From NCBI GenBank assembly GCA_012729835.1, contig JAAYCK010000054.1, positions 1 to 43,091 on the forward strand: a DNA stretch of 43,091 nt. The letters are read 5' to 3'. This stretch comes from Syntrophomonadaceae bacterium (GTDB lineage Bacteria; Bacillota; Syntrophomonadia; Syntrophomonadales; Syntrophomonadaceae). Both the position numbers and the translations under genes were made by a program. This document shows positions 1 to 43,091 of this stretch, one piece after another. Under the pieces are notes generated by a model. That model worked only from the letters and a program-made list of their open reading frames with translations, ran no database searches and was not told the DNA's origin. The stretch's first letter is position 1; the number at the start of each line of letters is the position of its first letter.

Positions 1-407
1 AAGGTTTTCTCCAACAGCACCGGGGCCGACCAAAGGATATAACCTGCCACCCGAGTATCCCCCGCTCCAGCTGCCAAAACCGTAGTCCCCCCGAAGCTGC
101 GCCCCAGCAAATAGATAGGTTGGTTATACCTTGAGCTGACATAATTGATAACACAGCGGAGATCTTCAGCCTGCCCTGATAGGGTAATGTCTTTAAAATC
201 GCCATCGCTGGCCCCGCTGCCGGAAAAATCAAAAGCCAGGACCCCATACCCAATATTATTCAGGCGCTTAGCAAAGGGGACGAGCTTGCCGCTGTTCTCC
301 TTGGCTCCGCGAAAGCCGTGACAGATTATAATGATATAGTCGCACTCAGGTATGCTCCGACAGGCAGCAATCGACCTGCCGTCCTTTTCAATGAAAAAGC
401 TTTCCAG
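1..407 (-). CDS. alpha/beta hydrolase, N-terminal part (runs off window)
   Basis: About 135 N-terminal residues of an alpha/beta-hydrolase-fold protein are visible. They include an oxyanion-region HGFRGAKENSG, a FDFSGSGASDG segment and the nucleophile elbow GRSFGG (GxSxG with Ser as the likely nucleophile). The catalytic Asp and His would lie beyond the window edge. The substrate cannot be told. An in-frame stop lies just upstream, and the only codon well spaced from the ribosome binding site AGAGGAG is CTG (405-407), so a CTG start is proposed. No closer ATG, GTG or TTG exists in this frame. The gene is transcribed away from the small zinc-ribbon gene behind it and may share its transcript. 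Confidence 0.8.
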   Translation of the reverse strand, partial: MESFFIEKDGRSIAACRSIPECDYIIIICHGFRGAKENSGKLVPFAKRLNNIGYGVLAFDFSGSGASDGDFKDITLSGQAEDLRCVINYVSSRYNQPIYLLGRSFGGTTVLAAGAGDTRVAGYILWSAPVLLEKT

Positions 408-453
408 TGTCCTACTCCTCTAATTCTTATCGCTTGGTTGACTATTAACAAAA

Positions 454-633
454 CTACATCGGTTTTTTCGGTTTCTTTTGTTCATCGGATTCATGACGCA
501 CCTTATTGCTGCAAAAATCACAGATGAAGGTAGCAGCATTACCCTGACTCTCCATCTTCTTATAGTCCTTGTGATCTTCTGGAACCGCGTATGATTTGCC
601 GCACATAAGACACCGGGCGTTGACTGTACTCAC
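454..633 (-). CDS. small zinc-ribbon protein, YlaI/DUF2197-like
   Basis: A 59-residue protein with two CxxC knuckles: CLMCGK near residue 8 and CDFCSNK near residue 39. This is the pattern of a four-cysteine zinc ribbon. The tail is highly charged and lysine-rich (EQKKPKKP). The size and cysteine spacing resemble the B. subtilis YlaI/DUF2197 type, whose function is not established. The start is GTG at 631-633, preceded by a purine-rich GGGAGGAT. The assignment to DUF2197 is by eye only. Confidence 0.7.
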   Translation of the reverse strand: MSTVNARCLMCGKSYAVPEDHKDYKKMESQGNAATFICDFCSNKVRHESDEQKKPKKPM

Positions 634-752
634 AATAATCCTCCCTTTCCTTTGGCTGCTAGCAACTTACTAGAAAACACTAAAAATCTGAAGTAAGGAC
701 CTCACATCGGCTACAGAGCATTGCTGTTACAGGACCAATCTGATCCCGGAGA

Positions 753-1088
753 TTAGTTGGCGGATCCCTCCGCATTGGATTTGGGCGGCAGTATCTTGAT
801 ATATAGCACACGCTGATAATTAAACGCACCGATTATGTTACCCTTGGCATCATACAAATTGGTTGATGAAGCACCACCAACATAGACCTTTCCGGTGTCC
901 TCTATACCCAGGTCCTTTAGATAGGTAACCAGAGTTTTTCCATCGGTAAATACGATCTCTGCTTTGATGAGCGGTTGTTCATCCTGCCCGGTTGCCGATT
1001 TAAACAACCTTCCGGTATCAAAATTGCACCCGCTAAGTAATAGGGATGCCAACAACAAACAGATGACAAGAATCCTCTTTCTATTCAA
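753..1088 (-). CDS. small lipoprotein of unknown function
   Basis: A 111-residue protein with a classical lipoprotein signal: basic MNRKR, a hydrophobic stretch and the lipobox LLSGC at about residues 17-21. The mature protein should therefore be lipid-anchored on the outer face of the membrane. The remaining ~90 residues contain no motif I recognise. The start is TTG (1086-1088), 7 bases after GGGGGAG. It lies about 40 bases downstream of the MBL-fold hydrolase gene and may be co-transcribed with it. Confidence 0.8.
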   Translation of the reverse strand: MNRKRILVICLLLASLLLSGCNFDTGRLFKSATGQDEQPLIKAEIVFTDGKTLVTYLKDLGIEDTGKVYVGGASSTNLYDAKGNIIGAFNYQRVLYIKILPPKSNAEGSAN

Positions 1089-1129
1089 AAACTACTCCCC
1101 CTTTATTCGATACAATACAACGGGTGGCA

Positions 1130-1960
1130 TTAAAATTCAAAGCTCATGCCGGCTTCCCCTTTTACCACCTTGTCCCCCAGCGCATTATAGAGACGAGCAG
1201 CCGGGTAGAAACCCGTGCAGTGCGATACTATAAGCTTTTTAATATCATATCCCTGCAAAGCGGTTATGGTCTGGTCCAATCGCTCCGGCGAAGCGGTCAA
1301 GAGATGGGTCCCGCCAATGTAACCCAGAATCCTCTTTTCTCCGGTCTTTTCTATGGCATGTTCGATAATGTTTATAATCCCGGAGTGAGCACAGCCACTT
1401 ACAATCACCAGGCCATCATCCCGGCGGATTATTAGGGCTATGTCATCTTCCAGCAAATCTGGTTTCAACTCACCATCTTCCTCTACCTGGAAGGCCCCTC
1501 CAACATTTTCGTAAGTTGTTTTGCGGGGTATCTCTCCGGAAAAGAATATGCCTGGAGCGATTTCCTGAAAACCATCTATATGAACCATTTTCACTCCGGC
1601 TTTTTCCAGGTCAGTCAGTGCAAAAGCACAACCGATCTGGCGAGTGGTACCAGGTAATGGGCGCCTTGCGAATATCCTGGAGTGAGCGTACACTGCCGGC
1701 ACCTGGTGTTCTTCCAGCACTTTCAGCAGGCCTCCGGTGTGGTCAGCATGTCCATGACTGAGAATAATACCATCTAAACCATCCATGCTTAGGCCCATAA
1801 CCCGGCTGTTATTTATTATAGACCCTAGACTGCCTGTATCAAACAGGTAACGCTTGTCTTCAGTCTCTATCATCATAGCCAGGCCCCATTCACCCAGCAT
1901 GCCCATATGTGCGGTAGTATTCTCCACTAGTATGCTTATCTTCAACGTCAACCTTACCAT
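1130..1960 (-). CDS. MBL-fold metallohydrolase, COG1237 type
   Basis: A 276-residue metallo-beta-lactamase-fold protein. The metal-binding HxHxDH motif is intact as SHGHADHTGG near residue 70. Later motifs typical of the COG1237 group follow: SGCAHSGIINII, GGTHLL and SHCTGFYPA. Members of this group include proteins annotated as dihydropterin-RFAP-synthase-like, but the substrate here is not known. The start is uncertain: ATG at 1960 sits directly against GAGAGG, while in-frame TTG codons at 1951 or 1945 are better spaced. It diverges from corA across a 360-base control region. Confidence 0.85.
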   Translation of the reverse strand: MVRLTLKISILVENTTAHMGMLGEWGLAMMIETEDKRYLFDTGSLGSIINNSRVMGLSMDGLDGIILSHGHADHTGGLLKVLEEHQVPAVYAHSRIFARRPLPGTTRQIGCAFALTDLEKAGVKMVHIDGFQEIAPGIFFSGEIPRKTTYENVGGAFQVEEDGELKPDLLEDDIALIIRRDDGLVIVSGCAHSGIINIIEHAIEKTGEKRILGYIGGTHLLTASPERLDQTITALQGYDIKKLIVSHCTGFYPAARLYNALGDKVVKGEAGMSFEF

Positions 1961-2087
1961 CCTCTCAAATAGTTTTTTGGAGCTTATAATAGATTATATA
2001 CTATCATCCACAATTCCTTCTAAATCCGTTTGGACGCAAATCAATTACCATCCATATATCGTAATGACTATGGTGTAAGCGAACCAA

Positions 2088-2120
2088 TTTGCCGCTTATT
2101 TTGCCAAAAAAAGCGGCAAA
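2088..2120. repeat. 10-bp perfect inverted repeat in the MBL/corA divergent region
   Basis: TTTGCCGCTT (2088-2097) and AAGCGGCAAA (2111-2120) form a perfect palindrome with a 13-base spacer. The spacer also holds TTTTGCC, which could pair alternatively with GGCAAAA. It lies upstream of the corA promoter and upstream of the divergent MBL gene. An operator is as likely as a transcribed hairpin. The aligned AT-rich sequence after it gives only weak support for a terminator. Confidence 0.45.
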
Positions 2121-2143
2121 ATATGATTATATTTGCTCTAGAG

Positions 2144-2173
2144 TTGACAAAACCTGACCGTAAAGAGTATATA
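2144..2173 (+). promoter_or_regulatory. sigma-A-type promoter for leader ORF and corA
   Basis: TTGACA (2144-2149) is a perfect -35 match. It is followed after 18 bases by TATATA (2168-2173). Transcription would start near 2180, giving a short 5' end before the leader ORF ribosome binding site at 2190-2202. No other good promoter is seen between here and corA. Confidence 0.7.
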
Positions 2174-2205
2174 AATAGAGGAGTCTAAAGAAAGGCGGTG
2201 ATGAT

Positions 2206-2298
2206 ATGGAACCTATACCCGAATACCGATCATGGCATTGGATTAACCTAAATAACAAGTCCGGGAGGGTTGCATTGAGCCGCTGGATTAATGCCTGA
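2206..2298 (+). CDS. corA leader peptide (candidate Mg2+-sensing upstream ORF)
   Basis: A 30-codon ORF lies between the corA promoter and corA. It has a strong ribosome binding site, AAAGGCGGTGAT, just before ATG. The peptide begins MEPIPEYRSWHW and ends SRWINA. Enterobacterial MgtL, the leader of the Mg2+ transporter gene mgtA, begins MEPDPTP. Such acidic/proline N-termini are known to destabilise translating ribosomes at low Mg2+. The resemblance here is only at the first residues and could be convergent. The ORF stops 26 bases before the corA ATG. Its codons 19-22 overlap one arm of an RNA pairing described separately. That the ORF is translated is an inference from its ribosome binding site and position. 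Confidence 0.65.
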   Translation: MEPIPEYRSWHWINLNNKSGRVALSRWINA

Positions 2299-2317
2299 CT
2301 CTTCCGTTTCTGGAGGG
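2262..2317 (+). promoter_or_regulatory. alternative RNA pairings around the corA ribosome binding site
   Basis: Right after the leader stop codon, CUUCC (2301-2305) can pair with GGAGG (2312-2316, the corA ribosome binding site) across a 6-base loop, with one G-U pair. The same segment, CUCUUCCG (2299-2306), can instead pair over 8 positions with CGGGAGGG (2262-2269) inside the leader ORF, with two G-U pairs. The two helices are mutually exclusive, so ribosome position on the leader could decide whether corA is translated. The pairings were found by eye and no folding energy was computed. Confidence 0.5.
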
Positions 2318-2324
2318 ATCGCGC

Positions 2325-3302
2325 ATGATCAAAACCTACTTCTACGATTACGAAAAGAACTCTATGTTCCACGATGTTGACTTGGCCGAAAAGGATACCC
2401 TGCTGGCCAATCCACAAAGCCTGCTATGGATAGACATCTATGATTGCTCTGCTACAGAGCTGAATTATATTGGAGACCTTTTCGATTTCCATCCCCTGGC
2501 TCTGGAAGATTGTCTGCAAATCAGTCCCCGGGCCAAGCTTGACCGCTATGATGAATACAACTTCTTCGTTTTCCACGCCCTGCGTTATTTTGAAGAAGCT
2601 GAAGAGGAAGATGAGATCTCCAGCATCGAGCTCGATGTTTTTATGGGCAATAATTATATCGTCACCATCCATCCTATCGCTCTGGCGGCTGTTGGCAAGG
2701 TAGCTCGCGTTTGTTTGCGGGAAACCGAATTAATGGTACTCGGCCCGGAGCATTTGCTATACCGAATAGTTGATAACATGGTCGATGACTACTTCCCGAT
2801 AATAACTCGATTAGGTGAACGCATCGACGATTTGGAAGATAGTATTTTTATGGACCGCGGCCGGGAGATCACCGAAGAGATACTGGCGCTAAAACGTACT
2901 ATTATTTTGCTGCGCAAGGTACTCATCCCGCAGCGCAGGATATTCGGGAATATCAATGGTCACTATTCCTTCCTGGTCAATGAAGAGAATATCCCTTACT
3001 ATTTGGATCTAGTCGACCACCTGGATAGCGTGCTGGACACTGCAAATACCTATCGTGACCTGGTCAACAGTACCACTGAAACTTATTACTCTATTATTAA
3101 CGGCAGGACCAGCGAGATCATTACCGTATTGACCATCATATCTATAATCATGATGCCGCTCACCGTGATAACCGGTTTCTTCGGTATGAACGTGCATATC
3201 CCCGGCGCTGACAATCCCTTTTATATGATCTATGTACTGCTGGGGATGGCAGCCCTGGCCGCAGCCATGTTGGGCATCTTCCGCTATCGCCGCTGGATCT
3301 AG
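2325..3302 (+). CDS. corA: CorA-family Mg2+/divalent cation channel
   Basis: A 325-residue CorA protein. It has a long acidic cytoplasmic domain (about residues 1-255), then two C-terminal membrane helices. The family signature GMN is at residues 287-289, at the end of the first helix (TVITGFFGMN), followed by a short acidic-containing loop and a last helix ending RYRRWI. CorA forms a homopentameric channel that admits Mg2+, and sometimes Co2+ or Ni2+. ATG at 2325 is 8 bases after GGAGGG. It is the only large plus-strand gene in this part of the window and is followed by a bidirectional hairpin terminator. It probably responds to Mg2+ through its leader. Confidence 0.95.
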   Translation: MIKTYFYDYEKNSMFHDVDLAEKDTLLANPQSLLWIDIYDCSATELNYIGDLFDFHPLALEDCLQISPRAKLDRYDEYNFFVFHALRYFEEAEEEDEISSIELDVFMGNNYIVTIHPIALAAVGKVARVCLRETELMVLGPEHLLYRIVDNMVDDYFPIITRLGERIDDLEDSIFMDRGREITEEILALKRTIILLRKVLIPQRRIFGNINGHYSFLVNEENIPYYLDLVDHLDSVLDTANTYRDLVNSTTETYYSIINGRTSEIITVLTIISIIMMPLTVITGFFGMNVHIPGADNPFYMIYVLLGMAALAAAMLGIFRYRRWI

Positions 3303-3312
3303 GGAGAAACAA

Positions 3313-3472
3313 AATAGACGCAGATAACGCTGATCTTTTATGATTTGCGCAGATTTATTACCATTGAAAAAGGCTTAGGTAAGAAATAATTCTTCCCCAA
3401 GCCTTTTTGTATGCAAAAATATCAAATAAAGATCTGCGTTAATCCATTTAATCAGCGTTATCTGCGTCTATT
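3313..3472. repeat. nested inverted repeat with GCAGATAACGC-type arms
   Basis: The outer arms, 3313-3334 and 3451-3472, are a perfect 22-base inverted repeat (begins AATAGACGCAGATAACGC). Inside lies a second imperfect pair, CGCAGAT (3348-3354) with ATCTGCG (3432-3438), and in the centre a terminator hairpin. The right arm overlaps the TAA stop codon of the DUF47 gene. A diverged copy of one arm is present at 36073-36117, which points to a dispersed repeat family. Confidence 0.75.
3367..3408. terminator. bidirectional terminator between corA and DUF47 gene
   Basis: AAAAAGGCTT (3367-3376) pairs with AAGCCTTTTT (3399-3408), and AAGAA/TTCTT extends the stem inside. The A and U tracts on either side suit termination of both convergent genes, corA (+) and the DUF47 gene (-). 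Confidence 0.8.
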
Positions 3473-4103
3473 AAGAATACTTGACCACTATGTTGGTAAT
3501 GAGTTCGGCGACGTCTTCGACGTAATCCTGGGCCATCTCAATGTGTTCGTAGACTTCGCGCCATTTAATAATAGCAACCGGGTCTTTTTCATTATCAAAC
3601 AAGTAGGCCAGACTGTTGCGGTACAGAGAGTCCTGCCTTTTTTCCAGCCTGGTGATCTCGGCACAGCATTCTACGATTTCTTTCTTGTTCTTCTCCACCT
3701 GGTCTAAGAGTTTCAAGGCCTTCTCCTGCAGGGTGATAGATGTATACAACACCTCAACCATCTCTTTGACCCGGATATCTGGCTCCCCAGCCTTATATAG
3801 TATCATACGGTCAATGATTCCGGTTACGTAATCCAGGGTAGAAGCCAGCTTCTGCACCAATTGAAAGGCATCCTCGCGGTCAAAGGGTAGTATGAAGCTG
3901 GTATGCAAGCGGCGTACCAAATCTTGAATGATGCGGTCACCCTCATGCTCCATCGCCGTCAATCTGGCCATTTTGAGATCCAGTTCATTGTAGTCGTTGA
4001 CGACATTCTTGAGAATGTCCCCTCCCCTGACTACAGTTCGAGCAGACTCGTTAAGCAATAGGAACAGTTCATCATCTTTTCTGCCAAATAACCGCAACTC
4101 CAT
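3471..4103 (-). CDS. DUF47/PhoU-like phosphate-transport accessory protein
   Basis: A 210-residue, mostly helical, charged protein with the pattern of the DUF47 family (TIGR00153, distant PhoU relatives). Recognisable parts are MRLFGRKDDELF-like N-terminus, TAMEHEGDRIIQDLV near residue 50, LPFDREDAFQLVQKLASTLDYV near 75, and a C-terminal YEHIEMAQDYVEDVAELI. Family members usually sit beside a PiT phosphate transporter gene and regulate it, but no transporter is adjacent here. ATG at 4103 abuts GGGGGG, so TTG at 4097 is an alternative start. Confidence 0.85.
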   Translation of the reverse strand: MELRLFGRKDDELFLLLNESARTVVRGGDILKNVVNDYNELDLKMARLTAMEHEGDRIIQDLVRRLHTSFILPFDREDAFQLVQKLASTLDYVTGIIDRMILYKAGEPDIRVKEMVEVLYTSITLQEKALKLLDQVEKNKKEIVECCAEITRLEKRQDSLYRNSLAYLFDNEKDPVAIIKWREVYEHIEMAQDYVEDVAELITNIVVKYS

Positions 4104-4116
4104 CCCCCCTTTTAAA

Positions 4117-4160
4117 GTTGCACTAGAAATGCTTTAATGTTGCACTAGAAATGCTTTAAT
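4117..4160. repeat. 22-bp perfect tandem duplication
   Basis: GTTGCACTAGAAATGCTTTA plus AT is present twice without interruption (4117-4138 and 4139-4160). It lies between the predicted promoter and the ribosome binding site of the DUF47 gene, so it would form most of the mRNA leader. It may be a duplicated operator or a slippage product. Confidence 0.85.
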
Positions 4161-4167
4161 GCAAAAT

Positions 4168-4196
4168 AATATACCATTAGCATATGTCTATAGCAA
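4168..4196 (-). promoter_or_regulatory. probable sigma-A promoter for DUF47 gene
   Basis: On the minus strand, TTGCTA (4191-4196) and TATATT (4168-4173) are separated by 17 bases. Transcription would begin near 4161, just before the 22-bp tandem repeat. Confidence 0.5.
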
Positions 4197-4216
4197 GTAG
4201 TGTATTATTATATACC

Positions 4217-5095
4217 TTATAATGCCCTCAAATAATCAGGCCGCAGATAGCGCCGGTCCTCCTTGGCAATCATGTCATTGATCAGCTTCAGCATCTTTTC
4301 CTTGTCGTCCGGTAAACGGCCCTTTATCGGCAGGTAGTTGGAAGCATGATTACTGCGGAACTCAGTCCCCTGAACGTTTAAATGATCGATCAATATTCTC
4401 ATCTCGTCGAGAATCTCAAAAGGACCCGGCAACTCGAATTCACCTTTTTCTTGACGGCGGAAAAGTTCGGTCCGGGGCACTAACATTAAGACCAGCGCAC
4501 CGATATAGTCCGGATTCATATCATTGCAAATCTTGGCAGTATTGACGGCATGATCAACCGCCTTGGGTGAACGACCGGCCAGGCCTAAAAGAACAGTCAC
4601 CGACAGCAGTATACCAGCGCGCCTTATCCGCCTTCCCGCATCCACCATTTCATCATAGGTCACACCCTTACGGATATCTTGCAAGAGTTCGGGATCCCCG
4701 GTCTCTACACCTAAATAGGCGATAGTAAGCCCGGCCGCTTTAAGAGCGGTCAGCTCCGATATCTCCTTCTGCAGGATGCTGTCCGGACTGGCATAGATCC
4801 CTATATGGCGCAAGGAAGGAAAGCTTTCCTTGAGATAAGTGATAATCTCCACCAAATCGCTGGTATCCATGGCCAATGCATCGCCATCGGCCAGAAACAC
4901 CTTTTCCAGATCACCATAATACTGTTTAGCCATCCTAATATCCGTTTTGATTTCGTCAAGACTGCGGACACGATACTTCTTATCCTTATACATGGCGCAG
5001 AAGGTGCAGCGGTTGTGGCTGCAGCCTACGGTACATTGCAGTATATAACTTCTGGCCTCACTGGGGGGTCTGAAAATGTTACCTTCGTATCTCAT
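4217..5095 (-). CDS. radical SAM protein
   Basis: A 292-residue radical SAM enzyme. The cysteine-rich segment CTVGCSHNRCTFCAMYK at about residues 22-38 ends in the CxxC pattern used, with an upstream Cys, to bind the [4Fe-4S] cluster. FLADGDALAMD, the glycine-rich region GVETGDPELLQDIRKG and a LLGLAG segment follow the TIM-barrel pattern of HemN/COG1032-type proteins. No extra C-terminal cluster domain is obvious and the substrate is unknown. ATG is well spaced from AGGAGGTGA. It stands alone, divergent from the SASP gene. Confidence 0.9.
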   Translation of the reverse strand: MRYEGNIFRPPSEARSYILQCTVGCSHNRCTFCAMYKDKKYRVRSLDEIKTDIRMAKQYYGDLEKVFLADGDALAMDTSDLVEIITYLKESFPSLRHIGIYASPDSILQKEISELTALKAAGLTIAYLGVETGDPELLQDIRKGVTYDEMVDAGRRIRRAGILLSVTVLLGLAGRSPKAVDHAVNTAKICNDMNPDYIGALVLMLVPRTELFRRQEKGEFELPGPFEILDEMRILIDHLNVQGTEFRSNHASNYLPIKGRLPDDKEKMLKLINDMIAKEDRRYLRPDYLRAL

Positions 5096-5244
5096 GTGGT
5101 CACCTCCTGGTTATATAAGTTTATAACAATATCAACGTATATGTGCAATAGTTTACTATATAGTGATAATAAACTAGCTATATATAACGGCAGTGTGGTC
5201 GAAAATAATAACGGTGCGAGCCAAACATTAAGGAGGTCTTTAGT

Positions 5245-5436
5245 TTGGCCAGACGCAAAAGCATCATGTCGGAACAGCTTAAATATGAGATTGCGCGTGA
5301 ACTAGGGGTAGACCAAGTGGTTGCCACCCAGGGATGGGGTGCGGTCAGTTCGAGAGACTGTGGCAACATGGTTGCCAAGGCCATCGAGATTGCTGAACGA
5401 AATATTGCCCAGCAGAACCAAACGACTCTTTTATAA
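5245..5436 (+). CDS. sspF: alpha/beta-type small acid-soluble spore protein, SspF-like
   Basis: A 63-residue spore DNA-binding protein. MSEQLKYEIARELG and GWGAVSSRDCGNMV are close in pattern to B. subtilis SspF (which has MSDEFKYELAKDLG and GWGEIRARDAGNMV). The N-terminus ARRKSI also corresponds. Alpha/beta SASPs coat and protect DNA in the dormant spore and are degraded on germination. The start is TTG (5245-5247), 7 bases after AAGGAGG. Expression in the forespore under sigma-G is expected, but I could not identify a convincing sigma-G promoter. This gene is the clearest sign of an endospore former. Confidence 0.9.
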   Translation: MARRKSIMSEQLKYEIARELGVDQVVATQGWGAVSSRDCGNMVAKAIEIAERNIAQQNQTTLL

Positions 5437-5444
5437 CTCGCACC

Positions 5445-5475
5445 AACCGGGGGTTAAACCCCGGTTTTGGTTTTT
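5445..5475 (+). terminator. terminator of the SASP gene
   Basis: AACCGGGG (5445-5452) pairs with CCCCGGTT (5459-5466) around a 6-base loop, followed by TTGGTTTTT. The hairpin overlaps the last codons of the convergent mgtC-like gene and may stop both transcripts. Confidence 0.85.
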
Positions 5476-5887
5476 CTCCTGCGCAGCCATTTCATTACTA
5501 AGTCAAAGAGCCAATAAAATGACAATACTACCAATAAGGCAATAATACTTTGACTTTGCAGGCCAACCCCGATTATCATACCTAATATAGCAGTAAGCCA
5601 GAGACTGGCCGCTTCATTCAGTCCTTCGACCTCATTCCTCTCAGAGATCCAGATCATACCGGTACCGATAAATCCTATTGCCGAAATAGCCTGGGCTGAC
5701 AAACGGCCGGGATCACCGTACCAGGGAAAAGACATTATCTTGAAATATTCTGTAGATACGATAGTCAATAGAGCGGCACCCATACAAACTATAACAAAAA
5801 CCGGGGCAGTTCTACGGTTAGAAATAGTACCGATGATAATACCTACCGCTGCTGCTAAAAGGATCTTTACCAGGATAAGTGTTAGCA

Positions 5888-5888
<1 letters not shown>
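5454..5888 (-). CDS. MgtC/SapB-family membrane protein, short form
   Basis: A 144-residue protein with about four membrane helices. It matches the MgtC/SapB membrane domain: an R-R pair in the first loop (SNRRTAPVF), the DPGRLSAQAISAIGFIGTGMI signature near residues 59-80, and EAASLWLTAILGMIIGVG. The cytoplasmic ACT-like domain of full-length MgtC is absent. MgtC proteins are linked to growth at low Mg2+ and to ATP homeostasis in some bacteria. Its ATG overlaps the guaB stop codon (TAATG), so it is probably translationally coupled to guaB. A second, longer paralogue is at 27673-28335. Confidence 0.88.
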
Positions 5889-7404
<1,516 letters not shown>

Positions 7405-7421
7405 GTTAATCCGACTTTTAA

Positions 7422-7655
7422 CTAATCCCCGCCCATCACCGACCCTACTCCATAATGCCAAAAATGGTCGGTAAGCGATGAGATGGTAGCTTCCTTGACC
7501 CCAAACCGCCGAGCCATCTCGGCCTCGGAAAGGCCTTCTTTCAGGTATGCGGTAAATTGATCGTAATCGATACCTGCTTCGGCGGTCATCTCTACGATCG
7601 AAGGTATCCGACTCCACGGCGGATATCTGCCGGTCTGATCTTCAGGGTTCTCCAT
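7422..7655 (-). CDS. small helix-turn-helix protein
   Basis: A 77-residue protein. The C-terminal half, EGLSEAEMARRFGVKEATI, reads as a helix-turn-helix of the kind seen in small DNA-binding or resolvase-type domains. The N-terminal half has no recognised motif. The start is ATG at 7653-7655, 8 bases after AAAGGAG. A longer reading from an upstream TTG would overlap the ribosome binding site and is rejected. It is flanked by a terminator upstream and by the guaB promoter downstream, so it is monocistronic or reads into guaB. No target is known. Confidence 0.65.
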   Translation of the reverse strand: MENPEDQTGRYPPWSRIPSIVEMTAEAGIDYDQFTAYLKEGLSEAEMARRFGVKEATISSLTDHFWHYGVGSVMGGD

Positions 7656-7710
7656 GGTAAACACTCCTTTTTTCAAATTAGTGTACCCGTTTACTATTGA
7701 GCCAAAACAG

Positions 7711-7736
7711 AAAAAGCCCGGAAATCAATCCAGGCT
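7711..7736 (-). terminator. terminator downstream of ylmC
   Basis: On the minus strand AGCCTGGA (7729-7736) pairs with TCCGGGCT (7715-7722), with one mismatch, and is followed by TTTTT. It ends the long ylxY-to-ylmC transcript. Confidence 0.8.
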
Positions 7737-7758
7737 AATTATCTGAATATGTATCTTC

Positions 7759-8028
7759 TTATAATGAACTGTTCTTCAGCCGCATATGGGTCTGATCAAT
7801 ATCGACTACGATGACTTCGCGGCCGATCTTTTTTACTGCTTCCCATGGTATCACCAGCTTCTGGCGGTCAGCCCAGAAGTTAAAGGCATTGCCGCGGTTG
7901 GGCAATATGATCGAGACTATGCTGCCGTTTTCTTCGTCTACGAACATGTCGGACTCTCCGACTGTCCCCATTCTCATTCCGTCGTAAATGTTGACCATCT
8001 CTTTACCAACCAGATCGTTTAAGCGCAC
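7759..8028 (-). CDS. ymxH: YlmC/YmxH-family PRC-barrel sporulation protein
   Basis: An 89-residue PRC-barrel-like protein. The N-terminus RLNDLVGKEMVNIYDGMRMG and the central IVSIILPNRGNAF follow the YlmC/YmxH family pattern. Function is not established; the family is associated with sporulating Firmicutes. The start is GTG (8026-8028), 6 bases after AGGAGG. An upstream in-frame ATG would include the ribosome binding site. It is 10 bases after dut, at the end of the segment matching the B. subtilis ylxY-mlpA-ymxH order. Confidence 0.85.
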   Translation of the reverse strand: MRLNDLVGKEMVNIYDGMRMGTVGESDMFVDEENGSIVSIILPNRGNAFNFWADRQKLVIPWEAVKKIGREVIVVDIDQTHMRLKNSSL

Positions 8029-8038
8029 AGCGAACCTC

Positions 8039-8476
8039 CTATACTCCAGTATGTCCAAAGCCTCCTGCGCCTCTAACGGTGTCGCCCAGTTCCTCTACCT
8101 CCACCAGTTCTGCCTGCTCTACCCGGGCAAACACCATTTGGGCTATCCTTTCGCCTCTTTTCAATATATACTCCTTGTCCCCCAGGTTTATTACTATCAG
8201 CTTGATTTCACCACGATAATCTGCATCAATGGTACCTGGTGTATTGAGCAGGGTAAGCCCATGTTTGATGGCCAGTCCACTGCGCGGCCGGATTTGCCCC
8301 TCATGTCCCTCAGGAATGGAGACAGCCAAACCAGTAGGGACAAGTACCCTGCCCCCCGCCGGAATAGCGATTTCCTCATCGCAGGCAGCAAAGAGATCGA
8401 CCCCCGCAGCCCCCGAGGTCATATATTGAGGCAGCGGCAAGTCCTCCGAGTGCAAACGCTTGATCTCGACCTTCAC
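8039..8476 (-). CDS. dut: dUTP diphosphatase
   Basis: A 145-residue trimeric-type dUTPase that converts dUTP to dUMP and pyrophosphate, keeping uracil out of DNA. All five family motifs are visible in order: [34 protein letters not shown] and the C-terminal [10 protein letters not shown] arm. The start is GTG, preceded by AAGGAGGG. It lies between the M16 peptidase and ymxH genes with short gaps, so a shared transcript is likely. Confidence 0.97.
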
Positions 8477-8511
8477 AAAAACCCTCCTTAAAGAACGGAA
8501 TTAACCCCCTA

Positions 8512-9777
8512 CTACCAATACCTTTTGAATTCCTCATCTACAGTTTTCAGAGCCTCCGGGGAACCAATGGCTGATAGTGATATCTTGGCAGGCTGAAGTA
8601 TTTCTGTCGCCAGGCTATCGATCATGTTCTTTTCTATACTTAAGATCTTATCGATCACATCATCCAGGGGGATAATTTTATCATACATTAGCAGTGATTT
8701 GCCCAATCGAGTCATGCGGTTCATCACGCTTTCCATGCCCAGATAAAGACTGGACTTGATTTGCTGGCGAGTACGCGTCAGTTCTTCCTCGCTGATCCCG
8801 TTCTCGACCAATCCGGCTAACTGCCCCTGCAGTACTTCAAAGAACTGCCCGATGCGAGAAGGACCGGTACCAGCGTATATCACATAGGAACCGGTATCTG
8901 AATAGTTATTGGGATAGGAATAGATGGAATATGCCAGTCCCATTTCCTCGCGGATGGACTGGAACAAGCGCGAGCTGACCCCGCCGCCCAGGATGCTGTT
9001 CATGATATTGAGTGCATAACGACGATCATCATGGTAGGTGATGCCGGGGACTCCCAGACATATCTGTACCTGCTCGGTTTCCTTGGGGACCAGTTTGACG
9101 AAGGGGACCGCTAACTCCGGGACCTCCAAATCAATGCTGACGGAACCAGGCTGAGCCTTTTCCAAATGAGCTTCAACCGCATCCCTGACCTTGGTGGCAT
9201 CAACATTGCCAGCCACAGAGATTACGATGTTGGATGGTACGTAAAACGACTTATAAAAGGCAAAGAGCTCATCGCGTTCCGAGTTGGTGATAGTCTCCAG
9301 CGTGCCAAGGATGGGAGGACCCATCGGGCTGTGTTTCCAGATATTCTGGGCGAAGATGTCGTGCACTAGATCATCCGGTGTATCTTCATACATATTGATC
9401 TCCTCGATGATAACGCCCTTCTCGGTGCTGAAATCTTGCGGGGTTAAGGCCGAGTGAAAGAGCATATCGAAGAGGATGTCCATGGCGGAATATAAGTTTT
9501 CATCGAGCACCCGCGCATAGAGTACAGTATTTTCTTTGGAAGTGGCGGCATTAAGCTGTCCGCCCATACTTTCAAAACTGTCAGCAATATCTTTGGCGGT
9601 CCGATCAGCCGTTCCCTTGAAAAGCATATGCTCGATAAAATGGCTGGCTCCTGATAACTTCATCGTCTCGTATCGGGATCCTAAACGGATATAGATACCA
9701 ATAGCGGCTGACTTGACATAGGGTATCTCTTCGACCACCAGCTTGGCCCCGCTGGCCAGATTCCAACTATTTATCAC
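8512..9777 (-). CDS. mlpA: M16-family zinc peptidase (MlpA/YmxG type)
   Basis: A 421-residue peptidase of the M16 (pitrilysin/processing-peptidase) family. The inverted zinc motif HFIEH (HxxEH) follows GASHF near residue 50, with the distal Glu in the ENTVLYARVLDENL/EEINMYEDTPDDLVHD region. The C-terminal half carries the ILGGGVSSRLFQSIREEMGLAYSIYS signature. The position between a ylxY-like gene and dut/ymxH matches B. subtilis mlpA. The start proposed is GTG at 9775-9777, 7 bases after GGAGG; ATG at 9783 is only one base from that site. Confidence 0.93.
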   Translation of the reverse strand: MINSWNLASGAKLVVEEIPYVKSAAIGIYIRLGSRYETMKLSGASHFIEHMLFKGTADRTAKDIADSFESMGGQLNAATSKENTVLYARVLDENLYSAMDILFDMLFHSALTPQDFSTEKGVIIEEINMYEDTPDDLVHDIFAQNIWKHSPMGPPILGTLETITNSERDELFAFYKSFYVPSNIVISVAGNVDATKVRDAVEAHLEKAQPGSVSIDLEVPELAVPFVKLVPKETEQVQICLGVPGITYHDDRRYALNIMNSILGGGVSSRLFQSIREEMGLAYSIYSYPNNYSDTGSYVIYAGTGPSRIGQFFEVLQGQLAGLVENGISEEELTRTRQQIKSSLYLGMESVMNRMTRLGKSLLMYDKIIPLDDVIDKILSIEKNMIDSLATEILQPAKISLSAIGSPEALKTVDEEFKRYW

Positions 9778-9918
9778 TCTCATACCTCCATTAAAACTCC
9801 GATAAATTACTATAATAAACACTTCTCGTATGAATATCTACTATCTTAATCCACCTGTCAACAATAATCCAATAGCTCACTTAGATATTCTGTCCCTTCC
9901 GCCTTTATCCCTTGCATA

Positions 9919-11085
9919 TCAGAAAAAGCTTTTAAGCGATCCCGTAAAAAAACCCTGTCGGCTTACCTTTTTCTTTACTATAAGAGGACTGACCGCTACC
10001 AGGTTGCCATCAGTAAAAATACGTACTTCGCCTATCTGCTGACCCATTTTTAGGGGAGCTTCGCGCTGATAATCCATCCTAACCACCTTCTCGACATTCA
10101 GCTTGCTCTCCTCTCCCTGCCACAGCCTGATATCCCTGGCGGGCACTACTGATGCAAATGGCGGATCACCCCCGGCGATCGGTATCTCTTTAAAAACACT
10201 GTCCCGGTCCACTACGCTGACTAGATGGCAATCATTAAAGCCGTAATCCAACAGGCGCGCACAGTCTCCGGTACGGTCCGCCGATTTAAGAGCCACCGCT
10301 ATAAGGTGTCGCCCATTACGGGTAGCCGAGGCTACCAGGCACTTACCAGCATCGTTGGTCGTCCCGGTCTTTATGCCATTCGCACCGGGGTAAGTGTCGA
10401 GCAGCCCGTTGGTATTGGTAATTATCATCTCGCTCCGGTAACCCGGATGCTGAAAACCGGTTTTACGCGTAGATACCAGGGCAGCCAGATCGCGTTTTTC
10501 TAAAAGATAACGTCCGATCCGGGTAAGATCATAGGCTGAACTAAAGTTGTCACTGTCTGGTAACCCGGAGGGATTGGCGAAATGGGTATGGTGAGCCCCG
10601 ATAACCACCGCTTTAAGGGACATCATATGGGCAAACAGATCGATATCGCCGGCCACATGCTCAGCTAAAACCACGGAAGCATCATTGGCCGACTTAATCA
10701 GGGCGGCCTTCAGCAATTCCTTAACACTTATCTCCTGCCCCGATCGTAGCCCAATAACGTATTTAGGTGTTCTGGCCGCCTCTCGGCTGACTACAGCTAT
10801 CTCTGCTGGATCCGCATATTCTTCGGCCAATATTGCCGTCATCATCTTGGTGGTGCTGGCTACCTGCCGGGATTCATCAGCTGACCTGGACAAAATCACC
10901 TGTCCAGTCCCGGCATCTATCAGACAGTAATACCTGCAAGATAGATTCGGAGCAGCTTCAGCCCGCGCTGCTCCAGCCAGCACCACCAACATGACCGACA
11001 TTACGAAAAGAGAATATCGCCATACCCGCCGCTGGTTCCCCATACTGTCGGCGGAAGCGCTATTCAGTTTTACTGCCATGGTCAT
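9919..11085 (-). CDS. dacF: D-alanyl-D-alanine carboxypeptidase, DacF-like
   Basis: A 388-residue S11-family penicillin-binding protein that trims the terminal D-Ala from peptidoglycan peptides. A signal peptide (hydrophobic segment about residues 24-45, ending AEAAP) targets it for export. The three active-site motifs are present: STTK (SxxK), SAN (SxN) and KTGTT (KTG). A C-terminal PBP5-like beta domain and an amphipathic tail (near GFFTGSLKSFF) would attach it to the membrane. It overlaps the end of the deacetylase gene by 26 bases, suggesting coupling. Both genes act on the cell wall or spore cortex. Confidence 0.93.
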   Translation of the reverse strand: MTMAVKLNSASADSMGNQRRVWRYSLFVMSVMLVVLAGAARAEAAPNLSCRYYCLIDAGTGQVILSRSADESRQVASTTKMMTAILAEEYADPAEIAVVSREAARTPKYVIGLRSGQEISVKELLKAALIKSANDASVVLAEHVAGDIDLFAHMMSLKAVVIGAHHTHFANPSGLPDSDNFSSAYDLTRIGRYLLEKRDLAALVSTRKTGFQHPGYRSEMIITNTNGLLDTYPGANGIKTGTTNDAGKCLVASATRNGRHLIAVALKSADRTGDCARLLDYGFNDCHLVSVVDRDSVFKEIPIAGGDPPFASVVPARDIRLWQGEESKLNVEKVVRMDYQREAPLKMGQQIGEVRIFTDGNLVAVSPLIVKKKVSRQGFFTGSLKSFF

Positions 11086-11818
11086 GGTTTGTATTATCCT
11101 TACCAGCGTTGGTAATCATCTCATCGATAGTAATCATCCGGTAGCCCTCTTTCTTTAGCCCTGCTAGCATCCCTGGCAGGGCTTTGAGCGTGGGATCAGT
11201 AGGGTGCATAAGAACGATAGCATCATTGTGGACTCGTTTTAACACCCGCTGCATTATGGTCTCCGGTGCCGGGCGCTGCCAATCTATGGTGTCCGCACTC
11301 CACATGATGAACTCATAGTCCATATCTGTAACATTCTTCACCAGCTGACGATCAAATTCACCATAAGGAGACGCAAAGTAACTGGATCTTTTGCCGGTAG
11401 CCTTGTAAATAATGTCCTCAGTCTGTTTTATCTGTGCCTGGGTCTGTTCTTTTGAGAGTTGGTTGAAGTGGACATGTTTATAACCGTGATTCTGGATACT
11501 GTGACCGGCCTTGCTCATCTCCTTCAAGAGTTCGAGATGTTTTTCTGCCCATTTCCCGGTTACAAAAAAGGTTACTTTGGCATCATTCTTTTTGAACTCC
11601 TTAAGCATCGCCGGAATGAACTCCTCACCCCAATCGACATTCACGGTCAAGGCTACGACTTTTTTGCCGGTATTGCCCTGATATATAGGGCTCCCAGCCG
11701 TTGCTGGAACCCCAGCTTCATTGAAATATACGATCGAAGCAGTCAAAAAACTGCAGACTAAAAGAAACACCAGTGCTGACAGCTTGAGTACCCGGCGCGG
11801 AACGAAATAGATCCTCAC
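11060..11818 (-). CDS. ylxY: polysaccharide deacetylase-fold protein, YlxY/PdaB-like
   Basis: A 252-residue protein with an N-terminal membrane/signal segment and a NodB homology domain. Identifiable blocks are VALTVNVDWGEEFIP, FFVTGKWAEKH, HSIQNHGYKHVHF, ASPYGEF and VLMHPTDPT. The canonical TFDDG metal/catalytic motif is replaced by NVDWGE, and the usual Arg-Pro-Pro before YG is ASP, so deacetylase activity is not assured. PdaB-type spore proteins have similar variations. Its position downstream of pnp and upstream of mlpA matches B. subtilis ylxY. The start is GTG after AGGAGG. Confidence 0.88.
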   Translation of the reverse strand: MRIYFVPRRVLKLSALVFLLVCSFLTASIVYFNEAGVPATAGSPIYQGNTGKKVVALTVNVDWGEEFIPAMLKEFKKNDAKVTFFVTGKWAEKHLELLKEMSKAGHSIQNHGYKHVHFNQLSKEQTQAQIKQTEDIIYKATGKRSSYFASPYGEFDRQLVKNVTDMDYEFIMWSADTIDWQRPAPETIMQRVLKRVHNDAIVLMHPTDPTLKALPGMLAGLKKEGYRMITIDEMITNAGKDNTNHDHGSKTE

Positions 11819-12098
11819 TGCCCATCCCTCCTGTTAGCTTCATTCATTTATCCCATAAGGTAACATTCAGCCGCAACAAATATTGATATAGATTTTTATT
11901 CGATGCGGCAGTTGATTATAACTGGAAACAAATGATGAGCCAAAGGGGTTCGATAAGCGTTTGGTGTTTTAGCCATTGGTGAAGCGATATCCTGAGCCCC
12001 ATACGTTCTCAATCATTTCTTAGGCAGGATTGTAATTTTGCCCCATATACTGAATCGAGGGCATATGCTCCAGATAAAACAGAAAGGAGAGTTTAACC
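11819..12098. other. intergenic region without a recognised gene
   Basis: This 280-base stretch separates the minus-strand deacetylase gene from two plus-strand small genes. Only the ribosome binding sites at either edge are clear. TATACT near 12044 might be a -10 element for the plus-strand genes, but no good -35 precedes it. No ORF with a ribosome binding site, repeat or hairpin of note was seen. Confidence 0.5.
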
Positions 12099-12251
12099 AT
12101 GGGATTAGTGACCAGAACAGCTGATGCAGTAAGTTTTAGCCTTCAGATACTGGTCCTCCTGCTCCTGGGGCTTATCTTCATTATCGCTCCCGGACTGGCT
12201 ATGAGCCTCGGCGTAGGGATATTCAGGTTTAAAACAGCACTAGTCTGCTAA
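12099..12251 (+). CDS. 50-residue single-helix membrane peptide
   Basis: A short ORF of 50 codons with a strong ribosome binding site, AGAAAGGAGA, 7-8 bases before ATG. The product has one hydrophobic helix of about 20 residues (LQILVLLLLGLIFIIAPGLA) followed by a short tail ending ALVC. No family is recognised. It lies 61 bases upstream of a DUF4405-like membrane protein gene on the same strand and may form a two-gene unit with it. Confidence 0.6.
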   Translation: MGLVTRTADAVSFSLQILVLLLLGLIFIIAPGLAMSLGVGIFRFKTALVC

Positions 12252-12312
12252 GGGCAGAGTTCTTACCGGTTAGTTTGAAATAAATCTTTATTAAGAAATG
12301 AGGCGTGGCAAC

Positions 12313-12648
12313 ATGAAAAACAAAGGAAAGATAAACCTGGTGCTAGACTTTGTAATGTTCCTAGCTATGCTGGGACTGTTCTTTATTAAAGGAGAATCTC
12401 ACGAGACCCTGGCTTATTCTCTGGGCGGCCTGTTGATTCTCCATATCGTATTGCACTGGCAGCAGATAAAGGTGATGTATCGGCAATTGCTGCCGGAAAC
12501 CAGCCATAGGGTGGTAGGCGGCGCAGTCATGGCCGTTTTAATCGCTGCGATCCTGACCATGCCCATGTACCTGCCCGCTGCTAGAGAAAGGAACCACGGA
12601 AAACACGGTCCGCCTCCTGGCAACTATGAGCACTTCGACCGGGATTAG
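12313..12648 (+). CDS. DUF4405-like small membrane protein (possible heme protein)
   Basis: A 111-residue protein with three predicted membrane helices. Histidines lie within or near the helices (GESHETL, ILHIVLHW). This resembles DUF4405/cytochrome b-like proteins, in which such histidines bind heme. The C-terminus is hydrophilic with HGKHGPPPG. ATG at 12313 follows TGAGG with about 9 bases of spacing; an ATG 5 codons upstream lacks a ribosome binding site. Function is unknown. It is convergent with pnp and shares a palindromic terminator with it. Confidence 0.65.
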   Translation: MKNKGKINLVLDFVMFLAMLGLFFIKGESHETLAYSLGGLLILHIVLHWQQIKVMYRQLLPETSHRVVGGAVMAVLIAAILTMPMYLPAARERNHGKHGPPPGNYEHFDRD

Positions 12649-12705
12649 GTTGAAAGTAGGCACCGGGAAGGTTCATATGCCTGGTCTGAGCCAGAAAACA
12701 CAAAT

Positions 12706-12725
12706 AAACCGAGTTAACTCGGTTT
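12706..12725. terminator. palindromic bidirectional terminator
   Basis: AAACCGAG-TTAA-CTCGGTTT is a perfect 20-base palindrome between the convergent DUF4405-like gene and pnp. The T-rich sequence after it is modest on both sides, so efficiency is uncertain. Confidence 0.65.
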
Positions 12726-12744
12726 ACTTGGTTTTCTGATTATT

Positions 12745-14856
12745 CTATTCTGCCGATTTGTTGGCTCTAAGAACAGCTTTGCGGGACAAGTTTACCCGAC
12801 CCTGGCGATCGATCTCGGTTACCTTAACCGTAATCTTGTCACCAATATTGACCACGTCAGTCACCTTGTCAACGCGTTCTTCTGCTAGCTGCGAGATATG
12901 GACCATGCCTTCCTTGCCAGAAGAACCCAGCACGCCGGGGATTATCTCCACAAATGCGCCAAAGTCCATGATGCGTTTTACTGTTCCATCGTAGACCTTG
13001 CCTACTTCTACCTCAGCAACGATAGCTTCGACCAGAGCTTTGGCCTTCAAAGCTGCTTCCTGGTCAGTAGCCATTATGAACAGGCTGCCATCATCCTCGA
13101 TGTCGATTTTAGCGCCGGTCTCGTCCACGATCTTGTGGATGACCTTGCCGCCGGGGCCGATGACCTCACGGATCTTATCGGGATGGATCTGCATCCTGAT
13201 CAGGCGCGGGGCAAAAGGCGACATCTCGGTATTGGGCTGGCTGATAGCTTCATTCATCTTGCCCATGATAAACATACGGCCTTCACGAGCCTGCTTGAGA
13301 GCAGCCGCGACGATCTCCCGGGTAACACCGGTGATCTTGATATCCATCTGCAAAGCAGTTACGCCCTTTTCGGTGCCGGCTAGTTTGAAGTCCATGTCGC
13401 CCAGAGCGTCTTCGATACCCTGTATATCGCTCAGGATTGCGAACTTATCCTCCGCAGTGACCAGACCCATGGCTATTCCTGCGACTGGAGCCTTGATCGG
13501 TACGCCAGCATGCATCAGCGACATGGAACTGCCGCAAACACTGCCCATGGAACTGGAGCCGTTGGATTCCAGAACCTCTGATACCACTCGGATGGTGTAG
13601 GGGAATTCTTCTTCGGACGGCAGTACGGCCAGCAGGGCTCTCTCCGCCAGGGCGCCATGCCCGATTTCTCTACGTCCCGGTCCGCGCATCGGTTTGATCT
13701 CACCGGTGCTGTATGGCGGGAAGTTGTATTGATGGATGTAGCGCTTATGATCGGCTCTGCCCAACCCATCCAAGAATTGTTCTTCACTGGCGGCACCCAA
13801 AGTGGTAACAGACAATACCTGAGTCTGACCACGGGTAAAGAGTCCAGTGCCATGGGGACGGGGAAGGAAGCCAACCTCGCAAGTGATCGGCCTTATTTCT
13901 GTGAGTTCGCGGCCGTCTACACGGTCCCCGTCCTCCAGAATCATGCGGCGAACAGTCTCTTTCATCAGCTTGTCAACCAGGGAACCGATACTCTTGGCAT
14001 CATCCGGGTAGACCTCGGCAAAATGGGTCAGGATATCTTCTTTGGCCTGATCCATCTGGGTCTCACGGGATTTCTTATCAGGGTTGCGGACAGCCTGTTC
14101 CAAAATAGGTATAGAGTATTCGCGTACTGCTGCCTCAATGGCTTCGTCCATAACCTTGACCACAACCTCGGTCTTGGGCTTGCCTAATTCAGCAATTATG
14201 GGTTCCTGGAAGGCTACCAGTTTCTTAATCTCTTCGTGAGCGAAGAATACCGCTTCCAGCATCATTTGTTCAGGAACTTCATTGGCATGACCTTCAACCA
14301 TCATTATGGCTTCCTTGGTTCCGGCTACCACCATATGCAGATCGCTCTTCTCTTCTTCTTCAATGGTGGGATTGATGATAAGTTGTCCATCGACCAGTCC
14401 GACGATAACAGCGGCGATGGGTCCGGCGAATGGAATATCTGATACACCCAGAGCCAAAGATGCGCCGATAGCAGCAGTAACATCGGGTGGATTGTTCTTA
14501 TCCACTGACATTATGGTGGCCACTACATGGATGTCGTTACGGAAGCCCTTGGGGAACAACGGTCTGAGCGGACGGTCGATCTGTCTGGCAGATAAAGTGG
14601 CCAGTTCAGTTGCCCGGCCTTCACGTTTGATAAAGCCGCCCGGTATCTTACCAATGGCATATTGTTTTTCTTCATAGTCGATGGTCAGCGGGAAGAAATC
14701 TATCCCTTCGCGGGGTCCCTTGGACGCAACCGCCGTTACAAGAACCACAGTATCACCATATCTTACTACAGCAGCTCCATTAGCCTGTTTGGCTACCTGC
14801 CCGATTTCCACAATCAGCGGGCGGCCGGCGATTTCGGTTTCATACTTGTGTAGTAT
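12745..14856 (-). CDS. pnp: polynucleotide phosphorylase, apparent AUA start
   Basis: A 703-residue PNPase that degrades RNA 3'-5' phosphorolytically and forms a trimer in the degradosome-like machinery. Two RNase PH cores are joined by a helical segment. The active-core motifs include [21 protein letters not shown] and [21 protein letters not shown] domain ([19 protein letters not shown]) and an S1 domain ([15 protein letters not shown]) close the protein. The family-conserved N-terminus [18 protein letters not shown] extends upstream of the first GTG. The only codon suitably placed after the ribosome binding site AGGAGGAGG is ATA at 14854-14856, with no in-frame ATG, GTG or TTG there. It follows rpsO. 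Confidence 0.95.
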
Positions 14857-14947
14857 ATCAACCTCCTCCTTTCGTTTGTTATAATGTAGCCCCAGCTCAG
14901 GAGAAACCTGATCCGGAACCCGGTTTCATTAGCTTTTAGATAAAAGG

Positions 14948-14970
14948 AAAGAGCGGCTTTTCCGCTCTTT
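14948..14970 (-). terminator. hairpin between rpsO and pnp
   Basis: AAAGAGCGG and CCGCTCTTT form a 9-bp stem with a 5-base loop (cttt t) that begins within the rpsO stop codon. On the minus strand it is followed by CCTTTTAT. It may be a partial terminator or an mRNA processing/stability hairpin. In E. coli the rpsO-pnp gap also holds such structures. Confidence 0.65.
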
Positions 14971-15238
14971 ACCTGCGCAGACCCAATCGGGTCACAATAC
15001 TGCGATAGCGATCAAAATCGTTATTCTTGAGATAATCCAAGAGCGATCTCCTGGCGCCAACCATTTTCAGCAGACCTCTACGGGAGTGATGATCCTTCTT
15101 GTTTATCTTGAGATGCTCGTTGAGATAGTTAATTCTTTCAGTAAGTATAGCTATCTGTACTTCAGGAGACCCAGTATCGTTTTCATGAATCTGAAAAGAC
15201 TTAATAAGCTCCTGCTTTCTATCTGGACTTAATGCCAA
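14969..15238 (-). CDS. rpsO: 30S ribosomal protein S15
   Basis: An 89-residue S15, exactly the usual length. [19 protein letters not shown], the [21 protein letters not shown] block and the C-terminal [12 protein letters not shown] are all family-typical. S15 binds 16S rRNA early in platform assembly. The start is TTG (15236-15238), 7 bases after AAGGAGGT. An upstream in-frame ATG would include the ribosome binding site. The gene has a ~390-base upstream gap, long enough for a leader in which S15 could regulate itself. Confidence 0.97.
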
Positions 15239-15322
15239 GTGTTTCACCTCCTTCATACATAATCGCCATGAACCAAGAATAGCGCCGGTGAAAGTCGCTA
15301 ACCCTAGCCCAAGGTTAAGCTC

Positions 15323-15440
15323 AGGCCGACGACAAGAGCCAATCTCTGCGTTGTTTGGGAAATCCGCTCAATCAACGTACGCAAGTACGCCTCAATCGCA
15401 GCTTTCCCGCACGCCTTGACCTAACTCTTGTCGTCGCCCT
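15323..15440. repeat. 118-bp MITE/REP-like palindromic element
   Basis: Terminal inverted repeats CGACGACAAGAG (15327-15338) and CTCTTGTCGTCG (15425-15436) are perfect over 12 bases and extend to 16 with one mismatch. The interior is also self-complementary: GGGAAA...TTTCCC and a central palindrome CGTACGCAAGTACG. The whole unit could fold as one long imperfect hairpin. It has no coding capacity and sits between ribF and rpsO, in the presumed rpsO leader or promoter region. It is probably one copy of a dispersed non-autonomous element. Confidence 0.75.
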
Positions 15441-15516
15441 GGGCCCCATGTTACCAGCTGTTGTATCATCAAGCTGCCGGAAGATCGTGCCGCTCGTACG
15501 TCTCCGGCGCCCCACT

Positions 15517-15552
15517 GGTCTTAGACTCTTTGTTCATAAGTCTTGCCAGACC
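15517..15552 (-). promoter_or_regulatory. nested hairpin upstream of rpsO
   Basis: AGACC/GGTCT (15548-15552 with 15517-15521) and AGTCT/AGACT (15539-15543 with 15523-15527) form two stacked 5-bp stems separated by an asymmetric internal loop. The position ~280-310 bases upstream of the rpsO start would place it early in a long leader, but no convincing promoter was found to fix the transcript end. A role in S15 autoregulation is speculative. Confidence 0.35.
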
Positions 15553-15628
15553 GGCATTCCTTATACCTAAAACCGGAAATAACCAACGTAAATTCTAGCA
15601 TAAGACCACATGAATGTAAACTTTTCAA

Positions 15629-16552
15629 CTAATCTTCCTCAATCACACTCTGGCGGTCAAGTGATATTTGCGTCATCAATTCTTCAATTCCGGCAAATTT
15701 CTTTTCGTCTCTTATCTTGCGTCGGAAGAAAATACGCAGCTGTTTTCCATAAAGATCACCCTCGAAGTCAATGAGATGGGCCTCCACGCAGATGGGATAA
15801 TCGGCATGAAAGGTCGGTTTGTTGCCAATATTAATGGCCGATTTGTATATCTTGCCCGCCACCTCAGCCCGCGCCGAATACACACCGCGATTAGGTATGC
15901 TGAGGTCAGCAGGAACCGCCAGGTTGGCGGTGGGAAAACCAATAGTCTTGCCGCGCTGCTCACCCTGTACCACTATCCCTTCAATCATCGGGTAATACCC
16001 CAGGAGTTTGCCGGCTGAATCGATCCGGCCTTCTTCTAAATAAGAACGGATAAGGCTACTGGATACCAGTTCTCCATCTACCTCGACCGGCGGGATTATT
16101 CTCACTCCGAAACCGTATTCATTGCCCAATTCCTCAAGTATTTCCGGCGTTCCTGCGCCTTTATGGCCGAAGGTATAGTTAAAACCGACATAGACCTGGC
16201 GGACTGCCAATTTGTCCACCAGGAAGTTCTCAACAAACTGACGGGGTGAAGTCCGTGCCATTTCTGCGGTAAAGGAATTATATATCAGGATATCCAGACC
16301 CGATTCTCTGAGTAGTTCAGCTTTTCTCTCAGCTGTCACCAGCAGATTAGGAGCTCGTTCGGGAGCTAGTACTCGGGAAGGGTGCGGCTCAAAAATAAAA
16401 GCTCCGGCCAGTCCTCCCTCGCTGTGAGCCTGGGCTACCAGTTCACGAATCAACTTCTGATGTCCCAGATGGACACCGTCAAAATTCCCCAGGGCTAGAT
16501 ATAACGAACGGCCATCTGCTATGTAGTTTTCAACCTCTCTTATTACCTGCAT
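15629..16552 (-). CDS. ribF: bifunctional riboflavin kinase / FAD synthetase
   Basis: A 307-residue bifunctional enzyme that phosphorylates riboflavin to FMN and adenylates FMN to FAD. The N-terminal adenylyltransferase domain has GNFDGVHLGHQ and EILEELGNEYGFGVRIIPPV. The SSSLIRSYLEEG segment is its KMSKS-like equivalent. The C-terminal kinase domain has GKTIGFPTANL and the NIGNKPTF block. Length is normal. It follows truB after ~17 bases, as in B. subtilis. Confidence 0.97.
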   Translation of the reverse strand: MQVIREVENYIADGRSLYLALGNFDGVHLGHQKLIRELVAQAHSEGGLAGAFIFEPHPSRVLAPERAPNLLVTAERKAELLRESGLDILIYNSFTAEMARTSPRQFVENFLVDKLAVRQVYVGFNYTFGHKGAGTPEILEELGNEYGFGVRIIPPVEVDGELVSSSLIRSYLEEGRIDSAGKLLGYYPMIEGIVVQGEQRGKTIGFPTANLAVPADLSIPNRGVYSARAEVAGKIYKSAINIGNKPTFHADYPICVEAHLIDFEGDLYGKQLRIFFRRKIRDEKKFAGIEELMTQISLDRQSVIEED

Positions 16553-16568
16553 TACTATGACTCCTTGC

Positions 16569-17483
16569 CTATGTATTGGAATCCGATAAGCTCCCGGCCA
16601 AAACCCGGATCGGTTTTAATACGGCTTCCACCCCATTATCTTCGACATTACCGATCCCTATCATGGTCAATTGTGGTGAATATATCCGAACCTGCCTGGT
16701 GATAATAGCCCCTGACCAGGGAATCCATCCACCGTGGGAAATAGTCCTGGTTTCAGTCGGATCACTAAGATAAACTGCAGCGAAATTAGTCAAAGGATAA
16801 TCGAGGGGCAGCAGTTCTTCCGGCCTCAGTCCCCGGCTCATGATATCGTCCAAGTGACTGGCTTTATCTAGTGGAAACGCACCAGAATGTGTACGAACCA
16901 GTTCCGACATATAGGCTCCGGTTCCCAGCTGATTCCCGATATCATGGCACAAGGTCCTCACATAGGTACCCCGGGAACATACCACGCGGATTCTTGCCTG
17001 CTGGGTCCTATCTGATTTTTTAAGATCCAGTAGTTCCAATTCTATTATCTCTGCCGGGCGGGGTGTTCTCTCGACCTCGATTCCCTGCCTCGCCAGTTCA
17101 TAAAGCCTTTGACCCTGATGATGTACTGCGGAATACATGGGGGGGATCTGTTCTATGATCCCGGTAAATCGCTGCAGGGTCTGCAGCATTTCCTCTTCCG
17201 TAACCAAACGATCATTGATAGGTTTGATCGTCCCCCAGGCATCCTGGGTATCTGAGCTGCTCCCCAGTTGCATGGTTGCGAGGTAGGACTTGCTCTCTTC
17301 TTCCAGGAAGCTCAGCAGACGGGTAGCATCCCCGACTGCCAGGGGCAAAACTCCACTGGCCATGGGATCCAGAGTCCCCAGGTGTCCGATTTTAGTCTTA
17401 CGGGGTAAGACCTTTCTTATCTTGCGGATGACATCGAACGATGTCATTCCGGTTGGTTTATCAATATTGATAAAGCCGTGCAA
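16569..17483 (-). CDS. truB: tRNA pseudouridine-55 synthase
   Basis: A 304-residue enzyme that makes pseudouridine at position 55 of the tRNA T-loop. The catalytic Asp lies in GHLGTLDPMASGVLP near residue 40. The IPPMYSAVHHQGQRLYELAR and CSRGTYVRTLCHDIG motifs follow, then a C-terminal PUA-like domain. The start is TTG (17481-17483), directly after the nrnA TGA stop. The ribosome binding site AAGGACGTGAT lies within the end of nrnA, so the two are coupled. Confidence 0.96.
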   Translation of the reverse strand: MHGFINIDKPTGMTSFDVIRKIRKVLPRKTKIGHLGTLDPMASGVLPLAVGDATRLLSFLEEESKSYLATMQLGSSSDTQDAWGTIKPINDRLVTEEEMLQTLQRFTGIIEQIPPMYSAVHHQGQRLYELARQGIEVERTPRPAEIIELELLDLKKSDRTQQARIRVVCSRGTYVRTLCHDIGNQLGTGAYMSELVRTHSGAFPLDKASHLDDIMSRGLRPEELLPLDYPLTNFAAVYLSDPTETRTISHGGWIPWSGAIITRQVRIYSPQLTMIGIGNVEDNGVEAVLKPIRVLAGSLSDSNT

Positions 17484-18449
17484 TCAGGCCATCACGTCCT
17501 TAACTACTTCGAGCACACGCTCGATTACTTCCGGAAGACTCCCGCTCTGTCGGGCACCCGCTGCCTGCAGATGTCCTCCCCCGCCAAATTGACGAGCGAG
17601 ACTAGCCACATCCACCCTTCCCTTCGAACGAAAACCCACCTTAACTATTCCTGGTTTTATCTCCCGAAACAACATACCTACTTCCACACCATCGATCATA
17701 CGTGTGTAATTTATAAGGGTTTCCGGGAATAAGTCGAGGGCACCGACCTGGGCAACCTCCTCATAGGGCAGGCTTATCCAAGCCATAGTGCCATCCGGAC
17801 TGATCTCCAGGTTATCCAGAGCTCGGGCGATCAATACCACTTCAGCCCTGGGTTTGGACTCAAACAGGTTAATGCGGGAATGATTGATATCCACCCCCGC
17901 ATCGATCAAATCGGCTGCTATGCGCAAGCTTTTACCTGTAGTATTACCATTCATAAAGCTGCCGGTATCCATCACAATACCGGCAAAGAGCGCTTGGGCG
18001 ATATCCGGTGTGATGGGCACCTGTAATGCGGTCAGCAGTTCATAGATGATTTCAGCGGTTGCTGCTGCTTCTACATCTACATAATTGTGCGTACCAAACA
18101 ATGGATTCCCCCGGTGATGATCCAGGTTGAAGGTAGTTCCGCGTTGGGCCAGGTCAGGCAAAAATGTGTCGCCGACCCGCTCCGCATCCCCGCAGTCGAC
18201 AAATACTACGGTTGTACCACGGGCCAGTATGCCCTCCGGCAGGCGAATCTGATCAGCACCCTTCAGGTAATAGTATTGAGCCGGGATCTTATCGGCCAAA
18301 TAGGCCTCAACCGTCTTGCCCAGTTCTCTTAAGCCGAGAAAGAGCCCCAGTAATGAGCCAACACAATCCCCGTCAGGAGCTGCATGTCCCACCAGCACCA
18401 GGTGCTCTTCCTTTTTCATTGCATCTGCGATTAGCTGCAAATCCATCAT
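17484..18449 (-). CDS. nrnA: DHH-family oligoribonuclease / pAp phosphatase
   Basis: A 321-residue NrnA-type phosphoesterase. DHH motifs are visible in order: HAAPDGDCVGS, FVDCGD, LDHHRGN and MDTGSF. A C-terminal DHHA1 domain has the glycine-rich GGGGHLQAAGA. Family members degrade nanoRNA and dephosphorylate 3'-phosphoadenosine 5'-phosphate. It lies between rbfA and truB, as in many Firmicutes, with 2-base and 0-base gaps, so it is part of the nusA-infB operon. Confidence 0.95.
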   Translation of the reverse strand: MMDLQLIADAMKKEEHLVLVGHAAPDGDCVGSLLGLFLGLRELGKTVEAYLADKIPAQYYYLKGADQIRLPEGILARGTTVVFVDCGDAERVGDTFLPDLAQRGTTFNLDHHRGNPLFGTHNYVDVEAAATAEIIYELLTALQVPITPDIAQALFAGIVMDTGSFMNGNTTGKSLRIAADLIDAGVDINHSRINLFESKPRAEVVLIARALDNLEISPDGTMAWISLPYEEVAQVGALDLFPETLINYTRMIDGVEVGMLFREIKPGIVKVGFRSKGRVDVASLARQFGGGGHLQAAGARQSGSLPEVIERVLEVVKDVMA

Positions 18450-18451
18450 GG

Positions 18452-18832
18452 CTATTCCTTTTCGGTCTTATCCTCTTCCGGCCCCACAACACCAATATCT
18501 TCCAAAATACCTGACATCCTGATTCCATGTTCGATGGACATATCGAGGCGAAACTCCAATTCTGGCGCATGCTTTACCTGCAGAGCGCGAGCAAGTTCAG
18601 TACGAATATATCCACGAGCTTGCTGCAGCCCCTTCATAGTAGCCGCCTGTTTGACTTCATCCCCTAAAACACTGATATTTACCCGGGCGTGACTAAGATC
18701 TCCTGAGACGTCAACCCGTGGTATGGACACGGTATTGATATCAATGCGCGGGTCTTTGATATCCTCCCGGATAATGCGGGACAATACCCGCTGGACCTCC
18801 ACTGACATTCTCTCTTGTCTGCGTTTGCTCAT
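18452..18832 (-). CDS. rbfA: 30S ribosome-binding factor A
   Basis: A 126-residue RbfA that assists late 16S rRNA maturation. Typical features are an N-terminal RQERMSVEVQRVLSRIIREDIKDPRI, a KH-like fold with SHARVNISVLG, and the LEFRLDMSIEHGIRMSGIL end. The start is ATG at 18832, 6 bases after GGGGGTG. A GTG 5 codons upstream overlaps the ribosome binding site. The tail is acidic. Confidence 0.95.
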   Translation of the reverse strand: MSKRRQERMSVEVQRVLSRIIREDIKDPRIDINTVSIPRVDVSGDLSHARVNISVLGDEVKQAATMKGLQQARGYIRTELARALQVKHAPELEFRLDMSIEHGIRMSGILEDIGVVGPEEDKTEKE

Positions 18833-18859
18833 AGTATTCACCCCCATAAAGGGATTATT

Positions 18860-21616
18860 TTATAGTTCTCTGGGGACTTCTTCCATGGTATATGCTTCAA
18901 TGATGTCGCCTTCTTTGAGATCATTGAAATCTTTGACTCCAATACCACATTCAAAGTTCTCCAGAACTTCCTTGACATCGTCTTTAAAACGTTTTAGTGA
19001 GGCTAACTTACCTTCATACATAATGACTCCCTCCCGCAGAACCCGGACATTGGCATTGCGGGAAATCTTGCCATCAACTACATAGGAACCCGCAACCATG
19101 CCGATGTTGGGAACCTTGAACAGGACCCTCGCTTCGGCGCGACCCAGGTACTTCTCCTTGTAAACCGGTTCCAGGAGTCCTACCATAGCCTTCTTGACAT
19201 CATCGATAGCCTCATAAATAACCCGGTATAAACGGATATCTATACCTACTTCTTCGGAGTATTTCTTGGCCTTGATATCTGGACGTACATTGAAGCCAAT
19301 AATTATGCCCTGGGAGGCTGAAGCCAGCATAACGTCGGTCTCAGTTATTGCACCCACGGCAGAGTGGATGACGTTCACCTTTACCTCATTGGTAGTCAAG
19401 CGCAACAGGGACTGGGACAAAGCCTCCACTGACCCCTGCACATCACCCTTGATAATAAGGTTCAATTCCTTGATCACGGCATCCTGCATCTGTTTAAAGA
19501 AATCGTCCAGTGAGATGCGACTACTCTGTTTCTGTTCTTCCAGTTTTTTCTCACTGATGCGCAGGCTTACGATTTCTTTAGCGACTTTCTCATCGCAGAC
19601 TCGTACCCGTCCGCCGGCTTCGGGAACTTCCGACCATCCCGTTATCTCCACCGGCATGGAGGGATACGCTTCCTCTACTCTCTGGCCATTAGCATCGGAC
19701 ATCGCACGAACACGGCAGACCTGACTTCCACACAAAATGCTGTCACCAACCCTAAGAGTTCCCTTTTGGACCAGGACGGTAGCTACCGGTCCCTTGCCTT
19801 TGTCCAGTTCACCTTCAATTATAACCCCTTCAGCCGTCCGGTCAGGATTGGCTTTGATCTCGTGCATCTCAGCCACCAGAAGTATCATCTCCAGCAGGCT
19901 TTCAATTCCTGTCCCCATTTTGGCGGAAACCGGAACAAAGATTATATCGCCGCCCCATTCCTCAGAAACGATACCATGCTCACCCAACTGCTGGGTTACC
20001 CGGTCCGGATTGGCACCTGGTTTGTCAATCTTGTTGACCGCCACCAGAAAAGGTACATTGGCGGCCCGAATATGATTGATGGCTTCTATGGTTTGGGGCA
20101 TAACCCCGTCATCAGCTGCCACCACTAAAACTACTATATCGGTCAGATTAGCTCCACGGGCACGCATAGCGGTAAATGCCTCATGACCTGGAGTATCAAT
20201 AAAGGTTATACGATTATTATTGACCTTTACCTGATAGGCTCCGATATGCTGAGTGATACCGCCGGCTTCGCCGGACACCACGTCAGCCTTCCGAATACGA
20301 TCCAATAGCGAAGTCTTACCATGGTCAACATGCCCCATTACTGTAACTACTGGCGGACGCGGTTTAAGGGTGCCCTCATCATCCACGATCTCTTCAAGCA
20401 TTCTGAGTTCTTCAGGTATCTCTCTTTCTACCTGTACTTCATACAGACTGGCTAATATTTCAATCGTTTCGTAATCAATAGCTTGATTGATGGAGGCCAT
20501 GATTCCCAATTCCATCAGCTTTTTGACTACATCTGCCGCGCTGCGGTGGAGTTTCTCTGCAATCTCCCTCACCATCAGGCTGTCGCCTACTATGATCTTT
20601 TCAGGCAACGGCATTACAGTTTCTTCTTTTTTACGTTTATGCTTCTGTTTTCTGGGTGGTCTACTATAGTCACGAACAGGAGCCGGCGGTTGCAGGCCCT
20701 TCTTTTGAGCCTTGTTTTTATCCAAATGAGCTGGTTTTTTATCCTCGCCATCCTTGCGTGGAGGAGGGCTAAAGGGTTTGTCGCGTTTGACCGGTTCACC
20801 TGGTAACCCAGGTTTCTTTTCAATCGGTCTGGATCCCGCTGGGCGTTGTTCTCCTGGACGGGAAGCAGGTCTCTGGCCTTGTCCACCATAACCGCCTTGA
20901 GGTCTCTGACCCTGGCCTTGCTGGCCATATCCACCCTGGGGTCTCTGACCCTGGCCCTGCTGGCCATATCCACCCTGGGTTCTCTGACCCTGGCCTTGCT
21001 GGCCATATCCACCCTGGGGTCTCTGACCTTGGCCCTGCTGGCCATATCCACCCTGGGGTCTCTGACCTTGGCCCTGCTGGCCATATCCACCCTGGGGTCT
21101 CTGACCTTGACCCTGCTGGCCATATCCACCCTGGGGTCTCTGACCCTGGCCCTGCTGGCCCTGTGGTCTGGGAGCTTGCCCGGATTGAGGCGGTCGGCTT
21201 TGCGGTCTGGTTTCCTGTATTCTTGGTTGATCTAACCCGGTCTTATCCCCTGCGGGGGCACCTTTTACTTCATCAGTTCTACGGGTAGGTGTTTTTTCAA
21301 CTGCCGAACTGGGAGCCTCACTGGCTACTTTTTGGGGGGCAGGGGTTTGTTTCGGTCGAGCAGCTGGCTTAGACGCCGCTTCACTCCTGGGCTTTTCTAC
21401 AGCACTTTTGGTGCTGGTCTTGCCGTCAGTCGTTTCTGTTTTTCCTTTGGCCGGTTTCTTGTCTCCCATTTGCTTCCTGACCGAACCCGCTTGCGAATCC
21501 TCGATGGTACTCAACTGGTTCTTGCCATCGATACCCATCTTCTGTAATACTTCAATAACATCCTTACTGGAAACACCCAGTTCTTTTGCTAATTCATGAA
21601 CTCTTATTTTGGCCAT
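18860..21616 (-). CDS. infB: translation initiation factor IF-2 with glycine/glutamine repeats
   Basis: A 918-residue IF2, which delivers initiator fMet-tRNA to the 30S subunit and promotes 50S joining. The N-terminal IF2N domain ([19 protein letters not shown]) is followed by a long unstructured linker. Residues ~153-239 consist of a [13 protein letters not shown] repeat. A second IF2N domain precedes the GTPase core with [18 protein letters not shown] and the C-terminal domains II-IV. The start overlaps the end of the ylxQ gene by 13 bases. The linker repeat is encoded by a 39-bp minisatellite. Confidence 0.97.
20901..21160. repeat. 39-bp coding minisatellite in infB
   Basis: Six full 39-base copies (starting at 20901, 20940, 20979, 21018, 21057 and 21096) and a 26-base partial copy (21135-21160) are nearly identical at DNA level, differing at a few positions such as T/C in GACCCTGG versus GACCTTGG. 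Each encodes 13 residues ([13 protein letters not shown]; one copy has RTQ). The period is a multiple of three, so copy-number change keeps the frame. Confidence 0.95.
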
Positions 21617-21957
21617 TCAACCACCCCCGTACTGTTTTCGTCTCCCATCGACGTAACCAAATCTATTATAGAACGAGCCAACCCTTCGTCATTGATCGTA
21701 ACTGCCACCCGGTAGGCCTTCCCCACTGAATTCCCCAAGCTATATTTGTCTCCCAGGACGAGCCAGGGCACCTTCTGCTTCTTACAGTTGGCAATCAGGG
21801 ACTCTCGTGTTTTTTCCGACATATCTCCACTCAGAACCAGTAAATGCGCACGGTGCCTTATGAGGCTGTTCTGGGCTGCCACCGTACCAGCCGAGGCCCT
21901 GCCCGATTTCTGAGCTAATCCGATTAAGTTTAAGACTTTGTTCAAATCACCACTCAC
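21604..21957 (-). CDS. ylxQ: L7Ae/L30e-family RNA-binding protein YlxQ
   Basis: A 117-residue L7Ae-like protein. [25 protein letters not shown] and the later [17 protein letters not shown] match the YlxQ family, thought to bind kink-turn RNA. It sits between rnpM and infB, as is conserved in Firmicutes. Its stop overlaps the infB start by 13 bases. The C-terminal ~20 residues are not family-typical. Confidence 0.9.
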
Positions 21958-21984
21958 CTTGTCTCCGGCAGAATTTTTGCATTT

Positions 21985-22281
21985 CTATACCTCATCTGCG
22001 GTCATTGACGAGGCGGCATCAGGCAGTTTTTCTCTCAGGATATCTATGATTTCTGGCGGTATATCATGTTCCAGCGCCTTTTGCAGCCTTTTACCCTTGA
22101 TGGCTGAATTAAGGCAGACCACCTGTGGACATATATAAGCACCCCGACCAGCCTTTTTGCCAGTGGGATCAAAATCTATCAGCCCTTCTGGGGTTCTTAC
22201 CACCCTTAGCAGTTCGCGTTTACCTTTCATCTCCCGGCAACCCACGCACATGCGCTGTGGAATTTTACGGAGTTTCGTCAT
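21985..22281 (-). CDS. rnpM: YlxR/RnpM, RNase P modulator
   Basis: A 98-residue YlxR-type protein. The signature [24 protein letters not shown] begins near residue 5, and GRGAYIC follows near residue 50. In B. subtilis this protein has been reported to bind RNase P RNA and modulate its activity. The start chosen is ATG at 22281, about 10 bases after GAGGAG; an ATG 5 codons upstream is too close to that site. It overlaps the nusA stop by 17 bases. Confidence 0.93.
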   Translation of the reverse strand: MTKLRKIPQRMCVGCREMKGKRELLRVVRTPEGLIDFDPTGKKAGRGAYICPQVVCLNSAIKGKRLQKALEHDIPPEIIDILREKLPDAASSMTADEV

Positions 22282-23329
22282 CCAGATCATTCTCCTCGTA
22301 AAACTGGCTTTCGCTCTTGATATCAACCTTCCAACTGGTTAGTTTGGCTGCCAGTCGGGCATTTTGCCCCTCTTTGCCGATAGCCAGTGAAAGCTGGTAA
22401 TCAGGAACTACCACGGTGGCAACCTTGTTGGCCTCGTCAATATAGACCGCCATTACTTTGGAAGGACTTAATGCATTGGCGATAAACCTTTCCGGCTCGC
22501 GGTCGTATTTTATGATATCTATTTTTTCTCCGCCCAATTCGGATACAATGTTCTGCACCCTCAGACCACGCGGGCCGACACATGCACCTACTGAATCAAC
22601 ATTATCCTCATTAGAATGAACCGAAATCTTGGAGCGATAACCGGCCTCCCGCGCAATAGATTTTATCTCTACTACGCCATCATATATCTCAGGAACTTCC
22701 AATTCAAACAAACGGCGCAGGAAATGGGGATGCGTCCGGGACAGATAGATATTAGGCCCTTTGGTGCTGTTCTTTACTTCGTACATGAATGCCTTTATCC
22801 TTTGACCGACCACATATCTTTCACTGGCAATCTGGTCACCGGGCATCATTATTCCTTCGACCCGGCCCAGGGAAACATAAACTGTCTTGGCTTCGACTCT
22901 TTGCACCGTGCCAGTAACGATCTCGCCTTCTCTCTGCAAAAACTCCTCATAAATCAGAGAGCGTTCAGCCTCACGTAGTTTTTGCATGACTACCTGCTTG
23001 GCGGTTTGAGCAGCAATACGACCAAAAGAATTCGGAGTGGCTTCCACATATACCATATCCTCAACCTTACAATCAGGATACATCTCCTTGGCTTCATCCA
23101 GGCTTATCTCCTGCCGGGCATCCTCGACTTGTTCCACAACCATTTTTTGTGAAAAGACCTTAACCTCGCCGTTTATATCATTGAACTCCACACTCACATT
23201 CTGAGTGGTGCCAAAGTTCTTGCGGTAAGCCGTATTAAGCGCAGTCTTGATAGCATCTATCAGGGCTGCCTGGGGTATGCCCCGTTCCTTTTCTATCTCG
23301 TTTAAAGCTCTTATCAGTTCACTGGACAT
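22265..23329 (-). CDS. nusA: transcription termination/antitermination factor NusA
   Basis: A 354-residue NusA of the short Firmicutes type, without C-terminal acidic repeats. The N-terminal RNA polymerase-binding domain is followed by S1 ([22 protein letters not shown]), KH1 and KH2 ([27 protein letters not shown] and [19 protein letters not shown]). NusA slows RNA polymerase at pauses and terminators. It follows rimP by 12 bases. The operon leader contains a hairpin at which it might act on its own expression. Confidence 0.97.
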
Positions 23330-23341
23330 CTTGTTTCCCCC

Positions 23342-23794
23342 TTATAAATCTGGATGCAATCGAACTACGGAAACCATCTCCCGCGGCAATATTTTTATCT
23401 CTTCTTCAGTCTCCACTTCAATCTGTTTATCTGTGGCATTCTTAAGTATTCCTATTATTTTGCCCGGGCCTTCATACTGTTTTAACATCTTGACTCTTAT
23501 TTTCTCCCCGGCAAAACGAACAAAGTCCTGATCCTTTTTGATCACCCGATCGATTCCAGGAGACGAAACCTCTAAATGGTCATAGTACAGGTCTTCTCCA
23601 TCCACGATAGGTTTGACCAAACGGCTGGCCCGCGTACATAATTCCAAATCGACTCCAGTATCTCCATCAATAAAGACTCGGAGAAACTGTTCATCGTTCT
23701 CCTTACGGTACTGCAACTCAACCAGTTCGATCGCAGCTCGCTTCAGTTCTTCTTCAATCAGCGGCTCAATCCTGCGCCAGGCTGCTTGGCTCAT
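23342..23794 (-). CDS. rimP: ribosome maturation factor RimP
   Basis: A 150-residue RimP, required for 30S assembly. LVELQYRKENDEQFLRVFID, the LELCTRASRLVKPIVD segment and LEVSSPGIDRVIKK are typical, with a C-terminal SH3-like domain. The start is uncertain. ATG at 23794 is preferred because GGGG lies 10 bases upstream. An ATG 9 codons earlier (23821) has no ribosome binding site. It is the first gene of the nusA-infB operon. Confidence 0.93.
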   Translation of the reverse strand: MSQAAWRRIEPLIEEELKRAAIELVELQYRKENDEQFLRVFIDGDTGVDLELCTRASRLVKPIVDGEDLYYDHLEVSSPGIDRVIKKDQDFVRFAGEKIRVKMLKQYEGPGKIIGILKNATDKQIEVETEEEIKILPREMVSVVRLHPDL

Positions 23795-23840
23795 AGTGTC
23801 AGCGCCCCATTCCTTCTTCATCAGCAGGCGAAATTACAAT

Positions 23841-23865
23841 AGAAAAAGTGGGCACGCACCCACTT
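23841..23865 (-). terminator. leader hairpin (terminator or attenuator) upstream of rimP
   Basis: On the minus strand AAGTGGG and CCCACTT form a 7-bp stem (23859-23865 with 23846-23852) with a 6-base loop, followed by TTTCT. It lies ~25-50 bases downstream of the predicted start of the rimP transcript, so it would terminate or attenuate that transcript. It would also stop read-through from polC. Confidence 0.7.
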
Positions 23866-23895
23866 GTAGTTTGACGTATTGGTAAGCTTAGTAGA

Positions 23896-23925
23896 AGTAT
23901 AACACAGCAGGAATATATTATTCAA
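23896..23925 (-). promoter_or_regulatory. probable sigma-A promoter of the rimP-nusA-infB operon
   Basis: TTGAAT (23920-23925) and TATACT (23896-23901) are 18 bases apart on the minus strand, in the gap between polC and rimP. The start would be near 23889, ahead of the leader hairpin. Confidence 0.6.
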
Positions 23926-23980
23926 GCCAACCATGATTAAATATTTGGGTGAGTTGCCTGTTTTACTGCACCTTACCGGC

Positions 23981-26900
23981 TCAGGCAAATAGACTTAACT
24001 GGGTGCTCTCGGGCAGACCCTCCAAGCATCCGTGTTTGCGAAGTACCTCCATGGCGGTTTTGTTAGCATGTGAACGTTGCTGGAAGTCCTCCACCGATAG
24101 GTATTCCGAACCATCTCTTGCATCGACTATAGCTTGAGCTGCTGCTGATCCCAGGTTGGGAAGCGCTGAGAAAGGCAGAAGCAAACCATCAGCTTCCACC
24201 AGAAACTTACTGGCATCGCTTCGGTAGAGATCTACTGGATAAAACACCAGACCGCGAGCGTACAATTCCAGGGCTAATTCCAGTATAGGCAGCAGTTTCT
24301 TATCCTTCTGCGAAGCCTGCATTCCCTGGCGATTTATCTCACGGATGCGCTCACGAACTTGATCTGGTCCCTGCAGGATATTTTCAGGATCAAAATCCTC
24401 AGCTCTTATGCTGAAAAAACTTGCGTAGAATTCACGCGGGTAATATACCTTGAACCAGGCGATACGAAAGGCCATCATAACATAGGCTACTGCATGAGCC
24501 TTGGGAAACATGTACTTAATCTTCAGGCACGAATCAACGTACCATTCCGGCACACCCTTATCCCGCATAGCTGCGATATGCTCCGGAGTAAGCTTATTTC
24601 CCTTGCCCTTGCGAACCAGCTCCATAATGTCAAAGGATTGTTGCTCCTCTACTCCCTGGTAGATCAGATAGGTCATAATGTCGTCACGGGTACAGATCAC
24701 TTCATTAAGGTTGGCAACACCTTTCTCGATCAAGGTTTGAGCATTGTTCAGCCAGACATTGGTTCCGTGAGAGAGGCCGCTGATACGCACTAATTCAGAA
24801 AAGGAAGTGGGCCGAGTAGCCTCCAGCATCTGCCTTACGAAGCGGGTACCAAATTCAGGAATGCCGTAAGTACCTATGCTGCTGCCAATATCCTTCTCGC
24901 TCACTCCCAAAGATTCAAGTCCGGAAAAGATCGCCATGGCCTTTTCTTCATTGAGGGGAATATCTGCTACTTTAATGCCGGTCAGCTCTTCCAATTCCCG
25001 GATTACCGTGGGATCGTCATGACCGAGTATATCTAGCTTTACCAGTTGTTCGTCAACTGCATGATAATCGAAATGCGAGGTTATGATCCCCGATTCCTGC
25101 TTGTTCGCCGGATGCTGCAGCGGGGTAAACTCTCGAATGTCATGATCCTTGGGAACTACGATGAGCCCCCCCGGATGCTGGCCGGTGCTGCGGCGTACCC
25201 CGGTAATGGCTCCGGCCAGGCGCTTGATTTCCGCCTGTCTCATATTTACCTGCCTGGCTTCTTCATATTTCTTAACAAATCCGAAAGCGGTGCGGTCAGC
25301 TATAGTAGTTATGGTACCAGCACGAATGACATTGCTGCTGCCGAAGAGTTCTTCTACATATTGATGGGCTTTGCTCTGGTAGTCCCCAGAAAAATTAAGA
25401 TCAATATCAGGAGTCTTGTCACCCTTGAATCCGAGAAAAGTCTCGAAGGGTATGTCGAAGCCCATATTGTTTAGCACCTGTCCGCAACGCGGACAGTCTT
25501 TGGTGGTCAGATCCGCTCCGCATGCCACGCTGCCGTCGGTAATAAACTCACTGTAGTGGCAATCTGGGCATAGATAATGCGGAGTCAACGGGTTCACCTC
25601 GGTAATGCCTGTAAGATAGGCTACCAATGAGGAGCCGACTGATCCACGTGAGCCTACCATATAACCGTCCCGGTTGGACTTGTCCACTAGTTTATGTGCG
25701 ATCAGGTAGAGAACGCTAAACCCATTGGTAGTAATCGAGTGCAGTTCCCGCTTAATTCTCTCATCAACAATAAGCGGCATATCATCCCCGTAGAGTTCAT
25801 AGGCACGCTGCCAGGTAAGGGCCACGATTTCTTCTTCAGCTCCGTCGATGGCAGGCGGATAGAAGCCGGTGGGTACCGGTCTCAAGTCTTCGATCATTAA
25901 GCTCACGGCCTGGGGATTGTCAATCACGACTGCCCGGGCATCTTCTTCACCGAGATAGCAACATTCCTCGAGCATTTCCTCCGTAGTCTTAAAATACAAC
26001 GGAGCCTGGGTTTCAGCATCTTCATAACCTTGTCCGGCCTGGATGATACGCCGAAAAACCTCATGCTGCGGATCGAGGAAATGGACATCCCCGGTAGCAC
26101 AAACCGGTTTCGCTAACTTTTTACCCAGCTTGACTATACTGCGATTGATATCCTGCAGTTCCTCTTCGCTCTTAAGTCTTCCTTCCCGTATCAAATACTC
26201 ATTGTTGGCCAGCGGCTGTATCTCCAAATAATCGTAAAAAGAAGCTATGGCTTCGATATCATCTGTGCTTCTACCCTCCAGAATTGCTTTGAATAATTCA
26301 CCTGCTTCACAAGCGGAACCGATTATTAGTCCTTCACGCTTGGCCATAAGATTAGCTCTGGTTATTTTAGGGTGTTTATAAAAATAGTCCAGATATGACA
26401 TAGTGACCAGGTCGTACATGTTTTTAAGTCCATTGCGGTCTTTGGCTAGCAAGATGATATGATACGGCTTCTCGTGGGCATCGTTTTCCACCAGATAGGC
26501 TTCTACTCCAAGTATGAGCTTAAAGCTATATCCCTCGTCTTGTTCTCTGGCTTCGGCCAGTGCATCCTGGGCTGTTTTAAAAGCCTCAGGGAAGGCTTGC
26601 GTACATCCATGATCGGTTATGGCCAAGGCCGGGTGCCGCCATTCTATTGCGCGTTTCACCAATTGCTTTATCTCGGTTAGTCCATCCATCGCGCTCATTT
26701 TGGTATGAGCATGCAACTCCACTCTTTTTTCCGGAGCCTGATCACATCGGGCGGGCTTATCATAACTCTTAAAACCCTGCATGAACAGGGCAATTTCTTT
26801 GGAGTTGTCATCATAGCGGATATCGCCCCCTATGCGATACCAGGAACCGATTTTCAGTTTATCGCCTTCAGGATTATCCACAAAACATTTTACGTTGATG

Positions 26901-27652
26901 CTATCCCGATAATCTGTGAGCTGATACATTATTGCCAGGCGTCCACCCCTCAATACCGCGATCTCTTTATCCCATACCTCTCCTACCACTACGATGTTTT
27001 TCTGCCCTTCCTGCAACTCGGATAGCGCAGTTATTTCTGCACCATCCAGCTTCAGGCCTTCATCCTTTCTACTGTTCCCCTTCTTTCTTGCTGTAACTGG
27101 CGGGGCAATATTCAGCAGATTCAATTCCTGGTTCTTTGTTTCCTGACTGCAGCAATCGCTAGCCGATGGAATAGGCTGAGTATAAAGAGCACGGACCAGG
27201 GCCCTGAGGCCATACTCCTGCAATAACCAACTCGAAAGATTGGTGCAAATGTCTCCCTGAATAAGGTATTCAAAATGCGCCTCGTTCTCCACCAGGAAGT
27301 CGATCCGTTCGCTGTCGGCCTCCCAGGTGAGATCCCGCAGCATTTCCTCCTGGCTGAACACCTGATCGATCAGTTCGTTCCGCCGATGTTCAAGTATCCA
27401 CTTCAGGCCACTGGCCCAATCCAAGAGATCAGGAACTATCAGCAGCTGTTCCAGAAAACTGAAACAACTCCTAAGATCATTAGTTGTCTGTTCCATAAAC
27501 CTGACGGGAATAGGCCGGGGAATGGCCACATGGAGAGCCCAGGAAGAGGTGCTTTTGTTTACCTCAATATGCTTAACTAAACTGCCCTGCCATACCTCGG
27601 CGAGGGATTGGTCGATATGATCCTTTAAAAAAGCAACGAAATCCACGGTCAT
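23981..27652 (-). CDS. polC: PolC-type DNA polymerase III alpha subunit lacking the exonuclease domain
   Basis: A ~1223-residue replicative polymerase of the Firmicutes PolC class. In order: N-terminal domain, OB fold (about 210-300), PHP domain beginning VELHAHTKMSAMDG near 313 with AITDHG near 346, and palm/fingers. A four-cysteine zinc knuckle lies at about residues 696-724, and the catalytic TPDIDLNFSG has Asp 750/752. The C-terminal helix-hairpin-helix follows. B. subtilis PolC is 1437 residues and carries a ~180-residue DnaQ-like 3'-5' exonuclease inside PHP. Here GVEAYLVEN runs directly into KPYHIILLAKDRNGL, so that domain is missing. ATG at 27652 is 7 bases after GGAGG. Confidence 0.97.
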   Translation of the reverse strand: MTVDFVAFLKDHIDQSLAEVWQGSLVKHIEVNKSTSSWALHVAIPRPIPVRFMEQTTNDLRSCFSFLEQLLIVPDLLDWASGLKWILEHRRNELIDQVFSQEEMLRDLTWEADSERIDFLVENEAHFEYLIQGDICTNLSSWLLQEYGLRALVRALYTQPIPSASDCCSQETKNQELNLLNIAPPVTARKKGNSRKDEGLKLDGAEITALSELQEGQKNIVVVGEVWDKEIAVLRGGRLAIMYQLTDYRDSINVKCFVDNPEGDKLKIGSWYRIGGDIRYDDNSKEIALFMQGFKSYDKPARCDQAPEKRVELHAHTKMSAMDGLTEIKQLVKRAIEWRHPALAITDHGCTQAFPEAFKTAQDALAEAREQDEGYSFKLILGVEAYLVENDAHEKPYHIILLAKDRNGLKNMYDLVTMSYLDYFYKHPKITRANLMAKREGLIIGSACEAGELFKAILEGRSTDDIEAIASFYDYLEIQPLANNEYLIREGRLKSEEELQDINRSIVKLGKKLAKPVCATGDVHFLDPQHEVFRRIIQAGQGYEDAETQAPLYFKTTEEMLEECCYLGEEDARAVVIDNPQAVSLMIEDLRPVPTGFYPPAIDGAEEEIVALTWQRAYELYGDDMPLIVDERIKRELHSITTNGFSVLYLIAHKLVDKSNRDGYMVGSRGSVGSSLVAYLTGITEVNPLTPHYLCPDCHYSEFITDGSVACGADLTTKDCPRCGQVLNNMGFDIPFETFLGFKGDKTPDIDLNFSGDYQSKAHQYVEELFGSSNVIRAGTITTIADRTAFGFVKKYEEARQVNMRQAEIKRLAGAITGVRRSTGQHPGGLIVVPKDHDIREFTPLQHPANKQESGIITSHFDYHAVDEQLVKLDILGHDDPTVIRELEELTGIKVADIPLNEEKAMAIFSGLESLGVSEKDIGSSIGTYGIPEFGTRFVRQMLEATRPTSFSELVRISGLSHGTNVWLNNAQTLIEKGVANLNEVICTRDDIMTYLIYQGVEEQQSFDIMELVRKGKGNKLTPEHIAAMRDKGVPEWYVDSCLKIKYMFPKAHAVAYVMMAFRIAWFKVYYPREFYASFFSIRAEDFDPENILQGPDQVRERIREINRQGMQASQKDKKLLPILELALELYARGLVFYPVDLYRSDASKFLVEADGLLLPFSALPNLGSAAAQAIVDARDGSEYLSVEDFQQRSHANKTAMEVLRKHGCLEGLPESTQLSLFA

Positions 27653-27672
27653 CAAACTTCCTCCGGGGAATA

Positions 27673-28335
27673 CTAGTTCAAGCGGTCAATGCTGCGCAGA
27701 CCTTTGATTGCGGATAACTCATCTATCACTTCATTGATGCTTATTCCGGTCGGGAGTTCCAATAGAAGCTCAACCTCCAGGTCTTCGGTTTCGGTTCGGG
27801 ACAATTGAATATTCTTGATCAAAACTCCCATTTCTCCAAGGATGGATCCGATATTGCCGACCTGTCCAGGACCGTCCTCCACCAATATAACCATGCCCTT
27901 ATACTCGCGAAGACCGGTCACTACTTGTTCGAACTTCACAAAGTAGATCAATACAAAGAGAATCAAGAGAGTAGTTACTACTGCCGGCAGGTAGAGACCA
28001 GCTCCAACTGCCAGGCCAATACAGGCTACCACCCACAATCCGGCAGCTGTGGTAAGTCCCCTGACCGTCGCACCCTCACGCATAATAGTACCGGCGCCGA
28101 GGAAGCCTATTCCGCTGATTACCTGGGCGGCGATTCGGCCAGGATCAGCCTGAACCGTGTGATGATAGAGCAAATATATATCGATAGATACGATCATGGC
28201 AAGAGTGGAACCCACACAGACCAGGGTATAAGTACGCAAACCAGCCGGCCGGTTGAGGCTCTCCCGCTCCAGTCCGATCAGTCCGCCCAGTATACAGGCC
28301 AGGGCCAATTTAAAAATCATCTCATAATTCGACAC
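27673..28335 (-). CDS. MgtC/SapB-family membrane protein with C-terminal ACT-like domain
   Basis: A ~220-residue MgtC-type protein. Four to five membrane helices carry GGLIGLERESLNRPAGLRTYTLVCVGS and DPGRIAAQVISGIGFLGAGTI, the hallmark motifs. A soluble C-terminal ~80 residues resemble an ACT-like domain (DGPGQVGNIGSILGEMGVLIKNIQL). GTG at 28333-28335 is 8 bases after AGGTGG. It sits 20 bases before polC, in the place where proS stands in B. subtilis, and is preceded by a repeat-filled gap after ispG. Role probably in Mg2+ or envelope homeostasis. Confidence 0.88.
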   Translation of the reverse strand: MSNYEMIFKLALACILGGLIGLERESLNRPAGLRTYTLVCVGSTLAMIVSIDIYLLYHHTVQADPGRIAAQVISGIGFLGAGTIMREGATVRGLTTAAGLWVVACIGLAVGAGLYLPAVVTTLLILFVLIYFVKFEQVVTGLREYKGMVILVEDGPGQVGNIGSILGEMGVLIKNIQLSRTETEDLEVELLLELPTGISINEVIDELSAIKGLRSIDRLN

Positions 28336-28367
28336 AGCAACTACCACCTATTCGGGGGAATGTTTTA

Positions 28368-28604
28368 TTAGCCACAGATTAACACAGATTAGCACAGATT
28401 TTTCTGTGACGGTATACCTTAAGTTCATCTCTATATTCGTTTTCTCCAAGTAAACCTAATAATCCTTTGATAAAAATAATAATGACAAAAACCAATAGCC
28501 ATTATTTAAGTTTTATTGACCCGTTATTAATCTGTGTGAATCTGTGGTAAAAATCGTTTCCCATCTGTGTATATCTGTTTTCATCGGTGTTTATCTGTGG
28601 TTAA
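28368..28604. repeat. CACAGAT iteron cluster in inverted orientation
   Basis: The left side (28368-28400) has three spaced CACAGATT units. The right side (28527-28550 and 28563-28604) has at least four units in opposite orientation (TCTGTG or ATCTGTGG). The two sides could pair. The intervening ~120 bases are AT-rich with no clear promoter or ORF. The right end runs into the ispG stop codon. Together these fill the gap between ispG and the mgtC-like gene. Confidence 0.75.
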
Positions 28605-29668
28605 TTCGACTCTTTCCCCGGTTCGTAATCCTTGATCTCCTGGATTAGTCTTGGGACCATCTGGTCCTGGGGGATCTTGTCCACTATTTCACCGTGTTTT
28701 ATCAGCAGGCCAAAGCCACGGCCGCCGGCGATGCCTACGTCAGCCTCCCGGGCCTCGCCCGGTCCGTTCACTACACACCCCATCACAGCTACCTTCATGG
28801 CCTTATCCATAAAACGCACTTGGGAATCCACTGCTTCAGCCGTTTGAATCAAATCTATCTCACAGCGGCCGCAGCTGGGGCAGCTTATCAATTCTACTCC
28901 GCGTTTACGCAGGCCCAGGCTGCGCAGAATCTCATATGCGGCCCATACTTCTTCAACTGGATCAGCCGTTAGAGATATACGCACCGTATCTCCGATGCCT
29001 TCACTCAGCAGCAGGCCCACTCCTAATGCCGACTTGACCAGGCCCCGGTACATAGTACCGGCTTCGGTCACCCCTACATGTAAGGGATAGTCGACCAGGT
29101 CAGCCATCAGACGGTAGGCTTCGATCGTAAGCAACACGGAAGAAGCTTTGAGCGATATCTTGATCTGATGAAAATCAAGATCCTGCAACAGTTTCACATT
29201 ATCCATGGCACTATCCACCATGCCCTGCGCACATATACCGCCATACCTGGCCAGGATCTGCTTGTCCAATGAGCCGGCGTTGACGCCTATCCTGACCGGA
29301 ATACTACGTTCCTGACATATCCTGACCAGTTCACGCACTTTATCGGGACTGCCAATGTTGCCCGGATTGATCCGCAGCCCATCAGCTCCAGCCTCAACGC
29401 TCCTGATGGCCAGGCGATGATCGAAATGGATATCAGCTACCAGAGGAATACCGATGCCTGCTTTTATCCGAGCGATAGCAGCGGCAGCTTCCTGGTCCAT
29501 GACAGCAACCCGCACCAGTTCACAGCCCGCTGCTTCTAGCCTCCCGATCTGGGCCAGCGTAGCATTGACGTCCCTGGTATCGCTGTTGGTCATTGACTGG
29601 ACCACTATCGGATTGCTGCCACCTATAAGCAGGTTTCCGATCTTAATAACCCTGGTCGGCCGACGCAT
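28601..29668 (-). CDS. ispG: (E)-4-hydroxy-3-methylbut-2-enyl-diphosphate synthase
   Basis: A 355-residue iron-sulfur enzyme of the MEP isoprenoid pathway. It converts MEcPP to HMBPP. Features are IGGSNPIVVQSMTNSDTRDV, DIHFDHRLA, the cluster motifs SCPSCGRC near residue 265 and GCVVNGPGEA near 302. ATG at 29668 is about 9 bases after AGAGG. Another ATG at 29677 overlaps the rseP end. It lies directly after rseP, in the same operon as dxr, the second MEP enzyme of the window. Confidence 0.96.
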   Translation of the reverse strand: MRRPTRVIKIGNLLIGGSNPIVVQSMTNSDTRDVNATLAQIGRLEAAGCELVRVAVMDQEAAAAIARIKAGIGIPLVADIHFDHRLAIRSVEAGADGLRINPGNIGSPDKVRELVRICQERSIPVRIGVNAGSLDKQILARYGGICAQGMVDSAMDNVKLLQDLDFHQIKISLKASSVLLTIEAYRLMADLVDYPLHVGVTEAGTMYRGLVKSALGVGLLLSEGIGDTVRISLTADPVEEVWAAYEILRSLGLRKRGVELISCPSCGRCEIDLIQTAEAVDSQVRFMDKAMKVAVMGCVVNGPGEAREADVGIAGGRGFGLLIKHGEIVDKIPQDQMVPRLIQEIKDYEPGKESN

Positions 29669-29673
29669 ATTTA

Positions 29674-30717
29674 TCATCCTCTATACAATTTCACAATGTC
29701 ATTAAAAGTGACGATGATCATGAGTCCAATCAAAAAGACAAATCCTATCCAGTGAATGAGACCTTCCTTTTCGGGAGCCAGGGGCTTGCGCCTGATGCCC
29801 TCCACCACCGCAAAGATTATTCTGCTGCCATCCAATGCCGGAATCGGCAGTAGGTTCAGTATACCAAGGTTAATGGAGAGAAAAGCCGAAAAGGCCAATA
29901 ACTCAGACCAACCTACTGAGGCCACTTGTCCGACTAGCTTGGTGATACCCACCGGTCCGGCCAAGTCATTCATAGAAGCTCCGCCGCTAATCATCAGGCC
30001 AATACCCGACAACAAGAGTACTGTGAACTCCCATGTCCTCTGGAAGCCATTCTTTACTGCATCAACGATGCCCATCTTCTGGTAGATGATAACTGGTTTC
30101 ACGCCAATCAGGTATTTATTTTGAGCTTTGTCATAAAGGGGAGTTACTTTTATATTCAAGGTCTTTCCCGAGCGGTCTACCGTTACGGTCAAGGTTTTCC
30201 CTTCCGGATCGTTTCCGATTGTCTTGGTCAGGGCCTCCCAACTGCGGATGCTGGCTCCGTTTATTGCCACCACCTCATCCCCAGCTTTAAGTCCGGCAGA
30301 CTGAGCCGGGGTTCCGGCCATCACCTGCCCGATCACTGAGGTATTGGCACTATCTTGCACCCCGGTAACCGAATAAATATATACGAATATCAACATCGCT
30401 GCCAGCAGATTCATAAAAGGTCCAGCAAAGGAAACTGCCATTTTTTCTAAGGGTGTGCGCCGGCTGTAGCCATCAGGGTTATCTCCATCACCCGGTTCTT
30501 CACCGGCCATTCTTACATACCCACCCAGAGGGATAGCCCGGATGGAATACTCGGTGCCATTCTTCTTGGTGCCGATTAACCTCGGGCCAAAACCCAGGGA
30601 GAACTCCCAAACCGGTATCCCGATGCGTCGGGCCACTACGAAATGGCCAAATTCATGCACCAGTATCAATACCGCAATGATCGCCACCGTTATTAATATG
30701 GTATATGCCGTGTTCAT
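29674..30717 (-). CDS. rseP: site-2 protease RseP (M50 metalloprotease)
   Basis: A 347-residue intramembrane zinc protease. The zinc site HEFGH is in the first helix (about residues 21-25). A central PDZ domain (AGTPAQSAGLKAGDEVVAING) precedes the second zinc-site helix NLLPIPALDGSRI. Family members cut membrane-embedded anti-sigma factors or other proteins. Fourth in a dxr-rseP-ispG group, conserved with B. subtilis rasP. No anti-sigma partner is nearby. Confidence 0.96.
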   Translation of the reverse strand: MNTAYTILITVAIIAVLILVHEFGHFVVARRIGIPVWEFSLGFGPRLIGTKKNGTEYSIRAIPLGGYVRMAGEEPGDGDNPDGYSRRTPLEKMAVSFAGPFMNLLAAMLIFVYIYSVTGVQDSANTSVIGQVMAGTPAQSAGLKAGDEVVAINGASIRSWEALTKTIGNDPEGKTLTVTVDRSGKTLNIKVTPLYDKAQNKYLIGVKPVIIYQKMGIVDAVKNGFQRTWEFTVLLLSGIGLMISGGASMNDLAGPVGITKLVGQVASVGWSELLAFSAFLSINLGILNLLPIPALDGSRIIFAVVEGIRRKPLAPEKEGLIHWIGFVFLIGLMIIVTFNDIVKLYRG

Positions 30718-30805
30718 GCTAAACCTCCATAATTCTATTACCCGTCTTTGCTTATATTGCCCCGCAAAAGCGGGTTACAAATCTCACTCCAGGTGTCTGT
30801 TCCTA

Positions 30806-31966
30806 TTATCCATTGATGATCCTGCCGGTTACTTCCCGGGCCCAGGCATCAGCCTCAAGGATAGTGTCCAAATCGGGTTGAGAAATTGTTTGATGTCGAG
30901 CCATTACTCTTGATACGGTCTCGGCTATCTCCAGAAAACCTAATTCGTCTGCCAGAAATGCATTTACCGCGACTTCGTTGGCAGCATTCATCACCGCCGG
31001 CATCGTTTTACCGATTCTCCCCGCCGAATAGGCCAGCCCCAAAGCCGGAAAACGCTCCAGATCAGGAGCTTCAAAATGGATGCTGCCCAACCCAACAAAG
31101 TCCAGCGGCTTACCCGGAGTTGCCAGCCTGGTTGGGAAACTCAAGGCATATTGAATCGGTATCCTCATATCAGCTGATCCCAGATGAGCCAGAAATGAAC
31201 CGTCGATCAGTTCCACCATAGAATGAATGGCCGATTCCCTTTGTACCAGAACCTCGATCGAATCATAGTCTACCGAAAACAAATGGTGGGCCTCGATTAC
31301 TTCTAAGCCTTTGTTCATCAATGTTGCTGAATCAATAGTTATCTTGGGTCCCATCCTCCAGGTGGGATGACGTAAAGCCATTTCCCTGGTTACTACGGCT
31401 AACTGCTCCCGAGTGAATTCCCGAAAGGGACCGCCCGAAGCCGTAAGCCAGATTTTCTTTAGGTGTCGTTCCTCCCCGGCCAGGCACTGGAATACTGCCG
31501 AATGCTCACTGTCTACCGGCAGCAGATCAACTCCAGACCGTATTACTTCCCCCATCACAATGTCTCCGGCAGCTACCAGGGTCTCTTTATTGGCCAGAGC
31601 TACCCTTTTGCCAGCTTTGATCGCGGCAAGAGTAGGCCTGATGCCGATTGCTCCGCTCAAAGCAACCAGAACGATGTCGGCAGCTTCCAGGGATGCCAGC
31701 TCGCAAAGTCCCTCCATACCGCAGACCAACCTGGTCTCCTTCGGCAGCTGTGATTTTAGCGCACTATATAAATCTTGATTGGCTACCGAAACCATAGTGG
31801 GTTGGTATTTTTGTGCCTGGCTGGCAATCAGTTCTAGCTCGTCCCGGGCCGCTATCCCCTGCAAACGGTAGGACTCAGGATGGGCATCGATTACCTCCAG
31901 GGCCTGCTGCCCTATAGACCCAGTCGAACCTAAAACAACTACCTCCAGTGGTCTATGCAATGTCAA
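30806..31966 (-). CDS. dxr: 1-deoxy-D-xylulose 5-phosphate reductoisomerase
   Basis: A 386-residue enzyme that converts DXP to MEP with NADPH. The nucleotide-binding VVLGSTGSIGQQALEVI is at the N-terminus. LANKETLVAAG, LPVDSEHSAVFQ, LTASGGPFR, HPTWRMGPKITIDSATLMNKGLE-like segments follow. TTG (31964-31966) overlaps the stop of the permease gene as TTGA and is 8 bases after GGAGG. Coupled translation is likely. Confidence 0.96.
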   Translation of the reverse strand: MTLHRPLEVVVLGSTGSIGQQALEVIDAHPESYRLQGIAARDELELIASQAQKYQPTMVSVANQDLYSALKSQLPKETRLVCGMEGLCELASLEAADIVLVALSGAIGIRPTLAAIKAGKRVALANKETLVAAGDIVMGEVIRSGVDLLPVDSEHSAVFQCLAGEERHLKKIWLTASGGPFREFTREQLAVVTREMALRHPTWRMGPKITIDSATLMNKGLEVIEAHHLFSVDYDSIEVLVQRESAIHSMVELIDGSFLAHLGSADMRIPIQYALSFPTRLATPGKPLDFVGLGSIHFEAPDLERFPALGLAYSAGRIGKTMPAVMNAANEVAVNAFLADELGFLEIAETVSRVMARHQTISQPDLDTILEADAWAREVTGRIING

Positions 31967-33081
31967 TCATTCTTCCTCCATTCCAAACTGGAAAAAAGCC
32001 CGGCATGGTAGCAGGAGATAATTATTATCAAGGTAATGGGGCCCAAGATCATCCCCACCATGCCGCCCAACTGCAGACCTATATACAGAGAAACCAAGGT
32101 AGCAAGAGGATGCAGGCCAATATTATCCCCCACGATCTTGGGTTCCAGAATCTGTCTTACGACTGAGGTCGTAACATAAAGTACCGCTAATCCTATACCT
32201 AGTTTGCTGTTTCCGGTGGCAAATTCCCATATGATCCAGGGTACCATGATTGCTCCCGGCCCTAATACCGGAAGTATATCACATAATCCAACCACGATTC
32301 CTATAGTCAGCACATATTCTACATCCAATATTGCCAAACCCACCATAGTAACCAGCATAGTGACGGTTATCAACATGCTGTAAGCCTTGATAAAACCGAC
32401 CATGACCTGAAACAGTTCCTTAAGCACATTTATGGTTTTTGACTGGGCTGAATCCGGTATAAAGTTGAAGATAAACCTCTGTATCATCGCGCGGTCTTTG
32501 ATGATAAGGAAGGTGGCTACAGCAACAATTGCCATGAAAACAAATATCCCCGGCAGCATAGTTAGAATATTTACCAATAGGTCCAAACTTCCGTTTACCA
32601 AACCTTGCAGCACATCGAGAATCTTGCCCAGGTTGTCCTGAATCGATTTCTCCACCCCTGCCGGGAGATTGAGCTTGAGGTAAAAGATCTTAAAGTTACT
32701 AATATTCTGAGTCAGGGTCGTTACAATATTATCTGAGTAATTGACTATCTGCGGGTAAAATCGGGATAGCTCCTTGACTATTACGGAGATGACCAGGAAT
32801 ATTAGATAGAAAAAGGTGCCGACTACAGCTATCAGACTTATTGCCGCTGCCCAGCCTCGTTGGAGATGTGCTTTTGCTTCGATCAACCTTACCAGGGGTT
32901 CCATCAGCAGAGCCAGGATCAGCGACAGAATAAAGGGCATGAACAACACTGGCAGCCAGGCCAACCCTTTGCCCAATAGTGGAAATACATAGGTAAACAG
33001 CAAATAAATCGTAATTAGCGATAACACCAAAACACCTAACTTGGTCAATCCTTTTACCCATTTCTGTAATTCCGGGTCCAT
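31963..33081 (-). CDS. AI-2E/YtvI-family membrane transporter
   Basis: A 372-residue protein with about eight membrane helices in the typical arrangement of the AI-2E transporter/PerM family. The ILPVLGPGAIMVPW and LEPKIVGDNIGLHPLATLVSLYIGLQLGG segments are strong family signs. It resembles the B. subtilis sporulation membrane protein YtvI. The substrate is unknown. It is inserted between cdsA and dxr, which are adjacent in B. subtilis, and its stop overlaps the dxr start, so it is expressed with the lipid genes. Confidence 0.88.
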   Translation of the reverse strand: MDPELQKWVKGLTKLGVLVLSLITIYLLFTYVFPLLGKGLAWLPVLFMPFILSLILALLMEPLVRLIEAKAHLQRGWAAAISLIAVVGTFFYLIFLVISVIVKELSRFYPQIVNYSDNIVTTLTQNISNFKIFYLKLNLPAGVEKSIQDNLGKILDVLQGLVNGSLDLLVNILTMLPGIFVFMAIVAVATFLIIKDRAMIQRFIFNFIPDSAQSKTINVLKELFQVMVGFIKAYSMLITVTMLVTMVGLAILDVEYVLTIGIVVGLCDILPVLGPGAIMVPWIIWEFATGNSKLGIGLAVLYVTTSVVRQILEPKIVGDNIGLHPLATLVSLYIGLQLGGMVGMILGPITLIIIISCYHAGLFSSLEWRKND

Positions 33082-33124
33082 ACCAACACCCCCCAGTCAT
33101 TAATATCACGAAAGCTTTGTGCTC

Positions 33125-33910
33125 CTAAACCAAATACATAAAAAAGTAGTATACCCAGGGTATTACGAACATAAAGCTGTCGAAACGATCCAGCACACCC
33201 CCATGGCCTGGTATAATCCTGCCGGAATCCTTTACGCCAAAATATCGTTTCAGTGCGGATTCGAAAAGATCTCCGCCTTGGGCCAGTAATCCCGCTATTA
33301 GTCCCAGTAGTAATATATATGCTATGTTGACACTACCCATATATATAATCTGCGAAAAGACAAGGGCAATGAATACTGGCAAAAGAGTAGCACCTATGGC
33401 TCCTTCACGGGTTTTTGCCGGACTTAGTTCCGGAGCCAGTCTATGCTTGCCCCAAAAACGACCCGCAAAATAACCGCCAATATCACTGCTCCAGGTAAGC
33501 AGGAAGGCCAGCAGTATAATTGGAAATGCCAAAGTAAACTCCGCCGTCTTTAGAGCGAATCCCATTAAAAAGCCTAAATATAGCGGTGCAAACAGGCTCA
33601 AGGCTACATCGGCGAATGTTATTCCGGGAAAACGGATAATCATATAAACTGTTGCCGCAACCAGGATTGCAAATACTGAGGGCACAAGCCAAATCGGATA
33701 AGTATTAATGAACAGCGTGGCCAAAAGAAGCAGATAAGATGGTATGACCAGCGGTCGAAACCCGCCGTGGGCCATCATGCGATGATACTCACTTAGAGAA
33801 ATAATACCAATAATTATAAAAAGACCTCGCCAGTATATCCCTCCACAATATAATATGTAAAGCAGCAGCGGAATACCTAACACTGCGGTGATCACTCTCG
33901 TTCTAAGCAT
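33125..33910 (-). CDS. cdsA: phosphatidate cytidylyltransferase
   Basis: A ~261-residue integral membrane enzyme that makes CDP-diacylglycerol from phosphatidate and CTP. About seven to eight helices precede the C-terminal signature GHGGVLDRFDSFMFV. SDIGGYFAGRFWGKHRLAPELSPAKTREG is also diagnostic. ATG at 33910 is preferred, 8 bases after AGGA; ATG at 33919 is an alternative. The gene overlaps the end of uppS, indicating coupled translation of the two lipid-carrier enzymes. Confidence 0.95.
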   Translation of the reverse strand: MLRTRVITAVLGIPLLLYILYCGGIYWRGLFIIIGIISLSEYHRMMAHGGFRPLVIPSYLLLLATLFINTYPIWLVPSVFAILVAATVYMIIRFPGITFADVALSLFAPLYLGFLMGFALKTAEFTLAFPIILLAFLLTWSSDIGGYFAGRFWGKHRLAPELSPAKTREGAIGATLLPVFIALVFSQIIYMGSVNIAYILLLGLIAGLLAQGGDLFESALKRYFGVKDSGRIIPGHGGVLDRFDSFMFVIPWVYYFFMYLV

Positions 33911-34673
33911 TATCTTCATCCTGACTTTTGGTTATTAATCCACCAAACCGTCGCTCTCTCCGTTGGTAATCATATATGGCATGGCAGAGATCTGCTCTGG
34001 TGAAATCTGGCCACGGGCATTCACTTACCCATAGCTCGGTATAGGCGATCTGCCATAACAGAAAGTTGCTGATCCGCATTTCGCCAGCAGTACGTATCAG
34101 TAGATCCGGGTCAGGCAGACCGCCGGTATACAAGTAGGAAGAGAACACTTCTTCATTGAGGTCTTTGGTTGCCATTTTCCCGGCAGCTATGTCTTTAGAA
34201 CAATTAATGACCGCATCCAGGATCTCCCGGCGAGATCCGTAGTTCAATGCAATATTAAAAACCATCCCCTGGTTATCCCGGGTAAGTCTGACTGCATCTT
34301 CGATCTCAGTCTGGCAATCCCTGGGCAGAGTGTCGGGAGAACCCAACATATTTATACGAACACCCTTCTCATTTAGTTCAGCCAGTTCTTTATGCATGAA
34401 CTCGACCAGCAGCTTCATGAGGTAATCCACCTCATCTACCGGACGTTTCCAATTCTCCGTGGAAAAGGCGTATACCGTAAGCACCTTTACCCCAATCTCA
34501 TCACAAGCCTGCACCACCTGCTTGAGCGAACTCATGCCGGCACGGTGCCCCATATTCCTGGGCATAAGTCTCTTTCTGGCCCAGCGACCGTTACCATCCA
34601 TAATGATGGCAATATGACGCGGGATCTCTCCCCCTCTAATCAATTCTGAATAGTTGGGTTTCTTTTTAGCCAT
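33903..34673 (-). CDS. uppS: undecaprenyl diphosphate synthase
   Basis: A 256-residue cis-prenyltransferase that makes the C55 carrier for peptidoglycan. The catalytic IIMDGNGRWARKR is near residue 25. The other conserved blocks are VLTVYAFSTENWKRP, ALNYGSRREI and RTAGEMRISNFLLWQIAYTE. Length is usual. It lies downstream of frr, separated by a GC-rich hairpin. Confidence 0.97.
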   Translation of the reverse strand: MAKKKPNYSELIRGGEIPRHIAIIMDGNGRWARKRLMPRNMGHRAGMSSLKQVVQACDEIGVKVLTVYAFSTENWKRPVDEVDYLMKLLVEFMHKELAELNEKGVRINMLGSPDTLPRDCQTEIEDAVRLTRDNQGMVFNIALNYGSRREILDAVINCSKDIAAGKMATKDLNEEVFSSYLYTGGLPDPDLLIRTAGEMRISNFLLWQIAYTELWVSECPWPDFTRADLCHAIYDYQRRERRFGGLITKSQDEDNA

Positions 34674-34700
34674 AAGTCTCCTTCTTCGATCAAATTATAA

Positions 34701-34720
34701 ACCCCCCATGATCGGGGGGT
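34701..34720. terminator. GC-rich hairpin between frr and uppS
   Basis: ACCCCCC (34701-34707) and GGGGGGT (34714-34720) form a 7-bp perfect stem with a 6-base loop. The sequence after it (minus strand TTATAATTT) is only moderately U-rich. It could be a partial terminator within the operon, setting a lower level for uppS and later genes. Confidence 0.6.
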
Positions 34721-34774
34721 ATTCAAATTAATATTATTATAACCATAGGCCGGACAAATTGGAAAGGGTTTGGC

Positions 34775-35332
34775 CTACACCTCCATGATGTCCTTCTCTT
34801 TGGCCGCCATAATGCTATCGATATCCTTGATGTAACGATCGGTAAGCTTCTGGATATCATCCATACCCTTTTTACTCTCGTCCTCAGATATCAGCTTTTC
34901 CTTTTCACTCGACTTCAACATATCGTTGCCTTCACGGCGGATATTTCTAATAGCCACCCGGGATTCCTCGGCCCTTTTCTTTACTACCTTGACCAGGTCT
35001 TTTCTTCTTTCCTCGGTCAACTGTGGTATAGCCAGACGGATCACATTACCATCATTAGATGGATTTATGCCCAGGTCGGATTTCATAATAGCCTTTTCGA
35101 TCTCGGCAATACTACCTTTATCCCATGGCTGTATCACCAGCAATCGAGCTTCAGGAACAGCAATATTCGCCAGTTGATTCAATGGAGTCGCCTCTCCGTA
35201 ATAATCTACCATGATACGATCCAACATGCCTGGATTAGCCCTCCCAGCGCGCATGGTAGCCAAATCTTTGGTAAGATGTTCAATGGCCTTTTTCATTCTG
35301 TCTTCTGCATCAGTAAGTATATCCTTGATCAC
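34775..35332 (-). CDS. frr: ribosome recycling factor
   Basis: A 185-residue RRF, which with EF-G splits post-termination ribosomes. Typical blocks are [21 protein letters not shown], the [22 protein letters not shown] segment, and [29 protein letters not shown] at 35332 follows GGAGG by 8 bases; TTG at 35335 is also possible. It is 5 bases after the pyrH stop. Confidence 0.97.
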
Positions 35333-35337
35333 CAAGC

Positions 35338-36054
<717 letters not shown>

Positions 36055-36072
36055 TTATATTCCCCCAAGCAT

Positions 36073-36117
36073 AATTAGACGCAGAATAACGCATATTTTA
36101 TGAATAACGCAGGTAAA
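36073..36117. repeat. degenerate copy of the AGACGCAGATAACGC repeat
   Basis: AATTAGACGCAGAATAACGC (36073-36092), with the following ~25 bases, aligns well by eye with 3313-3357, including a second ATAACGCAGG. It sits between tsf and pyrH, inside an otherwise compact operon. Confidence 0.55.
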
Positions 36118-36172
36118 TCGAGCAAGTGCCTCGACTACTGGTTAACCCCTAAGCTCTGTGGTGAATACATAA

Positions 36173-36820
36173 TTAACCCTTGATCTGCGCCATAACCTCG
36201 GCGGCGAAATCGGTTTCTTCCTTCTCGATTCCCTCACCGACTTCAAAGCGGGCAAATCTTCTTACACTGATGTTCTCACCCATTTTTGCTACATACCCGT
36301 GAACCAGTTCCTGAACGGTCTTGTCAGGATCCTTGATAAAGGACTGTTCCAGCAGGCAGCGTTCTTTGTAGTATTTCTCGATTCTGCCCTCGACCATCTT
36401 CTCGATGACCTTCTCCGGTTTGCCCTCTTCCAGCGCCTGAGCTTTAAGCACTTCCCTCTCCCGATCGAGAGTATCGGCCGGTATTTCCTCGCGCCTGACA
36501 AACTCCGGATTAGCAGCAGCTATCTGCATGGCCAGATCATGGGCCAGTTGCTTGAACTCTTCGTTCTTGGCCACAAAATCGGTTTCACAGTTCAGTTCCA
36601 GCAGTACCCCGATGCGCCCCCCACCGTGTATGTAAGAGGTAACAACACCTTCACTGGCTACCCGACCTGCCTTTTTAGCCGCCTTGGCCAGGCCCTTGGC
36701 CCGCAGTTCATCAATAGACTTTTCAATGTCTCCGTCACAGGCTACCAAAGCCTTTTTGCAATCCATCATGCCTGCGCCGGTTCTATCGCGCAGTTCTTTT
36801 ACCATCTCAGCCGTAACCAC
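36173..36820 (-). CDS. tsf: elongation factor Ts
   Basis: A 215-residue EF-Ts, the nucleotide exchange factor of EF-Tu. [19 protein letters not shown] and [18 protein letters not shown] are diagnostic. GTG (36818-36820) is 8 bases after AGGGAGG; a longer in-frame reading includes non-family residues and the ribosome binding site. The C-terminal region after residue ~140 includes the shorter Firmicutes form. Follows rpsB. Confidence 0.97.
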
Positions 36821-36933
36821 TTTATAGACCTCCCTTAATAGTTTACTGATTCTTTCACAGGTATATTTGATGAAATATTTTTCATAGAAAAGGGGTGTAT
36901 AGATATTACTATTCACCCCGTTTAAACTAATAT

Positions 36934-37632
36934 CTATGCAGTGATCTGTTCTCCCTGTTTCCCTTCCAGCACAGCATCGGCTATCTTGGCCGAAATCAAC
37001 TTGACTGCGCGAATGGCATCATCATTGCCGGGGATCACATAATCGATTTCGTCGGGGTCACAATTGGTATCAACAATAGCCACTACTGGAATGTTGAGCT
37101 TACGTGCTTCTGCTACTGCTATCTTTTCCTTGCGGGGATCTACTACAAAGACTGCTCCCGGTAGCTTATCCATGTTCTTAATTCCGCCGAGGAAACGTTC
37201 CAGCCGCTCCCTCTCATTCATAAGTCTAGCCACTTCTTTCTTGGACAATACCTCAAAGGCGCCGTCCTGTTCCATTTTCTCCAGTTCCTTTAACCGGAAA
37301 ACACGCTTACGAATAGTTTTAAAATTGGTAAGCATTCCGCCCAGCCAACGCTGGTTTACAAAATACATCTCGCTGCGCAATGCTTCATCCTTGATGGTCT
37401 CCTGTGCCTGTTTCTTGGTTCCAACGAATAGAACGCCCTTGCCTTCAGTTGCCACGCTTTTGACAAATTCATAAGCGTCATCGAATTTCTTGACGGTCTG
37501 CTGCAGGTCAATGATGTAAATTCCATTGCGTTCCATGTAGATGTACTGGGCCATCTTGGGATTCCAGCGGCGAGTCTGATGTCCGAAATGAACACCTGCC
37601 TCCAATAGTTGCTTCATGGTGATTACTGACAT
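36934..37632 (-). CDS. rpsB: 30S ribosomal protein S2
   Basis: A 232-residue S2. [22 protein letters not shown] at the N-terminus, [33 protein letters not shown] and [24 protein letters not shown] are highly conserved. ATG at 37632 is 7 bases after AGGAGG. It has its own promoter and a ~100-base leader with a hairpin, after the flagellar operon terminator. Confidence 0.97.
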
Positions 37633-37676
37633 AACAATACCTCCTATAGTTTTTTTCCTCCGCGCCTTCATTCTCC

Positions 37677-37704
37677 TTGAGAACTGGAATCCAGCACCCC
37701 TCAA
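37677..37704 (-). promoter_or_regulatory. hairpin in the rpsB leader
   Basis: On the minus strand TTGAG and CTCAA (37700-37704 and 37677-37681) enclose CTGG-att-CCAG (37691-37694 with 37684-37687). The asymmetric internal loop and position ~45-70 bases upstream of rpsB make an S2 autoregulatory structure possible, but no known motif was recognised. Confidence 0.4.
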
Positions 37705-37737
37705 TGGAGTCCACCGCGTGCGTAATTACCATCGATA

Positions 37738-37767
37738 AATATAGCATAAGATATTATTTCTTGGCAA
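37738..37767 (-). promoter_or_regulatory. sigma-A promoter of the rpsB-tsf operon
   Basis: TTGCCA (37762-37767) and TATATT (37738-37743) with 18-base spacing on the minus strand. It lies directly after the flagellar operon terminator, which fits independent expression of rpsB. Confidence 0.65.
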
Positions 37768-37800
37768 GTTTTGCAGAAAATTTTCAAGTATCGTATTCCG

Positions 37801-37830
37801 TAAAAAAACCCGAACATCTGAGTTCGGGTC
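37801..37830 (-). terminator. terminator of the flagellar/chemotaxis operon
   Basis: ACCCGAAC (37808-37815) pairs with GTTCGGGT (37822-37829) around a 6-base loop. On the minus strand the stem is followed by a run of T residues (from the A7 at 37802-37808). It lies immediately after the stop codon of the SwrB-like gene. Confidence 0.9.
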
Positions 37831-38634
37831 TTAGGCGTATACTCTTTTCTTATTGATGAGATTGATGATAAGTTTTATCTCTCCCTGGCCCCGGTTTAAA
37901 AGTTGAGCCATTTCACATACTGAGTATCCAGCTTCCTGTAATGTCCTGACCGCCAGATAAGGATGCGCTTCGCGCAGTGCTTCCAAATCCTTTGGTTTAA
38001 TAGCACTATTTTTGTAATTCCCAAATGATAATACCCTGTCTGCCAATCCGTCACTCCGGTTTTTAGGTAGTAAACCGCTTTCTAGCAGGGTTAGCTTCTG
38101 TTTGATAGATACGGTGACCTCATAATCTAGAGTGTTTAACTGATTATTTACCGGAAATCCCAACTCCTGCAAGGTTGCCACCAGTTCCTTGCTGTTCATG
38201 TTTAGCTCGCGAGCGAGTTCGTAGACCCTTATTTTATTCTCCTTTAATGGTTCTTCTTCCAGCCATTCAGCTTCAAATTCTTCTTCATAGTTTTCGGGGA
38301 TAGCCTCCACGCTAGTCATTTCCATCAACGCCAGTCGTTGTTCGGTGATCTGTTGGATAGCCAATTGGGTTAGCCGCGCTTCCTCCTGCAGTTGACTTAA
38401 CTCAGCCAACCTGGAATCGAGTCCGTCAACTATGGCTCTCGATATTCCTATACTCTGATCCAGCATACTGTGCAAATCTGTTTTTACGATATGAGCCTCA
38501 TCCACTGTGTTGCGGAATTCCTCATAGAATTTTTCCCATACCCCTTTTCGATAAGACATATAAAATATCCCGCCGAAAACCAGAACCATGCCTGCCAGTA
38601 TCAAGACCGCGTAAATAACGCTCAACCCCCTCAA
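37831..38634 (-). CDS. SwrB-position membrane protein with an IF2N-like domain
   Basis: A 267-residue protein. One N-terminal membrane helix (about residues 5-27) is followed by a coiled-coil-like region (30-110) and an acidic linker. Residues ~134-181 (KIRVYELARELNMNSKELV onward) look like the N-terminal domain of IF2. The C-terminal ~45 residues (YLAVRTLQEAGYSVCEMAQLL) resemble the DUF6115 helix-turn-helix-like end. The position between sigD and rpsB matches B. subtilis swrB, which affects flagellar assembly and sigma-D activity. Start is unclear: TTG at 38634 or 38625, neither ideally spaced from GAGGGGG. Name swrB is not assigned because of the extra domain. Confidence 0.75.
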   Translation of the reverse strand: MRGLSVIYAVLILAGMVLVFGGIFYMSYRKGVWEKFYEEFRNTVDEAHIVKTDLHSMLDQSIGISRAIVDGLDSRLAELSQLQEEARLTQLAIQQITEQRLALMEMTSVEAIPENYEEEFEAEWLEEEPLKENKIRVYELARELNMNSKELVATLQELGFPVNNQLNTLDYEVTVSIKQKLTLLESGLLPKNRSDGLADRVLSFGNYKNSAIKPKDLEALREAHPYLAVRTLQEAGYSVCEMAQLLNRGQGEIKLIINLINKKRVYA

Positions 38635-38660
38635 CGAAGTGTTTTGATAAGTACTCGGTA

Positions 38661-38987
38661 TCAGATGGTAATATCCAAGTGGTTGCTTCCCTGATCTTTA
38701 ACCTTTTGTTTAATCGATTCTTTACCCTTCCGGGTTTCATCATTGTTTTCTTGTTCGCGCTGTTTTTTCTTCTGGTTCTTTTCCTGCTCCTCTTTTTCAT
38801 GCACCAATTTGGACTCATTGCGCAACGGATCGTTTACCCGGCGGGCAATGTTTTCGTTCTGGGCATTTATATTCTGGGTGTTTTCCATTAATTTGTGCTG
38901 GCCTTCCACCTGTTGCGCAGCCTGAATCCTGGCTATATCTCCCGTCTTCTGCACCAGAACCTGCATATCAACGCTTCGGATACTCAT
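38661..38987 (-). CDS. hydrophilic coiled-coil protein of the flagellar operon
   Basis: A 108-residue, highly charged protein. The N-terminus, SIRSVDMQVLVQKTGDIARIQ, reads as a conserved short block. The remainder is rich in K, E, Q and N, with a predicted helical KEEQEKNQKKKQREQEN segment. No family is recognised with confidence. ATG follows AGGGGTGAT. It lies between fapA and the SwrB-like gene and is likely co-transcribed with them. It may be a flagellar accessory or chaperone-like protein. Confidence 0.65.
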   Translation of the reverse strand: MSIRSVDMQVLVQKTGDIARIQAAQQVEGQHKLMENTQNINAQNENIARRVNDPLRNESKLVHEKEEQEKNQKKKQREQENNDETRKGKESIKQKVKDQGSNHLDITI

Positions 38988-39005
38988 TTGCCATCACCCC
39001 TTTGG

Positions 39006-40409
39006 TCAGCGGAGAGAGCCCATTCTGACCTCTCCCTGGTCCATTATAAACTCGCAGTACTTAACCATATCGTTTACTATATAAATGGCCTGACCTATGC
39101 TGATCCTGACCCCAGGATAGGCCACTTCCATTGCTTTGACCTTGGCATTCTGCGTCCGCTGGAACTCCGCTTCCAGTTGCACTACCCGCTTTTCCATCTG
39201 AGTCAGTTCCTGATGCAGATTCTTGAAATAATCAAGCATCTTTATCAGATCAGCCTTTTTCTTGTCGCTGAGGTGCTCCATTGAAATACCGCTGCGCTGG
39301 AAAGCCTGCAGGTTTTGATTGAGATTATCCATGATTTTTTTCTTTTCCGTCCGCATCCGGATTAAATTATGATATTCATCTCTATGTGCCGGATTGACTC
39401 CTACTTCTATTATAGTCTGTGTAGCAAGCTGTGAGCCTAAAACTCTTGCCTCAACCTCATGAGTTGCCTGGATCACGCCTCCAACAATTATTGCTTTGTT
39501 GGAGGATACCCGCACACTCCCTCCTGCCTTAAGACTTGACTGCATGATAGCTTCCTTGATAAGAATGTCTCCGCCAGCTTCAATATGGCTATTCTCTGCA
39601 AAGCGGGCCGTTACATTCTCACCGGCTACCACCTTGCCCTTGGTGCCACCTGCTATTCCGCCTTTTACTATAACATTGCCTGCGGCCTCAACTTCGGCTC
39701 CTTCAATAAACCCATTGACCTCTATGTCGCCGCCAGCTTTAACCCTAAAGCCCGAAGCAATATTCCCCGCGACAACCACGTTTCCAATAAAATCGATATT
39801 TCCGGTAGCATAATCCACATTTCCTTTTACGTGGAATACTGGGTTGACCACTATCTTGTTGCCCTGCAAACTGACATGTCCATCAATTACAGAATATATG
39901 GCGGTTTCTTCCTGATCTATTACGACATTGCTGCCTCTTAAAAGGCGGTTGTCCTTACCCCGGCGAGGTAGTATCTCCTGACCAAAAACATCATGCCCGA
40001 TGGTTCCTTCCGTAGGTGGTACTCTCTCTGCCAGCAGTTGACCGGCTTTAACATTGTTGATCAGGCCCAAATCAAAATAGTCTACATTTCCCTTTTCATC
40101 TACCTTGGGTCCACCTTGTTGGTCAGGAAGCTGAAAATGATATGTTATCTTCGCGTCTTCCCCATTTACTGCTGGTTCACCTTCAGCAATGGTCGTTTCA
40201 TATCCCCAGTTATCCTCCAAAAGTGCTTCTCTGATCCTGTCCTCTTTGATACCGAAGGTTATCCCGGCATCAGCAACTGCCTTTTGGACTTGCTCAAGGG
40301 TAGCCACTTGCCGGTCTTCTCCCGGCGGCATGATCACCAGATGGGCCTTCATTTTATCGCGATCGACCACGACCTTTAATAAGTTCTCTATTGGATTACT
40401 AACGTCCAT
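39006..40409 (-). CDS. fapA: FapA (DUF342) polymer-forming protein
   Basis: A 467-residue protein of the COG1315/DUF342 family. An N-terminal domain (about 1-100) is followed by a beta-helical repeat region. There, G-rich short strands (VHVKGNVDYATGNIDFIGNVVVAGNI, VEAAGNVIVKGGIAGG) recur. A C-terminal coiled coil (KKKIMDNLNQNLQAFQ onward) ends the protein. The family occurs with sigD in clostridial flagellar operons; B. subtilis YlxF-type neighbours differ. The biochemical role is unknown. ATG follows GGGGTGG. Confidence 0.88.
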   Translation of the reverse strand: MDVSNPIENLLKVVVDRDKMKAHLVIMPPGEDRQVATLEQVQKAVADAGITFGIKEDRIREALLEDNWGYETTIAEGEPAVNGEDAKITYHFQLPDQQGGPKVDEKGNVDYFDLGLINNVKAGQLLAERVPPTEGTIGHDVFGQEILPRRGKDNRLLRGSNVVIDQEETAIYSVIDGHVSLQGNKIVVNPVFHVKGNVDYATGNIDFIGNVVVAGNIASGFRVKAGGDIEVNGFIEGAEVEAAGNVIVKGGIAGGTKGKVVAGENVTARFAENSHIEAGGDILIKEAIMQSSLKAGGSVRVSSNKAIIVGGVIQATHEVEARVLGSQLATQTIIEVGVNPAHRDEYHNLIRMRTEKKKIMDNLNQNLQAFQRSGISMEHLSDKKKADLIKMLDYFKNLHQELTQMEKRVVQLEAEFQRTQNAKVKAMEVAYPGVRISIGQAIYIVNDMVKYCEFIMDQGEVRMGSLR

Positions 40410-40423
40410 CTAATCCACCCCCA

Positions 40424-41197
40424 TCAAATCACCATGTATTTCTTCTTCGAAAGGCTTCCCCTCAGCCTAAGAATGGCCTTCGTATGTAACTGGGATATCC
40501 TCGATTCTGACAAGTGCAACACTGCGCCGATTTCCTTAAGAGTTAGGTCTTCGAAGTAGTACAGATAAACAACGGTTTTCTCTCGGTCTGGCAGCCGGGA
40601 GATCGTTTTAGCCAATAGCTCGCGAACCTCCGACAATTCCATTAGTTCCAGTGCATCTGCCGCTTTATGGTCTTCGAGAAGGTCAAGTACCCTTTTTTTA
40701 CGGGCATCTCCTTCATCTCCGGGCAAAAAATCATCTAAAGATATTATAGAGTTGGCCGCCACTTCCCGCAGCAAAGAAGCATACTGATGTTGTGTAATAC
40801 CCAACTCTTCGGCTACTTCATCATCAGTAGCTGCTCGCCCCAGACGGCCCTCCAGATTCTGATACGCCTTTTCCAACTCTTTGCTCTTCTGGCGTACCGA
40901 TACGGGCACCCAATCCATGGCTCGCAGACCATCAATTATGGCTCCCCTTATTCTTGTTATCGCATATGTTTCAAATTTTATATTGCGCTTGTGGTCAAAT
41001 TTTTCTATTGCGTCTATAAGACCTTCTATCCCACAGGAATTGAGTTCATCGATTTCTACTACCGATGACAGATTTATCGCCAGACGTCCAGCGACATATT
41101 TGACCAAATGAGCATAGTGTATGATCAATTCATCCCTGGCTTCGATATCATTATGCTCTTTATATTGAACCCAGGCTACGCTCATGTCAGTTTTCAT
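40424..41197 (-). CDS. sigD: sigma factor sigma-D / FliA
   Basis: A 257-residue sigma-28-type factor for late flagellar and chemotaxis genes. Region 2 begins RDELIIHYAHLVKYVAGRLA and includes DELNSCGIEGLIDAIEKFD. The promoter-melting segment FETYAITRIRGAIIDGLRAMDWVPVSVRQKSKE is characteristic. Region 4 holds LPDREKTVVYLYYFEDLTLKEIG and a helix-turn-helix SESRISQLHTKAILRLR. It follows cheD immediately, as in B. subtilis. The anti-sigma factor FlgM is not in this window. Confidence 0.96.
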   Translation of the reverse strand: MKTDMSVAWVQYKEHNDIEARDELIIHYAHLVKYVAGRLAINLSSVVEIDELNSCGIEGLIDAIEKFDHKRNIKFETYAITRIRGAIIDGLRAMDWVPVSVRQKSKELEKAYQNLEGRLGRAATDDEVAEELGITQHQYASLLREVAANSIISLDDFLPGDEGDARKKRVLDLLEDHKAADALELMELSEVRELLAKTISRLPDREKTVVYLYYFEDLTLKEIGAVLHLSESRISQLHTKAILRLRGSLSKKKYMVI

Positions 41198-41683
41198 CTA
41201 CAATATTCTCTCCCCATGTCCTATGGTTCGTACCAGTAATTCACCGGTTTCAGCATCGAAGGTGATGGTACGGCCATAATTACCTCCAGTATCTCTGGCC
41301 AGTATGGGTATTCTATGTTTATTCAGATGCTTCTCAACTGATACTGCATTGCGTTCTCCGATCTTCATTATGTCGCTCTCACCGGAGAACTTGAACATCT
41401 GCGCCCCTCCTGCAATTTTGGCCTGCAAACGGGATTGACTGGCACCACCCTTCAACATCTGTTCCAGCAGCAATTCAAGGGCAGAGTCGGCAAATTTCGC
41501 TTTATTATCAGCGTTCTTAGCCTGCTCACTGCTGGGAAGCATAATATGGGCCAGGCAAGCCAGCTTTATCTGACGGTCTATAATGCATATTCCTATACAG
41601 GAACCCAGTCCTGCTGTCATTAGTTTATCAGGCGCTCTTGCCATTTTAAGGTCTGCCATGCCGACCTGGATGATATTGGCCAT
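41198..41683 (-). CDS. cheD: chemoreceptor glutamine deamidase CheD
   Basis: A 161-residue CheD. The active-site segment TAGLGSCIGICI holds the catalytic Cys, with AHIMLPSSE carrying the His. CheD deamidates receptor glutamines and binds CheC. Its ATG overlaps the cheC stop codon (TAATG), so the two partners are translated together. Confidence 0.95.
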   Translation of the reverse strand: MANIIQVGMADLKMARAPDKLMTAGLGSCIGICIIDRQIKLACLAHIMLPSSEQAKNADNKAKFADSALELLLEQMLKGGASQSRLQAKIAGGAQMFKFSGESDIMKIGERNAVSVEKHLNKHRIPILARDTGGNYGRTITFDAETGELLVRTIGHGERIL

Positions 41684-42309
41684 TAAAAATTCACTCCAAG
41701 CGCAGTTAAGATAGTATCCAAAGACCCCGGCTCCGGTAACAGGAAAAAGTGGCCTACTACATCATGTTCATCCTTGGTGAATTCTGTTTCCAGTACCAAT
41801 ACATGATCCGCCACTTCTCCAAATTGAGCCAATATAGCATCAAGAACGGCTCCTGCCATATCTATCCCTAAAGCCGGAACCGACGGTATGAACTTCAGGT
41901 TGGTAAACATAGCCAGGGAATTCAAGTAGGTAGCCGACAGAATGTTTCCCAGTTCCATCATAGCTGACATTTCCATTTCGTCAAGGGTTTCTACTTTGGT
42001 CTCGCCGATAATCCGACCCAGCAGCATATCAATCAGTAAGCAGGCCTTCTCTACATCAAGAACAAACAGGATGTTGGACGGAGCCTGACCCTGAACATTA
42101 AAGTAAATACCAACCACATGAAGATCGGGACCGCCAATCAAATCAGGAACCTCCGTGAAAGGAAGGATCTTGACTTTAGGCACCGTCATATCGATCTTGG
42201 CTTTGACCATTTGGGCCAATGCAGTAGCAGCATTGCCGGCACCAATATTGCCTATTTCCTTTAATGCATCCAGCTGAATGTCGGACATTTCGCTGTAGTT
42301 CTCTACCAT
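41683..42309 (-). CDS. cheC: CheY-P phosphatase CheC
   Basis: A 208-residue CheC. Two copies of the E/D-xxx-N active-site motif are present: ALKEIGNIGAGNAATALA near residue 18 and AMMELGNILSATYLNSLA near 118. Both sites appear intact. CheC removes phosphate from CheY-P and is stimulated by CheD. ATG at 42309 follows GGGAGGGG; a GTG/ATG 9 codons upstream is less favoured. Confidence 0.95.
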   Translation of the reverse strand: MVENYSEMSDIQLDALKEIGNIGAGNAATALAQMVKAKIDMTVPKVKILPFTEVPDLIGGPDLHVVGIYFNVQGQAPSNILFVLDVEKACLLIDMLLGRIIGETKVETLDEMEMSAMMELGNILSATYLNSLAMFTNLKFIPSVPALGIDMAGAVLDAILAQFGEVADHVLVLETEFTKDEHDVVGHFFLLPEPGSLDTILTALGVNF

Positions 42310-42342
42310 CTTAACCCCTCCCAACTCCCCAGCCAACTCTTT

Positions 42343-42810
42343 TTATAGATTCAAAATCTTATGTAAATCCAACAAAATGAGCAAGCGTCCTTCTACCTTG
42401 GCTACCCCGCGAATATGCTCAGCCGTGATAGATCCATAGACACTTTCGGTATCCTCAATGTCTGAAGTTTTAAGGCGCAGCACCTCGGAAACCTCATCTA
42501 CTATGATTCCTGCTTTTACATCATCGAATTGAAAGACTATTATTCTCTTATCGTCTTCATTACCCGCTACCTGCAAGTTGAACTTTTTATGCAGGTTTAT
42601 TACCGGGATTATATTTCCCCTGAGGTTTACCACTCCCTCGATATGATGCTCCGCCCGTGGTACACGAGTAATGTCCAGCAGGCGGTTTATCTCTTGTACA
42701 TTTAATATTTCTACTGCATATTCCTCCCGACCTAATTGAAAAGCCACCACCTGGATCTCATCATCGTTGCCAACCGCGCCCTTGAACCGAACATTCTGCA
42801 AATCTTCCAC
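42343..42810 (-). CDS. cheW: chemotaxis coupling protein CheW
   Basis: A 155-residue CheW, the SH3-like adaptor linking receptors and CheA. VVAFQLGREEYAVEILNVQEI, RVPRAEHHIEGVVNLRGNIIPVINL and the IIVDEVSEVLRL segment are typical. GTG follows GGGGGG by 7 bases. It is 14 bases after cheA. Confidence 0.96.
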   Translation of the reverse strand: MEDLQNVRFKGAVGNDDEIQVVAFQLGREEYAVEILNVQEINRLLDITRVPRAEHHIEGVVNLRGNIIPVINLHKKFNLQVAGNEDDKRIIVFQFDDVKAGIIVDEVSEVLRLKTSDIEDTESVYGSITAEHIRGVAKVEGRLLILLDLHKILNL

Positions 42811-42824
42811 ACTCGCACCCCCCT

Positions 42825-43091
42825 CTAAAACAATGTGGCTACATCAAGGATCAGTCGCACATAACCGTCCCCAGCAACTATTGCGCCGGCCAAGCCTGGT
42901 ATGCCAGTCATCAGTTTACCCAATGACTTAATCACGATTTCCTGTTGTCCGATCAAGGTCTGCACGACCAGCCCGATCTGACGCTCAGACTTGCGCACGA
43001 CTACTACATACATCTCTTCTTCATTGTCTTCTCCGGGTACATCCAGGAGCTTCCCTAAACGATACAGCGGGAGAACGTTGCCTCTCAACAT
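42825..43091 (-). CDS. cheA: chemotaxis histidine kinase CheA, C-terminal end (runs off window)
   Basis: The visible 88 residues are the CheW-like regulatory domain that ends CheA. LRGNVLPLYRLGKLLDV at the window edge and IGLVVQTLIGQQEIVIKSLGKLM are typical, with the GYVRLILDVATLF end. The kinase core and phosphotransfer domains lie beyond the window. It is the first gene visible in the chemotaxis run. Confidence 0.92.
   Translation of the reverse strand: MLRGNVLPLYRLGKLLDVPGEDNEEEMYVVVVRKSERQIGLVVQTLIGQQEIVIKSLGKLMTGIPGLAGAIVAGDGYVRLILDVATLF

Follow-up and report, generated by a model that had tools for sequence, protein, structure and literature searches.

How is translation of the Mg2+ channel gene corA controlled in a Syntrophomonadaceae bacterium in which a short open reading frame (ORF) with an acidic and proline-containing beginning lies directly in front of it? 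The locus lies in a window of 43,091 nucleotides (the whole stretch of DNA analysed, contig JAAYCK010000054.1). It comprises, all on the plus strand, a promoter (2144-2173: TTGACA at 2144-2149, an 18-nt spacer and TATATA at 2168-2173) that is kept in relatives; a leader Shine–Dalgarno (SD) sequence, GGCGGTGAT (2194-2202), present in relatives as a conserved GGYGGTGGT; a leader ORF of 30 codons, MEPIPEYRSWHWINLNNKSGRVALSRWINA (2206-2298, with its ATG at 2206 and its stop codon at 2296-2298); and corA itself (2325-3302), which encodes a CorA-family Mg2+ channel (PF01544, E 7.9e-67) and has the SD sequence GGAGGG at 2312-2317. The corA ATG at 2325 is 26 nt past the leader stop. The original prediction had named this promoter, leader SD, 30-codon ORF beginning MEPIPE and spacing to corA, and all of them are present at the coordinates that it gave.

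It had also proposed that the corA SD can be hidden by pairing and released by an alternative pairing inside the leader ORF, and both complementarities exist: the anti-SD TCTTCC (2300-2305) is complementary to the corA SD GGAGGG, and the alternative pairing joins 2262-2271 with 2297-2306. We refer to four RNA segments. Segment 1 consists of the leader SD, which forms its 5' part, and codons 1-6. Segment 2 (2262-2284) contains 2a (A; CGGGAGGGTT, 2262-2271), assigned by pairing and folding as the partner of 2297-2306 in the ON fold or of codons 2-6 in the OFF fold, and 2b (D; GCCGCT, 2279-2284), assigned by folding and a swap test as the OFF-fold partner of the leader SD. Segment 3 (B; GACTCTTCCG, 2297-2306) is the anti-SD, which in folding and swap tests partners either segment 2 or the corA SD, and segment 4 (C) is the corA SD.

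The encoded channel is 85% identical to CorA of Syntrophomonas palmitatica, the closest relative with a name among the matches, and was the single match when its own genome was searched with CorA. No MgtE was found in the source genome, the M-box riboswitch (RF00380) had no match in the window or the source genome, and no intrinsic terminator was found in the corA leader. On the minus strand, an MBL-fold gene (PF00753, 1130-1960) is divergent from corA, and an inverted repeat, ATTTGCCGCTT / AAGCGGCAAAAT (2087-2122), lies between this gene and the corA promoter. A PhoU_div/DUF47 gene (PF01865, 3471-4103, minus strand) is convergent with corA, and similar sequence is also found behind corA in several relatives (for example, L003-L006).

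A search for CorA across 63 genomes of the order yielded 32 close orthologs, 31 of which had upstream DNA, the 32nd lying at a contig end. The leader preceded corA in all 31, about 107-137 nt 5' of the gene, and reads MEPIP, MDPIP, MEPVP, MDPVP, MEPLP or, from a GTG start, VDPWP (M[DE]P[IVLW]P), after a GGYGGTGGT-type SD. It was absent from 10 of 10 divergent CorA paralogs of the same clade. One further locus, L089 (G429:C241), has an intact leader with all segments and no corA downstream, through either loss or an assembly break. A promoter of the TTGAC-N-spacer-TA form (a match of at least 9 of 12, with a 16-18-nt spacer) was found 62-190 nt 5' of the leader in 30 of 32 cases, compared with 0.95 expected from shuffled sequences. 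The conservation expected by the original prediction, of MEP-x-P or MDP-x-P leaders with co-varying pairings 5' of corA, is therefore found throughout the order, and the locus has the general make-up of an MgtL-type system, in which a short ORF with an acidic and proline-containing start (here MEPIP) stands 5' of a Mg2+ transporter gene (here corA).

Across 32 leaders, codons 2, 3 and 5 had an entropy of 0 bits at positions 1 and 2, whereas their third positions varied (1.26, 1.16 and 1.96 bits, respectively); codon 4 encoded I, V, L or W, and from codon 6 onward all three codon positions were variable. With the first two positions of these codons fixed and the third free to vary, the pattern, read from sequence comparison, indicates selection on the peptide M-[DE]-P-x-P, concentrated in its first five residues. 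The conserved core, codons 2-5 (E-P-I-P, 2209-2220), is by analogy with MgtL and MgtQ the predicted site of Mg2+-dependent ribosome drop-off. These data bear on the idea that the RNA fold is itself what responds to Mg2+, as in a riboswitch, with the ORF as a passive spacer. The RNA does have stable folds that exclude each other and whose balance Mg2+ could shift; however, the third-position freedom of codons 2, 3 and 5, next to their invariant positions 1 and 2, shows that the peptide is important, the larger part of the ORF body is unconserved, and no Rfam family matched the leader in the window or in its relatives, so none gives it the identity of a known RNA family. We consider this explanation extremely improbable.

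Folding of the naked leader RNA of this locus gave a structure in which 1:2 and 3:4 are paired and the corA SD is closed. The 1:2 helix joins GGCGGT (2194-2199) with GCCGCT (2279-2284), AUG with CAU, AACCU with GGGUU and CCCG with CGGG, and 3:4 pairs UCUUCC (2300-2305) with GGAGGG. When the leader start was covered, as by a ribosome, the RNA moved to a 2:3 fold, in which GGGAGGGUU (2263-2271) pairs with GACUCUUCC (2297-2305) in a helix extended by GCAUUGA/UUAAUGC, leaving the corA SD largely free; when segment 2 was covered, 3:4 re-formed. The probability that the corA SD of this locus is unpaired was 0.03 in the free RNA, 0.52 with a ribosome at the leader start and 0.02 with a ribosome over A, and the corresponding means for 32 leaders were 0.09, 0.28 and 0.02. 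Opening was greater with the ribosome at the start than over A in 32 of 32 leaders; for many members a modest opening is predicted, and four (L010, L022, L065 and L066) showed none in the ribosome-at-start model. Different pairs form when a longer stretch (2174-2400) is folded, and the fold energy of this single leader sequence alone is unremarkable (z -1.58, not significant).

The folding results revise one part of the original prediction, whose two-state scheme would have corA switched on when no ribosome occupies the leader. Instead, ribosome-free RNA is predicted to be OFF: segment 2 is taken up by pairing with the leader SD and codons 1-6, and 3:4 stays closed. Of the two states that had been envisaged, the high-Mg2+ state, with a ribosome over segment 2, folds closed as proposed, whereas the ON fold appears only with a ribosome at the leader start. 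According to the model, the ON state is thus predicted to need a ribosome that starts the leader without proceeding along it. Overall, conservation and pairings support the proposed reading, and its two-state scheme is corrected.

We evaluated co-variation without a fitted alignment, by comparing the duplex energy of each segment with its own partner and with partners taken from other leaders, using one leader per genus. Within the order (18 genera), A:B, that is 2:3, was better with its own partner by 2.6 kcal/mol, and over all 28 genera by 3.6 kcal/mol (in both cases p 2.5e-4, the permutation floor). In 12 later leaders that were unused for any model, the own A:B pairing scored -21.2 kcal/mol compared with -14.1 for swapped partners (p 5e-5). 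Control pairings were null (ORF start with B, p 0.53; A with C, p 0.73; and 1:3). For segments 1:2 the difference between own and swapped partners was -2.9 kcal/mol (p 2e-4); the leader-SD pairing by itself (S1:D) had weak support inside the order (p 0.06), and it is the whole 1:2 helix that is supported. Support for 2:3 was taken from the non-overlapping A:B test and not from a figure based on overlapping windows. B:C shows little variation, the SD being fixed. As judged from these sequences, pairings 1:2 and 2:3 co-vary. A chance ORF or chance complementarity is ruled out by the conservation in 31 of 31 orthologs, the codon-position pattern and the swap tests with their null controls.

A device with two competing helices is more than ordinary translational coupling would call for. 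In such coupling, leader translation as far as the stop codon would melt 3:4 and hand ribosomes on to corA, with no Mg2+ sensing, and the anatomy offers it an opening, since in most leaders the stop codon abuts or falls inside the SD hairpin, 12-31 nt from the gene start. Coupling has no need of the 2:3 helix, yet this helix co-varies, and it leaves unexplained both the peptide-level selection on codons 2-5 only and the confinement of the leaders to genes for Mg2+ transporters and to transcripts with an M-box, described below. Nor does it suit the leader at L106, which overlaps the start of mgtE, or that at L023, where the leader stop is 50 nt 5' of corA. We regard coupling as unlikely.

The reading that we favour, and hold to be probable, is that the corA leader is a translational attenuator with its leader peptide as the Mg2+ sensor. 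Asp-Pro repeats stall Bacillus subtilis ribosomes (PMC11381351), so that chains of this sort do affect ribosomes of Gram-positive bacteria. Taking this stalling together with the anatomy of mgtQ and the drop-off at MgtL, we infer a three-state scheme, in which the drop-off, the way it depends on Mg2+ and the direction in which corA responds are all drawn by analogy. The leader mRNA would adopt either 1:2 and 3:4, with the corA SD hidden, or 2:3, with the corA SD free. Ribosomes initiating at the strong leader SD would open 1:2. At low free Mg2+, the nascent M-E-P-I-P would destabilise the ribosome and cause it to drop off or stall within codons 2-6; segment 2, left uncovered, would pair with segment 3, opening the corA SD and allowing more Mg2+ channel to be made. 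At high Mg2+, ribosomes would proceed over segment 2 to the stop codon, 3:4 would form and corA would be shut, as it would also be by 1:2 and 3:4 when no ribosome occupies the leader. Drop-off at MEPIP may be weaker than at the EPDP of MgtL, because MEPIP carries just one acidic residue and lacks PP. Sequestration of the SD would explain this anatomy without Rho.

The device had been envisaged for corA in this clade, and its reach proved to be wider. We built a first covariance model from 24 leaders of the order and searched 299 genomes of the phylum; at E<=1e-4 it had 12 matches beyond the order, every one directly 5' of corA or mgtE. A second model, searched in 398 genomes, gave 33 matches at this threshold, 9 inside the order and 24 outside, and all 33 were leaders before corA or mgtE, including each of the 24 outside, 12 of which were unused in model building. 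Among weaker matches to the second model (1e-4 to 0.01), 10 of 16 also precede one of the two genes. Weak matches with no such transporter downstream (L090-L094, L127, L130, L132, L140 and L141) were taken as chance; at L130, a uORF beginning MEPDLGD, probably unrelated, lies 5' of a homocitrate/isopropylmalate synthase-like gene with a T-box. A DNA pattern search outside the order recovered two mgtE leaders (L053 and L054) and one locus that was discarded as a chance match in coding DNA (L040). Leaders of about 22-60 codons were found 5' of corA or mgtE in some 20 further families of the phylum. Because MgtE (PF01769/PF03448) and CorA (PF01544) are unrelated transporters, Mg2+ transport is what the leaders have in common. 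Some loci are irregular: the mgtE downstream at L117 is broken up (decayed) and the corA at L102 has a frame break; the corA leaders at L101, L102 and L104 have AUA, AUC and AUC, respectively, at the start position with normal SD spacing and an in-frame GTG inside the SD, possibly as rare non-canonical starts; and the leader ORF at L106 extends for 60 codons, overlapping mgtE in another frame.

Leader starts vary by family, including MDPDPGS, MDPGP, MDPSP, MDADP, MDAEP, MDAGP, MDSGP, MDGGP, MDGVP, MDDPD, MESVP, MDPDG, VDPYP, VDPLP and VDGDG, the last without proline. An MDGGP leader also precedes a corA ortholog of another family (L024, 57% identical) that the first model (R1) did not match. 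Every one of these families keeps an acid at codon 2, whereas proline is variable, and this argues against a proline (prolyl-tRNA) attenuator of the kind proposed for some Salmonella Mg2+ leaders, in which proline shortage would stall the ribosome at codons 3 and 5. Both of these codons encode Pro in all members within the order, as such an attenuator would have it. Elsewhere regulatory Pro codons are missing from some members: MDSGP and MDGGP leaders keep the codon-2 acid with only one Pro, and in the VDGDG leaders before mgtE (L126, L137 and L139) that acid is kept with no Pro in codons 2-5. The genes downstream are, moreover, Mg2+ transporters, not proline genes. We judge a proline attenuator to be very unlikely, and return to the leader peptide as Mg2+ sensor.

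The M-box riboswitch (RF00380, the ykoK/mgtE leader) places Mg2+ transporters under Mg2+ control. The leaders would resemble it in this respect but are a separate element, and in at least 15 leader loci an M-box lies directly upstream, at a short distance from the leader and often with a U-rich, terminator-like stretch in between. Because the conserved GA at codon 2 in the R1/R2 matches is partly built into the covariance models, a leader-blind survey served as an unbiased check: 199 genomes were searched for M-boxes, and the 255 nt that follow each M-box were scanned. Behind 37 of 70 M-boxes lay a uORF led by an SD and with codon 2 encoding D or E. For strong-SD uORFs, D or E occupied codon 2 in 59% (n=49), compared with 0 of 7 controls, and with a looser SD cut-off in 41% (n=102), compared with 7.6% (n=92) in control stretches; the mean D/E/P/G count in residues 2-6 was 2.59 behind M-boxes and 0.57 in the control. 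These counts indicate that, throughout the phylum, M-boxes are commonly followed by leaders with an acidic start. Some M-box loci, L144, L148 and L206 among them, have uORFs with an acidic start (such as MDTGSS, MDDGGN and MDYDDR) where a simple motif test did not recognise the next long gene as MgtE or CorA.

Within the open-access full texts searched, a leader of this kind was not found in Firmicutes, and no description of it was found in two large RNA-motif surveys (PMC8632094, PMC11109978). We think it somewhat likely that leaders with an acidic, ribosome-destabilising start are a general, undescribed Mg2+ sensor of Clostridia-like Firmicutes that acts on the translation of corA and mgtE, and that behind the M-box they act in series with it as a second sensor, with transcription gated by the riboswitch according to free Mg2+ and translation gated by the leader according to how stable the cell's own ribosomes are. 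For a few leaders of enterobacteria, Mg2+ sensing has been tied to ribosome destabilisation by acidic and proline-containing nascent chains. If our reading is true, the same logic operates in a distant phylum, on non-homologous transporters and coupled to the M-box, which would make the ribosome a widespread Mg2+ gauge and give M-box transcripts an unrecognised second layer of control. The dozens of natural leaders (MEPIP, MDPDP, MDSGP, VDGDG, MDDPD) would also be a resource for finding chains that destabilise Gram-positive ribosomes.

Among known systems, the mycobacterial M-box with uORF2/Rv1805A likewise has a conserved small ORF between the M-box and the regulated genes, but there the M-box controls the uORF2 SD, and the peptide is Mycobacterium-specific with no role assigned (PMC12810186); the Firmicutes leaders, by contrast, follow the M-box with an acidic start and a 2:3/3:4 switch of their own. 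CorL of E. coli and Salmonella is also a short ORF 5' of corA, and its translation lowers corA expression; it differs in being poor in acidic and proline residues, starting with UUG, acting through Rho and having another anatomy (PMC11552253). MgtL of mgtA, in the same two species, shares the Acid-Pro-x-Pro start and a leader SD that can be paired in the OFF fold, and efficient translation of MgtL represses the Mg2+ transporter (PMC11282234, PMC11552253). Its EPDP motif causes ribosome drop-off at low Mg2+ (PMC11282234). MgtL works by Rho-dependent termination, whereas the corA leader has an SD-sequestering hairpin, and no intrinsic terminator was found in it (PMC11282234, PMC11552253 for MgtL). 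In Salmonella mgtQ, an 8-codon ORF 5' of mgtB, Asp2 and Glu5 destabilise the ribosome, 2:3 frees the mgtB ribosome-binding site (RBS), and mgtB expression falls when the start codon is lost (PMC8092293). The corA leader shares with it an acidic codon near the start and, as predicted from folding and co-variation, the alternative folds 1:2 with 3:4 or 2:3, the RBS of a Mg2+ transporter as segment 4, control at translation and a gene that is off when the leader is not started (PMC8092293 for mgtQ). mgtQ is intergenic in a PhoP-controlled enterobacterial operon, 5' of a P-type ATPase gene (PMC8092293), whereas the corA and mgtE leaders of Firmicutes are 5' leaders of about 22-60 codons with their own promoter. 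We infer by analogy that the corA leader would work as MgtL and MgtQ do, a likeness of working for which we claim no common descent.
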